Shown here one piece after another: positions 1 to 51,533 of a stretch of 51,533 nt of DNA. The notes under the pieces are model-generated. The model was not told where the DNA came from, ran no database searches, and saw only the letters and a program-made list of their open reading frames with translations. Position numbers and translations under genes: made by a program. Positions within the stretch are counted from its first letter, which is position 1. Every line of letters starts with the position of its first letter. The stretch lies in assembly GCA_016181305.1 (NCBI GenBank), contig JACOZN010000014.1:1-51533 (forward strand). Direction: 5' to 3'. This stretch comes from Candidatus Woesearchaeota archaeon (lineage in GTDB: Archaea; Nanobdellota; Nanobdellia; Woesearchaeales; GW2011-AR4).

Positions 1-89
1 TATTGCAAATTAAAAAAACATATAAACTCATGCTGCTTGACTATTATTTTCATATATAAAAACAACAAATATATACTAAAATATATATA

Positions 90-124
90 TTTTGGTATGT
101 AATAATACCAAAAGCTTTAAATAT
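90..124 (+). promoter_or_regulatory. S-layer gene promoter with upstream palindrome
   Basis: A 9-bp perfect inverted repeat (TTTTGGTAT at 90-98, ATACCAAAA at 105-113, 6-nt spacer) ends two bases before a TATA-like element, TTTAAATAT (116-124). A start site about 25 nt downstream would fall near 145, leaving a leader of roughly 95 nt. The palindrome is placed where an archaeal regulator or activator dimer would bind, but it could also be the end of an upstream transcript. The TATA call is firm; the operator role is inferred. Confidence 0.55.
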
Positions 125-149
125 GGCTAAGATTAAATTAGTTGACAAG

Positions 150-235
150 GACGCTTCGTAAGAGGCGTTGCTACATAGTATAATATTCAAAAGCAATATT
201 ATGCTTAAGAAAAAATAAAACACTTGGAGGTGTTT
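150..235 (+). promoter_or_regulatory. Structured 5' leader of the S-layer mRNA
   Basis: Three consecutive hairpins fill the predicted leader. Hairpin 1 (150-169) has a 7-8 bp stem capped by GUAA, a GNRA tetraloop. Hairpin 2 (177-187 with 195-205) has an 11-bp stem including one G-U pair and a 7-nt loop. Hairpin 3 pairs AAACAC (218-223) with GTGTTT (230-235) around the loop TTGGAG, so most of the Shine-Dalgarno GGAGGTG (226-232) lies in the loop and 3' strand. The start codon follows 8 nt later. This resembles the long stabilising leaders of some bacterial S-layer mRNAs, by analogy only. Confidence 0.5.
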
Positions 236-240
236 ATAAG

Positions 241-2799
241 ATGAGATTTCAAAAAGCTATAAAGAGGATGATTGCATTAGGAACAGGAGCCATCATGGTG
301 GGCTCAAGCGTATTTGCAGCCGCAGATTTGGCTAATTACCCATCACCATTCGTCAAGGACGGAAAGTTCAGCGGAGTCCTAGTCGTTGGAGACAAGGCAG
401 CAGCTGAAGACGTCATCGGTATTTCTGACATCGTTTCAAGCCTGCAGTTTGCAGCTACAAAGGCAGCAGCAGTGACATCAGCAGGAAGCGTTGCAGTTGA
501 AGGAGATGCGTGGAAAGTAGGAACATCAACAAAAAGGCTTGAGCTAAGTGAGGACTTGGCAGCAGGCGGAGTTAACAGAGAGATTATAAGCAACATAACG
601 AGCTTTATACAAAAAGGAGATTTAAAAGCACTTGACTCGGGAACTGTAACTAACAACAAGGTTACTTCTCCATACAACCAATATCTCTATTTGCTAGGGG
701 GACAAGCCCAAGCTAATATGGACAGCGGTTATGTTATCTACACCGAAGATGATGAGACAGACACATCAGCAGATTATCTATACTTTAAATCAGGAAGAGA
801 AATAGGAAGATACTTGCTTGAATTCACAACAGCCCTTGAAAGCGATGTTGACGACTCAGCAGGCTCGTCCTCAACAACCGGATTGTTCCTGACAGACTTT
901 CAGGATGTTGACTTGACAATGTTGGGTAAGAAATACACAATAGTAACAGCCAAAAGAACAACAACAGCTGGAAATAGCACTGTTTTGACATTAATGGGCG
1001 GAGCAGGAAAAGACACACTATTGGAAAAGCAGACAAAGACATACACAATCGGCGGAAAGGACTATGAAGCCACATTACAATTCGTTGACGCTGATGAAGC
1101 CCAATTTGTCATAAACGGACAGACAACAAGAAAGTTGAAAGACGGAGACACTGACAAGCTCTCAGACGGCACAACTGTCGGAGTGACAGATGTATTGTAT
1201 CAGGATTATGCAGGTGGTATCCACAGCGCAACATTCTTTATAGGCGCAAACAAGCTGGAATTGAAGGATACTGGCGTAAGAGACGTTGCATCATCGAATT
1301 CACTAAAAGTGGATGATGATACAATTGACGATGCGCTTGTTACAATAGAAGGTACTGATGACAGCAGCGTTTTCAAAATAAATAGGATACACATCAACAT
1401 GACTGCTGATGACAATTTCTTTGTACCGGCAGGTGGCAAGCTTAGTGATGCAATTAAGCTGGAAGGCGGCACAACAGCAGAGCCACAAGTATTATTTACA
1501 GAAAACTGGGATATTGAGTACAGAGGACTTTCAAAGGAGTCAGTTGAAACTGTTAAAATAAGAACAAGCGGTACAAGCGAATACAGGCTTGAGTTCATGG
1601 ACGGCTCTGGCAAGAAAGTTGAACTGCCAATTGCAAAAACAGCAAGCGGCTCATCATTAATGATGGGCGAGCAGGCAGGCAGGGCATTCATAAACACAGA
1701 GAACAGTACAATTAACAAGGATGAGTACTTTGTAGTGTCAGAGAGTACTTCTTCTCGTAAAAGAGGAGAAAGGCCAACTTATGTGTTGCAATACAAAGGC
1801 TCAGACAAAGTAACTGCTGACAACCCACTGCTTAAGTTTAAGAACTTGGGAGAAGGCAGCACAATAGAGCAGACATTTAGCAACAAATCAACCTCAAGTA
1901 CAGTAGGTGCTGCTGGTGCTCCAATAACAGAACTGGCAACATTAAAGGTAGGAGGCTCTGATTTCAATATATTCGCTGCAAATGGAATAGGCACCCAAGA
2001 CTTTCCAATTATGATAGACATGGATGCAGATGGTTCAATAGATGGTGTGCCTGAATCATCCGGACATAGCATGAACGCCAGCAATCCAGTAGTTATTACT
2101 ACAAAGTCTGGAATGGAGATAAACGTCACAAACGTAACTGGAACAGGTGGTTCATCAGATGTAACTGATGTGGTATTTGTGTCCTTTAGGATACCAGACG
2201 AAAGCAGAGAAAGTAACTCAAGGGACAGCGTTGAAACATTGTTATCAACTGTAATGAGGTTTAACATAACTGCTGCATCAGGAGAAGTGCAGATAGCACA
2301 GGATACAACAACAGAGACAAGAAGGCTAACCTTGAGAACACCAAGCGGTAAGACAAACATAGCATATGCTTGGGACAGCTATGGTAACTACTACACGTAT
2401 GAAACACCAACAAACGACCCTGCATTGATTACAATTGAAGTGCCAACAAAGCAGAGAACACCATTGGTTTACATTACAGCCAAAGGAGCATCTTTCAGCG
2501 AAGTTGGCGCATCAACCACAGAAGCTGTGACAGTGCAGAGAATTGAAGTTGGAGCTGCAAAGCTTGCTTCAGAAGTCTCTGACATCAAGGCTCAGAATTC
2601 AATACTGGTAGGCGGGCCATGTGCAAACGCGGCAGCTGCAACAGCAATGCTAGTGGCAGGATACGCAGCATTGGACACAAGGAACGCAGCGCAGGTTGTG
2701 GCAAACTACAAGGACTACAAAGCCAACTTTAAGGGCACAAAGGTTGTAGTCAAGAAAGTCAACAACCAGCTGACAGTGGCTGCACCAGCATCAGCTTAA
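241..2799 (+). CDS. S-layer protein (split S_layer_N / S_layer_C type)
   Basis: An 852-residue secreted cell-surface protein. Residues 1-26 form a basic and hydrophobic signal peptide ending VFA. The next stretch (DLANYPSPFVKDGKF, then a hydrophobic strand GVLVVG) is the N-terminal S-layer half. The last ~90 residues (GAAKLASEVSDI, then SILVGGPCANAAA) are the C-terminal half. The ~650 residues between are beta-rich, full of Thr, Ser, Asp and Gly, with many N-x-S/T sequons. The only cysteine seen is in the C-terminal GGPC. The layout matches methanogen and DPANN S-layer proteins with paired N and C modules. The start is fixed by GGAGGTG at 226-232. A shorter relative is encoded at 30890-31657. 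Usually one of the most abundant cell proteins, in line with the strong promoter, leader and terminator. Confidence 0.88.
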   Translation: MRFQKAIKRMIALGTGAIMVGSSVFAAADLANYPSPFVKDGKFSGVLVVGDKAAAEDVIGISDIVSSLQFAATKAAAVTSAGSVAVEGDAWKVGTSTKRLELSEDLAAGGVNREIISNITSFIQKGDLKALDSGTVTNNKVTSPYNQYLYLLGGQAQANMDSGYVIYTEDDETDTSADYLYFKSGREIGRYLLEFTTALESDVDDSAGSSSTTGLFLTDFQDVDLTMLGKKYTIVTAKRTTTAGNSTVLTLMGGAGKDTLLEKQTKTYTIGGKDYEATLQFVDADEAQFVINGQTTRKLKDGDTDKLSDGTTVGVTDVLYQDYAGGIHSATFFIGANKLELKDTGVRDVASSNSLKVDDDTIDDALVTIEGTDDSSVFKINRIHINMTADDNFFVPAGGKLSDAIKLEGGTTAEPQVLFTENWDIEYRGLSKESVETVKIRTSGTSEYRLEFMDGSGKKVELPIAKTASGSSLMMGEQAGRAFINTENSTINKDEYFVVSESTSSRKRGERPTYVLQYKGSDKVTADNPLLKFKNLGEGSTIEQTFSNKSTSSTVGAAGAPITELATLKVGGSDFNIFAANGIGTQDFPIMIDMDADGSIDGVPESSGHSMNASNPVVITTKSGMEINVTNVTGTGGSSDVTDVVFVSFRIPDESRESNSRDSVETLLSTVMRFNITAASGEVQIAQDTTTETRRLTLRTPSGKTNIAYAWDSYGNYYTYETPTNDPALITIEVPTKQRTPLVYITAKGASFSEVGASTTEAVTVQRIEVGAAKLASEVSDIKAQNSILVGGPCANAAAATAMLVAGYAALDTRNAAQVVANYKDYKANFKGTKVVVKKVNNQLTVAAPASA

Positions 2800-2831
2800 G
2801 GGTTTAAACCCTTTATTTTTCTTTTTTTTTT
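2798..2831 (+). terminator. Terminator of the S-layer gene
   Basis: A perfect 16-bp palindrome, AAGGGTTTAAACCCTT (2798-2813), overlaps the stop codon and is followed by a long T-rich run up to about 2832. Hairpin plus T tract is a convincing factor-independent stop, and T tracts alone terminate archaeal RNA polymerase. It also separates this gene from the convergent gene ending at 2870. Confidence 0.75.
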
Positions 2832-2869
2832 GTTGAATATCTTTTTATTTAGAAGTCTTATACACTTAG

Positions 2870-4020
2870 TTAGTCTAATGACTCCCCCAGGAAAATATTA
2901 TGCTTTGTCCTTCTTATCCTTAGCTTCACTTTTGAGCCTATTTCCCTGTGGCAGTCAGGCACTGAAATAAGCCTGTCTTTGGCCACTGCAAGCTTCTCAT
3001 TTCCTATCCTGCCCGGCAGGGCAATCTCTGCCTCTATAACCTGCCCTTTCCTGAACGGCTTTGGCAGCTCAGGCTGCTCCTCCACATCAAAGGCAGACTT
3101 GTCAAATACGAGCTTTACATTGTGCTTTTGCTCAAGCTCCCTCATTTTTGCATAGAATTGCTCCATAGGCACGCCTTCAACAGGGTTCCTGCCAAAGCGG
3201 TAGTTAAGCATGTTTTGAATCCCGATTGCAGGGCAGTTTTTGCCTGCGCCAATCTCTTCGGCAAACTTTGCAAGCTTTGGCAGCTCGTCATCGTTAAAGC
3301 CAGGCACCCACACCGGAGCAATGATCAAGTCCATTTTTGCAGGGATGTACCTTGCTATTTCCATGACTTTGGCTAAATTATAGGGATAGCCTGCCAATTT
3401 GCCTGCTTTTTCAGGATCCAAAGCATTAAGGCTCAGGTTAATCCTTGTCAGGCCCGCCTCTGCAAGCCCGTCAACAAGCTGTTTTGTCAGCAATGTACCA
3501 TTAGTGTCAATAGAGCTTCTTTTAACCCCTTTGACAGACATTATGCCCCTCACAAGCTCAGCCATGTCAGCGTACAAGGTTGGCTCGCCCTGCGCATTTA
3601 TGTGCGCATCAATATTGCTGCTGCCCTTGTGGGGCCTTCGTCAACAGAGCAGAATATGCAGCTTATGTTGCAGCTTGTTATGGGCTTTACCTCTATTATA
3701 TTCGTGCCCCTGTCTATAAGCCCAAAATAGTTTGTTCCAGTCAGCGGAATTCCCGAGCTTTGGTGGATGTAGACTGTTTTCTTGTTGTTGAGCCTGTTTT
3801 TAAGGGTTTTAAACGCATTTGCCAAAAGGAAATCAAGCTTTCTTCTTGCGGTATTTTCAGAAACATTGTCAAATTTTATTGAATTCTTGCTTACCTCAAA
3901 CGGAGCTATTTTTTCAAGGCTGCTTTCCTCAAGATAAGTATAGAACAGCCTGAGGAAATTGACCCTTATTTTGCCATTGTTCCGCTCAAAGCCCAAGTCC
4001 CTGAATACCAGCTCTGCCAT
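2870..4020 (-). pseudogene. Radical SAM/TRAM protein, one-base frameshift
   Basis: Two reading frames together form one protein. The upstream part (start 4020) has an N-terminal ~100-residue region and the cluster motif CNISCIFC (Cx3Cx2C). The downstream part holds GEPTLY, the rest of the barrel and a C-terminal TRAM-like beta domain. The frame breaks at a GGGG run (3631-3634). Restoring one G (one C in the coding strand) gives a continuous CSVDEGPHKGSSNIDAH reading of about 383 residues. It resembles the archaeal radical SAM plus TRAM group (COG2100-like), whose reaction is not established. A TATA-like box (RC of 4041-4052) fits leaderless initiation at 4020. Either a sequencing or assembly error in a homopolymer or a true frameshift. 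Everything outside the break looks intact, so I favour an error or a very recent mutation. Confidence 0.8.
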
Positions 4021-4114
4021 GGCTTATAGCATGAAACAGAGTTTTAAAAAGGTATCTATGGAATTGTTTTTAGCTTCTTGCTAAAAGTTTTTAAACCAAT
4101 GCCTGCTAAAGATA

Positions 4115-4261
4115 TAGAGAACTTTGAATAATTCATTATTTTCGCCATTTACTTGAAAATCCAAGATTTTCAAGTTCCCAAAAATTGCATTGCAATTTTT
4201 TAGGACATTCAAAGTTCTCTTAGAGAATTTTGACAAAATTAATATATTTCAAAATTCTCTA
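4115..4261. repeat. Cluster of inverted repeats; four copies of a 13-bp motif
   Basis: The motif TAGAGAAYTTTGA occurs at 4115-4127 and 4221-4233, and inverted at 4208-4220 (less its end base) and 4249-4261. The first pair forms a 14-bp perfect inverted repeat (4116-4129 with 4207-4220). This encloses two further perfect hairpins: an 11-bp stem with loop CAA (4151-4175) and AAAAATTGCA / TGCAATTTTT (4180-4200). The second pair (13 bp) flanks a TATA-like sequence at about 4239-4247 that fits leaderless transcription of the toxin gene at 4272. Possible readings are operator half-sites, a small structured RNA, or a 105-bp MITE-like element; no target duplication was found. Confidence 0.7.
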
Positions 4262-4271
4262 TAAGTGCAAT

Positions 4272-4532
4272 ATGTACAAATTGACAACCAGGAGCAGGAA
4301 GGCTGAAAAGCAATTTTATGACATCCTCAATTCTAGGGAAGGCATAAAGGAGAAATTAGAGAAGCTTAAAGTCAATCCAAGAACCGAGCTGGATGCTCAC
4401 AAATTAAGGGGAAAGCTAGAAGGCAAATGGAGCTGCTCTTTGGGTAGTGATATAAGAATGGTGTATGAACTTGATGATGACAATAAAGAAATTGTTGTTG
4501 TAGCAGTTGGCTCTCATAAAGTCTATCGCTGA
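4272..4532 (+). CDS. RelE/YafQ-family toxin (mRNA interferase)
   Basis: An 86-residue basic protein with the RelE/ParE fold pattern: an N-terminal helical hairpin (RSRKAEKQFYDI), then KLRGKLEGKWSC, IRMVYEL, and a C-terminal GSHKVYR. Family members usually cleave mRNA on the ribosome. I place the start at 4272 and not at the in-frame ATG at 4230, because 4230 lies within an inverted-repeat arm, the family begins at this point, and a TATA-like box sits about 25 nt upstream of 4272. The last 10 bp overlap the end of an oppositely oriented small gene that looks like the antitoxin. The usual arrangement is one co-directional operon with the antitoxin first. Confidence 0.75.
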   Translation: MYKLTTRSRKAEKQFYDILNSREGIKEKLEKLKVNPRTELDAHKLRGKLEGKWSCSLGSDIRMVYELDDDNKEIVVVAVGSHKVYR

Positions 4533-4681
4533 GTTTTAAGCTCCCAAGCCTTAATCCCTTTTTTCCTGGCTTCGTCGCTTTCCTTAATAGCTTCCATCAT
4601 CTCTGCATTTCTTAAAATACCTACTTCCTCAAGAAGCTCCTCATATTCCCTTTTTGGTATTTGCACCATTTCCTGCTTCAT
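4523..4681 (-). CDS. Putative antitoxin, convergent with RelE toxin
   Basis: A 52-residue highly charged ORF with the pattern of small archaeal antitoxins: a short strand (MVQIPKREYEELL) followed by one long acidic/basic helix ending WELKTQR. No function is known from the sequence itself; the antitoxin call rests on size, composition and position. A TATA-like box (RC of about 4702-4713) places transcription start at about 4683, so the gene looks leaderless with its own promoter. It ends inside the last codons of the toxin gene, giving complementary 3' ends for the two mRNAs. Confidence 0.55.
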   Translation of the reverse strand: MKQEMVQIPKREYEELLEEVGILRNAEMMEAIKESDEARKKGIKAWELKTQR

Positions 4682-4788
4682 ACTGGCTGCTAAGTTATCT
4701 GCTATTTTTAAATCTTTTGTTTATGCTTAAAATGTTAACAACAAATTATTTAAATACCATGCCCTATTTCTGGCTTTGAGGGTGGAAA

Positions 4789-5421
4789 ATGCAGGAGATA
4801 GTAATCACTTATGAGACCTTGTTTGAGCTTCTAAAGAGGGAAAAGGAGAGGACAGACTTGCAGAAGCTGGAGCCGACATTTTTCAGCGACACGATTGCAT
4901 ACATAAAGGACAAAAAGAAGATAATTGAGGCTAAAAGCGACTCGGTTTTTGCAGTAGAGGAAAGGAAAAAGACAGAAAGGCAGCTTGAGAACATATACAA
5001 AATCCTGAAGGAGCTTTACGAGAGAAGGGAAAAGAAGATAATAAGCATTGCATTGGACAGGAGCAGGACAAAGTCCAGCCTGATAGACACTTCAGCGCTC
5101 CTGAAGGAGGAAAAGGTTGTTTTTGACGCTTTGGCGTCTCTCCTTGACAATTACAGGGACGCCATCCTGTACAGCGTGCTTAACGAGAAAATGCCGTTCA
5201 TGCAGCAGGCTGAAATCAAGCCAAAGGAAGAATTCAGGCCCGCCATTGAGCTGAAAAAGCCCACAAGGCTTTTGAGGTTCACAAGCCACGTGCCGAAGTT
5301 TGTCGGCACAGAGCTCGAGGAATACGGGCCGTTTGGCGAGGAGGACATTGCAAACCTGCCTTCCGAGATAGCAGATGTCCTTATCGGCAGGGGAAAGGCA
5401 GAGGAGATAAGGGAGGAGTGA
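4789..5421 (+). CDS. Archaeal GINS subunit (Gins51/Gins15 type)
   Basis: A 210-residue subunit of the GINS complex, which joins MCM and a RecJ/Cdc45-like protein in the replicative helicase. The N-terminal ~150 residues are mostly helical and charged (A domain). After a short linker comes the small beta B domain: LLRFTSHVPKFVG, YGPFGEEDIANLP, then a final helix IADVLIGRGKAEEI. A-then-B order with a C-terminal B domain is the Gins51-type arrangement. Start is ATG 4789 with GGGTGG at 4780-4785 and a TATA-like box at 4748-4756. It stands before eL42 with its own promoter. Confidence 0.85.
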   Translation: MQEIVITYETLFELLKREKERTDLQKLEPTFFSDTIAYIKDKKKIIEAKSDSVFAVEERKKTERQLENIYKILKELYERREKKIISIALDRSRTKSSLIDTSALLKEEKVVFDALASLLDNYRDAILYSVLNEKMPFMQQAEIKPKEEFRPAIELKKPTRLLRFTSHVPKFVGTELEEYGPFGEEDIANLPSEIADVLIGRGKAEEIREE

Positions 5422-5491
5422 TTTTTGTCGACGATAATTTTAAAAATTAAATAGCAAAAGATTTTTAAATAACGCTGAAACCCACTTTCTT

Positions 5492-5800
5492 ATGAAAATG
5501 CCCAAGCTGGTTAACAGGTACTGCCCTTATTGCAGGAAGCACACAGAGCATACTATTACAATTACAAAGAAAAAGAGCCCAAGCAGCCTTAAATATGGCT
5601 CAAAGATAAGGGCAAGGAAAAGAGGAAGGGCAAGGGGAAGGGGCAATCTTGGCAGATATTCAAAGCCCGCAATAAGCAAGTTCAAGATGACCGGCAAGAA
5701 AGCCACAAAAAAGACTGACTTTAGGTACGAGTGCAAGGTCTGCAAGAAAATGCATGTCCAAAGGCAGGGCTTCAGGGCAAAGAAGATAGAGTTCAAGTGA
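5492..5800 (+). CDS. rpl44e: Large ribosomal subunit protein eL42 (L44e)
   Basis: A 102-residue protein of the 50S subunit. Two CxxC pairs (CPYC near residue 12 and CKVC near 81) form its zinc ribbon, and the middle is very rich in Lys, Arg and Gly (KIRARKRGRARGRG). Length and the closing KKMHVQRQGFRAKKIEFK are typical of archaeal eL42. Starts MKMP; a TATA-like element at about 5459-5471 fits leaderless initiation at 5492. In many archaea eS27 follows directly; here an opposite-strand membrane gene abuts the stop codon without any spacer. Confidence 0.95.
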   Translation: MKMPKLVNRYCPYCRKHTEHTITITKKKSPSSLKYGSKIRARKRGRARGRGNLGRYSKPAISKFKMTGKKATKKTDFRYECKVCKKMHVQRQGFRAKKIEFK

Positions 5801-7174
5801 TTAATTGCATCGGTACACTAAATATGCCCCTTCTGTTTTATCATGGAACTGGCTTAGCAAATCACAATTCTTATTTAAGAACTGCCTAACTTCCTTAAAA
5901 TAGGAGATTCCCTGCTTGCTTCTGATTATAAACAAAACGTCATTATTTTTCAGCCTGTTTAATATCTCATTCAAATCGGCCAGCCCCGAAAGAAAAACTT
6001 CGTTATTGGTGTCAACAAAATCAAAAGCTATTTTTTTATTCGTCAGCAAAGCCAATAAAGGCACAACAGAGTCATCTCCAAAAAGCATTGTGTTTTCATC
6101 CGAGTGCGAATTGACGAAATCAGCCAAGTCACTGCCCCTTTCAAAGCCCCTGAATCCAATCTTTTCCAGAAACGCAACATCTGCTGCCAGATTCCACACG
6201 AAAACAATGGATAAGATTAGTGATGCAGAAATAGCCAGTTTTTTATTTTGAATGTTTTTTAATACCGATGCAATGCTGTACCCTCCAGCAATGGCCAAGA
6301 ACGGGAATATAACAATAAAATAAAAGCCGAAAATCTTCTTTAATGAGAATAAAAATATTAAATAAATTACTGACACGGCAAAAAATAAGTTAACTGCCTT
6401 TTTGCCTTTTATAAAAATAAATAAAAAAGCGGAAAAAAACAAAATCCAGTTCAGCTTCACTATATCAAAATATTCCTTGAAATTTTCCCCGCCCCCGAAG
6501 CTTTTTAACAAATGGAACTTGTAAACGGGGCTTAAATAAGCGTCTTTCAGGAATAATGCAAAAATTCCGTTAACAGCCAAGAAAACAATCAAAAATGCCG
6601 ACGATAATCTCAAAAAGCTTTTTTTGTCCGACAAAAATACAATGCAAAACACTATAAATATTGGAACCAGGCTTAATAATCTGGTTATGCCGGCAATCCC
6701 GAAGAATATGCCTGCCAAAACATAGTTGCTTCTGTTAAACAGGAAATAAGTTCCAATAATCAAAAACATCATTGCAATTTCTATGCCAAATGAAAAGACA
6801 GAGTTAAAAATCACACTATAGCTAAATAACAATAGCAAAGACGAAATAATTGCTTCGCTGCTGCCAAATTTTTCCTTTGCTATCTTAAAAACAAAGAATG
6901 CGGTTATTAAAGCTGAAATCAGGGATACCGATTTCAAAGCAGCAATATTAAATCCAAATGCCTTATAAACCAATGCAATCAGGTATATCTGCAACGGCGG
7001 GTGGGCAAAGAAAAAATCCCGGTAAGGTATTTTGCCTTCGCTTACAAGCCTTCCCATGTAATAGTACACATTTTCATCGCCCGGCTGGGCTGTTGACAGC
7101 CCCCTGAGCGTTATGGCTAAAAAGGCAGCCATGAAAGCTGCAAGAAAAACATATGGAAGCTTATTTTTATCCAT
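5801..7174 (-). CDS. GT39/ArnT-like membrane glycosyltransferase
   Basis: A 457-residue integral membrane protein. After one N-terminal membrane segment comes a first extracellular loop with the acidic GDE motif ([16 protein letters not shown]) and a downstream [15 protein letters not shown], the pattern of dolichyl- or polyprenyl-phosphate sugar transferases (GT39/GT83, GT-C fold). About ten further hydrophobic segments follow, then a soluble C-terminal domain of ~110 residues. It probably moves a sugar from a lipid carrier onto a surface molecule; the substrate cannot be told. A TATA-like box (RC of 7199-7210) gives a short leader. Its stop touches the eL42 stop, so it separates eL42 from eS27. 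Confidence 0.75.
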
Positions 7175-7269
7175 CGGGATTTTCAGGTTTTCTGCTGTTT
7201 AAAAATTTTTGGTTAATCCCCTGCACCAAGGGAAAGGTATATAAATGGCTGGAAGTTACGGAAGGCAAA

Positions 7270-7452
7270 ATGAAAATAAGGGAGCCGACAAGCAAATTCA
7301 TAAAGATAAGATGCCCTAAATGCAAGAATGAGCAGATAACATTCGGAAAGACCGCAACAAAGGTTGACTGCCTTGTGTGCGGCAAGACTCTTGCAGAGCC
7401 GACAGGCGGCAAGAGCAGGGTAAAGGCAAGGGTATTGGAAGTTCTGGAATAG
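7270..7452 (+). CDS. rps27e: Small ribosomal subunit protein eS27
   Basis: A 60-residue zinc-ribbon protein of the 30S subunit. Cysteine pairs RCPKC (near residue 15) and DCLVCG (near 33) bind zinc. The closing [13 protein letters not shown] is typical of archaeal eS27. Start chosen at ATG 7270, because the protein family begins here and a TATA-like box (about 7235-7245) lies ~27 nt upstream. First gene of the operon eS27-aIF2a-nop10-PAC2, which recurs in many archaea. Confidence 0.93.
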
Positions 7453-7457
7453 GCAAA

Positions 7458-8234
7458 ATGCTGTCCAAGAAGCAGGGTTTTCCCGAGGAAAGCGAACTGG
7501 TACTGTGCACGGTCACAAGCGTGCAGTTTCATTCTGTTTTTGTCAACCTTGACGAATACGACAAGGGCGGCATGATCCACATATCAGAGGTTTCTCCCGG
7601 CAGGATAAGGAATATAAGGGACTTTGTGAAGGAGGGCAAGAAGATTGTGTGCAAGGTTCTCAGGGTTAACCAGGAAAAGGGCTACATAGACCTGTCATTG
7701 AGGAGGGTTAACGAGGCTGAAAAAAGGAGGAAAATAGACGGCATCAAGAGGGAGCAGAATGCCGAAAAAATAATTGAAAACACGGCAGGCAAAATAGGCA
7801 TGGGCGTGGAGCAGCTGTACAGGGAGATATCGGAAAAGATGAAAGCATCGTCGCTCCATGAATTTTTTGAGTCGGCGGTCAGCGACGAAAGCGTGCTTGA
7901 AAAGCTGGGAATTGACAAAAAGCACCTTGAAGTGCTCAGCGAAACAATAAAGCAGAGGATAAAAGTTCCCGAAGTGACAATAAAAGGGCGGCTTAAGATA
8001 ACCAGCTATGCGCCTGACGGCATAGACGTGATAAAAGGCGCATTAAAAAGCGCAGAGGAAGCTGCAAAAGGCAGGATAGGCATATGCTACATGGGCTCCG
8101 GGATTTACAGGTTTGTAGTTACATCAGATGATTACAAGGGGGCGGAAAAAATCATGAAGAGCGCAACTGAAAGCGCGATAAGCTACGCGGCAAAGCGCAT
8201 GGGCACGGCTGAATTCAGCCGTGAATCGGCATGA
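7458..8234 (+). CDS. Translation initiation factor aIF2 alpha subunit
   Basis: A 258-residue alpha subunit of aIF2, which delivers initiator tRNA to the small ribosomal subunit. Residues ~10-85 form an S1/OB domain (VTSVQFHSVFVNL, GMIHISEVSPGRI, YIDLSLRRV). A helical middle follows, then a C-terminal alpha-beta domain starting near 175 (EVTIKGRLKITSYAPDG) that binds the gamma subunit. ATG 7458 begins the family-typical N-terminus six bases after the eS27 stop. Its stop overlaps the nop10 start (ATGA), indicating translational coupling. Confidence 0.93.
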   Translation: MLSKKQGFPEESELVLCTVTSVQFHSVFVNLDEYDKGGMIHISEVSPGRIRNIRDFVKEGKKIVCKVLRVNQEKGYIDLSLRRVNEAEKRRKIDGIKREQNAEKIIENTAGKIGMGVEQLYREISEKMKASSLHEFFESAVSDESVLEKLGIDKKHLEVLSETIKQRIKVPEVTIKGRLKITSYAPDGIDVIKGALKSAEEAAKGRIGICYMGSGIYRFVVTSDDYKGAEKIMKSATESAISYAAKRMGTAEFSRESA

Positions 8235-8404
8235 GGCACATTTTCAGGTGCAGCAAGTGCAGTAAGTATACGATGAAAGAAATTTGTGATTGCGGCAGCA
8301 GGACAATCGCCCCAAAGCCCCTGAAATACAGCCCGGGCGGCAAATTAGGCCCTTACAGGAGAAAGGCAAAGATTAGCGAGTACATTGGGAGAGGCGTGCT
8401 ATGA
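8231..8404 (+). CDS. nop10: H/ACA RNP protein Nop10
   Basis: A 57-residue protein of the H/ACA pseudouridylation RNP, where it contacts Cbf5. The N-terminal zinc ribbon uses CSKC (residues 7-10) and CDC (19-21). The C-terminal part has the family signature APKPLKYSPGGKLGPYRRKA. It overlaps both neighbours by four bases (ATGA at 8231-8234 with aIF2a, and ATGA at 8401-8404 with the PAC2 gene), so it is firmly part of the operon. An H/ACA guide RNA gene was not identified nearby. Confidence 0.93.
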   Translation: MRHIFRCSKCSKYTMKEICDCGSRTIAPKPLKYSPGGKLGPYRRKAKISEYIGRGVL

Positions 8405-9198
8405 GGGACAGCTACTGGAAGATTATGCAGTTCGGGAAAATCCCGAGGCTGGACAAGCCCGTTTTGATAGAGGGGCTGCCCGGCATAGGCAACGTGGGCA
8501 AGGTTGCCGTGGATTTTCTCATCGACGAGCTGGGCGCTAAAAAGCTTTACGAGATAACCTCCTATACTTTTCCGCATTCTGTTTTTGTGAACGAGGACAA
8601 CCTCGTTGAGCTGCCTGTTGTGGAGGTGTTTTACAAAAAGCTGGGAAAGAGGGACATCTTGCTTCTTGGTGGGGACGTGCAGCCCATTGACGAGATAAGC
8701 TCATACGAGTTCTCCGAGAAGATACTTGACATAGTGGAGAAATTCCATGGCACAGAGGTAGTCACATTGGGGGGCATAGGGCTGGCTGACATCCCGAAAA
8801 AGCCAAGGGTTTACTGCACAGGCAACTCAAAAAAGATAATCAACAAGTACAAGAGCAGCATGGTAAGCAACAACCTGTATGGCGTAGTGGGCCCGATTGT
8901 CGGCGTTTCAGGCCTTCTGCTCGGGCTTGCATCAAGAAGAAATATAGGGGCAATATCATTTTTGGCGGAAACATACGGGCATCCGATGTACCTTGGCATA
9001 AAAGGCGCCAAGGAGATATTGAAGGTTCTTGACAAGAACCTCAGCCTGAACATTGACATAAACAAGCTCGACAGGGAAATCAAGGACATAGAAAGCGAGC
9101 TGCTGAAGAAGACAGAGCAGCTGAGCGAGGTTACAAAGCAGATTGCGCTGAAGAAGCTGCAGAAAAAGCTCGGAAAGGAAGTTGATTACATTGGGTAG
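8401..9198 (+). CDS. PAC2-family protein (proteasome assembly chaperone-like)
   Basis: A 265-residue protein of the archaeal PAC2 family, related to eukaryotic proteasome assembly chaperone 2. The PAC2 alpha-beta domain opens with PVLIEGLPGIGNVGKVAVD (about residues 20-38) and contains ITSYTFPHSVFV, LLLGGDVQP, VVTLGGIGLAD and GVSGLLLGLA. The last ~45 residues are a charged coiled coil. Archaeal members may aid assembly of proteasome-like complexes, but direct evidence is limited. Co-transcribed with aIF2a and nop10 by a 4-bp overlap; this order is conserved across archaea. Confidence 0.85.
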   Translation: MRDSYWKIMQFGKIPRLDKPVLIEGLPGIGNVGKVAVDFLIDELGAKKLYEITSYTFPHSVFVNEDNLVELPVVEVFYKKLGKRDILLLGGDVQPIDEISSYEFSEKILDIVEKFHGTEVVTLGGIGLADIPKKPRVYCTGNSKKIINKYKSSMVSNNLYGVVGPIVGVSGLLLGLASRRNIGAISFLAETYGHPMYLGIKGAKEILKVLDKNLSLNIDINKLDREIKDIESELLKKTEQLSEVTKQIALKKLQKKLGKEVDYIG

Positions 9199-9247
9199 CG
9201 AAATCTTTAAATAAACCATTTTTTCTTTTTTCTATAAAGGTGGAATT

Positions 9248-10519
9248 TTGGGCTTTAAAATAAAGAAGATAAGGGCAAGGGAAGTTCTTGACTCAAGGGG
9301 CAATCCTACAATTGAAGTTGATTTGAAGACAAAAGACTGCTGCGCAAAGGCAATTGTGCCGAGCGGCGCATCAACTGGAATGCATGAGGCATTGGAGCTG
9401 AGGGATAATGATAAAAAGAGATATCACGGCAAAGGCGTTCTAAAAGCGGTTAATAACGCCAATAAAATTATATCAAAAAAATTGATAGGCTTTGACTGCA
9501 GGCAGCAAAGGCAGATTGACAATTTTCTTATTGAGCTTGACGGCACTGAAAACAAGTCAAGGCTTGGCGCAAACGCGATTTTAGGAGTTTCTATGGCTGT
9601 ATGCAAAGTCGGGGCATGCGCTTCCGGCACTAGGCTTTATGAGCATATAAAAAAATTATCCAATTCAAAAAAATTGATGCTGCCTGTGCCGCAGATGAAT
9701 GTCATAAACAGCGGCAGGCATGCGGGAGCTGAAAACGACATACAGGAGCACATGATTATGCCGGTTAATTTCAGAAAATTCAGCGATGCATTGAGGGCGG
9801 GAGCTGAAACTTACCATGCTTTGAAAGGCATTTTGAAGAAAAAATACGGCGCAAAGTCTGTACTGCTTGGAGATGAAGGGGGATTTGCCCCTCCGATTAA
9901 AAATGTTGAGGAAAGGCTTAAAATCATGCTGAGAGCGATTGCTGAAGCCGGCTACAATGGGAGGATAAAGCTTGCCTTGGACTGCGCCGCATCCGAATTT
10001 TTCAGCGAGAAAAGCGGAAAATACACTATTTTAAATAAAAAATATGATGCTGGCGGCTTAATAGATTTTTACAAAAATCTTGTTAAAAAATATCCGATTG
10101 TATCAATAGAGGACGGAATGGCGCAGGATGACTGGGAAGGGTGGAGCTTATTGAACAGGGAAATAGGCAAAAAAATCCAGATTGTTGGCGATGATTTGCT
10201 TGTAACCAGCATTATGCGCATCAAAAAGGCGTTAAATGAAAATGCGTGCAATGCCCTGCTGCTTAAAGTAAACCAGATTGGCACAGTGACAGAGGCTATT
10301 GATTCAGGGAGCATAGCATTTAAAAATAAATGGAATGTTGTTGTAAGCCACAGAAGCGGTGAAACAGAGGACAGTTTTATTGCTGATTTATGTGCTGGGA
10401 TTGGCGCAAACCAATGCAAGTTCGGAGCTCCTGCAAGAAGCGAGAGGACTGTAAAGTATAACAGGCTGTTGAGGATTGAGGAAGGGCTTGGGAATAAAGC
10501 AAAATTTGCAAGGCTGTAA
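9248..10519 (+). CDS. eno: Enolase
   Basis: A 423-residue glycolytic and gluconeogenic enzyme that interconverts 2-phosphoglycerate and phosphoenolpyruvate. Family signatures: AREVLDSRGNPTIEVD at the N-terminus, PSGASTGMHEA, GDEGGFAP, the metal site SIEDGMAQDDW, GDDLLVTS, the catalytic-lysine region LLKVNQIGTVTEA, and SHRSGETEDSFIADL. It starts at TTG 9248 after GGTGGA (9239-9244), because no ATG lies before the conserved N-terminus. A TATA-like box is near 9204-9214. It is the first gene of a run with a SAM hydrolase and phosphoglycerate mutase, linking two consecutive steps of lower glycolysis. Confidence 0.95.
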   Translation: MGFKIKKIRAREVLDSRGNPTIEVDLKTKDCCAKAIVPSGASTGMHEALELRDNDKKRYHGKGVLKAVNNANKIISKKLIGFDCRQQRQIDNFLIELDGTENKSRLGANAILGVSMAVCKVGACASGTRLYEHIKKLSNSKKLMLPVPQMNVINSGRHAGAENDIQEHMIMPVNFRKFSDALRAGAETYHALKGILKKKYGAKSVLLGDEGGFAPPIKNVEERLKIMLRAIAEAGYNGRIKLALDCAASEFFSEKSGKYTILNKKYDAGGLIDFYKNLVKKYPIVSIEDGMAQDDWEGWSLLNREIGKKIQIVGDDLLVTSIMRIKKALNENACNALLLKVNQIGTVTEAIDSGSIAFKNKWNVVVSHRSGETEDSFIADLCAGIGANQCKFGAPARSERTVKYNRLLRIEEGLGNKAKFARL

Positions 10520-10520
10520 T

Positions 10521-11324
10521 ATGAAAAAGCCGTTCATCACTTTGACAAGCGATTTTGGCGTTCAGAGCCAAGGCACAGGAATTATGGAAGCTGTTGCTTT
10601 AGAGATTAATCCTGATGCGCATACCATACATTTAATGCATGGCTTGCCTGACTTTGACTTGTTTTATGCCGCCAGGACCATGGAGACTGTTGCTTTTATG
10701 CCCGTAGGCTTTCATGTATGTGTTGTAGATCCCGGGGTCGGGACAAAAAGAAAGCCTATAATAATTGAAACCGGAAGAGGGGATTTTTTAATAGGGCCTG
10801 ACAACGGGGTTTTGATTCCAGCAACAAGATTTCTTGGCGGCATAAAAAAGGCTGCTGAAATAACAAACAAAAAATACATGAGGCAGCCCGTCTCCCCGAT
10901 ATTCCACGGAAGGGACATTTTCACGCCTGCGGCCGCCTACCTTTCAAAAGGAATTGGGATTGAAAAGTTCGGAAAAAACATAAATCCAAAAAATTTGGCT
11001 AAAGCGCCTTACGAGGAAGCAGTTGTTAAAGAAGATAAAATATCAGCGAAAATAATATCTATAAACAAGTTTGGCTCGCTGCACTTAAACATAATGCAAA
11101 AAGAATGGGACAAATTTAATGTTGGGTTTGGGAATATTGTTATTTTGAAATTTAAAAACCAGTCAATTGGAATGCCCCATGCAATTACATTCGGCGATAT
11201 TGAAAAGGGAAAGCCATTGATAATGAAGGATGATTATGGAAGAATTGAGATAGCAATTAATCAAGGTTCTTTTGCAAAGAAATATTCTTTAAAAATTGGA
11301 GATAATATTTCAATAAAAAAATGA
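10521..11324 (+). CDS. SAM hydrolase (SAM hydroxide adenosyltransferase family)
   Basis: A 267-residue member of the family once called DUF62, which splits S-adenosylmethionine with water into adenosine and methionine. Visible family motifs are ITLTSDFG at the N-terminus, [12 protein letters not shown] (near 75), IGPDNGVL and [13 protein letters not shown], followed by a smaller C-terminal beta domain. The start is one base after the enolase stop. The stop overlaps gpmA by 4 bp, so it is translated in the middle of a glycolytic operon; the link to glycolysis is unexplained. Confidence 0.87.
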
Positions 11325-12070
11325 TGAAACTAGTTTTATTAAGGCACGGGCAGAGTACCTGGAACATGGAAAACAGGTTTACGGGATGGACAGACGTGCC
11401 TTTGACGGAGCATGGCATTGAAGAGGCAAAAGAAGCAGGAAGAATCCTGAAAGAGAATGGATTTGTTTTTGATGTTGTTTTCACGAATCTGCACAAGCGT
11501 GCAGTAGCTACAACAAATATAGTTCTGAAGGAATTGAAACTGGAAGATGCCCAAGTCAATAAGGCATGGCAGCTTAATGAAAGGCATTATGGTGCGCTGC
11601 AGGGCTTAAACAAGGCAGAGATGGCTGCAAAATACGGCGAAGAGCAGGTTCTTAAATGGAGAAGAAGCTATGACATAAAGCCGCCTGCATTGGACAAAAG
11701 CGACAAAAGATGGCCGGGCAACGACCCATTATACAGGGATTTGGACAAAAAATTCCTGCCGTTAACAGAATCGCTGAAGGACACAGTCAAAAGGGTTGCC
11801 CCGTACTGGCAAAAGGAAATGCTGCCGGCGCTAAAAAACGGCAAAAAAATCCTTGTATCAGCCAGCGGCAACAGCCTCAGGGCATTAGTCAAATATATTG
11901 ACAGCGTCCCTGACAATGAGATTGTCGAGTTTAACATACCTACAGGAATCCCTCTTGTGTACGAGCTCGATGGCAGCCTGAGGCCAATAAGGCATTATTT
12001 TCTCGGGGACCGGGAAGATATTGAAAAAAAAATCAGGGAAGTTGCTGCGCAGGGAAAGGCAAGGAAGTAA
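11321..12070 (+). CDS. gpmA: 2,3-bisphosphoglycerate-dependent phosphoglycerate mutase
   Basis: A 249-residue histidine-phosphatase-fold enzyme interconverting 3- and 2-phosphoglycerate, the substrate of the enolase encoded two genes upstream. The phosphorylated histidine lies in [10 protein letters not shown]. Other signatures are [40 protein letters not shown] and the second histidine region [15 protein letters not shown]. In the last motif the usual HGNSLR is SGNSLR: the expected second His is Ser (tcagccagcggc at about 11858-11869). That substitution at a catalytic position may lower activity or mark a changed role, and it deserves checking. Many archaea use the unrelated cofactor-independent enzyme, so this bacterial-type copy may be transferred. 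Confidence 0.87.
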
Positions 12071-12075
12071 GCTAT

Positions 12076-13014
12076 TCATCTCCTGTAAAACCTTGAGGCA
12101 TCCTCGGGAAGCACGGAATTTATAGCCGCATTTGTCGAGAATTCAAACCCTGCCCATGTCGCGATTCTCGGAGCCACTTCAATGTGGAAGTGCAGATTTT
12201 CTTTTTCAGGCGAGTAGTGGATAAAAAAGTTGTAAGAGGCATTGATTTTTTTAAGTTTTACCAGTATTTTTTTCAGCCCCAAAGCCAGGTCATAGAGCTC
12301 TTCCTCCTCCAATTCCTCCATTGCCCTTTTATGGCTTTTCACAAAGAGCCATGCCTCGTAGTTGAAGCGGGATGCAAAAGGGGCGAATGCAACTACATTT
12401 TTCGTCTCAAAAATCTTCCTTTTTGACTTGGATTCCGCCTTTATAATGCCGCAATAAAGGCACTTTCTGCCTTTTACCGAGGCTTTTGCCTCTTCCATCA
12501 CAAGGGAAGGTGGCTGCGCCAGAGCCATAATCTGTGTATGGCTGTGCACCAGTGATGTGCCTGCATCCTTGCCGTGGTTTTTGAACACAACGACATATTT
12601 TATTCCCTTTGCCTTGCTTAATTCCCTTATCCTCACCTTGCACACCTCAAGCAGCTCCCTTATCTGCCGTGCAGGCAGGTCGGCAAGCTGGGACTTGTGG
12701 TGCGGAGTTTCAACAATCACCTCGTGCACGCCGTAGGAATCGCCTTCCAGGAACAGCTTTCTTTGCCTGGGCTTTGGATTTCCTTTTTTTTCAACCGCAG
12801 GGAACTTGTTCAGGAACCATCTCATCCTCCATGAGCCTTTGTATTCAAGCCTGCCAATTTCAGGAGGGGTCAAATGCTCGCTGCCTGGGCAGAAATAGCA
12901 TGTTTTTGGCTCGTCTTTCACTACGACGCTCTTAAGCTCCCTGGGCCTTTTAACCCTTCCTGCCGCGTAGTAAACCCACCTGTCGAGAATATAGTCCTTC
13001 CTTATCGTTCCCAT
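12076..13014 (-). CDS. galT: Galactose-1-phosphate uridylyltransferase
   Basis: A 312-residue HIT-superfamily nucleotidyltransferase of the Leloir pathway, exchanging UDP between UDP-glucose and galactose 1-phosphate. The active site HSHTQI (near residue 158) contains the nucleophilic histidine (HxHxQ). The second HIT-like half ends with LHFHIEVAPRIATWAGFE. CYFC near residue 40 and CLYC near 185 probably bind zinc. It starts leaderless at 13014: a TATA-like box (RC of 13035-13046) lies about 25 nt upstream. Converges with gpmA. In organisms without galactose use, members can act on other sugar phosphates for surface glycans. Confidence 0.85.
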   Translation of the reverse strand: MGTIRKDYILDRWVYYAAGRVKRPRELKSVVVKDEPKTCYFCPGSEHLTPPEIGRLEYKGSWRMRWFLNKFPAVEKKGNPKPRQRKLFLEGDSYGVHEVIVETPHHKSQLADLPARQIRELLEVCKVRIRELSKAKGIKYVVVFKNHGKDAGTSLVHSHTQIMALAQPPSLVMEEAKASVKGRKCLYCGIIKAESKSKRKIFETKNVVAFAPFASRFNYEAWLFVKSHKRAMEELEEEELYDLALGLKKILVKLKKINASYNFFIHYSPEKENLHFHIEVAPRIATWAGFEFSTNAAINSVLPEDASRFYRR

Positions 13015-13121
13015 GGCAGTTAACTTTAGACGGAATTATTTAAAGCTTGCGGAAAAGCCATGCATCAAAAATCAACCCGGCATTCACAAAATTTAAAAAC
13101 TATAATGAAACATTTCAGGTT

Positions 13122-13784
13122 ATGGAATTAAATTCAATAAAAAACAGCATGCCAAAAGAGCTTTATGAAATTCTTGAGAAGGAGGTAACGAATCTAAGGC
13201 CTGCTCAGGAAAAAGCCGTAAAAAAAGGGCTTTTGGACGGGAAAAACCTTTTGGTGTGCACTCCGACGGCATCCGGAAAAACTTTGATAGCGGAGCTTGC
13301 ATCGCTTAAGTCCATTATTGAAGGCAGGGGCAAGGCAGTCTACATAGTGCCGTTAAAGGCGCTTGCTTCGGAGAAATGCAGGGATTTCAGGAGAAGATAC
13401 GGAAATATCGCCAAGATAGCATTGTCAATAGGCGATACGGATTCTGCCGACCCTTACCTCGCGGAATACGACCTGATTGTGGTCACTGCAGAGAAATTGG
13501 ACAGCCTGATAAGGCACCATAGCCCGTGGATTTCAGGCGTTGGAACAGTTGTTGTTGACGAAGTCCACCTGCTTAACGACCCTGAAAGGGGGCCGACACT
13601 GGAAATATTATTGACAATCTTAAAGCAGCTGCTGAAAAATGCGCAAATCATTGCATTGAGCGCAACCATAGGGAATGCGGAAGAGCTTGCAGAATGGCTG
13701 CAGGCGGACCTGATTGTGGATGGGTGGCGCCCCGTGAAGCTGCACAAGGGAATTTATTACGACGGGGAGATTGAGTTTTATTGA
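13122..13784 (+). CDS. Truncated Hel308-like helicase, first RecA domain only
   Basis: A 220-residue ORF equal to the N-terminal third of Hel308, a superfamily 2 helicase of stalled forks. Motifs present: LRPAQ (25-29), Walker A TPTASGKT (47-54), PLKALASEK (77-85), DEVH (146-149) and SATIGN (180-185). The expected continuation (second RecA domain, winged helix, ratchet domain, about 480 residues) is missing: TGA at 13782-13784 follows GEIEFY, and the sequence beyond is unrelated. A TATA-like element at 13092-13100 fits leaderless initiation at ATG 13122, better than the upstream in-frame start at 13047. Such a fragment cannot be a processive helicase. It is probably decayed or interrupted unless another copy exists. 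Confidence 0.8.
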   Translation: MELNSIKNSMPKELYEILEKEVTNLRPAQEKAVKKGLLDGKNLLVCTPTASGKTLIAELASLKSIIEGRGKAVYIVPLKALASEKCRDFRRRYGNIAKIALSIGDTDSADPYLAEYDLIVVTAEKLDSLIRHHSPWISGVGTVVVDEVHLLNDPERGPTLEILLTILKQLLKNAQIIALSATIGNAEELAEWLQADLIVDGWRPVKLHKGIYYDGEIEFY

Positions 13785-13808
13785 TTTGCAGAACAAACAG
13801 TCCGTAAA

Positions 13809-14231
13809 ATGATATACTCATTAAGTGAGGGCGGTGAAGAAGAATTTTTATACGATAGTGACAATCCTAAATCTGAAGAATTGTTGCTGTCGCATGAAAT
13901 GCGTAGGGAGCCCCTTGCGGATCTTGTTGCTTCATTAGTAAGGATAAAAGCTATTAGGGATTATGTCTCTAGGGAAGGCGCTATAAAACATTTGCAGCCC
14001 AGAGCAAGATACAAAGAAGAATTAAAAACTTGCATTGAATTGTATCTAGACTACTTTGAGCCCATGGAAATGACAGCCAGATTTCCATTTCAAAGCGTGC
14101 CGCAGCGAAGCATAATAGAGGCTTACCTTGGCAATAATAAATCCTTTATTGACAATGTATGCCTAAGTTTATTCTCGGAAGAAAAAGTCAAAGTAGGGGG
14201 TTCTCTGGATTTCAGCTTACGCCAGACCTAA
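13809..14231 (+). CDS. Hypothetical protein downstream of truncated helicase
   Basis: A 140-residue acidic ORF with no family I recognise. It is predicted mainly helical, without signal peptide, membrane segment or cysteine-pair motif (one or two isolated Cys). It lies in the same frame as the truncated helicase, 24 bases after its stop, but shows none of Hel308's later motifs. Its codon choice (many AGT, TCT, CCT and GGT triplets) differs from the neighbouring housekeeping genes. No clear promoter or Shine-Dalgarno precedes ATG 13809. Its end overlaps the convergent ftsY end by 15 bp. It could be the remnant of an inserted segment that cut the helicase. Confidence 0.5.
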   Translation: MIYSLSEGGEEEFLYDSDNPKSEELLLSHEMRREPLADLVASLVRIKAIRDYVSREGAIKHLQPRARYKEELKTCIELYLDYFEPMEMTARFPFQSVPQRSIIEAYLGNNKSFIDNVCLSLFSEEKVKVGGSLDFSLRQT

Positions 14232-15554
14232 ACCTTTTACTATGATTTCCGGCTCAAACTGCTTCAAATCCCCATACTCCTGCCCTGTGCCTAAATACAA
14301 AATCGGCTTTTTTGTGACGTAAGAAACAGAGACAGCCGCGCCGCCTTTTTCGTCAATGTCCGCTTTAGCCAAAATAATTCCATCAATTCCAACTGCTTCA
14401 TTGAATGTCTTTGCCTGCTCAACGCAGTCGTTGCCTGTAATGCTTTCGCCTACAAAAATCTTCAGGTCCGGCTTTGCCACCCTTATTATTTTTTTCATTT
14501 CATCAATGAGATTAACGTTGCTGTGCATCCTTCCGGCTGTGTCAATCAGCACAGAGTCAATGCCTTTCGCCTTTGCGTGCTTTATGGCGTCAAATGCAAC
14601 CGCAGCAGGGTCTGCTCCATAGTCGTGCTTTATCAATTTGACCCCGATTTTGTCGGCATGCTGCTGGAGCTGCTCAATCGAGGCTGCCCTGAAAGTGTCG
14701 GAAGCAGCCAGCACGCACGATACACCATTCCCCTTAAGCATGCTTGCAAGCTTTGCAATGCTTGTTGTCTTTCCAGAGCCGTTTATGCCGAAAAATGCAA
14801 TGACATAAGGCTTTTCTTTTTTATTTCTGATTTCCTGCACTAAATCTATTGTATTGTTTAAAAACAAGTCTTCGATGGAGCTCTTCAATGTCATTACAAT
14901 TGTTTCCTCGACTTTTGTCCTTTTTATCGGCTTTTCAACAAGCTCTTCCTTCAAGTCATTTTTTATCTTTTCAATCACCTCGACTGCAACGTTGTTTTCC
15001 ATTAAAGCCAATTCCAATTCCCAAAATAATTTTTCAAACTGGCTTTCATCTATTTTTGTCGTTATTATCTTTTCTGTAAGTGTAGCAAAAAAGCCTTTTT
15101 TATCGGGTTTCTCTTCTATAATTTTTTTAGACTTTTCTTTTAATTTTTCGTCATAGTAATCTTGATCTTTCTTATCAATTTCTTTTTCAACTTTTTTATC
15201 CATTACTGCAGGTTCAGCCTTTTGCAGCATTTCAGGAAAGTCCTTTCCAAATAGTTCTGGATGCCCCCCCACCACTTCTTTTATTATTTGAGGATCTCTT
15301 CTTTCCTCTTTTATTTTTTCATGTTGTATTATTTTAGGCTTTATTTCCCCTTTTAATTCTGTTTTTTCTTCAGTAATCCCCTTTTCTTCTCTGCCAACGA
15401 TCTTTTCCTTGATCTTGGCAAAAAAACCCTTTTCCTCTTTGGGTTCTTCCAGGGGTCTCTCTGTTATTTTTTCCTCTGCTTTGCCTTCCTTCTCAACGTT
15501 TTCAGAAATCTTCGATATTGCGCTTTTCAGCTTCTCTTTCAGGAATTTGAACAT
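14217..15554 (-). CDS. ftsY: Signal recognition particle receptor FtsY
   Basis: A 445-residue SRP-receptor GTPase that docks ribosome-SRP complexes at the membrane. The NG domain begins near residue 152. G1 is GINGSGKTTSIAKLA (256-270), followed by DTFRAASIEQL (287-297), G3 DTAGR (338-342) and G4 AKAD (396-399, usual TKAD/TKLD). An unusually long charged N-terminal region (1-150) precedes it. This holds an amphipathic start (MFKFLKEKLKSAISKI) and KGFFAKIKEKI (42-52), a near copy of KGFFATLTEKI (153-163), the membrane-binding helix of the N domain. Start set at ATG 15554, where the amphipathic helix begins. The gene start overlaps no coding sequence but lies just past the prefoldin stop; pfdA-ftsY adjacency is common in archaea. 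Confidence 0.92.
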   Translation of the reverse strand: MFKFLKEKLKSAISKISENVEKEGKAEEKITERPLEEPKEEKGFFAKIKEKIVGREEKGITEEKTELKGEIKPKIIQHEKIKEERRDPQIIKEVVGGHPELFGKDFPEMLQKAEPAVMDKKVEKEIDKKDQDYYDEKLKEKSKKIIEEKPDKKGFFATLTEKIITTKIDESQFEKLFWELELALMENNVAVEVIEKIKNDLKEELVEKPIKRTKVEETIVMTLKSSIEDLFLNNTIDLVQEIRNKKEKPYVIAFFGINGSGKTTSIAKLASMLKGNGVSCVLAASDTFRAASIEQLQQHADKIGVKLIKHDYGADPAAVAFDAIKHAKAKGIDSVLIDTAGRMHSNVNLIDEMKKIIRVAKPDLKIFVGESITGNDCVEQAKTFNEAVGIDGIILAKADIDEKGGAAVSVSYVTKKPILYLGTGQEYGDLKQFEPEIIVKGLGLA

Positions 15555-15570
15555 TTTAAACAGCAGGAAC

Positions 15571-15990
15571 TTACCCTTTTGAAACAAGGCTTTGCAGCTG
15601 CATTTCAATCTGGGCGGCCTGCCCCATCATTTTCTCGAGCTCGCCCACCAGCTGCTTCTGTATTTTTTTTATCTCCTCAATCTGGCTTTGGATAAGCCTT
15701 TTTGCCGAGTCCACATTCTTCTGGACAACCACGTTTGCGCCCACATTTACAAGCAGGTCCGAAGCATCCTTTATGCTTGCCTTTGCGAATATGCCCGAGC
15801 TTAGCGGCACTAATATCTCCTTTCCGGGGCTTATTTTCCTGAACTCGTCAAGGCTGTAGCTTGAGGCATTAAGCTCCATCAGCTGGCCTGTGACAGCTTC
15901 CAGCTGCTTCTGCAGCTGCTTTATGTGCTGGTCCATGGCCTGAAACTGCATGTACATCTCCTGAGCCCTTTTTTCATTGTCTTCAGCCAT
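15571..15990 (-). CDS. pfdA: Prefoldin alpha subunit
   Basis: A 139-residue subunit of hexameric prefoldin, which passes unfolded proteins to the thermosome. Two long coiled-coil helices (residues ~5-45 and ~95-138) flank a beta hairpin region (ILVPLSSGIFAKASI, VLVNVGANVVVQK). Length and symmetry are typical of archaeal alpha subunits. It lies between prs (6-base gap) and ftsY, all on the minus strand, probably one transcript. In many archaea the gene upstream is a ribosomal protein (L18Ae/LX); here it is prs. Confidence 0.92.
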   Translation of the reverse strand: MAEDNEKRAQEMYMQFQAMDQHIKQLQKQLEAVTGQLMELNASSYSLDEFRKISPGKEILVPLSSGIFAKASIKDASDLLVNVGANVVVQKNVDSAKRLIQSQIEEIKKIQKQLVGELEKMMGQAAQIEMQLQSLVSKG

Positions 15991-15996
15991 TTGCCT

Positions 15997-16971
15997 TTAC
16001 CTCATCTTCTTCTCGAGCTTTTTGTACATTTCCTCGTATACAACTCCCATCGGCAAGCCTTCATGCGTCCTTTTGATGTCCTCTGCAAGCAGCGGCGCTA
16101 TGGATATAACCTTTATTTTGCCTATTGACTTTTCGCCCGGCAGGCTTATGGTATTTGTGATTACCACCTCCTTGATTTGGGACTTGGCTATGCGCTCTGC
16201 TGCGGGATTTGAAAAAACCCCGTGGGTTGCAAGCACATAAACATCCTTGGCGCCGAATTTCAGCAGGATATTTGCAGCCTCTGTTATGCTGCCTGCGGTG
16301 TCTATCAGGTCATCAACAAGCACTGCTGTTTTTCCCCTTACATCCCCTATGACATTCTGCACCTCAGCTACATTTGGCTGGGGCCTTCTCTTGTCAACAA
16401 TTGCAATGGGGGCGTTAAGCACCTTTCCAAACTCCCTTGCCCTTGCAGCGCCTCCTGCGTCAGGGCTTACAATGACAATGTCCTTTAGTTTCCTGTCTGC
16501 AATGTACCCGGCAAATAAAGGCACTACATCAAGGTTGTCGCTTGGTATGTTGAAAAACCCCTGCACCTGCGGCACATGCAGGTCAAACATTATAACCCTG
16601 TCAACTCCCGCAACCTCTATCATGTTTGCAACCAGCCTTGCAGTTATGGGCTCCCTTGGCTTGGTTTTCTTGTCCTGCCTGCAATACCCGTAATATGGAA
16701 TGACTGCGGTTATCCTGTCAGGAGATGACCTTTCCAGAGCATCAACCAGAATTAAAAGCTCCATTAGGTTGAGGCTTGCATCCGGCGATGTGGGCTGGAT
16801 TATGAAGACATCGCAGCCCCTGACGCTTTGAAGCACCCTGCAGTAAATCTCGCCGTCGCTGAACCTTTTTATCTCAACAGGAGTTAGCGGGACTTTCAGT
16901 ATCTTTGCAACCTCTTCAGCCAGCTTTTTGTTGGCTGTCCCAGATATAAGCTTGAAGCGTTCCTTGAGCAA
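15997..16971 (-). CDS. prs: Ribose-phosphate pyrophosphokinase (PRPP synthetase)
   Basis: A 324-residue enzyme making PRPP from ribose 5-phosphate and ATP, the entry metabolite for the purine genes further right. Signatures: EIKRFSDGEIYCRVLQSVRG, the FIIQPTSP strand, PYYGYCRQDKKTKPREPITA, FDLHVPQVQGFF, IVSPDAGGAARA and the PRPP loop VLVDDLIDTAGSI. The two phosphoribosyltransferase-fold halves are complete. Promoter: a TATA-like box (RC of about 17008-17016) gives a ~20-nt leader, in a segment repeated at 18158-18178. Probably transcribed with pfdA and ftsY. Confidence 0.94.
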   Translation of the reverse strand: MLKERFKLISGTANKKLAEEVAKILKVPLTPVEIKRFSDGEIYCRVLQSVRGCDVFIIQPTSPDASLNLMELLILVDALERSSPDRITAVIPYYGYCRQDKKTKPREPITARLVANMIEVAGVDRVIMFDLHVPQVQGFFNIPSDNLDVVPLFAGYIADRKLKDIVIVSPDAGGAARAREFGKVLNAPIAIVDKRRPQPNVAEVQNVIGDVRGKTAVLVDDLIDTAGSITEAANILLKFGAKDVYVLATHGVFSNPAAERIAKSQIKEVVITNTISLPGEKSIGKIKVISIAPLLAEDIKRTHEGLPMGVVYEEMYKKLEKKMR

Positions 16972-17009
16972 AAAACCCCACCCATTCAGTTCTTTTAGAA
17001 TCTATGGGT

Positions 17010-17030
17010 GTTTAAAAAGATTTGGGTTTT
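17010..17030. repeat. Direct repeat, left copy
   Basis: A 21-bp sequence recurs at 18158-18178 with a single T/C difference; the core reads TTTAAAAAGATYTGGGTTTT. The two copies flank the aminotransferase gene, 1148 bp apart. The left copy contains the TATA-like box of the divergent prs gene. The right copy has no evident promoter role, so the repeat may mark a duplication or insertion event. Confidence 0.6.
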
Positions 17031-17089
17031 TGATTCTGTTGCGTTTCAGGGATATATTTAAATATAAATCAATTTTGTGGAATTTAATT

Positions 17090-18142
17090 ATGGATAAAGG
17101 GCTGTCCCCCTCAATGTTCATAGGCGTGAGGGGAAATGGGATAATTTCATTCGGCTCCGGGCAGCCTGACCTGCCGCCTCCGAAAGAGGTGCTTTCATGC
17201 GTGCCTGAGCCTGAAGACTTCAAATACGGGCTAGTGGCGGGGCAGGTTTATCTGAGAAAAGCCTTGTCAAAAGAGTTCAAAGGCAGCGCAAGCGATGACT
17301 TTGTAATCACAAACGGCGCATCAGAGGCTCTTGACTTGACGCTGAGGGCAATAGGGAAGCCCAAGGATAAGATACTAATCCATAAGCCCTATTACTACTC
17401 CTACAAGCCGCTGATTGAGCTGAATCATATGGAGCCTTTGTATGTTGAAACTTATAAAGGCAAGATTGATACTGATGACTTTGAAAAGAAGGTGCACAAG
17501 GCAAAGGCTGTTTTGATAAACTCGCCCTCAAACCCGACTGGCAGGATACAGGACATAAAAACGCTGAAATTTATAGAAAAAGTAACAGACGACCTGGATA
17601 TTCCGCTTCTTTCAGACGAAGTTTACAAGGACCTGATTTATGAAAGGGAGAATTACATGCTCTCGGGCCCGCATGTTGTCACAATAAACTCCTTCTCAAA
17701 GACTTTTGACATGTGCGGCGCAAGGGTCGGCTATCTTTACTCAAATGACAAGCCAATCGTGAATGAGGCAGTCAGGCTGAAAACATACACTTCAATGAAT
17801 ACAAACATATTGGCGCAGAGAATGGCTTACCATGCCACAAAAGTGCCCAGAGCGTTTGTTGACGGGCAGGTTAAGGTATGGAAGCAGAGAAGGGATTTGA
17901 TTTACGAGGGCATGTGCAGGCTTGGGCTTGATGTGTGGAAGCCTGAAGGCGCATTTTACATACTGCCCAAAATAAAGAATCCAAGAAAATTTGTCTGGGG
18001 CATGTTCAAGAAGCACAAAGTCATTACATACCTTGGAGAATGGTTCGGCGCGGATGACAGGGTGAGGTTTTCTTACGCGCTTGATGTTGAAAAGATTGAG
18101 GAAGGGCTGAAACGGGTTGGGAAGTATTTGAAGAAAAATTGA
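17090..18142 (+). CDS. Class I/II PLP-dependent aminotransferase
   Basis: A 350-residue fold-type I aminotransferase. Cofactor-site motifs: ITNGASEALDLTLRAIG, the NSPSNPTGR asparagine, LLSDEVYKDLIYE (Asp and Tyr), TINSFSKTFDMCGARVGY with the Schiff-base lysine, and DRVRFSYALD with the substrate arginine. The substrate cannot be assigned from sequence; aspartate, aromatic and histidinol-phosphate types are all possible. It starts leaderless at ATG 17090: a TATA-like element (GATATATTTAAATAT, 17051-17065) precedes it by about 30 nt, and the longer frame upstream overlaps prs. Flanked by 21-bp direct repeats at 17010 and 18158. Confidence 0.83.
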   Translation: MDKGLSPSMFIGVRGNGIISFGSGQPDLPPPKEVLSCVPEPEDFKYGLVAGQVYLRKALSKEFKGSASDDFVITNGASEALDLTLRAIGKPKDKILIHKPYYYSYKPLIELNHMEPLYVETYKGKIDTDDFEKKVHKAKAVLINSPSNPTGRIQDIKTLKFIEKVTDDLDIPLLSDEVYKDLIYERENYMLSGPHVVTINSFSKTFDMCGARVGYLYSNDKPIVNEAVRLKTYTSMNTNILAQRMAYHATKVPRAFVDGQVKVWKQRRDLIYEGMCRLGLDVWKPEGAFYILPKIKNPRKFVWGMFKKHKVITYLGEWFGADDRVRFSYALDVEKIEEGLKRVGKYLKKN

Positions 18143-18157
18143 TTTTTATTATTTATT

Positions 18158-18178
18158 GTTTAAAAAGATCTGGGTTTT
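18158..18178. repeat. Direct repeat, right copy
   Basis: Second copy of the 21-bp sequence at 17010-17030, one mismatch. It lies between the aminotransferase stop (18142) and the promoter of the next gene (TATA-like at about 18195-18205), where no promoter function is needed. Confidence 0.6.
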
Positions 18179-18227
18179 GGCAATTAAAAACGTAAAGCTT
18201 ATATACAACAAAATGAAAGAATAAAGA

Positions 18228-18632
18228 ATGAGGAATATTAATCATAAATATCCAGTATTCGGCGTATTTTTAATGATTGTTCTTTCTTCGCTATTAGTTT
18301 CTGCTTTCCAGCCAGAAACAAATAGGAATATTTCAATTGCATTTGATTATATTGGAGTTATTTCAGGGATTATACTTATAGTTATGATGATAAAAACTTT
18401 AAAATCTTTTAACAGTTCTTTAAGGCAAAATTATGATTTTATGCTGGTCATCGGCATATTTTTTCAGGTTTTGGCTTTCACATACACCTTGATTTTCATA
18501 AGATTTAAATTGTATCCCATGCCGACTGGCATTGATATACATCATTTACTGATGATTATCGGATTTTTGTTCTTTGGCATTGCAACATACAAATTAAGAA
18601 TACTGGCAGGCACTATCAACAAAAAAAGTTAG
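18228..18632 (+). CDS. Hypothetical four-helix membrane protein
   Basis: A 134-residue protein with four strongly hydrophobic segments (about residues 10-27, 39-57, 70-92 and 104-124) and short polar loops, one with the pair HH before the last segment. No family recognised. A TATA-like element (GCTTATATAC, 18196-18205) about 27 nt upstream supports leaderless initiation at ATG 18228. It ends 13 bases before the end of the convergent scpA gene. A small archaeal membrane protein with no assignable function. Confidence 0.65.
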   Translation: MRNINHKYPVFGVFLMIVLSSLLVSAFQPETNRNISIAFDYIGVISGIILIVMMIKTLKSFNSSLRQNYDFMLVIGIFFQVLAFTYTLIFIRFKLYPMPTGIDIHHLLMIIGFLFFGIATYKLRILAGTINKKS

Positions 18633-18645
18633 TTACCCTATAAAA

Positions 18646-19365
18646 CTATACTTTTTCCACAACTTTTGGCTCTTCTTTAACTTCAGCTTGCGTTTGCTCC
18701 TCTTCCTTCTTCTTCAGCAAATGAAGCAGTGGTATGAAAGTATGCACTTTGTCTTCTTTGGATTCAGAAGGCAATAATTTTGTGAAAGTAAGCTTTCCCT
18801 GCAGGGCATTGACAAAGAACAGCTTTATCCTGCCATACACCTCCCTTATAATCTGCGTCACGTCCTTCTTTTTTTTAGGTGCTTCAAGATTAAGAGGTGG
18901 AATAGAATGCAATAGCCTTCTCTTCTTGACTTCCAAAGCTCTTTCCAGAGCCTCAACCAAGTCAAAAATTGAAACTTTTCTCTTTCTGGGCTGGGGTGTT
19001 CTTGGAATCAATGTTGGTATTTCCCCGAGCTTTTCAATGGAAGCTGTTTCCTCAAAGCCAAGCTCCTCCATTTCCTCTTCAACCCCAATTAAAAGCCTGT
19101 CAAGCTCGCTTAAGTCTTCCCCGACAAGCTTTGTTGACTTCATCTTGAGCAGGATGGCTGCTGCCAGCAAAACCTTGCCTGAAACCCGAAAATCATGCTC
19201 CTTGAGGGTTCTGAGCATTTCAATGTACTTTTGAGTCAGGATGCTTACATCAATGTCCCATGGGTCCATCTGCTCGGTTTTGACAAGGTCAAAGATTATT
19301 GTCTGCCACGTGATTTCATCTGCCTTTGAGAACAGAATGCTGAAAATACGCTCGTGGGGGTCCAT
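18646..19365 (-). CDS. scpA: Segregation and condensation protein ScpA
   Basis: A 239-residue kleisin that bridges the SMC heads in the condensin-like complex. The N-terminal helical domain contains the family motif MDPWDIDVSILTQKYIEML (about 33-51). The middle is linker, and the C-terminal winged helix lies at ~150-215 (VTQIIREVYGRIKLFF, KLTFTKLLP), followed by a charged tail. I choose ATG 19365 (MDPHERIF), not the in-frame ATG 42 bases upstream. A TATA-like box (RC of about 19385-19400) then sits ~25 nt before the start, and the extra N-terminal residues are unlike the family. Divergent from the nuclease-like gene. Confidence 0.85.
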   Translation of the reverse strand: MDPHERIFSILFSKADEITWQTIIFDLVKTEQMDPWDIDVSILTQKYIEMLRTLKEHDFRVSGKVLLAAAILLKMKSTKLVGEDLSELDRLLIGVEEEMEELGFEETASIEKLGEIPTLIPRTPQPRKRKVSIFDLVEALERALEVKKRRLLHSIPPLNLEAPKKKKDVTQIIREVYGRIKLFFVNALQGKLTFTKLLPSESKEDKVHTFIPLLHLLKKKEEEQTQAEVKEEPKVVEKV

Positions 19366-19459
19366 TTTAAGTGATTTTTTGGGCTGATTATATATAAATT
19401 TATTCATTATGTAGTGGAAATAGAAAATTATTTAAAGAGGCTGATCCAAAATTCAATTA

Positions 19460-19759
19460 TTGGTGAAAACCATCAAGCTGTCCAAGCACGATAGGTATGT
19501 TTTGGAGCTGAGCAATAGGATAAAGCATAACTATGATTCTCTGTCTTTGAATGTTCCATTGAAGCGCTCAAAGCGCTCTTTGGGCGAAATTGACATAGTG
19601 GCTAAAAAGGGCAGCAGGCTTGACTTGTACGAAGTAAAGTGCTCTTACAGGATTCTGAAGGCAAAAAAGCAGCTGAGCAGGATAAAAAGATACCTTAACT
19701 TAAGCAATGCAAGAAGCTATTTCTATTGCGGAAACTCAAAAGCATTGGTGATGGTTTGA
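19460..19759 (+). CDS. Small PD-(D/E)XK nuclease-like protein
   Basis: A 99-residue basic protein. The core GEIDIVAKKGSRLDLYEVKCS has the spacing of a PD-(D/E)XK nuclease site: Glu-x-Asp (about residues 42-44), then Glu-x-Lys (58-60) on the next strand, followed by a basic helix. This fold occurs in Holliday-junction resolvases, NucS-like and restriction-type endonucleases; this protein is at the minimal end of the size range. It starts at TTG 19460 or GTG 19463; a TATA-like box at 19427-19437 fits a leaderless start there. Its natural substrate cannot be told. tRNA-Val follows after 44 bases. Confidence 0.6.
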   Translation: MVKTIKLSKHDRYVLELSNRIKHNYDSLSLNVPLKRSKRSLGEIDIVAKKGSRLDLYEVKCSYRILKAKKQLSRIKRYLNLSNARSYFYCGNSKALVMV

Positions 19760-19803
19760 TTCAAAAGGTTTTTATAGGATTTACTAATACAAAATCCCAT
19801 TTC

Positions 19804-19923
19804 GGGCCTGTGGTCTAGCGGTTACACGCTGAATTGCTTCGCAATTCGCTGGTTTACAGCATAGCCGTAAATGACAACACCCTTACACGGTGTAGGTCAC
19901 CAGTTCGAATCTGGTCAGGCCCA
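19804..19923 (+). tRNA. tRNA-Val(UAC) with ~47-nt intron in the D loop
   Basis: Acceptor GGGCCTG (19804-19810) pairs with CAGGCCC (19916-19922), discriminator A. Anticodon arm ACACC / CTTACAC / GGTGT gives anticodon TAC (valine). The T arm ACCAG-TTCGAAT-CTGGT is perfect. The D arm is interrupted: GTCT-AGCGGTT continues after ~47 nt as ATGAC. Removing 19824-19870 (or one base over, as both junctions have A) yields a regular 73-nt tRNA. GCGG (19818-19821) pairs with CCGT (19865-19868) between 3-nt bulges TTA and AAA, a relaxed bulge-helix-bulge, and the intron holds a 7-bp hairpin. CCA is not encoded. A TATA-like element near 19771-19785 serves as promoter. Confidence 0.85.
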
Positions 19924-19932
19924 CTTGCTTAT

Positions 19933-20014
19933 GCGCGAGTGATCTAGTGGCTATGATAGGGCCTTGCCAAGGCTAGCAATGCTAAGATCGGGAGTTCGAA
20001 TCTCGGCTCGCGCA
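19933..20014 (+). tRNA. tRNA-Gly(GCC)-like, with insertion and T-stem mismatches
   Basis: Acceptor GCGCGAG pairs perfectly with CTCGCGC (20007-20013). D arm ATCT-AGTGGCTA-TGAT and anticodon loop TTGCCAA (GCC, glycine) look normal. Two faults follow. After the 3' anticodon strand there are 8-9 extra bases: with them in place the anticodon stem has only 3-4 good pairs, while removing TAGCAATG would restore GGGCC/GGCCT. And the T stem GGGAG/CTCGG has two G-G oppositions. A T-run (20019-20025) ends the transcript. It may be a functional tRNA with a tiny intron, or a decaying gene whose 3' end was overwritten. Confidence 0.55.
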
Positions 20015-20097
20015 TAGCTTTTTTTCTTTACGTTTATTAGAAAAACCAATAATGTTCTTTTTTCAACTATTGGTGGTATTTGCCATTTATAAATATC

Positions 20098-20150
20098 ACG
20101 CGAGGATGTCCAGTGGTAAGAAAACAACTATGCAAGTCCCGGCTCGCGCA
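20098..20150 (+). pseudogene. tRNA-Gly remnant lacking anticodon and T arms
   Basis: CGCGAG (20099-20104) and CTCGCG (20143-20148) would form an acceptor stem. TGTCCAGTGGTAAGA after it matches a typical archaeal tRNA-Gly D arm. About 20 unrelated bases follow directly, then CCCGGCTCGCGCA, a tRNA-Gly 3' end. Anticodon arm and T loop are gone. The 12-bp CGGCTCGCGCAT at its end is shared with the neighbouring tRNA-Gly-like gene. It abuts the 3' end of the MTHFS gene. A deletion derivative or integration scar is likely; function is doubtful. Confidence 0.55.
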
Positions 20151-20151
20151 T

Positions 20152-20700
20152 TTATTTACACTCAATAACTTTACTCTCAGTCACAATCAAGTCAACAGGA
20201 ACATCATGCTCTTCCCTTGGGACTTTGTCAACAACCTGGAAGTCAAAGCACAATCCAATCTTGACCGCTTTCGGCACTTTCTTCAGGAACTTGTCATAGT
20301 AGCCAAATCCGTAGCCAATCCTGTGCCCTTCCCTGTCAAAGGCAATGCCGGGCACCAACACTATATCAATGTTCTTGTAGGCAATCTTCATCAGCCCGAC
20401 AGGCTCAAGAATGCCGAATTTTGCAGGAGCCAGATTGTAGAAATCTATGATTACAGAAGGCTCGATTTCGCGCTGTACAACCTTCGGGACTGCAACTGTC
20501 TTGTTTTTCAGAGCATCCTTAATAATCTCATGCGTGTCAACTTCATTGTCAAAGGATACAAAGAACATGACTACCTTGGATTTTTTGTATTGCTCGAGAT
20601 TAAACAAATTTTTGCAGATTTGGGAGCTTTTTTGCAATATATCCCCTGTTGACAGGGAATTCCGCTTTTCGACGATTGATTTCTTAAGCTGGGCTTTCAT
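20152..20700 (-). CDS. 5-formyltetrahydrofolate cyclo-ligase (MTHFS)
   Basis: A 182-residue enzyme that converts 5-formyl-tetrahydrofolate to 5,10-methenyl-tetrahydrofolate with ATP. The N-terminal basic helix (KKSIVEKRNSLS) and the C-terminal substrate site DREGHRIGYGFGYYDKFL are diagnostic. VLVPGIAFD precedes it as in the family. It belongs functionally with the one-carbon and purine genes here. Same strand as purD (51-base gap containing a TATA-like element near 20727-20735). Its stop lies two bases from a tRNA-Gly remnant. Confidence 0.88.
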   Translation of the reverse strand: MKAQLKKSIVEKRNSLSTGDILQKSSQICKNLFNLEQYKKSKVVMFFVSFDNEVDTHEIIKDALKNKTVAVPKVVQREIEPSVIIDFYNLAPAKFGILEPVGLMKIAYKNIDIVLVPGIAFDREGHRIGYGFGYYDKFLKKVPKAVKIGLCFDFQVVDKVPREEHDVPVDLIVTESKVIECK

Positions 20701-20751
20701 GCAGAAATAAGTCTAAAGCCTTGAATAAAAACCTTTCTAATTGGGTAACAA

Positions 20752-22068
20752 TTAATTTCCAAGAACGTCTTTCATGTGGCTTACCCTTTTTTCAATCAGT
20801 TTTTTTGTCCCAATGTCTTCCCTGTAAAATACCTGCCCTTTTACTGATTTTGCTGTTTCTTCAGCAATTTTTTCAGCATCATCGAGATCATCTGCTATGC
20901 CCAGGCATGCAACAGCCCTTGACTGCGTAGTATACAATCCCCCTTCTTTCTGCTCGACTGATGCATAATAAAGCCTTGCATCTTTTGGAATTGCCCCAAT
21001 TTCAATCTTTTCGTTCTTGGCTGGATTGTCCGGATAGCCTTTAGGCACAATGTACTTGCAGACAGTCGCCTTGCTTTGGAATTTTATTTTTATTTTGTTC
21101 AAATTCTGATTTATAATTGCATTGCACACTTCCACAAAATCTGTTTCCATGATGGGGAGCACATTCATCGTTTCAGGGTCGCCAAGCCTTGCATTGTACT
21201 CGAGCAGCCTGACGCCTTTTTTTGTAATTATGAAGCCGCCGTACATCACGCCTTTGTAGAACTCCCCAGTCTCTTTGTAAATTGCCTCTGCAGCTTTCTG
21301 CGTTATTTTTAATCCTTCCCCAACGTCTTTTTTTGTGAGGAAAGGGAGCAAATGGTTCTCGCATGAGTAAGAGCCCATTCCGCCTGTATTCGGGCCTTTG
21401 TCGCCGTTAAAAGCCCTTTTGTGGTCCTGTGCCGGAGGGGTTGCAACAACAGTTTTACCGTCTGTCAGGCATTGCAGCGAGAATTCCTCTCCTTCGAGCT
21501 TTTCCTCAACAACAACTGATGGGTGTGTTTGCAAAACTTCATTGCAGTAATCCAATGCCCCTTTTTTAGTTTGAAAATGGTCGCCCTGGACTTTTACTCC
21601 TTTCCCGCCGGTCAATCCATCGGGCTTTATGACGCACTGCCCCAAGCCATCAAGAAATTTTTTTGCATCACCGATATTATTCTCATTGAAAATCCCGAAT
21701 TCCGGATTTCCTTCAATTTTGTATTTTCTTAGCAGATTTCTGGTGAAAGACTTGCTTGTCTCAAGCCTTGCAAGGCTTTTTGCTGGACCGATTGAATTTA
21801 TTTTTAATTTATTTAATAAGTCCACTGCGCCATTATTTAACGGCTCTTCTGGGCCAATAAAGGCAAAATCTGGTTTTATTTTATTTGCATAATCTTTTAC
21901 TTTTTCCAAGTCATTATAATTGCCTAATTCAAAACCTTTTGACAAAGAGATAATTCCAGGATTTTTTGATTTTAGATAAGAATGAAGAATTGTATTCTTG
22001 TTTCTGCATAAAGTTTCAGCTATGCAATGCTCCCTTGCGCCGTTGCCTACCAAAAGGATTTTAGCCAT
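20752..22068 (-). CDS. purD: Phosphoribosylamine-glycine ligase
   Basis: A 438-residue ATP-grasp enzyme, second step of IMP synthesis. The N-terminal domain begins ILLVGNGAREHCIAETL. Then come the family block IGPEEPLNNGAVD and the ATP-grasp lid CVIKPDGLTGGKGVKV. The substrate region has AQDHKRAFNGDKGPNTGGMGSY (partly quoted), followed by EYNARLGDPETM. It is full length. A TATA-like box (RC of about 22095-22108) gives a very short leader. Probably works with purF (27055), the purP genes, guaA and purA in this window. Confidence 0.94.
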   Translation of the reverse strand: MAKILLVGNGAREHCIAETLCRNKNTILHSYLKSKNPGIISLSKGFELGNYNDLEKVKDYANKIKPDFAFIGPEEPLNNGAVDLLNKLKINSIGPAKSLARLETSKSFTRNLLRKYKIEGNPEFGIFNENNIGDAKKFLDGLGQCVIKPDGLTGGKGVKVQGDHFQTKKGALDYCNEVLQTHPSVVVEEKLEGEEFSLQCLTDGKTVVATPPAQDHKRAFNGDKGPNTGGMGSYSCENHLLPFLTKKDVGEGLKITQKAAEAIYKETGEFYKGVMYGGFIITKKGVRLLEYNARLGDPETMNVLPIMETDFVEVCNAIINQNLNKIKIKFQSKATVCKYIVPKGYPDNPAKNEKIEIGAIPKDARLYYASVEQKEGGLYTTQSRAVACLGIADDLDDAEKIAEETAKSVKGQVFYREDIGTKKLIEKRVSHMKDVLGN

Positions 22069-22352
22069 TAAACCGCTAATAAAAGGGCTTTATAGCAGAT
22101 TTATAATTTTTGTGATTGAATTTAAGTTAAATGAATATGGCAGAAAATTCAACAAAAAATTTAAATAGTTAATTAACAATTGTTAAGTGCATTTTATACA
22201 TTGGTTTGGTTTAATTTTTTATATAATTTATATAAAAGCGATAGATTTAAAAAGTGTAAAGACATGCATAACATACACCCCATAAGAAAGAATTGAATTT
22301 ATTTGGCATCGGTAAAATTAACTTTTTTAACTACAAAAAGGTGTTTAGCTAA
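22069..22352. promoter_or_regulatory. Divergent purD / REC-HAD intergenic region with palindromes
   Basis: A 284-bp AT-rich stretch without a gene. It contains two overlapping perfect palindromes, GTTAATTAAC (22168-22177) and TTAACAATTGTTAA (22173-22186), right after a TATA-like AATTTAAATAG (22159-22167). A second TATA-like run lies at about 22218-22240. The palindromes sit between TATA and the expected start site for rightward transcription, where a repressor could block. The leader of the rightward gene would be 90-160 nt. A GGTG at about 22339-22342 may be its Shine-Dalgarno. Confidence 0.4.
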
Positions 22353-23870
22353 ATGAACTTGCATATGTCAGCGTTTGTACAAGGACAGTCAAAATTAGAA
22401 GATATAGCCAAAGAAGAGACTAAACTAAGTGTCCTTGTGATTAGTGATAATCCAGATTATGCTTCAGCCGCCAGAATTGTTTTTGATACGAACCCAGATA
22501 CATTAACAGACAGAACAATGTCAAGGAAGGATATTGATAGACTTGTGAATGAGTCACGAACAAAATCACCAAAGAATGGTAGGCATGAGCCGGATGTTAT
22601 AATATTTGACATGTATAGCGTTAGTGATACCAAATTAGGCGAGCAATTTTCCTTAATGAAAGCAATAGGCTCGAAGTACCCTTATGCAGCCTTAATTGGA
22701 ACATCCGATTGGGTTACGCATAGCAAACTATTTGGACATAGCCAAAGAAATGATGCTCTTTTAAGTATGTGGGAAGAAATATTGTCTGAAAGGAGGACTA
22801 GCCTAATTACCCAAGTCTACAGGATTGCATATCCTTCTGGTCATGATAGCAGGGATGCACAAAAAATATTTTTAGAAGGTCTAACCAACTTGTTCAACGA
22901 TACATTAAACCCCGTAACCAGACAACAGATTTTTGAATATCGGCATGAAAAAAACAGATGCAAATTATTTGGCGTGGATTTAGACGACACACTACTTGAT
23001 GATAATGGAAAGATTAGCGACAAGAACATGGGTGCGCTTAGAAGATTAGGCCAAAAAGTTCCTATAGCATTTGCATCCGGAAGGCCTCCGGTGTCAATGA
23101 TGGAAACAGCCAGGCTGGTGGGACCAGAAGTTGACTGGTATATCATAGCCCATAATGGAGCTTTGGTATCAAATGAGGGTGGGAGGGCATTATATGAAAG
23201 AACAATTTATGAAAGAACAATTAAAAAAGAAGATGCAGCTAAGTTGTTAGGCATGTTTGGATCTATTAGGGAGCGAGAGCCATTTAAGGGAAACCTGCTA
23301 TTAATCTATTTTGCGGGAAATGAGCCTTCCAGCATAGAAGATGATGCTGTTGCTGATTTAAGACTGTCATATATTAAAAGGCTTGGCGGTAAAATGAGAT
23401 TCCATCTTTTTGAAGATATAGGCTCTATGGAAAGAATGGCGGGGGCTTTTGAGCCGCATAAAATACTAATGATTGTCAGAGCAGACTATAAAGGCGCTGT
23501 GAAAGAATTTAATAATATAGCATCTGAAGCAATTAATTCTGCTGATAGCCTAGTGGTTAATCCTTCACATCCAAACTATTTTGAATTCACACATCCAGAA
23601 TCAACTAAAGCTAAAGCGCTGGAAAAAGTTATAGAAACATTAGGCATTTCTATGCGAAATGTTGCATATGTAGGCAATGGCCTAAATGACGCAGATGCAT
23701 TGCAAACTGTTGGCTACCCATTCGTTGTTAAAAACTATGACACTAGATTATATAGAAAATTAAAAGAGTCTGGGCATCTGCATAAGATTGAATTTGTAAG
23801 CACCAATAATGAAGATGGCGTAGCCGAGGCTATTGGAAAATTGAGAAGCTATACTAGAGTGGTCAAATAA
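22353..23870 (+). CDS. Receiver-like domain fused to Cof-type HAD phosphatase
   Basis: A 505-residue two-part protein. Residues ~24-155 resemble a response-regulator receiver: VLVISDN (acidic position Asp32), VIIFDMY (Asp86 as possible phospho-acceptor) and ALIGTSD (Thr117), but the usual lysine after the last strand is not evident. After a helical linker, residues ~203-500 form a Cof/SPP-type HAD hydrolase: GVDLDDTLLDD (catalytic Asp209 and Asp211), ASGRPP, and near the end VGNGLNDADALQ. Such HADs remove phosphate from sugars or nucleotides. The fusion suggests phosphatase activity set by signalling. Codon use differs from the adjacent purD. An orphan histidine kinase lies 10 kb away. Confidence 0.7.
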   Translation: MNLHMSAFVQGQSKLEDIAKEETKLSVLVISDNPDYASAARIVFDTNPDTLTDRTMSRKDIDRLVNESRTKSPKNGRHEPDVIIFDMYSVSDTKLGEQFSLMKAIGSKYPYAALIGTSDWVTHSKLFGHSQRNDALLSMWEEILSERRTSLITQVYRIAYPSGHDSRDAQKIFLEGLTNLFNDTLNPVTRQQIFEYRHEKNRCKLFGVDLDDTLLDDNGKISDKNMGALRRLGQKVPIAFASGRPPVSMMETARLVGPEVDWYIIAHNGALVSNEGGRALYERTIYERTIKKEDAAKLLGMFGSIREREPFKGNLLLIYFAGNEPSSIEDDAVADLRLSYIKRLGGKMRFHLFEDIGSMERMAGAFEPHKILMIVRADYKGAVKEFNNIASEAINSADSLVVNPSHPNYFEFTHPESTKAKALEKVIETLGISMRNVAYVGNGLNDADALQTVGYPFVVKNYDTRLYRKLKESGHLHKIEFVSTNNEDGVAEAIGKLRSYTRVVK

Positions 23871-23884
23871 TTTAATTGGTATGC

Positions 23885-25153
23885 TTACCTTAAGCTGCTA
23901 AACGGTTTTTTTCTCTTTACGAAATCGCCGAAGGCTTTTATTGCGGCATTTTTTAAGTAAATATCGCCCTTTGCTCTGATTTCTTCTATTCCAATCTGCC
24001 TGTCTGACGCCGGGTAGACGCCGTCCAGATTATAGATATTCGCTTCTTTGGCATCATAAGCCCCCTCACAACCGCAAATAACTAGTACAGGTAAAGACCT
24101 TTCTTGTTCTACTTTTACTTTACGTGCAAGTTCTCCTACACGCATGACTGCCTTTCCCCTGAAAGTTGTATAATCTAGCCTGCCTTCACCGGTAACGACT
24201 ATATCCGCGTCTTCGATATGCTTTTTTAGCTGCACCAAGTCAGATACAAGATTAACGCCCTTTTCTATATACGCGCCCAAAAACACCAACAAGCCATATG
24301 AAAGCCCGCCTGCAGCGCCTGTTCCGCCTATATCCCTAAAATTCCTTCCGCCATAATCTGTACCCAAATGTGCCATTAGCTTATCGTAATAGGATGATAA
24401 ACCCCTTGTAGTTAGGTATCTTTCTGCAATATCCGCCAGTCTGCTCAAGTTCTTCTCAAGTGTCACTACCTGAGCATCTGTAGCGCCTTTTTGTTTTCCA
24501 AAAACATAAGAGGCGCCTTCCCCGCCTAATAATGGATTATTCACATCGCTGGCAACTTTTATTTCAGTCTGTGTAACAATTCTTTCCACCAATTTCCCCA
24601 AATCCCATCTTTCAATCTTTTCTATAGCCTCGTTGTTAATGTAGTGGGGCAGCTCGTTACCTTCTTTATCAAAAAATCTTACACCCAATGCCTGCACCAT
24701 TCCAACACCGCCGTCGTGGGAACCTGCTCCCCCTATACCTATTATCATTCTTTTATGACCTTTGTTAAAAGCATCTTTAATTAATTGGCCTACACCATAT
24801 GATGTGGTTAATAACGGATTTCTAAGCTCAGGCTCTATCAAATGCAATCCAGAAACTTTAGCCATTTCTATAAACGCAATTTTTTCGTCTTGGATTATGC
24901 TAAGATACTCGCCCATCACATCTCTGCCGAGGGGATCAATGGCATCAACAGGAATATATTTTCCGCCTATGCTGGAATCAAAAATAGCGTCTATAGTGCC
25001 TTGCCCGCCGTCTCCGATAGGGACTATGTCAAACTGTGGCTGCTTCAGCTTCTTGGCACTGCAATACTCTATAATGGCATCTCTTATTATCTCAGCTATC
25101 TCTTTTGAGGCTTTCCATTCCTTGAATGAGTTTGGAGATATGACTATTTTCAT
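23885..25153 (-). CDS. Glycerate kinase (GK-I / GarK-GlxK type)
   Basis: A 422-residue kinase phosphorylating glycerate, probably to 2-phosphoglycerate, the substrate of the enolase in this window. Family signatures: VISPNSFKEWKAS at the N-terminus, IPIGDGGQGT (IVPIGDGGQGT here; usual GDGGEGT), IIGIGGAGSHDGGVGM, KVASDVNNPLLGGEGA, GTGAAGGLSYGLL and VVTGEGRLDYTTFRGKA. The Glu-to-Gln change in the GGEGT motif is notable but lies in a region tolerant of change. The enzyme is typical of bacteria; many archaea use a different 2-kinase, so transfer is possible. It ends 15 bases from the convergent REC-HAD gene. Confidence 0.85.
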   Translation of the reverse strand: MKIVISPNSFKEWKASKEIAEIIRDAIIEYCSAKKLKQPQFDIVPIGDGGQGTIDAIFDSSIGGKYIPVDAIDPLGRDVMGEYLSIIQDEKIAFIEMAKVSGLHLIEPELRNPLLTTSYGVGQLIKDAFNKGHKRMIIGIGGAGSHDGGVGMVQALGVRFFDKEGNELPHYINNEAIEKIERWDLGKLVERIVTQTEIKVASDVNNPLLGGEGASYVFGKQKGATDAQVVTLEKNLSRLADIAERYLTTRGLSSYYDKLMAHLGTDYGGRNFRDIGGTGAAGGLSYGLLVFLGAYIEKGVNLVSDLVQLKKHIEDADIVVTGEGRLDYTTFRGKAVMRVGELARKVKVEQERSLPVLVICGCEGAYDAKEANIYNLDGVYPASDRQIGIEEIRAKGDIYLKNAAIKAFGDFVKRKKPFSSLR

Positions 25154-25233
25154 TTTACACTAAAACCCAGATAATCACGTTTTATCACTAAGAAGGCATA
25201 ATTATTTAAAAATTTATTGCTTTTGGCATCATA

Positions 25234-26151
25234 TTACCCAGACTCCAGATTGAACTCGATGAGGCTGTCGATTAGTTCTTTTATTCTTCGGTGAATTGTG
25301 GCAAGAAAATATACAATGTCATAATTTGTATTCTTTGCACGGAATAATTTTTGCGGTTCTAAATCCTTTATTTTTAAGAATAAACTGTTCAATTTAGCCT
25401 TGTCAAAATTATAAAATAATTCATAAAATTCCTGTAATATTCCATTTATTTTTTCAAAACTTTTTAAGATTTCTTTATTGAAGGATTTTATATTGTAACT
25501 ATACTGGACTGCCATTAAACTGTATTGGTCTGCCAAAGCCTCAAGCGACCTAATGAAGTGATAATAGTAGATTGTTTTTTTTGGGCTGTCTAATCCTTTC
25601 GTCAATAAAAGCCTACTACAAAAATTTGTCATTTTATTTATACTCCTATCTACCACCAGAGCGTTTCTTAAAGCTTTAGCATCCTGATTTTTAATAGCAT
25701 TTAGTATGTCATTTGCTGAAGTAATAAGTAAAAGGAAAGTTCTTCTTAAAGCGCTGTCAAAACCAGTAGGCGGACCGCCCGAAAGGTCTTTGATGATAAA
25801 GAAATTTTTGCCTTGATTTATTAATTCGTAACCAATTGTTTGGTCATGCATCTTGAGAATTATATATTCCAAAAGGTCGTTATAACCTTCAGAATCACAA
25901 ATCACTTTCAATTCGTTTACCCCATCTCTGTAACTGCTTGTGACATACCTCTCGGCTATGTTCTTCAAATGCGGAGGCTTCAGTTCTATTTGAGCGGGCT
26001 CAAGTTTGCCTTCTGTGCTTACCACAATCTTATTCCCATTCTCCTCCACCTCCATTTCATCGCCCTTCTTAACCCCGTACTTCTGGGTCCATTTCCTAGG
26101 CAGAGAAATCAGCTGCGTCGAGTTTGCAATCTGTATTACTTTTCTTTTCAA
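25234..26151 (-). CDS. AbrB-PhoU phosphate-uptake regulator
   Basis: A 305-residue archaeal regulator. Residues 1-50 form a SpoVT/AbrB DNA-binding domain (KRKVIQIANSTQLISLPRKW, then GVKKGDEMEVEENGNKIVV). The rest is all-helical with a PhoU-like repeat (about 130-300). Such fusions are thought to control phosphate transport genes in archaea, but no Pst genes are in the window. The start is TTG 26151, preceded by a strong Shine-Dalgarno GGGGGTG (RC of 26157-26163). A TATA-like box (RC of about 26185-26193) gives a ~12-nt leader. A palindrome just upstream may be its own operator. Confidence 0.78.
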   Translation of the reverse strand: MKRKVIQIANSTQLISLPRKWTQKYGVKKGDEMEVEENGNKIVVSTEGKLEPAQIELKPPHLKNIAERYVTSSYRDGVNELKVICDSEGYNDLLEYIILKMHDQTIGYELINQGKNFFIIKDLSGGPPTGFDSALRRTFLLLITSANDILNAIKNQDAKALRNALVVDRSINKMTNFCSRLLLTKGLDSPKKTIYYYHFIRSLEALADQYSLMAVQYSYNIKSFNKEILKSFEKINGILQEFYELFYNFDKAKLNSLFLKIKDLEPQKLFRAKNTNYDIVYFLATIHRRIKELIDSLIEFNLESG

Positions 26152-26156
26152 TTTAA

Positions 26157-26250
26157 CACCCCCAAATTATAAATAATAATGAGTAAATTATAAATGAACT
26201 TAAACAATTTAAGCTAATTTAAATAATAAAAATATACTTTAAGCTATTAT
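26157..26250 (-). promoter_or_regulatory. Promoter and palindromes upstream of the AbrB-PhoU gene
   Basis: Reading leftward: Shine-Dalgarno GGGGGTG (26157-26163), TATA-like box (about 26185-26193), then a perfect inverted repeat CTTAAA-CAA-TTTAAG (26199-26213). The next segment repeats TTTAAGCTA (26208-26216) at about 26238-26246 and holds ACTTTA/TAAAGT arms. A dimeric regulator, perhaps the AbrB protein itself, could bind. Further AT-rich sequence to about 26380 shows no gene. Confidence 0.4.
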
Positions 26251-26455
26251 AAAGTCCCCCTTCAGTCTTTATAGCAGATTAAGCAAATATAAGCCTATTT
26301 ATAAATTTTTCTGTTTTATATAAATTTTATAGCATTTATAAAGTTTAAGGGCAAATTATATAAAAACCATTAGCTCTACTCTTCAGGCATAGGTTGTTCT
26401 ATGTAAAGAGGCTTTAGAAAAAAGGTGAGAAGCTAGCTATAGGCATGGGCGAGGC

Positions 26456-26581
26456 ATGAAAATGAACAGGAGAGACATGGCAAAGTTTGTAGAGGTAAAA
26501 GAGGTATTGGATGCAGGGGAAGAAGAGGACAGCTTTGGCTTCATCACAAACGACGTGACTGAAGAATTAAAATACAAATAG
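26456..26581 (+). CDS. Possible 41-residue acidic small protein
   Basis: A short ORF starting MKMNRRDMAKFVEVKEVLDA and ending with an acidic stretch and TEELKYK. Codon use looks coding, and a GCGAGG lies just upstream of ATG 26456 (an alternative start is 26462). A GGTGAG at about 26422 is too far to help. No family recognised. It is the only plausible gene in the 900 bases between the PhoU-like gene and purF. Confidence 0.35.
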   Translation: MKMNRRDMAKFVEVKEVLDAGEEEDSFGFITNDVTEELKYK

Positions 26582-27054
26582 GGGGCTTAAATGAGTTTGT
26601 CGCTTTAATAAAAGTTCTGGTTCTTTTAAATATTTATAGGAGTTTTATTCAAATAACTCATTAAAAAATAAAACAAAAATCAATCCAATTACGACATAAA
26701 AAATTAAAAACAACGAGAGCGACTTTGTGATTTCCAAGCAAGAAGAAAGTAATCCGCTTTTAATGTATCTTGCGCCGAGGAGGAGCACAAACAAAGCGAC
26801 TTCCACAGCAGAATGCCGAGGCGCACAATATATTGCGAGCGATAGCGAGCAGATTGAAAATAAAAGTTAAATTCAAAAACAAATTCTGCCGCAGGCAGAT
26901 TGAATTTTTTAATATTTGGCATAAAACTTAACTTTAAACCCTGCCTTTCTTTTCCATATAGAAACCAAAATTTTATATAAATTATAAATTTTCTCTTAAA
27001 AATGCGAAACATTTATATAAATAAAACATCTTACAATCCAATCATGGGGGCAAC
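26582..27054. other. Non-coding stretch upstream of purF with higher-GC core
   Basis: About 470 bases without a convincing gene. The core (about 26710-26860) is richer in GC than its AT-rich flanks. It has an octamer AGCGACTT twice (near 26712 and 26795), paired TGCGCC/GGCGCA (26771-26776, 26820-26825) and GCGAGC-GATA-GCGAGC. To the right, nested arms AAAGTTAA and ATTCAA pair with TTGAAT and TTAACTTT around CTGCC-GCA-GGCAG (about 26886-26898). It could be a small structured RNA or a dispersed repeat. The purF promoter (CATTTATATAAAT, about 27010-27022) ends the region. Confidence 0.4.
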
Positions 27055-28596
27055 ATGTCGGGTGAGGCAAATCATCAATGCGGCATAGCTGCCGTTTACA
27101 TCAGGGAAAACGGCGACTCGGCCAACAAAGCGCTGTTCTACCTCTACAAGCTTCTTCTTAACCAGCAAAACAGGGGGCAGTTAAGCGCAGGCATTACAAC
27201 ATACAATCCGCAAAGAATGCAGATTCTTGAAACATACAAGGAACTTGGTCCAGTAAATGAAGTTTTTAAGACAAGCGACAGGCAGCAGTCATTGGAAATT
27301 TTCAAAAGATATTCAGGAAACAAGGGCATTGGGCATACAAGGTATGCGACATCAGGAAGCGAGGAAAGAAGCCTTGCGCAGCCTTTTGAGAGGCATCATG
27401 GAAGGAAATGGAAATGGTTTTCATTCTGCTGGAACGGAAACCTTGCAAACTATCAGGAGCTGAAGCAGCACCTTATGGAAAAGGCAGACTACCATATTGT
27501 CTACAACACAGACACTGAAATTCTGATGCACTATATTTCAAGGGAGCTTAAAGGCTCTGTGCGCCCGAATCTTGTCAAGGTTTTCACGAGGCTGGCGCAA
27601 AAGCTTGACGGCTGCTTCAACATAGCTTTCATGAACGCCTTTGGCGAGATGATAATTATTCGCGACCCTTATGGCTTTCGCCCGATTGTCTATGGCTGGA
27701 AAGACGACATGTTCCTTGTTGCCTCCGAGTCAAATGCGCTGATCAACTGCGGGGTTACAGAATACAAGCATCTTGAGCCCGGGCACCTGATTTATGTGAA
27801 GAACGGGCACGTTGAAATAAAGAAATACGCCGAAAGCCCGAGAAAAGCGCATTGCATGTTCGAATGGGTTTACTTTGCAAACGTAAGCTCTGTGCTTGAC
27901 GGGCAGTCTGTCTACATAACAAGGTCAAATCTCGGCAAGGAGCTTGCAAGGCAGGAAACCGAGAAAATAGACGAGAATATCCTTATTGTGCCTGTTCCTG
28001 ACACGGCAAAAGCGGCAGGCAACTCAATGGCTTACGAGCTTAAGCTGCCCGAGGCAGAGGGCCTGATAAGAAACAGGTTTGTAGGCAGGACTTTCATCGA
28101 GGGCTCTGCAAGGGAAGACCGGGTTCAGAACAAGTATACTGCCTTAAGGGAGATACTCAAGGGCAAGAAAGTGATTCTGGTGGATGACAGCATAGTAAGG
28201 GGATCAACAACAAAGCAGCTTATCACCTACATCAAAAAGGTTGGCGGGGCAAAAGAGGTTCATGTCAGGATTTCATGCCCGCCCATAAGGGGGCCGTGCT
28301 TTTACGGCATTGACATGTCGACAGTTTCAGAGCTGCTTGTGCCAAGATACGAGGGAGAGCCTAAAAAAGGAGAAGTTTCAAAGGAAGTTATTGCAAAGAT
28401 TGCCAAAGACTTAGGAGCAGATTCACTGCATTACCAGAGCATCCAAGGGCTGGTTAAGAGCATCGGCAAGCCCGCCAAAGACCTGTGCATGGCATGCATA
28501 ACAGGAGAGTATCCAACACCTCATGGAAAGAAATTATATCTCAAGGCATGGGACAATTTCAGGAAAGGCATAAAGGAAAGGACTTATGCGTGCTGA
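27055..28596 (+). CDS. purF: Amidophosphoribosyltransferase
   Basis: A 513-residue first enzyme of purine synthesis, making phosphoribosylamine from PRPP and glutamine. A short propeptide (MSGEANHQ) precedes Cys9, the glutaminase nucleophile in HQCGIAAVY. Further N-terminal motifs are GIGHTRYATSG and FCWNGNLANYQ. The phosphoribosyltransferase half has PVPDTAKAAG, RTFIEGSAREDRVQNKY and the PRPP loop VILVDDSIVRGSTTKQ. C-terminal cysteines (CPPIRGPCFYG, LCMACI) fit a Fe-S form. GGGGG at 27046-27050 acts as Shine-Dalgarno before ATG 27055. PRPP would come from prs in this window. Confidence 0.95.
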   Translation: MSGEANHQCGIAAVYIRENGDSANKALFYLYKLLLNQQNRGQLSAGITTYNPQRMQILETYKELGPVNEVFKTSDRQQSLEIFKRYSGNKGIGHTRYATSGSEERSLAQPFERHHGRKWKWFSFCWNGNLANYQELKQHLMEKADYHIVYNTDTEILMHYISRELKGSVRPNLVKVFTRLAQKLDGCFNIAFMNAFGEMIIIRDPYGFRPIVYGWKDDMFLVASESNALINCGVTEYKHLEPGHLIYVKNGHVEIKKYAESPRKAHCMFEWVYFANVSSVLDGQSVYITRSNLGKELARQETEKIDENILIVPVPDTAKAAGNSMAYELKLPEAEGLIRNRFVGRTFIEGSAREDRVQNKYTALREILKGKKVILVDDSIVRGSTTKQLITYIKKVGGAKEVHVRISCPPIRGPCFYGIDMSTVSELLVPRYEGEPKKGEVSKEVIAKIAKDLGADSLHYQSIQGLVKSIGKPAKDLCMACITGEYPTPHGKKLYLKAWDNFRKGIKERTYAC

Positions 28597-28599
28597 AAA

Positions 28600-28920
28600 T
28601 TAACGATATTCTTCCAGATACTCTACCACCCTATGCTTGCCATCCAATCCTTTTATTATCTTGTACCTGCCTTGTTCATAACGGCTTAAGTGCCGTGATA
28701 AACAAGCCCCGTGTGCATCATCCTCAACAGGTACTTCTATTTCATTGACAACCAAATTCGGATTTTTTTTGATATGATCTAGCAAACTAGAAGCCTGCTG
28801 CGCACATCTTTTGTCAATCTCAGTTACAGCAGAATAAGCTGGTGTGCTTAAAGCCTGCAAAACAGTGAAAACAAGCCCGCCCGTTATTGCTGTTATTGGT
28901 ACTACTTTATTTCTAACCAT
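28600..28920 (-). CDS. Hypothetical secreted protein
   Basis: A 106-residue protein with an N-terminal hydrophobic segment (about residues 8-25) ending STPAYSA, a plausible signal-peptidase site. The mature part is polar, with two cysteines (about 39 and 73) that could pair outside the cell, and ends YLEEYR. No family recognised. GGTGGAG lies immediately before ATG 28920, unusually close. It follows the cold-shock gene by 42 bases on the same strand and may share its transcript. Converges with purF (3-base gap). Confidence 0.5.
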   Translation of the reverse strand: MVRNKVVPITAITGGLVFTVLQALSTPAYSAVTEIDKRCAQQASSLLDHIKKNPNLVVNEIEVPVEDDAHGACLSRHLSRYEQGRYKIIKGLDGKHRVVEYLEEYR

Positions 28921-28962
28921 ACTCCACCATGGCTTAAGTTTTTTTGAATTAACTAAGAAATA

Positions 28963-29157
28963 TTATACCTTCTCCACTTCCTCTGCTTTCAGGCCCCTGT
29001 CGCCCTCGACAGCTTTGAAAGAAACCTTGTCGCCTTCTGTTATTGATGTGCCTTCCTTCAATCCGCTTGAATGCACAAAATATTCCTTGCCGTCGTCTCC
29101 TGCAATGAAGCCGAAATGCTTCATGCTGTTAAAAAATTTCACAGTTCCTTCAACCAT
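28963..29157 (-). CDS. Cold-shock-domain protein (CspA family)
   Basis: A 64-residue single-stranded nucleic-acid binding protein. RNP1-like KHFGFIAGD and RNP2-like EYFVHSSG are both visible, as are the opening MVEGTVKFFN and closing GLKAEEVEKV. Compared with the bacterial KGFGFI, the site has KHFGFI. The start at 29157 is set by the strong Shine-Dalgarno GGAGG about 8 nt upstream and by family length; the longer frame runs into the upstream gene. Coupled to the zinc-ribbon gene, whose stop is one base before the start. Confidence 0.88.
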   Translation of the reverse strand: MVEGTVKFFNSMKHFGFIAGDDGKEYFVHSSGLKEGTSITEGDKVSFKAVEGDRGLKAEEVEKV

Positions 29158-29158
29158 A

Positions 29159-29311
29159 TCACTTCCCTCCTTGCTTAAACTTGCTTGTACAGGCTTTGCA
29201 GTAGTTTCTTGAAGCATACCTTTGGTCCAAGTCAACAACAAACCTTTCCTTGCATGCCCTGCAAAACCCTATTATCTTGTACAGCCTTGCAGGCTTTTTT
29301 GCCTTTTTCAT
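29159..29311 (-). CDS. Small zinc-ribbon protein
   Basis: A 50-residue basic protein with two CxxC pairs, FCRAC (residues 16-20) and YCKAC (38-41), spaced like a treble-clef or ribbon zinc site. The flanks are lysine and arginine rich (MKKAKKPARLYK at the start). No named family. A TATA-like box (RC of about 29335-29343) fits leaderless initiation at 29311. One base separates it from the cold-shock gene, whose Shine-Dalgarno lies inside this gene's last codons, so the two are translationally linked. An RNA- or ribosome-linked role is a guess from this context. Confidence 0.7.
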   Translation of the reverse strand: MKKAKKPARLYKIIGFCRACKERFVVDLDQRYASRNYCKACTSKFKQGGK

Positions 29312-29349
29312 CACAAGTGTATAGCTGGCTGCTTTAAAATACTATGCAT

Positions 29350-30888
29350 TTATTCATACTCAATCGTCGCTGGCGGTTTTTGTGAAATATCATACAAAAC
29401 CCTGTTCACGCCCCTAATCTCATTAATGATTCTGTTTGAAATTTTCTCAAGCAATTCATTCGGCAGCCTTGCCCAGTCTGCTGTCATTGCATCGAGGCTT
29501 GTTACTGCCCTCAAGGAAATCACATATTCATAAGTCCTTGAGTCCCCCATGACGCCAACAGCCTTTACAGGCAGCAAAGCAGCGAATGCCTGCCATGTCT
29601 TGCTGTAATAGCCTGATTTTTTCAATTCATCAATAAAAATGAAATCAGCATCCCTCAAAATGCTCAGCCTTTCTTCTATAACCTCGCCCAAAATCCTGAT
29701 TGCAAGCCCTGGCCCCGGGAATGGATGCCTGTTCAGTATCTCGTCCGGGACTTTAAGCTCTTTTCCAAGCTTTCTGACTTCGTCCTTGTAGAATTCCTTC
29801 AATGGCTCGATAATCCTGAGCACCATTTTCTCCGGCAGAGTTACATTGTGGTGGCTTTTGATTTTTGACGCGAATTTGCTTGGCTGTGCGCTCTCAATCC
29901 TGTCGGGGTAGATTGTGCCCTGCCCGAGAAACTTGATGTTTTTGTGTTTTTTTCCGAGTTCTGCAACCTTGCTTTCAAAAACCTCAATGAAAGTGTGCCC
30001 TATTATCTTTCTTTTTTCCTCCGGCTCTGCAACGCCTTTTAATCGCTCCAAAAATATTTGCGAAGCATCGACAAAATAAAAATGCCTGAAATTCAGCTTT
30101 TTCTCAAAGAAATTTTTTACCTCTTCAGCCTCATTCTTTCTTATCAAGCCGTGGTCGACAAAAACACAATAAAGGCGGTTGCCGACTGCCCTGTGAAGCA
30201 GTGTTGCAGCAACGGTGCTGTCAACGCCGCCTGAGACTCCCATTATCACTGAATTCTTCCCGACTTCTTTTTTTATTTCCCTGATCAGTTTTTTTGAAGC
30301 GCTTTTTATGTGCCAGTCTCTTTTTGCCCTGCAGATGTCAAAGACAAAATTTCTCAGGATTTCGCCTCCTCTTGGCGTGTGCGCGACTTCTGCATGGAAT
30401 TGAATCCCGTAAAGCCTTTTCCCGCTGTTCTCAAAGGCCGCTATATGGCACGAGTCTGTTGACGCCAATATATCAAAATCATCCGGCAGTTTTGCAACCA
30501 AGTCGCCATGGCTCATCCAAACCTGCTCTTTTTTTGACAAGCCCTTCAGCAATTTCCCGTTTTTTTTGATGTAAATCGTTTTACTTCCGAATTCCTTTAA
30601 TTTTCCTGCTAAAACCTCACCCCCGGCAAATTTTCCAATCAATTGAAGGCCGTAGCAGATTCCCAGCACTGGAATCCCCAATCCAAGAACTTTTCTCTCC
30701 ATGCTTGGCGCGTTATGCTCATAGACGCTAGCCGGGCCTCCTGAAAGTATGATTCCATCAGGCTTCAGTTTGCCAATCTCCTTTAAAGAAACGTCGCAAG
30801 GAAGAATTTCCGCGTAAACTCCAAAATCACGCACTCTTCTTGCTATCAAATGGCAATACTGCCCGCCGAAGTTAAGGACTAAAATCAT
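29350..30888 (-). CDS. guaA: GMP synthase, glutamine-hydrolysing (single chain)
   Basis: A 512-residue enzyme converting XMP to GMP. The N-terminal class I glutamine amidotransferase has LNFGGQYCHLIARRVR, ILSGGPASVYE, the nucleophile in GICYGLQ and GIQFHAEVAHT. The ATP pyrophosphatase domain follows with VSGGVDSTVAATLL, and the C-terminal dimerisation domain has RHPFPGPGLAIRILGE and closes KPPATIEYE. Many archaea encode the two domains as separate genes; here they are fused, as in bacteria and several DPANN. Last gene of the operon purP / purP-like / S-layer-domain / guaA, one base after the preceding stop. Confidence 0.95.
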   Translation of the reverse strand: MILVLNFGGQYCHLIARRVRDFGVYAEILPCDVSLKEIGKLKPDGIILSGGPASVYEHNAPSMERKVLGLGIPVLGICYGLQLIGKFAGGEVLAGKLKEFGSKTIYIKKNGKLLKGLSKKEQVWMSHGDLVAKLPDDFDILASTDSCHIAAFENSGKRLYGIQFHAEVAHTPRGGEILRNFVFDICRAKRDWHIKSASKKLIREIKKEVGKNSVIMGVSGGVDSTVAATLLHRAVGNRLYCVFVDHGLIRKNEAEEVKNFFEKKLNFRHFYFVDASQIFLERLKGVAEPEEKRKIIGHTFIEVFESKVAELGKKHKNIKFLGQGTIYPDRIESAQPSKFASKIKSHHNVTLPEKMVLRIIEPLKEFYKDEVRKLGKELKVPDEILNRHPFPGPGLAIRILGEVIEERLSILRDADFIFIDELKKSGYYSKTWQAFAALLPVKAVGVMGDSRTYEYVISLRAVTSLDAMTADWARLPNELLEKISNRIINEIRGVNRVLYDISQKPPATIEYE

Positions 30889-30889
30889 T

Positions 30890-31657
30890 TTATTTAAACA
30901 ATGATAAAACCCAATTTACAATCTTATTTATTATGCTGGGCTCTTTATTTTGAGCTTGTTGTTGCCCTGTTTGCATGGATTTGTTCTCGACAATACCGGA
31001 TTCCAAATTTACTTTTAGTTTCTCTTTGCTTTTATCTGATATTTTTTTGTTGAGCTCGTCAATAATCATCTTCTTTTCTTCTTCCATGCTGGTTTGTTTG
31101 GTTTGCTCTTGTGAATTTTCCTGCCCTTCCTCAGTTTTCTGCCCGGAAGCCTGTTTTGGCTCTTCCTCGACTGCAACCAAATACTCATTGCCGTCCAAGC
31201 CGTATTTTTTGTAATTAACAAGAACGTTGACAGCTTCCCGTGTTGCCTTGTCTGTATGCCCAGCTACAATGATATGGTTGTATTTATCATACTCAAATAA
31301 TCTTATTACAGCCTTGCCATTTCCAGCAAAATTGTCGCACGGCTGCGGATAGCCCATAATCTGTGCAGACACATTATTGTGGCATGGGCTTCCTATGGAG
31401 ATTATGCTTTGATTTAAAGAGCTGATTTCGCTTGCCAGCTTTGAAGCGCCCTGAACCTGACTTTCAGTCTCGCTGCCAAAAAACAAGACAAGGCTGCTTT
31501 GCGCAATGACATCCGATGAAGGCGCCCTGTTGCCAACAACTATGGCGGCATTTAATTTGCCATCTTCAATAAACATCTCGGGAAAATCGGACAAATCATT
31601 CGCATAGACGAAGCTAGTTAAGAGAATAAACATTGCCAAATAAACTATATTTTTCAT
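30890..31657 (-). CDS. Small secreted S-layer-domain protein
   Basis: A 255-residue protein related to both ends of the large S-layer protein at 241-2799 but without its ~650-residue middle. Residues 1-19 form a signal peptide ending VYA. DLSDFPEMFIEDGKL and AAIVVGN match the N-terminal half. GASKLASEISSL and IISIGSPCHNN match the C-terminal half (GAAKLASEVSDI, GGPCANA). A polar Gln/Glu-rich linker follows, then an amphipathic tail (IINKIVNWVLSLFK) that could touch the membrane. Start chosen at ATG 31657, three bases after the purP-like stop. Embedded in the purine operon with 1-3 base gaps. Confidence 0.72.
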   Translation of the reverse strand: MKNIVYLAMFILLTSFVYANDLSDFPEMFIEDGKLNAAIVVGNRAPSSDVIAQSSLVLFFGSETESQVQGASKLASEISSLNQSIISIGSPCHNNVSAQIMGYPQPCDNFAGNGKAVIRLFEYDKYNHIIVAGHTDKATREAVNVLVNYKKYGLDGNEYLVAVEEEPKQASGQKTEEGQENSQEQTKQTSMEEEKKMIIDELNKKISDKSKEKLKVNLESGIVENKSMQTGQQQAQNKEPSIINKIVNWVLSLFK

Positions 31658-31659
31658 TT

Positions 31660-32787
31660 TCAAGTGCAAATCAAATCAAGTTTTCCAATTTCCAATGCTT
31701 TCTTTATTTCCAAGCCAATCCTTTCGCCGTAGCTTATTGAGTATCCATAAAGATAGCCAGAATATGGCGTGAACAAAGTCCCAGGGCTTCCTGGAATTCT
31801 CATGCTTACATCAAAAATCACAATGTCTTCCCTGCCTTCTTCTGCGACAACAGCGCCCTGCAAAGCAAATGGACCAATTATACCATTTACGTGATGCTTT
31901 TTTGTTGCAGCAACAAACTTTTCTCCCAGCTCAAAGGCTTTTTCAAGCAAAGACTCCTTTATTGTTACATTAAAATGCCCTGTCTCAATGTATTTTGGCT
32001 TGATGTGCTTCAAAACTTCCAATTGCTCGGTTGCCGGCAGCCTTAAAATGCCGTCAAGATTTGTCTGGCGCCTTGCATCAGTGCCCATCAGTTCCAATTC
32101 ATCGTTCAAAGGGCTGTAGAAAAAGTTGAAATTCACATGAGCGCCAATGACATATTCCTCAATGATAGCTTTGATTAAATCCTTTTTTGTGATTATTTTT
32201 TTATTCAGCAAGTCGTTTGATTTTTCCTTATAATCCTTGTAGCTCGAGCACAGGAAAAATGCCCTTTCATAGCCTCTTTTGGCTTCTGCAACCTTTACAA
32301 TGCACAATCTGTCGATTTTCTTTGCGTCCTTGAATATTTTTGGCGTTCTTATGCCTGCCTTTTCAAGCAAAAAGTACTGGTTTTTCGGCACATCCCTTTC
32401 TTCGAGCTTAACCATGTCCCTTGTGCCGTAGATTGGCACCATAAACCTGTTTTCAATGTCCCTGAAATTGCAGTAAACCCAGAAGTACCTGTTGTGCACG
32501 AAGATTGTGTTTCTCTTTCTCAGCTCTTCCTGAACATTATTTTTTGTTATATCTGAGAATTTATTGACAATAATAACATCATCAACAAAGCCGATGCCTT
32601 CCCTTCTTTTGTAGTATTTTGTGTAAGTTTTTTCCCTTCCCTTCTGCGCAATAACCAATGTTTTGAATCCATGCGAATGCGCGCCCCTGCAAACATCCAA
32701 TGCAGAATGCCCGCCGAGCACTCCGATGGTTATGCTGTTCTTGTCGTAATTTTCCAGCAATTTTGATATTTGGTTGCGGGAAATCAT
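31660..32787 (-). CDS. PurP-like ATP-grasp protein (divergent paralogue)
   Basis: A 375-residue protein of the PurP family. It keeps the N-terminal GVLGGHSALDVCRGAHSHGF block, the ATP-grasp core (IIEEYVIGAHVNFNFFYSP) and a metal-site region (GPFALQGAVV, IFDVSMRIPGSPGT). Two conserved blocks of true PurP are altered: IPHGSF reads FVHNRYF, and the GGRGYF loop reads KRGYERAFF. So ATP or substrate binding may differ. Paralogous second copies occur in Thermococci and others, with unclear role. Directly downstream of the canonical copy (1-base gap). Confidence 0.8.
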   Translation of the reverse strand: MISRNQISKLLENYDKNSITIGVLGGHSALDVCRGAHSHGFKTLVIAQKGREKTYTKYYKRREGIGFVDDVIIVNKFSDITKNNVQEELRKRNTIFVHNRYFWVYCNFRDIENRFMVPIYGTRDMVKLEERDVPKNQYFLLEKAGIRTPKIFKDAKKIDRLCIVKVAEAKRGYERAFFLCSSYKDYKEKSNDLLNKKIITKKDLIKAIIEEYVIGAHVNFNFFYSPLNDELELMGTDARRQTNLDGILRLPATEQLEVLKHIKPKYIETGHFNVTIKESLLEKAFELGEKFVAATKKHHVNGIIGPFALQGAVVAEEGREDIVIFDVSMRIPGSPGTLFTPYSGYLYGYSISYGERIGLEIKKALEIGKLDLICT

Positions 32788-32788
32788 T

Positions 32789-33802
32789 TTATCCCAACAC
32801 TCTCTTCATCTGATTCGTCTTTATCGCATTCTTTATCTCAATCGCAATCCTTCTTCCTGTTGACATCGGCTTATCATATTTTAACCAAGTGTAAGGGCTG
32901 CCTTCAATGAATGGGTTTGTGCCTGCAACGATTCTTGCTGAAATTTCAAAGACATAAATCTCCTCTTCAGGAGTCAGTATTGTTTCAAGGCAGAATGGGC
33001 CGAACAATCCAGGCGGAGCGAGTTTTTTTGAAACTTCAACAACCTTTTCACCCATTTCAATCAATCTTGGCAGGAATGACTCACGAACAACAACCGGAAT
33101 ATTTCCAACAATGACATAGCTAGGATCAATCTTTGGCAGAACAATCTGGTCTCTTGCTGAAATCCTGCCTAAAGAGTCAACATTGCTTTCATACCTTATG
33201 TCGCAGCCCATGATTTCAATTTCATTTGTCAAAGAAGAGTAAAAGTAATGAATAAACAAAGGAACTCCGATTATGTATTCCTGCAATACATATTTTCTTA
33301 ATTGGTATGGCTTGATTTTCCTGTAGAAGTCCTTCTTGTCCTTTGCAAGGAAATACCCCCTTCCTCCCTCTGCGCCCATGAATTTGACAATAACGAGCCT
33401 GTCAATGTCTTCTGGCTTTTTGAATAACAAGGGAACTTTCAATCCCGATTTTGTGAGCCACTGCCTCTCCAGATGCCTGTCAGACTCCCATTTAAGGATT
33501 TTCTTGTTGCCGTAGTAATTGACCTTGAGCTTTTCAACTTCCTCATAGCCCATGTAGGTTACAAAAGAGCCGTGCGGAATGATGATAGCATTCTTTTTAA
33601 TAAGCTCTTTCTGTATTTTTGGGAAATTCTTGTAGGAATCAATGCTTATGATATCATCTGCTGCATTAAACATCTTATAGGGGCTTTCTGAGCCCTTTTT
33701 GCACACAGCAATGGTCTTGAAGCCTTCGTCATGCGCTCCCTTGAATATTTGCAGTGCAGAATGAGAGCCTATTGTTGCAATCCTGTATTTTGGCTGCGCC
33801 AT
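32789..33802 (-). CDS. purP: FAICAR synthetase PurP
   Basis: A 337-residue archaeal enzyme that formylates AICAR with formate and ATP, replacing the folate-dependent route. Family blocks: IATIGSHSALQIFKGAHDEG, IIPHGSFVTYMG, KWESDRHLERQWL, the ATP-grasp loop VKFMGAEGGRGYFLA, QEYIIGVPLFIHYFYS, and GPFCLETI with EISARIVAGTN near the C-terminus. It starts leaderless at 33802: a TATA-like box (RC of about 33822-33835) precedes it. First gene of a four-gene minus-strand operon ending in guaA. Confidence 0.9.
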   Translation of the reverse strand: MAQPKYRIATIGSHSALQIFKGAHDEGFKTIAVCKKGSESPYKMFNAADDIISIDSYKNFPKIQKELIKKNAIIIPHGSFVTYMGYEEVEKLKVNYYGNKKILKWESDRHLERQWLTKSGLKVPLLFKKPEDIDRLVIVKFMGAEGGRGYFLAKDKKDFYRKIKPYQLRKYVLQEYIIGVPLFIHYFYSSLTNEIEIMGCDIRYESNVDSLGRISARDQIVLPKIDPSYVIVGNIPVVVRESFLPRLIEMGEKVVEVSKKLAPPGLFGPFCLETILTPEEEIYVFEISARIVAGTNPFIEGSPYTWLKYDKPMSTGRRIAIEIKNAIKTNQMKRVLG

Positions 33803-33890
33803 ATAAGAGGGTATGCTATATTCTATATAAATTTTACTACCCCTAATAGATATTAAAGAATTGTTTGCTATATGGAAAAGAATATTACAC

Positions 33891-34604
33891 TTATGTTAAA
33901 CTTAAAGGATGGTAGATGGCAACATTTGTATTGCCTGGCTTTGAATCAATTGATAAGTGACTTCTAAGAAATTTGCAAACTAGCGAAACATAATATAATC
34001 CAAATCCACTCTCTTCACCGCGAGTTGAGACGCCAAGCTTAAGAAAATCACTTTTAGGCATGCCTTTGGGAAAACCTTGCCCATTGTCATTAACGTTAAA
34101 CTTTACGAAATCACCTTCAAGAGGCATTTCATGAGATATATAATCTGCTATCGGTATAACCCCGGAAAATTGTGATACATTTACTGAAATTTTTCTATCA
34201 TCTGGCTTAGTGAATTGCGCAGCATTTTTTACCAGATTGTATAATGCAGAATAGATTAATGAATCAATTGAAAATATATTTTTATCCATTTGAATAGAAT
34301 ATGGGATTTCAAGGTGGTGCCTATGCCTAAAAAAGTTAGTTAGTTGATTAATTTTTTTTTCTATGTCTTGGCTGTCGTATTTATCCAAGTATACAATATC
34401 CTTTTTTGACAATGTTTGTATCGATTTAACTATCTCACAAACGTGATCAATATAACTATTCTCTTTATCTGGTTGAAGCGATGGCTTCTCACCCATGACT
34501 CTAAGTTCGCTGCATGAAAGCAAAGCAGACAATACTCCATCTAAATCATGACCTAGTAAACTACTGATGTTTGCTTTTTCCTCAGGTTCTAAAGGATTAT
34601 TCAT
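33891..34604 (-). CDS. Soluble histidine-kinase core, no sensor domain
   Basis: A 237-residue protein with a HisKA-like helix carrying GHDLDGVLSALL (His19 in an H-D-L box) and a GHKL ATPase domain. Visible are the N-box LVKNAAQFT, the G1-type DNGQGFP and the G2-type GEESGFGLYYV. There is no signal peptide, membrane segment, PAS or GAF domain, so it must take its signal from a partner. No response regulator is adjacent; the only receiver-like domain in the window is in the fusion at 22353. Codon use differs from purP and purA on either side. Confidence 0.78.
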   Translation of the reverse strand: MNNPLEPEEKANISSLLGHDLDGVLSALLSCSELRVMGEKPSLQPDKENSYIDHVCEIVKSIQTLSKKDIVYLDKYDSQDIEKKINQLTNFFRHRHHLEIPYSIQMDKNIFSIDSLIYSALYNLVKNAAQFTKPDDRKISVNVSQFSGVIPIADYISHEMPLEGDFVKFNVNDNGQGFPKGMPKSDFLKLGVSTRGEESGFGLYYVSLVCKFLRSHLSIDSKPGNTNVAIYHPLSLT

Positions 34605-34684
34605 AACTCTATAGTAATGATATCCATTATATAAACCTAAGCATTCCGCAACCTTTAAATAAAAATCCCCTTTGCCGCTAAGTT

Positions 34685-35923
34685 ATGGCAAGGCAATACA
34701 ACCCTTCAAACGTTGCAGTCATCGGAATGGAATGGGGTGATGAAGGCAAGGGCAAGATTGTCGATTTTCTGGCTGAGAAAGCAGACATTATTGCAAGGTT
34801 CAACGGCGGCAACAACGCAGGGCATACAATCGAGGCAAACAACAAAAAAATTGTCGTGCATCTGGTTCCTTCAGGGGTTATGCACAGGAACAAGTTCAAC
34901 GTTGTGGGAAACGGATTGGTTATTGACCCTAAAATCCTGCTTCATGAAATCAAAAATCTCGAGAAAAACGGCATAAAAATTTCACCTCAAAATCTCGCAA
35001 TAAGCGAAAATGCCCATGTAATTCTGCCGCACCATATTGCTGAAGACAGGCAGGCAGGCGGCAAAATCGGAACAACCGGGAGGGGCATTGGACCCGCTTA
35101 CACCGACAAGGCGGCAAGAATCGGGCTGAGAATGCAGGACTTTGTTGATGATTCAATCTTTAAAAAAAGGTTTGGCGAGGAAGAGTTTTATCAGGAATAC
35201 AAAGGCTATGCAGAGGAATTAAAGCCCTATATTAATGATACAACGGCCATAATAAATGATGCAATAGGCAACAACAAAAAAGTTATTTTTGAGGGCGCGC
35301 AGGGAACTTTGCTGGATATAGACCATGGCACATATCCGTTTGTTACTTCATCCAGCGCAACATCAGGGGGAGTCTGCACAGGGCTTGGAATTTCGCCAAG
35401 AAAAGTGCAAAGTGTAATGGGGGTATGCAAGGCTTACAAGACAAGAGTGGGCAATGGGCCTTTTCCGACTGAGATTACAGGCGCTGTAGGGCAGAAAATA
35501 CAAAAAATCGGCAGGGAATTTGGCGCAACAACCGGAAGGGAAAGAAGAGTTGGCTGGTTTGATGCATTGATTGGCAAGTATGCTGTCATGGTTAACGGCA
35601 TTGACTCAATCGCATTGACAAAGCTTGACGTATTCACGACAGTTGACAAATTAAAGATATGCGTTGCTTACAAATACAAGGGCAATGTGCTGAAGGACTT
35701 CACAACAAGCATAAAAATACTGCAGAACTGCCAGCCTGTTTACGAGGAATTGGATGGCTGGTGGGACGACATCACAAAAGTAAGAAGCTATGACAAATTG
35801 CCCAATAATGCAAAGAAATACTTAAGAAGGATTGAAGAATTATTAAAAGTTCCAATCTCAATCATTTCAGTCGGGCCAAAAAGAGAGCAGACGATTGTGG
35901 CAAGGAATGAGTTTTTGGTTTGA
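34685..35923 (+). CDS. purA: Adenylosuccinate synthetase
   Basis: A 412-residue GTP-dependent enzyme that joins IMP and aspartate on the way to AMP. Diagnostic motifs: GMEWGDEGKGKIVDF near residue 15, FNGGNNAGHTI, GTTGRGIGPAY, EGAQGTLLDIDHGTYPFVTS, TTGRERRVGWFDA and LTKLDV (GTP specificity). A TATA-like box (about 34651-34662) fits leaderless initiation at ATG 34685. Complements guaA so both AMP and GMP branches are represented. Confidence 0.95.
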   Translation: MARQYNPSNVAVIGMEWGDEGKGKIVDFLAEKADIIARFNGGNNAGHTIEANNKKIVVHLVPSGVMHRNKFNVVGNGLVIDPKILLHEIKNLEKNGIKISPQNLAISENAHVILPHHIAEDRQAGGKIGTTGRGIGPAYTDKAARIGLRMQDFVDDSIFKKRFGEEEFYQEYKGYAEELKPYINDTTAIINDAIGNNKKVIFEGAQGTLLDIDHGTYPFVTSSSATSGGVCTGLGISPRKVQSVMGVCKAYKTRVGNGPFPTEITGAVGQKIQKIGREFGATTGRERRVGWFDALIGKYAVMVNGIDSIALTKLDVFTTVDKLKICVAYKYKGNVLKDFTTSIKILQNCQPVYEELDGWWDDITKVRSYDKLPNNAKKYLRRIEELLKVPISIISVGPKREQTIVARNEFLV

Positions 35924-35959
35924 ATTATCATTTTACAAAGAGGTGCAATAAGGTGCACT

Positions 35960-37246
35960 ATGTCAAACAAAGTAAGTGTTATAGTTCCCAATTATAACAT
36001 GGGACGTTTTCTTCCAAGGGCAGTAGAAAGTGTAGCAAACCAAAAATACTCAAATATTGAAGTAATAATAGCTGATGATGGTTCTGAAGACAATTCTCCA
36101 AGAGTAATGGAAGATTTAAGCAAATTTTCAAGGGATGGCTTTTTCATTGTAGCGCTCAGATTATCGCATGGTGGAAGCTCAATAGCAAGGAATATGGGGC
36201 TCAAATCAGCATCAGGCGATTTCGTTACTTTTTTGGATGCTGACGACACACTTCCTGCAGGAAGTTTGGATTCCAGAGTAGAATTTCTACTTGCTAACCC
36301 AAAATTTGATGGCGTATTTACAGATGCAAACAAAGTCGAAGAAGACGGAAAGATGTGTCATGCAATAAGACCACCTAATAATATTTCTAGTGAGCAATTA
36401 GCACGATTGCTTATCACAAATGTTCTATCCCCAGTCTTCTATGCCACATTCATGCTGAGGAAAACAGCTCTCGAAAAATCAGGGAATTTTGACCACTCTT
36501 ATACAAGAACTGAAGACCTTGATTTCGTTTTTAGGGTTTTGACAAGGTGTGAAGTAGCTTATCTTCCACTTCCTACCTATAATTATCACACATCTACACA
36601 TGGTTATGGGGAGCGTTTATCCAACAGGGTAGTCTCTGGCATTACTAGGGCATTTTTTATTTCCAATAACACATCCGGATTAGAAAGATTAAAATATACA
36701 GCAAAAGCAGCATTGGCGGATTTCGCAAAGCTCGGATACGAATTCTTTACCTCCGCATTCTATACTAAGCAATGCTTAGGGCAAAATGGAACGCCGATAT
36801 ACGTACCAAAGTTTAAAACCATGATTCCGGAAGCAGATGAGCAGTTAGACATGGTTTTAAATAATGGTATTGACGAACATGGTAAACCGGTAAATGATGA
36901 TAGGATTACCAAGCTTGGCAGGATATTAAGAAAATACTGGATTGACGAACTACCGCAATTATTTTATAATATACCTAAAAGACAAATGTCATTGGTTGGT
37001 ATTAGACCAAGAAGGGAAGTCGACTGGGAACAAATTCCTCAGGAGCATAGGGATCGCGCTTTGAGATATAAACCTGGGTTTTTTGGCGTTCCATATTCTA
37101 ATCCAAATCGTAGGACTTTTCAAGATTTAATTGAAACTGAATCACGATATTTGGCAGAAAGAGAATTGAATCCTTATAGAACTCAATTGAAATATTTTTT
37201 CCTTATTTGTTATAATATTCTTTTTAAAGGGACAAGAGGTAGATAA
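35960..37246 (+). CDS. GT2 glycosyltransferase fused to phosphoglycosyl-transferase-like domain
   Basis: A 428-residue fusion. Residues 1-~235 are a GT-A family 2 glycosyltransferase: VSVIVPNYNMG, IADDGSEDNS (39-42), FLDADD (91-96) and RTEDLDFVFR. From ~265 the sequence matches the catalytic part of monotopic phosphoglycosyl transferases (PglC/WcaJ type): KFKTM (284-288), DDRITKLGRILRK, WIDELPQLF with the catalytic Asp-Glu pair (329-330), MSLVGIRPRRE and KPGFFG. The usual re-entrant membrane helix before KFKTM is replaced by a weakly hydrophobic helix (about 245-268). Such a protein could start and extend a lipid-linked glycan. Codon use differs from purA. Confidence 0.75.
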   Translation: MSNKVSVIVPNYNMGRFLPRAVESVANQKYSNIEVIIADDGSEDNSPRVMEDLSKFSRDGFFIVALRLSHGGSSIARNMGLKSASGDFVTFLDADDTLPAGSLDSRVEFLLANPKFDGVFTDANKVEEDGKMCHAIRPPNNISSEQLARLLITNVLSPVFYATFMLRKTALEKSGNFDHSYTRTEDLDFVFRVLTRCEVAYLPLPTYNYHTSTHGYGERLSNRVVSGITRAFFISNNTSGLERLKYTAKAALADFAKLGYEFFTSAFYTKQCLGQNGTPIYVPKFKTMIPEADEQLDMVLNNGIDEHGKPVNDDRITKLGRILRKYWIDELPQLFYNIPKRQMSLVGIRPRREVDWEQIPQEHRDRALRYKPGFFGVPYSNPNRRTFQDLIETESRYLAERELNPYRTQLKYFFLICYNILFKGTRGR

Positions 37247-37257
37247 AGGGCACCAAT

Positions 37258-38331
37258 TCAAACCTTCTCCACCACCAATTTCCCCTTCTCAACCTTAAGC
37301 ACAACCTCGTCTTTCTCTCCGAATTTTGAGATGTCAGTAACAATCTTCGGCAATAGAATCCTTGAAGCCCTGAAGTCCAGGTTTGTAATGATTTGCTGCG
37401 CTATCTCGCCGCTTAATCCCAAGTCCTCAAAAATCTTCAAGGTTGCCTCGTCCCTGTCCCTTGCAGAGAATATCTCTGACTTTTCAAAGAGGTATTTTGC
37501 AATCTTGTCTGCAATGTTTATGCTTGTGGCTTTTGTTATGCCCTGTAATCCGGGAGATAAATTCGCTTCAATAACCAATGGCCCTTTAGGGCTTTCAAGC
37601 ATGTCGACAGCGCATATCTCCGCCCCTATTGAAATTGCAGTTTCAATCGCGATCCTTTTGGTGTTCTGGTCAAGCACGCACGGCTCCCCTGTGCCGCCTG
37701 CGTGGATATTTGCCCTCATCTCGCCCCTTACAGCCTTTCTTTTCATCGAAGCAATAACCTTGTCGCCGACAACAAATGCCCTTATGTCAACTCCCCCTGT
37801 TTCTATGTATTCCTGAATTAAAAATGGCTGCTTCAATGCAATCAGGGCGTCAAGCATTGAGGAGGCAGCGGCATAGCTTTCCGCAAACATCACGCCTTTG
37901 CCCTGTGTGCCGTGCGGGAATTTCAGAACAATGGGGTATTTTACTTCATTTAAAATTTTTTTTGCGGCTCTTGTGGATGAAGCAAGGTACGTTGCAGGCA
38001 TTGGAATGCTAAAATGCTGCAAAGCAAGATGCGTAAGCAGCTTGTCATGCCCGATAGTGAAGGTCTCGGGCTTTATCGGGATGTAAGAAGAGCGGTACAA
38101 TGTCCTTGTCACAGAGCGCAGCAATGGAGCATACCTAAACGAGCCTCTCGGGTAGATGCAGCTGTACTGCGGCAGCTGCTTTCCCTCGTATAGCACATCC
38201 GATTTGCCTCCGCCCAGGTTTACCTCAACATCCCTCAAGTCAATGTTGTCAACAGAGTCAAAATAGCTTTTCATAGCCTCGATTACCATCATCGAGCTTT
38301 TGCTTCCAAGGGACATAACAGCGGCTTTCAT
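37258..38331 (-). CDS. RimK-like ATP-grasp ligase with AbrB-like tail
   Basis: A 357-residue ligase of the RimK family, which adds glutamate or other amino acids to proteins or small molecules. An N-terminal domain is followed by the ATP-grasp core: KPETFTIGHDKLLTHLAL, VLKFPHGTQGKGVMFA, LIQEYIETGGVDIRAFVVG, KRKAVRGEMRANIHAGG and VIEANLSPGLQGI (metal ligands). The last ~35 residues (ILLPKIVTDI, then EKDEVVLKVEKGKLVVEKV) look like half of an AbrB-type swapped hairpin, which is unusual for RimK. The gene lies 133 bases after a retropepsin-like protease gene on the same strand, a pairing seen for RimK and its zinc/aspartic protease partner. The substrate is unknown. Confidence 0.78.
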   Translation of the reverse strand: MKAAVMSLGSKSSMMVIEAMKSYFDSVDNIDLRDVEVNLGGGKSDVLYEGKQLPQYSCIYPRGSFRYAPLLRSVTRTLYRSSYIPIKPETFTIGHDKLLTHLALQHFSIPMPATYLASSTRAAKKILNEVKYPIVLKFPHGTQGKGVMFAESYAAASSMLDALIALKQPFLIQEYIETGGVDIRAFVVGDKVIASMKRKAVRGEMRANIHAGGTGEPCVLDQNTKRIAIETAISIGAEICAVDMLESPKGPLVIEANLSPGLQGITKATSINIADKIAKYLFEKSEIFSARDRDEATLKIFEDLGLSGEIAQQIITNLDFRASRILLPKIVTDISKFGEKDEVVLKVEKGKLVVEKV

Positions 38332-38380
38332 TTTTTGGAAAATTTATTTGATGCAGTCAGGCAAACTTTCCTGAGCTGGG

Positions 38381-38411
38381 TTCCCATTTCATCTTTGGAA
38401 GATGCTGGGAA
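38381..38411 (-). other. Hairpin between the protease and ligase genes
   Basis: Within the 133-base gap, CATCTT/AAGATG (38390-38404, loop of 3) is nested in TTCCC/GGGAA (38381-38385, 38407-38411). On the minus-strand transcript this would be an intercistronic hairpin with an internal loop. Possible RNA processing site or small RNA; no C/D or H/ACA boxes could be confirmed. Confidence 0.35.
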
Positions 38412-38464
38412 GCGACGTGTTTTTGAATTATTTATTTTATTGATTGATTTTTATCTAAATTTTT

Positions 38465-38821
38465 TCATTTTGTAGGGTCAATCAAAAATCCATCCTTTAA
38501 AATATTCTGCCCGATTAAAATCCTGTATTTCATATGGGCCCTGTCAGCCAAAGTGAACTCTGACTTTATTTTCTTGCCGGCCAATTCAATTTCAGCCTCT
38601 ATTATCGGGCGAAGCTTTGAGCCGTGGGCAGATTTGACAAGCTTTGACTTTATGACAGGACCTAATCTTAATTCAGCGGCAAGATTTGTGTCTATGGAGC
38701 TTTTTGTCGCGCCTGTGTCAATTTTTGCAATAACACTTTTTTTGCCATTATGATGCCTGACACTGACTTTTTCAGCCAATCCAATGACTACCTTGCCATT
38801 AAGTACCTTGTAACCACCCAT
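38465..38821 (-). CDS. Retropepsin-like protease, RimK-associated (RimB type)
   Basis: A 118-residue single-domain aspartic-protease-fold protein. The active-site loop is AKIDTGATKSSID (Asp35 in DTGA), followed by the family pattern of beta strands and LIGQNILKDGFLIDP near the end. Members are encoded beside RimK ligases in bacteria and archaea and have been linked to removing or trimming the residues RimK adds. One domain suggests a homodimer. It is just upstream of the RimK-like gene and 31 bases downstream of nikR, all on the minus strand. Confidence 0.8.
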   Translation of the reverse strand: MGGYKVLNGKVVIGLAEKVSVRHHNGKKSVIAKIDTGATKSSIDTNLAAELRLGPVIKSKLVKSAHGSKLRPIIEAEIELAGKKIKSEFTLADRAHMKYRILIGQNILKDGFLIDPTK

Positions 38822-38852
38822 AAAACTGATAGAAATAAAATGGTTTATTAAG

Positions 38853-39245
38853 TTATTGGTTTTGCAGAATCAATTCAGCTTCCTTAACTCCCTCGGTTCC
38901 TTTGATTTTGCTCAATAATTTCCTAACTCTTTCAACCTTTCCCTTCACTATAATCAGTTCCAGGCATGTGTGGTGGTCCAAGTAAGTATGCATTGAGCTT
39001 ACAATCTGGCAATGGTAGTCGTGCTGCAAATTGGAAACGTTCTTGCTGTAATGCCCGACTCTTTGGTCATAGACAACTTTTATTGTTCCAATAATCTGGC
39101 TTTCGTGCATATGGGTCAGCCTGTCACGTATTATGTCGTTGATTGCCTCCGACCTGTTCGTGTACCCTTTTTCTTTCAGGAACTTGTCAAATAATCCCAA
39201 TAGTTTCGGCTCAAATGAAATTCCGGTCCTTACAACCTTGTCCAT
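38853..39245 (-). CDS. nikR: Nickel-responsive regulator NikR
   Basis: A 130-residue ribbon-helix-helix repressor with an ACT-like metal domain. Residues 1-45 hold the DNA-binding part (VVRTGISFEPKLLGLFD, SEAINDIIRDRL). In the metal domain, His75, His86 and Cys94 match the nickel ligands His76, His87 and Cys95 of the E. coli protein. The fourth ligand position (His89) is Tyr88 in MHTYLDHHTCLE, codon TAC at 38982-38984. The start is 39245, where the family begins; a TATA-like box (RC of 39268-39279) sits ~25 nt upstream. Divergent from the nickel transporter, so it probably controls the lar locus. Confidence 0.88.
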   Translation of the reverse strand: MDKVVRTGISFEPKLLGLFDKFLKEKGYTNRSEAINDIIRDRLTHMHESQIIGTIKVVYDQRVGHYSKNVSNLQHDYHCQIVSSMHTYLDHHTCLELIIVKGKVERVRKLLSKIKGTEGVKEAELILQNQ

Positions 39246-39337
39246 GCAATGCAATTTATCGCTTTGCTTTAAATAACTTTCGTAACACGATTGCAAAAAG
39301 CGTAATATTTATATAAACTCCGCATATACTGCCGTGT
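39246..39337. promoter_or_regulatory. nikR / nickel transporter divergent promoter region
   Basis: A 92-bp region with a TATA-like box for each side: GTTATTTAAAGC (leftward, 39268-39279 on the other strand) and AATATTTATATAAA (rightward, about 39303-39316). An imperfect inverted repeat CGCTTTGC (39260-39267) / GCAAAAAGCG (39293-39302) spans the space between and overlaps the leftward box. It is the best candidate operator; no E. coli-type GTATGA-N16-TCATAC site is present. Confidence 0.45.
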
Positions 39338-40000
39338 ATGCTGGAATCAATATCGTTTATGGCTCTTGCCCTGGCGCTAGGGTTCAGGCACAGCTATGAC
39401 TCTGACCACTTGATTGCAGCCTCAAACATATTAAGAAAGGCTGATTCAGTAAAATCATCCATAAAAATCGGCTTTAGCTGGGTACTGGGGCACATGCTTA
39501 CGGCAGCAATCATAACAATAATACTTTTCATCTTTAAAGAGTCTTTTTTGAGCAATATCCTTCCACATTCCGAAAAAATTGCAGCAATAATGCTCATAAT
39601 GCTTGGAATTTTAAGCTTGAGGGATTTTTTAAGCCTTCATTCCCATGCGCATAGGCACGGAAACATAGTTCATTCCCACCCCCACATTCATCTTAAAAGG
39701 CACCATGACAGGCACTCCCACAGGCATATGTTTGGAGTCGGTGTTGTGCACGGCCTCGCAAGCAACAACGAGCTTTTGATGCTGTTTGCTGCCTCGCTTG
39801 CAGTCACATCGCTTGCAGGCTTGATTGCAGCCATTGGGCTGTTCAGCTTTGGGGTTGCCCTTGGAATGCTGCTTTTTGCGTTTGTCTTTTCATACCCGCT
39901 GATAAAACTCCACAGCGAAAAAATATACAATCTTGTTTCTTTAGGCACAGGCTCAATTGGAGTGGTTTACGGGGTATTGATGCTGTTTGCTTTTGCTTAA
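39338..40000 (+). CDS. Nickel/cobalt transporter, NicO/UreH-like
   Basis: A 220-residue membrane protein with six hydrophobic segments. The first carries FRHSYDSDHL, matching the His-x4-Asp-His nickel signature of this transporter class. A cytoplasmic or outer loop (about 100-130) is exceptionally His-rich (SHAHRHG, HSHPHIH, RHHDRHSHRH) and ends before VHGLASNNELLMLF. It imports nickel, or exports excess, as in related families; the lar genes directly downstream favour import. Leaderless at ATG 39338. larE begins two bases after the stop. Confidence 0.82.
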   Translation: MLESISFMALALALGFRHSYDSDHLIAASNILRKADSVKSSIKIGFSWVLGHMLTAAIITIILFIFKESFLSNILPHSEKIAAIMLIMLGILSLRDFLSLHSHAHRHGNIVHSHPHIHLKRHHDRHSHRHMFGVGVVHGLASNNELLMLFAASLAVTSLAGLIAAIGLFSFGVALGMLLFAFVFSYPLIKLHSEKIYNLVSLGTGSIGVVYGVLMLFAFA

Positions 40001-40001
40001 A

Positions 40002-40817
40002 ATGGAAAAAGAATTAAGCCAAAAATACGAAAGAATGGGGAATGAAATAAAAAAGCTAGGCAGCGCAATAGTGGCTTTTTCAGGCGGAGTTGACAGCGCT
40101 TTAGTGCTTAAGGTTGCGCACGATGTTTTAGGAAGCCATGCTATTGCAGTTACTGCAGACAGCCCTTCATTGCCAAGAAGAGAACTCGAAGAAACAAAAA
40201 ACATTGCAAGGCAGATTGGTGCAAAACATTTAATCATAAATACTGAAGAAACTAAAAATCAAAACTACCTGAAAAACCCAAACAACAGATGCTATTACTG
40301 CAAGTCCGAGCTTTACACAAAGCTGAAATTGGTTTCCGAACAACTTGGCATCAAAAACATCCTAAATGGAACAAACTTCGATGATTTAGGCGATTATAGG
40401 CCAGGATTGAAAGCAGCGGATGAAAGTAATGTAATAAGCCCGCTGAAAGATGCAAAAATCACAAAAAATGAGGTAAGGCAACTGGCAAAAGAGCTTGGGC
40501 TAAAAATATGGGACAAGCCCTCCTCACCCTGCTTAAGTTCAAGAGTGCCATATGGAAGTGAAATAACAATGGAAAAACTGGCAATGATTGAAAAAGCTGA
40601 AAATTTCCTGAAAGATTTTGGGATAAAAGAGCTTAGGGTTAGGCATTTTGGAAATATGGCAAGGATTGAAGTAAACGAGGATAATAGAATAATAATAAAT
40701 AACAATTTTGGTTTAATAGAGAGAAAATTCAATCAAATAGGATTTGATGAGATAGAAATTACAAGCTTCAAAAGCGGGAATTTAAACTTGGTGCTGAATG
40801 TACGAGCAGAAAATTAG
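40002..40817 (+). CDS. larE: LarE, ATP-dependent sulfur transferase
   Basis: A 271-residue enzyme adding sulfur to the nickel-pincer nucleotide precursor. PP-loop FSGGVDSAL (26-34) binds ATP. Three cysteines are present: Cys97 and Cys100 (NRCYYCKSEL), and Cys177 in KPSSPCLSSRVPYG, at the position of the sulfur-donating Cys176 of the Lactobacillus enzyme. The three-Cys set fits LarE forms that bind an iron-sulfur cluster. The last ~60 residues form the C-terminal lid domain. Start at ATG 40002. Overlaps larB by 20 bp. Confidence 0.88.
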   Translation: MEKELSQKYERMGNEIKKLGSAIVAFSGGVDSALVLKVAHDVLGSHAIAVTADSPSLPRRELEETKNIARQIGAKHLIINTEETKNQNYLKNPNNRCYYCKSELYTKLKLVSEQLGIKNILNGTNFDDLGDYRPGLKAADESNVISPLKDAKITKNEVRQLAKELGLKIWDKPSSPCLSSRVPYGSEITMEKLAMIEKAENFLKDFGIKELRVRHFGNMARIEVNEDNRIIINNNFGLIERKFNQIGFDEIEITSFKSGNLNLVLNVRAEN

Positions 40818-41544
40818 GGAAGTAATGCACGGGGTAAAAAATAAGAAAATCAATGTAGACGAAGCTGTAAAAAAATTGAAGTTTATGCCGTTTGAGGACA
40901 TTGGCTTTGCAAAAATAGACCATCATCGTGCTTTGAGAAGGGGCTTTCCTGAAGTTGTTTTCTGCCAGAATAAGACAACTGAGCAAGTTGTTGCAATAGT
41001 CAAAAAATTAGCAGCCATCAATTCAAATATTCTGGCGACAAGGGCGACAGAAGAGATGTTCAATGAAGTTAAAAAGCATATTAGAAATGCGCAATACAAT
41101 AAAATTTCAAGGGCAATAATAATCCAAAATCAAAAAAATAAAATAAAAAAAAACGGCAAAATCCTTGTTCTGAGCGCAGGCACTTCCGACATGCCTGTTG
41201 CAGAGGAAGCGGCAGTCGTTGCAGAGGCAATGGGCAGCAGAGTGGAAAGAGTTTATGATGTTGGAGTCGCAGGATTGCACCGGTTATTAAGCAGCAAGGA
41301 AAAACTGGAAGAGGCAAATGCGCTTATTATTGTTGCAGGAATGGACGGTGTGCTGCCAAGTGTTGTATCAGGATTGTTCGGCAAGCCTATAATTGCAGTG
41401 CCGACTTCGGTTGGCTATGGCGCTTCATTCAAGGGCATTGCGCCATTGCTTACAATGCTAAATTCCTGCTCACCAGGGGTTGTTGTAGTAAACATTGACA
41501 ATGGGTTTGGAGCAGGGTATTTTGCCAGCATGATAAATAAATAA
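40798..41544 (+). CDS. larB: LarB, nicotinate adenine dinucleotide carboxylase/hydrolase
   Basis: A 248-residue enzyme of nickel-pincer cofactor synthesis that carboxylates the pyridinium ring and cleaves the dinucleotide. The C-terminal PurE-like domain shows LVLSAGTSDMPVAEEAAVVA, VYDVGVAGLHRLL, IIVAGMDGVLPSVVSGL, VPTSVGYGASFKG and NSCSPGVVVVNIDNGFGAG. ATG 40798 lies inside the end of larE, indicating coupled translation. It is followed by larC after two bases. Confidence 0.9.
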   Translation: MYEQKIREVMHGVKNKKINVDEAVKKLKFMPFEDIGFAKIDHHRALRRGFPEVVFCQNKTTEQVVAIVKKLAAINSNILATRATEEMFNEVKKHIRNAQYNKISRAIIIQNQKNKIKKNGKILVLSAGTSDMPVAEEAAVVAEAMGSRVERVYDVGVAGLHRLLSSKEKLEEANALIIVAGMDGVLPSVVSGLFGKPIIAVPTSVGYGASFKGIAPLLTMLNSCSPGVVVVNIDNGFGAGYFASMINK

Positions 41545-41546
41545 AA

Positions 41547-42719
41547 ATGAAAACAGCATACTTTGATTGTTTCAGCGGAATCAGCGGCGACATGATAATT
41601 GGAGCTTTGATAGATTTGGGACTAAATTTTGATTTTCTAAAAAAAGAATTGGGAAAATTGAATTTAAAAGGATATAAAATTGAATCAAAAAAGATTGTCA
41701 AAAACGGCATTCCATCAATAAAATTTGACTTGATTGGAGATCATAGGCATCATGGCGAAAGGAATCTGAAGGAAATCAACAAAATAATTGATAACTCTAA
41801 ATTGGACAATGAATTAAAGAATACAATTAAAAAAATATTCCTTAAAATAGCAACTGCAGAGGCAAAAATACACAGAAAGCCGATTGATAAAATCCATTTT
41901 CACGAGATTGGGGCAATTGACACAATAATTGATGTCGCTGGCGCCGTTATAGGATTTAAAAAACTCGGAATAGGAAAGATTTACTGCTCAAAGCTGAACG
42001 TCGGCACGGGGTTTGTCAAGTTTTCGCATGGAAAATTCCCGGTGCCTGCGCCTGCAACTGCTGAAATCCTGAAGAATGTGCCCATTTACAATAATGGAAT
42101 TGAAGCAGAGCTTGTTACCCCAACAGGCGCCGCTATAATAACAGATTTTGCAGAAAGATTTGGAGAAATGCCTGCAATGAAGGTTGAGAAAATCGGCTGC
42201 GGCGCTGGAACTAAAGATTTGGAGCAGCCGAATGTATTAAGGGTTTTTTACGGCGAATTGGAAGCTGGCAAAAATGAAGTAATAAACATAATAGAAGCAA
42301 ACATTGACAACATGAATCCTGAGATTTATCCTTATGTTATTGAAAAGCTGATGGAAAACGGCGCTTTGGATGCTTACTTAACCAACATTCTTATGAAAAA
42401 AGGCAGGCCTGCCGTAAAACTGAGCGTTTTGTGCGAAATAAAAGAGACTGACAAATTGTGCAGTATAATTTTCAGCGAGACTGCAACTCTTGGAGTCAGG
42501 ATTTTTAGCGCTGAAAAGAGAAAATTGGATAGGGAGATTAAAACAATAAAAACAAATTATGGAAATGTAAGGGTTAAAATATCTAAATTAAACAATCAGA
42601 TTCAAAATGTCATGCCTGAATATGAGGATTGCGCGAGGATTGCTAAAAAACATAAAATTCCGCTGAAGAGGGTTTACGTTATGGTAAAAAGAATACTTAA
42701 GCAGCCTTATCAATCTTAA
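41547..42719 (+). CDS. larC: LarC, nickel insertion cyclometallase
   Basis: A 390-residue protein inserting nickel into the pincer nucleotide with CTP. Signatures: AYFDCFSGISGDMIIGALID at the N-terminus, KIHFHEIGAIDTIIDVAGA, LVTPTGAAIITD, GCGAGTKDLEQPNVLRV, EANIDNMNPE, and the RPAVKLSVLCE region. In Lactobacillus the gene needs a ribosomal frameshift between larC1 and larC2; here it is one frame. Last gene of the nickel operon. The final 23 bp overlap the convergent nucleotidyltransferase gene. No LarA gene is within the window. Confidence 0.9.
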   Translation: MKTAYFDCFSGISGDMIIGALIDLGLNFDFLKKELGKLNLKGYKIESKKIVKNGIPSIKFDLIGDHRHHGERNLKEINKIIDNSKLDNELKNTIKKIFLKIATAEAKIHRKPIDKIHFHEIGAIDTIIDVAGAVIGFKKLGIGKIYCSKLNVGTGFVKFSHGKFPVPAPATAEILKNVPIYNNGIEAELVTPTGAAIITDFAERFGEMPAMKVEKIGCGAGTKDLEQPNVLRVFYGELEAGKNEVINIIEANIDNMNPEIYPYVIEKLMENGALDAYLTNILMKKGRPAVKLSVLCEIKETDKLCSIIFSETATLGVRIFSAEKRKLDREIKTIKTNYGNVRVKISKLNNQIQNVMPEYEDCARIAKKHKIPLKRVYVMVKRILKQPYQS

Positions 42720-43359
42720 GACCGCATACTTCTGCTACAAAATCCGAAACCATTTGAATTGATTGTCCCTTATAGTTAAAAAACGTTATTTTGTTTAGTT
42801 TATAGGTATTTTTCAATCTGATGTAAGCATCCTCGTACCTTTCTACAATAGGCATAATTTCTTCATGTCCATTTTGAATAATCCTATTTGTTGCCCGAAA
42901 AATTAATGGCAAACTCTTGTCAAACGAGTCCTCTCTGACCCCAATTCTTGGAAATTGTTGCACATGATGCAGGAACCCATACCATGGAGTTTTTAGATAA
43001 TTGTCACCATAAATCATTTTGTAACGGTTAACTAAAAAATCATTATCAGGGAAAAAATCAGCAGTTAACAAAATTCCATCCAGACCTATACTATCATCTG
43101 GTAAATCATCAAGGTCCCATGGCATTTTCTCTGCTTTGTCTCTTCTGCCTGAAAAATCTAATTCTAAATTCCATTTATCATATTTGGATTTAATAAAATC
43201 AATGACTTCTTTTGCATACTGTGGTGCGCATGTAAATGGAATAATACTTCCATGTGTAAAAAGCGTAAAATCTATATCGTTAGCCGATTTTGGTAAATAG
43301 ATAAATGAACCAAAAACTGCTATTTTATTTCCTTCACTAAAAAATTGTTCAAGCGGCAT
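42697..43359 (-). CDS. Nucleotidyltransferase-fold protein
   Basis: A 220-residue protein with a pol-beta-type nucleotidyltransferase signature near the N-terminus: AVFGSFIYLPKSANDIDF, i.e. Gly-Ser, nine residues, Asp-x-Asp. A third carboxylate may be LELDF. The rest is not recognised. Such proteins occur as minimal nucleotidyltransferase toxins or antitoxins, CCA-like or antibiotic-modifying enzymes; size and single domain do not decide. No HEPN partner lies next to it. Its end overlaps the larC end by 23 bp, and its codon usage is unlike larC. Confidence 0.55.
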   Translation of the reverse strand: MPLEQFFSEGNKIAVFGSFIYLPKSANDIDFTLFTHGSIIPFTCAPQYAKEVIDFIKSKYDKWNLELDFSGRRDKAEKMPWDLDDLPDDSIGLDGILLTADFFPDNDFLVNRYKMIYGDNYLKTPWYGFLHHVQQFPRIGVREDSFDKSLPLIFRATNRIIQNGHEEIMPIVERYEDAYIRLKNTYKLNKITFFNYKGQSIQMVSDFVAEVCGLKIDKAA

Positions 43360-43408
43360 AAAGCCTAGATTATAGAATATTCTTTAAAAATATATGCCAA
43401 GAAACCTA

Positions 43409-45085
43409 TTAAACCCCCTCAAACATCTTAGCAACCTTTTCCTTTCCCAAAGCAAGTATAAAAGGCGCCAGTTTCGGTCCTCTTTCCTTGTTCAGCAAAA
43501 CTTTGTAAGCTGCCTCGAAAAACTCGGTGTTCTTTATGCCAAATTCCTTGCATATGCTGTAAAACTCATTGAACAGCGATTTCTCGTCCCATTCTTGTTT
43601 TTTTAATTTTTCAGCCAGCAGATGCAATGCGTCATTTTGCTTTTGATTCAAATCAATATTGTCAGGAACTTTGTGCTGCAGCTTGAACCTGAACTGCTCC
43701 TCTGCAAACTCCTCAACCCATTTCTTTGCAAAAGCAAGCCTTTCTTTTATGCAGTCAATGCCGGATTTTGATGCCTTTTCCGGCAGTTGCCCCGTATTTT
43801 TCAGTGACTCAAAAATCAGCTTTTCGTCCTCAAAAATCTGCACAAGCATCGAAGCATGCAGAAAGCTCACCTGTGGAGGCATTCTTTCAGGTAATTTTCC
43901 TACATGGCTCATCTGATATATTCTTTTCTGCCTTGCATTTTCCTTTTCTCCTAAGTCTTCTTTGCCAAAATAAGCCCTTTCTGCCTGGTCGTACCTTTCA
44001 TAAAGCAGAATCAGGTCATTTGTATAAGGGTCAAAGTCGATGGCTGCGTTTGGCCTTGTTCTTATCAGCAAAAACCTCAGCATTTTTGCAGGAGCATAGT
44101 TTATTGATTCGGCAAACCCAAGCCCATGCCCTTTTGATGTGGACATCTTCTTGCCGCCGACTGTGAAGAATTCATAGCCCTGCCCTTCCTCGTAGCCGTT
44201 TGAAGGGTAAGGCGGCGGATAGTCAAATACATCAACAGAAACCCTGCACGCAACAGTCCTCGAGCCGTTCTGGGTAAAATGATCCTTGCCCGCCGTCTCT
44301 ACAATAACCTGCTTTGTGAGCCATTTTGCAGCCCATTCAACTTTCCATGGAAACTTGCCGTTGCCGCTGTAGGGAGAAATCCAGCCTTTATGGCCGCAGC
44401 CTTTAGCCCATTTTACGACATCGTTCCTGCATTCAAAATAAATCATCTCCTTCTTTGAGTCCCATTCAATTGCCAATGTTGTTGCTATCCTGCTGCATTT
44501 CGGGCATTTTACATTGAATGGAAGCTTGCTTGCCATAGCCGCTTCTTCGCCGTACAAGTCAGCGTAAATTTTCTGGATTTTGCCTGCATTGTCAAGCGCT
44601 ATTTTTATCGTCTTGTTGAAAGAGCCTTTTTCATACTCGTGCCCGGTGCTTTCAAGCTCTGCCTCAATCCCGAATTCAGGGAACAAGTCGGTGCACTGCC
44701 TGAAGAAATAGTCGCCAAAGCTTTTGTAGCCTTTTACAGGGCTCGGTATGTGCCTGAAAGGCACGCCCATATATTTCTCATTATCCTCCTTTGAAAGCTC
44801 TTTTGCCGGCCTGTCCAATGGGTCCATGTCATCGCTGCTCAGGATAAACCTTGCCTTTACACCCTTGTCCCTTAGCGCCTTTGCGATTGCGTCGCTTATT
44901 ATCCAGCCCCTTCCAGAGCCTATGTGGATTGTGCCAGAAGGCGTTTTCTCATCCATCACAATAAATCCATGCTTTTTTGTGAGCTCTTTCAAAAGCGGCG
45001 TTTTCTCCACCCTTTCAATTACATCATCAGCTATAGAATCAGCCCAGAAGATGTCTTCAAAAGTTTTCCCGTCCTTATTTTGCAT
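43409..45085 (-). CDS. lysS: Lysyl-tRNA synthetase, class I
   Basis: A 558-residue class I enzyme charging tRNA-Lys, the form used by many archaea and a few bacteria. The HIGH-type motif is TPSGTIHIGSGRG (near residue 48) and the KMSKS-type motif is KKMSTSKGHG. A zinc insertion has CPKC plus later cysteines (FECRND, GCGHKGW). The C-terminal helical domain binds the anticodon. It starts leaderless at 45085: a TATA-like box (RC of about 45107-45118) precedes. Close to, but not in, the lysine operon. Confidence 0.93.
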   Translation of the reverse strand: MQNKDGKTFEDIFWADSIADDVIERVEKTPLLKELTKKHGFIVMDEKTPSGTIHIGSGRGWIISDAIAKALRDKGVKARFILSSDDMDPLDRPAKELSKEDNEKYMGVPFRHIPSPVKGYKSFGDYFFRQCTDLFPEFGIEAELESTGHEYEKGSFNKTIKIALDNAGKIQKIYADLYGEEAAMASKLPFNVKCPKCSRIATTLAIEWDSKKEMIYFECRNDVVKWAKGCGHKGWISPYSGNGKFPWKVEWAAKWLTKQVIVETAGKDHFTQNGSRTVACRVSVDVFDYPPPYPSNGYEEGQGYEFFTVGGKKMSTSKGHGLGFAESINYAPAKMLRFLLIRTRPNAAIDFDPYTNDLILLYERYDQAERAYFGKEDLGEKENARQKRIYQMSHVGKLPERMPPQVSFLHASMLVQIFEDEKLIFESLKNTGQLPEKASKSGIDCIKERLAFAKKWVEEFAEEQFRFKLQHKVPDNIDLNQKQNDALHLLAEKLKKQEWDEKSLFNEFYSICKEFGIKNTEFFEAAYKVLLNKERGPKLAPFILALGKEKVAKMFEGV

Positions 45086-45213
45086 AGGGCAAAAAAATGC
45101 AAGACATTATATAAAGATTTTGGAAATTTTAAAACTATGGTTAAAATATCAGAACACAAAAAGGCAGCTAATTTATTGGATTTAGTTTTCTATCGCGAGT
45201 AAAAATAATTGTG

Positions 45214-46332
45214 CTATCTCACTGAACTTGGATGTCGAATCCCGCCAGGAAGATATAACAGATCCCATCCGATATTACTGGCAGTGATGTCCACGCCAGC
45301 ACCCGGGGCTTTTATTAAAATGGGGTATTCTTTATAACGTGTTGAATAAATTTCTATTTGATTCAAAGTCCCCTTAAGCCTTCCAAGATCGCTATCTTTT
45401 GGGACCTCTTTGAGGGAAAGCTCTACTTTTGGTGTTCCACTGTCAACCTCCATTACTGCGGGATATCTGAGCACCATGCCCCTTTCACGAGCCTTTACGA
45501 TTCTTTCAGCAAACATTTCATCCAGTTCTCCTTTGGCCCTTTCCATAAAATCTTCTATACTTTCTCCGGCAACAAAATATTCCTTTGGAATAAAAGGGTC
45601 CATTTTGATATCTTCTAAACCTACATTATAACCTGCTGTTCTTGCCAGAACAATAACCTTTCTTGCCACGTCCAATCCATTAAGATCTTCCCTTGGATCA
45701 GGCTCTGTATAACGCCCTCTCGCTTCTGCAAGAGCTTCAGAAAATTTTATTTCTTCCATCCTCCAAGGTATATAATTAAGTGTGCCTGAAAAACATCCCT
45801 CTATTTTATGCAATCTATCGCCTAAATATAGTGAATCACGCAAAAAATCTACTGCCCCTGCACCAGCCATGACAGAGCACCTATAACCATACATCGTGGG
45901 GTCTTCTGTAAGCTGCTTGAAGACAGCATAATGGGACAAGGCAGTTGGATTTTTATTTGCGGTTGCTATGCCATAATGTGTCCTTCCAAGCACCTCTAAA
46001 TGAAAGTGTGTCATTGGTTGAATAGCGTTGGTAGCATCTACAAAAACAAGCCTGCTAGAATTTTGGCGATAGTTTCTATCAACATCCTCAACAAGCTCTC
46101 CAAGGTTTATAAATCTTTGAGTACCTTGGTAGTTTTTGGCTCTAAAAGAAGCTATTTGCTGCTTGGAAAGCCCCTCTGGAGAGAAAACAAAATTAGTCTT
46201 TGAAGCCAAACCAACTATTCTTTCAAACTGCCCGGGGTTACAAGGATTAACGCCGCCATTCTCTAAAATCTGATTGATAAAAGTTCCCCCTACATTTCCG
46301 GTAGCGCCGATTATAAATAAATCCTGAATCAT
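45214..46332 (-). CDS. hom: Homoserine dehydrogenase
   Basis: A 372-residue enzyme reducing aspartate semialdehyde to homoserine. The Rossmann start is FIIGATGNVGGTFI. The middle has GIATANKNPTALS, VMAGAGAVDFLRDSL, the catalytic-domain block GCFSGTLNYIPW and EPDPREDLNGLDVARKVIVL. Near the end is IKAPGAGVDITASNIGWDLL. There is no fused aspartokinase or ACT domain. Leaderless start at 46332 (TATA-like RC of 46350-46362). It follows the aspartate-family operon on the same strand but has its own promoter and a different codon preference. Confidence 0.87.
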   Translation of the reverse strand: MIQDLFIIGATGNVGGTFINQILENGGVNPCNPGQFERIVGLASKTNFVFSPEGLSKQQIASFRAKNYQGTQRFINLGELVEDVDRNYRQNSSRLVFVDATNAIQPMTHFHLEVLGRTHYGIATANKNPTALSHYAVFKQLTEDPTMYGYRCSVMAGAGAVDFLRDSLYLGDRLHKIEGCFSGTLNYIPWRMEEIKFSEALAEARGRYTEPDPREDLNGLDVARKVIVLARTAGYNVGLEDIKMDPFIPKEYFVAGESIEDFMERAKGELDEMFAERIVKARERGMVLRYPAVMEVDSGTPKVELSLKEVPKDSDLGRLKGTLNQIEIYSTRYKEYPILIKAPGAGVDITASNIGWDLLYLPGGIRHPSSVR

Positions 46333-46404
46333 AGCCCGTTGTTTTGGCTATGTTTTTATAAATGTTACTAATTTTGAGTAGCAAAGTAAAGGCAGAAAGC
46401 ATAA

Positions 46405-47484
46405 TTACTTCAGATACCCCTTCACCTTCAGCAGCTCTGCCAGCAGTATTGCTCCGCCAGCAGCGCCCCTAATGGTATTGTGCGACAATGCAACGAATTT
46501 CCAGCCAAATAAGCTGTCTTTTCTGAGCCTTCCAAATGTTATTCCCATGCCATGCTCAAAATCCCTGTCAAGCCTTGTCTGTGGGCGGTTCTCATCTGCA
46601 ATGTACTTAATAAATTGCTCTGGAGCACTGGGCAAATGCAGACGTGCAATAGGATTTTTATAGCCTTCAACTGCTTTTATGAACTGCTTTTCAGTTATTT
46701 TCCTGCCTAACTGGATTTCAACGCTTGCCATGTGCCCGTCTTCAACTGGCACTCTTATGCATGTCGCGGATATTTCAGGAATTTTTGCCAATATCAATTT
46801 CCCGTTTGCAATTTTTCCCAGTATTTTCATCGGCTCTTTCTCTGATTTTTCCTCCTCATTTTTTATGAATGGCATTACATTGCCTTCCATTTCAGGCCAC
46901 GCTTCCAATGTCTTGCCTGCTCCTGAAACAGCCTGCAGCGTTGTAACTATGACTTTCCTTGGCTTGAACCTTTCCAGTGCCCTGATTATCGGAACGTATG
47001 ACTGAATCGAGCAGTTTGGCTTGACAGCTATAAAACCCCTTTTCCACTTTCTTTTCCTGCGCTGAATATCAATCAACTTCACATGCTCTGGATTAATCTC
47101 CGGGATGGCCATAGGTACATCTTCTGTCCATCTGTGCGCAGAGTTGTTTGACACAACAGGAATGCCTCTTGAAGCATAAGCTTCCTCTATCGCCTGTATT
47201 TTTTGCTTGTCCATGTCAAGCGCTGAAAACACAAAATCAACTTGTCTGCATATTTCATCAATATCTTCTTCAACTCTTCTTACAATCAGCTTGCCAATAT
47301 CCTCAGGAACTTCAGTCTGCATTTTCCACCTGCCTTTTACAGCCTCAGCATAAGTTTTCCCGGCAGAGCTTGGAGATGCAGCTGCACAAACCACTTCAAA
47401 CCATGTATGATTCTGAAGCAATTCAACAAACCTCTGCCCCACCATTCCGGTTGCGCCCAAAATCCCGGCTTTTAGCTTCACCAT
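46405..47484 (-). CDS. asd: Aspartate-semialdehyde dehydrogenase
   Basis: A 359-residue enzyme that reduces aspartyl phosphate to aspartate semialdehyde, of the archaeal/fungal type. N-terminal nucleotide site GILGATGMVGQRFVELL. The nucleophile is the Cys in VKPNCSIQSYV, with SGAGKTLEAWPEM and ISATCIRVPVEDGHMASVE following as in the subfamily. Three bases after lysC, which makes its substrate. Its product feeds both hom and dapA encoded here. Confidence 0.93.
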   Translation of the reverse strand: MVKLKAGILGATGMVGQRFVELLQNHTWFEVVCAAASPSSAGKTYAEAVKGRWKMQTEVPEDIGKLIVRRVEEDIDEICRQVDFVFSALDMDKQKIQAIEEAYASRGIPVVSNNSAHRWTEDVPMAIPEINPEHVKLIDIQRRKRKWKRGFIAVKPNCSIQSYVPIIRALERFKPRKVIVTTLQAVSGAGKTLEAWPEMEGNVMPFIKNEEEKSEKEPMKILGKIANGKLILAKIPEISATCIRVPVEDGHMASVEIQLGRKITEKQFIKAVEGYKNPIARLHLPSAPEQFIKYIADENRPQTRLDRDFEHGMGITFGRLRKDSLFGWKFVALSHNTIRGAAGGAILLAELLKVKGYLK

Positions 47485-47486
47485 TT

Positions 47487-48803
47487 TTATCCAAAGTACT
47501 CCCTATGCAAAACTTTGACAGCTTTTTCCGCATCTTTGCCGTCTACAATAAAAGTGATATTGATTTGGGATGCCCCCTGCGATATCATCTCAACATTGAT
47601 GCCATCTTTTCCAAGCGTTGAAAAAGTTATGCCTGCAATTCCGGGTATTTGCCTCATGTTTTCGCCGACAACGCAGATTATTGCCTTGTTCTTTGCCATG
47701 TCAATATTGGCTATATCCTTTAATTTGCCCAAAATTGGCTCCAGATTGCCGTTGCCGTCTATTGTCAGCGACACGCTTACCTCGGATGTGGAGACGACAT
47801 CAACGCTTCTCTTGTGCTCGGCAAAAACATCAAAAAGCCTTGCCAGAAACCCGTATGCTCCAAGCATTCTTTTTGAGTCTACATTAATGCGGGTAACATT
47901 TTTCTTGCAGGCGATTGCCTTGACTGCCCTGTGGTTTTTGCCGGATTTTTTGAGTATGGTAGTGCCCTTGTTTTTCGGGTTAAATGAATTTAGCACCCTG
48001 ACTGGTATTCCCTTGTCCATTGCAGGCAGTATGGTTTTTGGATGCAGCACCTTGGCTCCAAAGTAAGCAAGCTCAGATGCCTCAGCAAACGATATTTTGT
48101 CAAGCGTCTTTGCGTTTTTGACTATCCTCGGGTCTGTTGACATAATCCCGTCAACATCAGTCCATATTTGAATCTCATCGGCATCAACCGCAGCGCCGAT
48201 AATTGCTGCCGTGTAGTCGGAGCCCCCCCTGCCCAGAGTTGTTATTTCGCCATTTTCAGTCTTTCCTATGAATCCAGTGATTACAGGAACAGCGTCAAGC
48301 TTTCTTATGCTGTTTTTTATCCTTGCATGCGATGCCTCAAGCGGCTCTGCGTTCCCAAATTCCGAGTTTGTCAAAAACCCCAAATCCCATGAGTCAAAAG
48401 CCCGTGCTTTAACTCCTATTTTATTGAGCTGAGCCGCAACAATTTTTGACGACATTCTCTCGCCAAATGACTGGAAGCAGTCAAGAAGCCTGCTGTCTGA
48501 CTTTTTATTCTTTGATTTTGATGCAAGATTTTCCAATTCTGCCATGTCATGCTCCAGCAATTCATTATTTAAACCCAATTGCCCAAGTATACCATAGTGT
48601 ATTTTTTTAATGTGCTCTAAAGCGGAATTTCCTTTTCCTTCTCGGCATTCATTTGCAAGCATTATCAATGCATCTGTCATTTTTGCCACTGCCGATACAA
48701 CCACAACAGGGCGCTTTTTTGCATTGGATTTGACTATCTTAGCAGTGTTTCTAATCCTTTCAGCACTTCCTACAGATGTCCCGCCGAATTTCATGATAAT
48801 CAT
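47487..48803 (-). CDS. lysC: Aspartokinase
   Basis: A 438-residue kinase opening the aspartate pathway. The start MKFGGTSVGSAERI (MIIMKFGG here) is the kinase signature. FQSFGERMSSKIVA, TLGRGGSDYTAA and WTDVDGIMSTDPRIV form the substrate and nucleotide sites. The last ~140 residues carry two ACT domains, expected sites of lysine or threonine feedback. Overlaps dapL by 4 bp (48800-48803) and precedes asd by three bases. Confidence 0.94.
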   Translation of the reverse strand: MIIMKFGGTSVGSAERIRNTAKIVKSNAKKRPVVVVSAVAKMTDALIMLANECREGKGNSALEHIKKIHYGILGQLGLNNELLEHDMAELENLASKSKNKKSDSRLLDCFQSFGERMSSKIVAAQLNKIGVKARAFDSWDLGFLTNSEFGNAEPLEASHARIKNSIRKLDAVPVITGFIGKTENGEITTLGRGGSDYTAAIIGAAVDADEIQIWTDVDGIMSTDPRIVKNAKTLDKISFAEASELAYFGAKVLHPKTILPAMDKGIPVRVLNSFNPKNKGTTILKKSGKNHRAVKAIACKKNVTRINVDSKRMLGAYGFLARLFDVFAEHKRSVDVVSTSEVSVSLTIDGNGNLEPILGKLKDIANIDMAKNKAIICVVGENMRQIPGIAGITFSTLGKDGINVEMISQGASQINITFIVDGKDAEKAVKVLHREYFG

Positions 48804-49975
48804 TTCAAATGCCTCTTGATTCTTTCAGCAGCTTTCCTTGTTTCTTCCAGCGTCGGCACAAAGGCAAACCTTATGTAATTCCTGCCAGGATTAATCCCGT
48901 TAAAGTTCGTTGATACCCATTCGCCTGGTGTTACAACAACCGCTATGTCCTTCTGCAGCAGCCTCTTTGCAAATGCAACAGAATCCATGTTTTTTGGGGT
49001 TTTCTGCCAAAGGTAAAGAGTAGCCTCTGGACTGCAATCTTCTAAGCCAACTGACACCAATGCATCTACCAAAATGTCTCTTTTCTGTTTGTACTCACTC
49101 CTCATTTTCTCAACATGCTTTTCATCCCTTAATGCAGCTATTGCAGCATCCTGCACAAAAGTCGCTGTGCCTGAGTCTATGTTGGTTTTTAATTTTCTAA
49201 AGGCAGCTACAATATTCTCATCGCCTGCAACCCATCCGACCCTGTAGCCTGTCATCGCGCTTCTCTTTGACAATGAATTAACTGCAACAACACCTTCTTT
49301 TGAAAATTCAAGTATTGAATGCGGCTTTTTCCCAAAATAAATTTCTGTATAGCACTCGTCGCTTGCGACTATCATACCATTGTCATGCCCGAAGTCTATT
49401 GCCTCTTTGAAGAATTCTTCAGGCGCAACAGCTCCTGTTGGGTTGTTTGGGTAATTAATCCAGAGTATTTTTGATTTTTTGGCAATTTCCCTTGGTATGC
49501 TGCCCAAGTCCATAAGAAAATTATTTTCTTTCAGCAAAGGCACAAAATAAGGCTTGCCCTCTGCGAATAGCGTGCCCCTGTCATAAGGCGGATAGCCGGG
49601 GTTCGGCATTATTGCATAGTCTCCCGGATTTATGAATGCCTCGGGAAAGTTAAATACAGCCTCTTTTGCGCCTATTGTAGAGGTTATCTCCCGTTCATAA
49701 TTCAAACTTACGCCAAATCTTTTCTTATTCCATCTGGCAATTTCCCGCCTGAATTCATCAGTGCCAGTGTAACTGGGATAGCCTGAGCTTTTTCTTTTAT
49801 CAACTGCTTTTTTTATTGCGCTTCTGACTGCCTGAGGCGTTGCTTCTTTTGGATCTCCGACACCAAAGTCAATCGGGGTTATGCCTGCTTTCCTCAGCTT
49901 TGCAACCTCGTTGTCCACTTCCGCAAAGGCATAGCCTGCCAAGCCTGCCAATCTGTTTGAGATTTGTATTTTCAT
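48800..49975 (-). CDS. dapL: LL-diaminopimelate aminotransferase-like
   Basis: A 391-residue PLP aminotransferase. IDFGVGDPKEATP, INYPNNPTGAV, VASDECYTEIYF, the Schiff-base lysine in AVNSLSKRSAMTGYRVGW and YIRFAFVP are fold-type I sites. The opening SNRLAGLAGYAFAEVDNEV resembles the DapL group, which makes LL-diaminopimelate directly from tetrahydrodipicolinate. The position between lysC and lysA strongly supports a DapL role; the N-succinyl-DAP aminotransferase DapC is the alternative. dapB and dapF are not in the window. Confidence 0.8.
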   Translation of the reverse strand: MKIQISNRLAGLAGYAFAEVDNEVAKLRKAGITPIDFGVGDPKEATPQAVRSAIKKAVDKRKSSGYPSYTGTDEFRREIARWNKKRFGVSLNYEREITSTIGAKEAVFNFPEAFINPGDYAIMPNPGYPPYDRGTLFAEGKPYFVPLLKENNFLMDLGSIPREIAKKSKILWINYPNNPTGAVAPEEFFKEAIDFGHDNGMIVASDECYTEIYFGKKPHSILEFSKEGVVAVNSLSKRSAMTGYRVGWVAGDENIVAAFRKLKTNIDSGTATFVQDAAIAALRDEKHVEKMRSEYKQKRDILVDALVSVGLEDCSPEATLYLWQKTPKNMDSVAFAKRLLQKDIAVVVTPGEWVSTNFNGINPGRNYIRFAFVPTLEETRKAAERIKRHLK

Positions 49976-49981
49976 TGGTTA

Positions 49982-51244
49982 TCACTTCAATTTTTTGGCG
50001 CCTGCAAACTCCAGCGTTGCAAAATAATCATTAACGCTTTCTGCCCTTCTTATTTGAATGACGCTTCCGTCTTCCCTTAAGAGCAACTCAGCAGAGCGCA
50101 GCTTTCCGTTATAGTTGAAGCCCATAGCAAAGCCATGCGCGCCTGTGTCATGAATAACCAAAATATCCCCAGGCACTATTTCAGGAAGATTTCTTTGTAT
50201 TGCAAACTTGTCGTTGTTCTCACACAATGAGCCAGTTACATCATAAACATGATTTTTTGGAGCATTTTCTTTTCCCAATACAGTGATGTGGTGGTATGCA
50301 CCATACATCCCGGGCCTCATTAGGTTTACCATGCTTGCATCTGTTCCGACATAATCCCTGTAAATGTGCTTTATGTGGTTAACTTTTGTAATAAGATAGC
50401 CGTACGGGCCCGTAATCACTCTGCCGCATTCAGTAAATATCCCGATAGGATGCAGATTGTTCTTTACAATTATCTCGTTATATGCCTTTTTAACTCCTTT
50501 CGCAATTCTTTCATAAGACACTGGCTCCTGCTCAGGCTTGTACGGAATGCCTATTCCCCCTCCGAGATTGACAAACTCTACTTTAGTGCCCGTCTTATTA
50601 TAAACTTCAACAGCTAGCTCAAACATCATTTTAGCAGTTTCTATAAAATAATCCTCATTCAGCTCATTGGATACTACCATAGTGTGCATTCCGAACCTTT
50701 TGACTCCCTTTGCCTTGGTTATTTTGTATGCTTCAATCATCTGCTCTCTTGTCAAGCCGTATTTTGCATCTTCAGGCTTTCCTATCAGCACATTGCCTCT
50801 TCTTGCAGGCCCCGGATTGTACCTGAAACATATAAGGTTAGGCAGTCCTGCAGCTTTCTCCAAAAACTCTATGTGGCTTATGTCATCAAGGTTTATTATT
50901 GCTCCAAGCTCTTTTGCCTTCACAAAGTCTTCTGCAGGCGTGTCATTTGAGCTAAACATTATTTCCTCTCCTTTAAAGCCCATCCTTTCTGCCATAACCA
51001 GCTCTGAAAATGAGCTGCAGTCCAATCCAAAGCCTTCCTGCTGCATGATTTTTAGGATGTATGGGTTTGGAGTTGCCTTTACCGCAAAGAACTGCTTAAA
51101 TCCTTCCAGGAGTCCAAAAGCTTTCAAAAAATTGCGTGCATTCTGCCGTATAGCTTTTTCATCGTAGATGTGAAAAGGCGTTGGATACTTTTTTATTGCT
51201 TCAAGTACCTTCTCTTTCCTGAACGGAAGAATCTTTTCAGCCAT
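49982..51244 (-). CDS. lysA: Diaminopimelate decarboxylase
   Basis: A 420-residue fold-type III PLP enzyme, last step of lysine synthesis. The PLP lysine lies in QFFAVKATPNPYIL. GFGLDCSSFSEL, FSSNDTP, the glycine loop VEFVNLGGGIGIPY, FTECGRVITGPYG and the active Cys in DVTGSLCENNDKF are conserved. The HDTGAHGFAMGFNYNG region is close to other lysA proteins. It follows dapA by one base. In some bacteria meso-DAP also builds the wall; here only lysine is expected. Confidence 0.93.
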   Translation of the reverse strand: MAEKILPFRKEKVLEAIKKYPTPFHIYDEKAIRQNARNFLKAFGLLEGFKQFFAVKATPNPYILKIMQQEGFGLDCSSFSELVMAERMGFKGEEIMFSSNDTPAEDFVKAKELGAIINLDDISHIEFLEKAAGLPNLICFRYNPGPARRGNVLIGKPEDAKYGLTREQMIEAYKITKAKGVKRFGMHTMVVSNELNEDYFIETAKMMFELAVEVYNKTGTKVEFVNLGGGIGIPYKPEQEPVSYERIAKGVKKAYNEIIVKNNLHPIGIFTECGRVITGPYGYLITKVNHIKHIYRDYVGTDASMVNLMRPGMYGAYHHITVLGKENAPKNHVYDVTGSLCENNDKFAIQRNLPEIVPGDILVIHDTGAHGFAMGFNYNGKLRSAELLLREDGSVIQIRRAESVNDYFATLEFAGAKKLK

Positions 51245-51245
51245 T

Positions 51246-51533
51246 TTACAGTATCTTCAAGTCAGCAAGAACTTTCCTCAGCTTTTCCCTGTTTTCAGCC
51301 TTCATCTCGCACATGGGCAGCCTGTAAGCCTCTTTAATCATTCCTTTCATAGCCAAGGCTGCTTTTATCGGTATGGGGTTTGTTTCAATGAAAATTCCCT
51401 TGAACAGCGGGAGCAGCCTGTAATGCAATTCCCGCGCTTTCTCAAGATTTCCTTTCAATGCATATTCACACATGTCGTGCATCTCTCTCGGTATTATGTT
51501 GCTTGCTACAGATATCACCCCTTTGCCGCCAAG
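51246..51533 (-). CDS. dapA: 4-hydroxy-tetrahydrodipicolinate synthase, C-terminal part
   Basis: Ninety-five residues plus the stop of a gene whose start lies beyond the right edge. The opening LGGKGVISVASNIIP is the DapA/NAL-family block following the barrel. IETNPIPIKAALAMKGMI is the matching C-terminal helix region. DapA condenses pyruvate with aspartate semialdehyde. As the first visible gene of dapA-lysA-dapL-lysC-asd, it supports the DAP route. N-terminal part not visible, so the catalytic lysine could not be checked. Confidence 0.87.
   Translation of the reverse strand, partial: LGGKGVISVASNIIPREMHDMCEYALKGNLEKARELHYRLLPLFKGIFIETNPIPIKAALAMKGMIKEAYRLPMCEMKAENREKLRKVLADLKIL

What the first reader, a model, noticed from the sequence alone, without database searches (positions are those of the whole stretch)
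19804..19923. tRNA-Val(UAC) intron in the D loop
The gene folds to a perfect valine tRNA only if ~47 nt are removed from the D loop. Introns away from position 37/38 need a splicing endonuclease with broad specificity, known chiefly from Crenarchaeota and some DPANN. The exon-intron junction pairs GCGG/CCGT with 3-nt bulges on each side, a relaxed BHB.
Basis: partly seen in the sequence, partly recalled or inferred. Interest (0 to 1): 0.7.

Follow-up and report, generated by a model that had tools for sequence, protein, structure and literature searches.

The report
Spliced D-loop intron in archaeal tRNA-Val
A valine tRNA gene of a tiny Woesearchaeota archaeon is interrupted by a 47-base intron in an unusual place, and it belongs to a genome in which nearly every tRNA gene is interrupted although the only cutting enzyme found is the kind thought able to remove just the standard introns.

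Summary
Window 19804-19923 is tRNA-Val(UAC) with a 47-nt intron (19824-19870) between positions 20a and 21 of the D loop. Removing it gives a complete cloverleaf. A congener (G007) carries the same gene without intron, 72 nt, differing from the predicted product at two bases. Congeners carry 12-46 nt introns at this exact site. They share a 4-bp exon-intron helix (38 of 40 pairs; shuffles 16.7 +/- 3.0) and short unpaired junctions. This is an archaeal splicing-endonuclease intron at a position already known in Crenarchaeota and Nanoarchaeota.

The context is new in the papers I could search. The genome is a Woesearchaeota MAG. Of 23 tRNA genes that I could read, 21 have introns (about 28 introns, half at noncanonical sites, 11 in the D arm). 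What is found is one alpha-type gene per genome, with no second subunit and no CSL- or ASL-type loop. The literature holds that only (alpha-beta)2 and epsilon2 enzymes remove relaxed introns efficiently, so this lineage breaks the rule or hides a partner.

In passing, several relatives' rtcB genes (the splicing ligase) carry 12-33 nt mRNA introns whose removal restores the conserved protein. No RNA data exist here; splicing is inferred.

The parts
19770..19778 (+). TATA-box-like TTTTATAGG about 30 bases before the gene
   Evidence: read directly; function inferred
19804..19823 (+). exon 1 of tRNA-Val(UAC): acceptor 5' strand, D stem 5' strand, D loop to U20a
   Evidence: intronless orthologue L114
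19824..19870 (+). 47-nt intron in the D loop, between positions 20a and 21
   Evidence: removal gives a full cloverleaf; absent or of other length in orthologues
19871..19923 (+). exon 2 of tRNA-Val(UAC), anticodon TAC at 19884-19886, discriminator A19923
19818..19821 (+). 5' strand GCGG of the 4-bp central helix of the splice motif (exon)
19865..19868 (+). 3' strand CCGT of the central helix (intron end)
   Evidence: pairing kept in relatives
19822..19824 (+). 5' splice junction UU^A
   Evidence: read directly; cut position inferred from bulge geometry and the mature sequence
19869..19871 (+). 3' splice junction AA^A
   Evidence: read directly; cut position inferred
19831..19847 (+). intron hairpin GAATTGC-TTC-GCAATTC
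19932..20015 (+). neighbouring tRNA-Gly(GCC), 84 nt, enlarged and with a mispaired T stem
   Evidence: comparison with L119 and L123

Best explanation
tRNA-Val(UAC) is transcribed with a 47-nt archaeal BHB-class intron in its D loop. The exon sequence GCGG (part of the mature D loop) pairs with CCGU at the intron's 3' end, so that the two junctions, UU^A and AA^A, lie unpaired next to a 4-bp helix above the D stem. The splicing endonuclease cuts both. The only candidate in the genome is one alpha-type EndA, which would act as a homotetramer. RtcB then joins the exons to give the D loop AGCGGUUA and the sole detected tRNA for GUA codons. Shown by sequence: the gene structure, the conserved junction motif, precise presence and absence in orthologues, and a single EndA gene without CSL or ASL. 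Inferred: that splicing occurs, that this EndA does it as alpha4, and that RtcB ligates.
For: Predicted mature tRNA scores 119.9 in ARAGORN and the unspliced gene is not recognised. G007 has the intronless gene; G003, G004, G011 and G016 lack the D intron but have one at 37/38; G001 (12 nt), G015 (15), G017 (22), G018 (30), G002 (41), G019 (45) and G014 (46) have D introns of different sequence at the same junction. The junction helix is kept in 38 of 40 pairs, including GUGG/CUGC and UCCG/CGGA variants. tRNA-Val(GAC) of the same genome has a D intron at the same site with the same junctions, and nine other tRNAs have D-arm introns; in-silico removal restored a cloverleaf in all of them, though ARAGORN's label for Gln was not parsed. 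Alpha-type EndA with intact triad and an RtcB gene are present. A TATA-like box precedes the gene.
Against: No RNA reads. The genome is 78% complete, so a second EndA subunit or a second tRNA-Val(UAC) could be missing. The lowest-energy fold of the whole transcript does not show the junction helix; it appears when the D arm is folded alone. The D stem below the helix has only three pairs. Published work says alpha4-type enzymes do not remove relaxed motifs efficiently (PMC6379350). The rtcB copy in this assembly is itself interrupted and lacks 46 nt.
Confidence: 0.88

Rival explanations
1. Broken tRNA copy: a chance insertion has disabled the gene and another tRNA-Val reads GUA codons.
For: The neighbouring tRNA-Gly(GCC) has a mispaired T stem and a decayed tRNA-Gly-like remnant lies at about 20098-20152, so decay does occur here. 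The assembly is 78% complete.
Against: Acceptor, anticodon and T arms are intact; no other UAC gene was found; congeners carry inserts of different length at the same junction with the junction helix kept; the insert is exactly absent in G007.
Confidence: 0.05
2. The intron is real, but the nuclease is an (alpha-beta)2 or other broad-specificity enzyme whose second subunit is too diverged for Pfam or lies in the missing parts of the MAGs.
For: The enzymes described as efficiently cutting relaxed motifs are (alpha-beta)2 or epsilon2 (PMC6379350, PMC12397907). The closest solved relative by sequence is the N. equitans alpha subunit of an (alpha-beta)2 enzyme.
Against: One PF01974 gene in 52 of the 53 genomes with a match, including four genomes called 100% complete elsewhere in the order; PF02778 finds only the same gene above cut-off in G000; the N. 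equitans beta chain was detected at 6.7e-16 with this alpha as query, so an ordinary beta subunit should be seen.
Confidence: 0.3
3. A self-splicing group I or II intron.
For: None beyond the interruption of a tRNA.
Against: 47 nt (12 nt in G001) is far too short, and the Rfam scan of the window found only the two tRNAs.
Confidence: 0.005
4. The gene is read as two pieces (permuted or trans-spliced) rather than cis-spliced.
For: Such genes exist in Nanoarchaeota and Crenarchaeota (PMC4090602).
Against: Both exons are colinear, in order, 47 nt apart, with the intron's 3' end complementary to exon 1.
Confidence: 0.01

Closest known systems
Noncanonical BHB tRNA introns at 20/21 and other sites in Thermoproteales and Nanoarchaeum (PMC4090602)
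   Same: Position class 20/21, several introns per gene, similar introns in different tRNAs, relaxed motifs; comparable density (Thermoproteales 0.84 introns per tRNA gene, P. calidifontis 71 in 46 genes, PMC8450103; here about 28 in 23 readable genes).
   Different: Lineage is Woesearchaeota, not described for this in the papers I could search; those groups have (alpha-beta)2 enzymes, here only an alpha-type gene is found.
Alpha4 EndA of Methanocaldococcus jannaschii (1A79)
   Same: Same size, both domains, same catalytic triad, no CSL.
   Different: Alpha4 is described as limited to strict motifs; here the apparent substrates include relaxed D-loop junctions down to a 12-nt intron (G001).
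Crenarchaeal (alpha-beta)2 EndA with CSL, and ARMAN-2 epsilon2 EndA with ASL (PMC12397907)
   Same: Broad set of intron positions in the host's tRNAs.
   Different: No second subunit, no three-unit fusion, and no loop insertion in any Woesearchaeota sequence aligned.
Archaeal pre-mRNA BHB introns of cbf5 (PMC2738675)
   Same: Introns in a protein gene whose removal restores the frame, as seen in the rtcB genes of relatives.
   Different: Gene is the splicing ligase; introns are 12-33 nt at four sites in one conserved stretch.

Membership tests
Archaeal BHB-class tRNA intron (noncanonical, 20/21) | removal restores a complete tRNA | tested here: met
   ARAGORN 119.9 after removal, nothing before; orthologue L114
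Archaeal BHB-class tRNA intron (noncanonical, 20/21) | 4-bp central helix between exon and intron end with unpaired 3-nt junctions | tested here: met
   GCGG/CCGU, UU^A, AA^A; 38 of 40 pairs over ten introns; seen in the D-arm fold
Archaeal BHB-class tRNA intron (noncanonical, 20/21) | strict motif with regular helices on both sides | tested here: not met
   only three D-stem pairs below and no regular helix directly above; in the 12- and 15-nt introns the 5' site lies in a loop. Relaxed motifs are a recognised form of the family (PMC6379350), so this does not exclude membership.
Archaeal BHB-class tRNA intron (noncanonical, 20/21) | cut by EndA and exons joined in RNA | not testable with these tools
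   no RNA or protein assays
Broad-specificity EndA, (alpha-beta)2 with CSL or epsilon2 with ASL | second subunit or three-unit protein | tested here: not met
   one 196-aa gene with one N and one C domain; single in nearly all relatives; MAG incompleteness is the caveat
Broad-specificity EndA, (alpha-beta)2 with CSL or epsilon2 with ASL | CSL or ASL insertion with lysine near the active site | tested here: not met
   the CSL columns of S. tokodaii are gaps in all 30 Woesearchaeota sequences, and there is no other insertion in that stretch; no ASL sequence was aligned directly
Alpha4 EndA | single-gene protein of about 180-200 aa with both domains and Tyr/His/Lys triad | tested here: met
Alpha4 EndA | homotetramer | not testable with these tools
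   oligomer not determined
Group I intron | catalytic core | tested here: not met
   47 nt; no Rfam match

The most novel reading that the evidence does not exclude
A Woesearchaeota family has an intron-saturated tRNA set, with D-loop, D-stem, anticodon-stem, anticodon-loop and T-loop introns as short as 12 nt or less, that is spliced by a single loop-less alpha-type endonuclease, breaking the rule that broad specificity needs a beta subunit or a CSL/ASL loop. The same splicing extends to the mRNA of its own ligase, rtcB, which would make the ligase depend on itself.
Probability: 0.5. Interest if true: 0.8.

Novelty: new variant of a known kind. Interest (0 to 1): 0.6.

Why it matters
The accepted view ties the spread of tRNA introns to the gain of special endonuclease subunits or loops. 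A lineage with intron density at the level of the Thermoproteales and only a plain alpha-type enzyme makes that view directly testable with one purified protein and one short RNA. Close species differ by single introns at orthologous sites, so intron gain and loss can be followed. It probably also explains why a general tRNA search reports few tRNAs in these genomes (9-16 in some genomes of 93-100% estimated completeness), which affects gene counts and completeness estimates.

Tried and rejected
Group I intron and broken-copy readings rejected as given above. I checked whether a complete genome of the order (G044, one contig, one EndA) also has D-loop introns: the tRNAs I could read have only 37/38 introns or none, so the D-loop expansion is claimed only for the window's genus and some relatives beyond it. 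A ScpA tree with the Val intron states needs at least 10 changes among four states, but with weak support inside the genus, so no count of gains and losses is claimed. The exact cuts proposed for tRNA-Pro(CGG), tRNA-Leu(GAG), tRNA-Cys(GCA) and tRNA-Gln(UUG) are less certain than for Val and Ile(UAU). Paper searches for Woesearchaeota or DPANN tRNA introns found nothing on point; the library lacks most subscription papers, and Kaneta 2018 (PMC5829648) is not held.

Full report
What is in the window. The 120 bases 19804-19923 hold tRNA-Val(UAC) with 47 extra bases in the D loop. Standard tools do not read it: default ARAGORN misses it, Rfam finds only its 3' part, and ARAGORN with introns allowed places the intron wrongly. 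With 19824-19870 taken out the sequence is GGGCCTGTGGTCTAGCGGTTATGACAACACCCTTACACGGTGTAGGTCACCAGTTCGAATCTGGTCAGGCCCA, which ARAGORN reads as tRNA-Val(tac), score 119.9. G18, G19 and C56 of the elbow are all kept.

The junction. Exon GCGG (19818-19821) pairs with intron CCGU (19865-19868). The bases UUA (19822-19824) and AAA (19869-19871) stay unpaired, and cutting each after its second base gives the mature D loop AGCGGUUA. Folding the D arm alone gives this helix. The full transcript's minimum-energy fold does not show it, although that transcript is far more stable than shuffles.

Comparison with relatives is the strongest evidence. Loci brought by the neighbouring ScpA gene are nearly all titled Candidatus Woesearchaeota. 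A search of 59 genomes gave orthologous tRNA-Val genes, in many cases followed by tRNA-Gly(GCC) as in the window. In the same genus, G007 has no intron (72 nt, two differences from the predicted product). G003, G004, G011 and G016 have only a 37/38 intron. G001, G002, G014 and G018 have only a D-loop intron, and G015, G017 and G019 have both. D-loop intron lengths are 12 (G001), 15, 22, 30, 41, 45 and 46 nt. Across ten Val D-loop introns the predicted junction helix forms 38 of 40 pairs, against 16.7 +/- 3.0 when intron bases are shuffled (0 of 20000), and sliding the partner mostly destroys it. The introns are related, so this is support for a maintained motif rather than ten independent proofs. 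G019 keeps the helix with a changed exon (UCCG/CGGA).

The rest of the genome. G000 is a 1.07-Mb MAG, 78% complete. A whole-genome tRNA search, a T-arm pattern search and reading of the fetched stretches gave 23 readable tRNA genes. Only Val(CAC) and Ile(GAU) have no intron. I count about 28 introns: 14 at 37/38, 11 in the D arm (Val-UAC, Val-GAC, Ile-UAU, Leu-GAG, Pro-CGG, Arg-CCU, Arg-UCU, Lys-CUU, Cys-GCA, Glu-UUC in the loop; Gln-UUG in the stem), two in the T loop (Leu-UAA, Glu-UUC) and one at 30/31 (Leu-UAG). These assignments are my reading, not a program's. In-silico removal gave a recognised cloverleaf of the expected anticodon for 12 of 13 genes tried; the thirteenth, Gln, was scored (111.9) but its label was not parsed. 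For Ile(UAU) the predicted D-loop product equals the intronless D arm of a relative in the same family (G020, L134). For comparison, Thermoproteales average 0.84 introns per tRNA gene and Pyrobaculum calidifontis has 71 in 46 genes (PMC8450103). Position 20/21 is a known noncanonical site (PMC4090602).

The enzyme. G000 has one match to the catalytic domain PF01974 and one above cut-off to the N domain PF02778, both in the same 196-aa protein at C21. In relatives one gene is found in 52 of the 53 genomes with a match; G012 has two matches, both near contig ends. The alignment of 30 Woesearchaeota sequences with M. jannaschii, S. tokodaii and N. equitans shows the Tyr/His/Lys triad (conserved in G000) and the absence of the S. 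tokodaii CSL segment in every one. Reviews state that only (alpha-beta)2 and epsilon2 enzymes efficiently remove relaxed motifs, and ascribe this to the CSL or ASL lysine (PMC6379350, PMC12397907). Either this alpha-type enzyme has gained breadth by other means, or a partner is missed. Genomes of the order called 100% complete support a single gene, but the one complete genome whose tRNAs I read (G044) showed only 37/38 introns, so no closed genome here combines D-loop introns with proof of a single EndA.

The ligase. RtcB is present. Its gene is interrupted in G000 and in several relatives. At one site, six genomes (G000, G001, G003, G010, G012, G024) carry 30-33 nt with stop codons or a frameshift; removal between two bulges of a BHB-type fold restores DGHWGYGFPIGG, the sequence of uninterrupted relatives. 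A second site, two codons upstream (G006, G011, G016), has 33 nt with an in-frame stop. A third (G001, G006) has 12 nt with a stop. A fourth (G016, G000) has 32 nt that shifts the frame in the IGFDINCG motif. These look like pre-mRNA BHB introns; the case known in the papers I found is cbf5 (PMC2738675). In G000 the gene also lacks 46 nt between the two sites, so that copy is either damaged or misassembled. G019 and G025 have a long open insertion at the same motif, probably an intein.

Conclusion. The finding is a genuine D-loop intron of a known class, in a lineage and enzyme context that are not described in the literature I could reach. Splicing, the oligomer and the specificity of the enzyme are inferred.

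Noticed in passing
L320 (G000:C1:22900-24700); L302, L303, L304, L306, L319, L321, L324, L326: rtcB, the splicing ligase gene, carries 12-33 nt BHB-like introns at four sites in its conserved catalytic stretch in several genomes of the genus and family; removal restores the conserved protein. The G000 copy also lacks 46 nt.
   Followed up: partly
L322 (G019), L323 (G025): rtcB has a long in-frame open insertion (about 1.5 kb) at the same motif, probably an intein.
   Followed up: no
L017 (G000:C5:2199-2271 and upstream, minus strand): tRNA-Lys(CUU), spliced as predicted in the D loop, would have C19 and G56 instead of the near-universal G19-C56 elbow pair: a compensatory swap.
   Followed up: partly
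L249, L250, L251; L111, L114: The sequence CAACCTTTT..GCAAAAAGCTTGRCCAAAA occurs inside introns of tRNA-Thr(CGU), tRNA-His and (reversed) tRNA-Lys of G000, its three exact matches in the genome, and in D-loop introns of tRNA-Gly in G018 and G007: possible intron transposition.
   Followed up: partly
window 19932-20015: tRNA-Gly(GCC) has about 8 extra bases after the anticodon stem and a T stem (GGGAG/CTCGG) that does not pair fully, unlike CCGAG/CTCGG in relatives: decaying or unusual.
   Followed up: partly
window 20098-20152: Remnant of another tRNA-Gly (CGCGAGGATGTCCAGTGG ... AGTCCCGGCTCGCGCA) without anticodon arm.
   Followed up: no
L021 (G000:C2:59224 region): tRNA-Ile with anticodon UAU, rare in archaea (also in N. 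equitans and Korarchaeum, PMC8450103), with D-loop and 37/38 introns, followed by tRNA-Glu(UUC) with D-loop and T-loop introns.
   Followed up: partly
L014 (G000:C21:45213), L016 (G000:C19:35292): tRNA-Gly(CCC) lacks its 3' end after the T loop, and a second tRNA-Leu(UAA) has an interrupted, mispaired 3' end: pseudogenes or split genes.
   Followed up: no
L009 (G000:C2:67004-67117): tRNA-Val(GAC) has C instead of the near-invariant U at position 33.
   Followed up: no
G009, G016, G023, G044: General tRNA search finds only 9-16 tRNAs in genomes of 93-100% estimated completeness, probably because introns hide the rest.
   Followed up: partly
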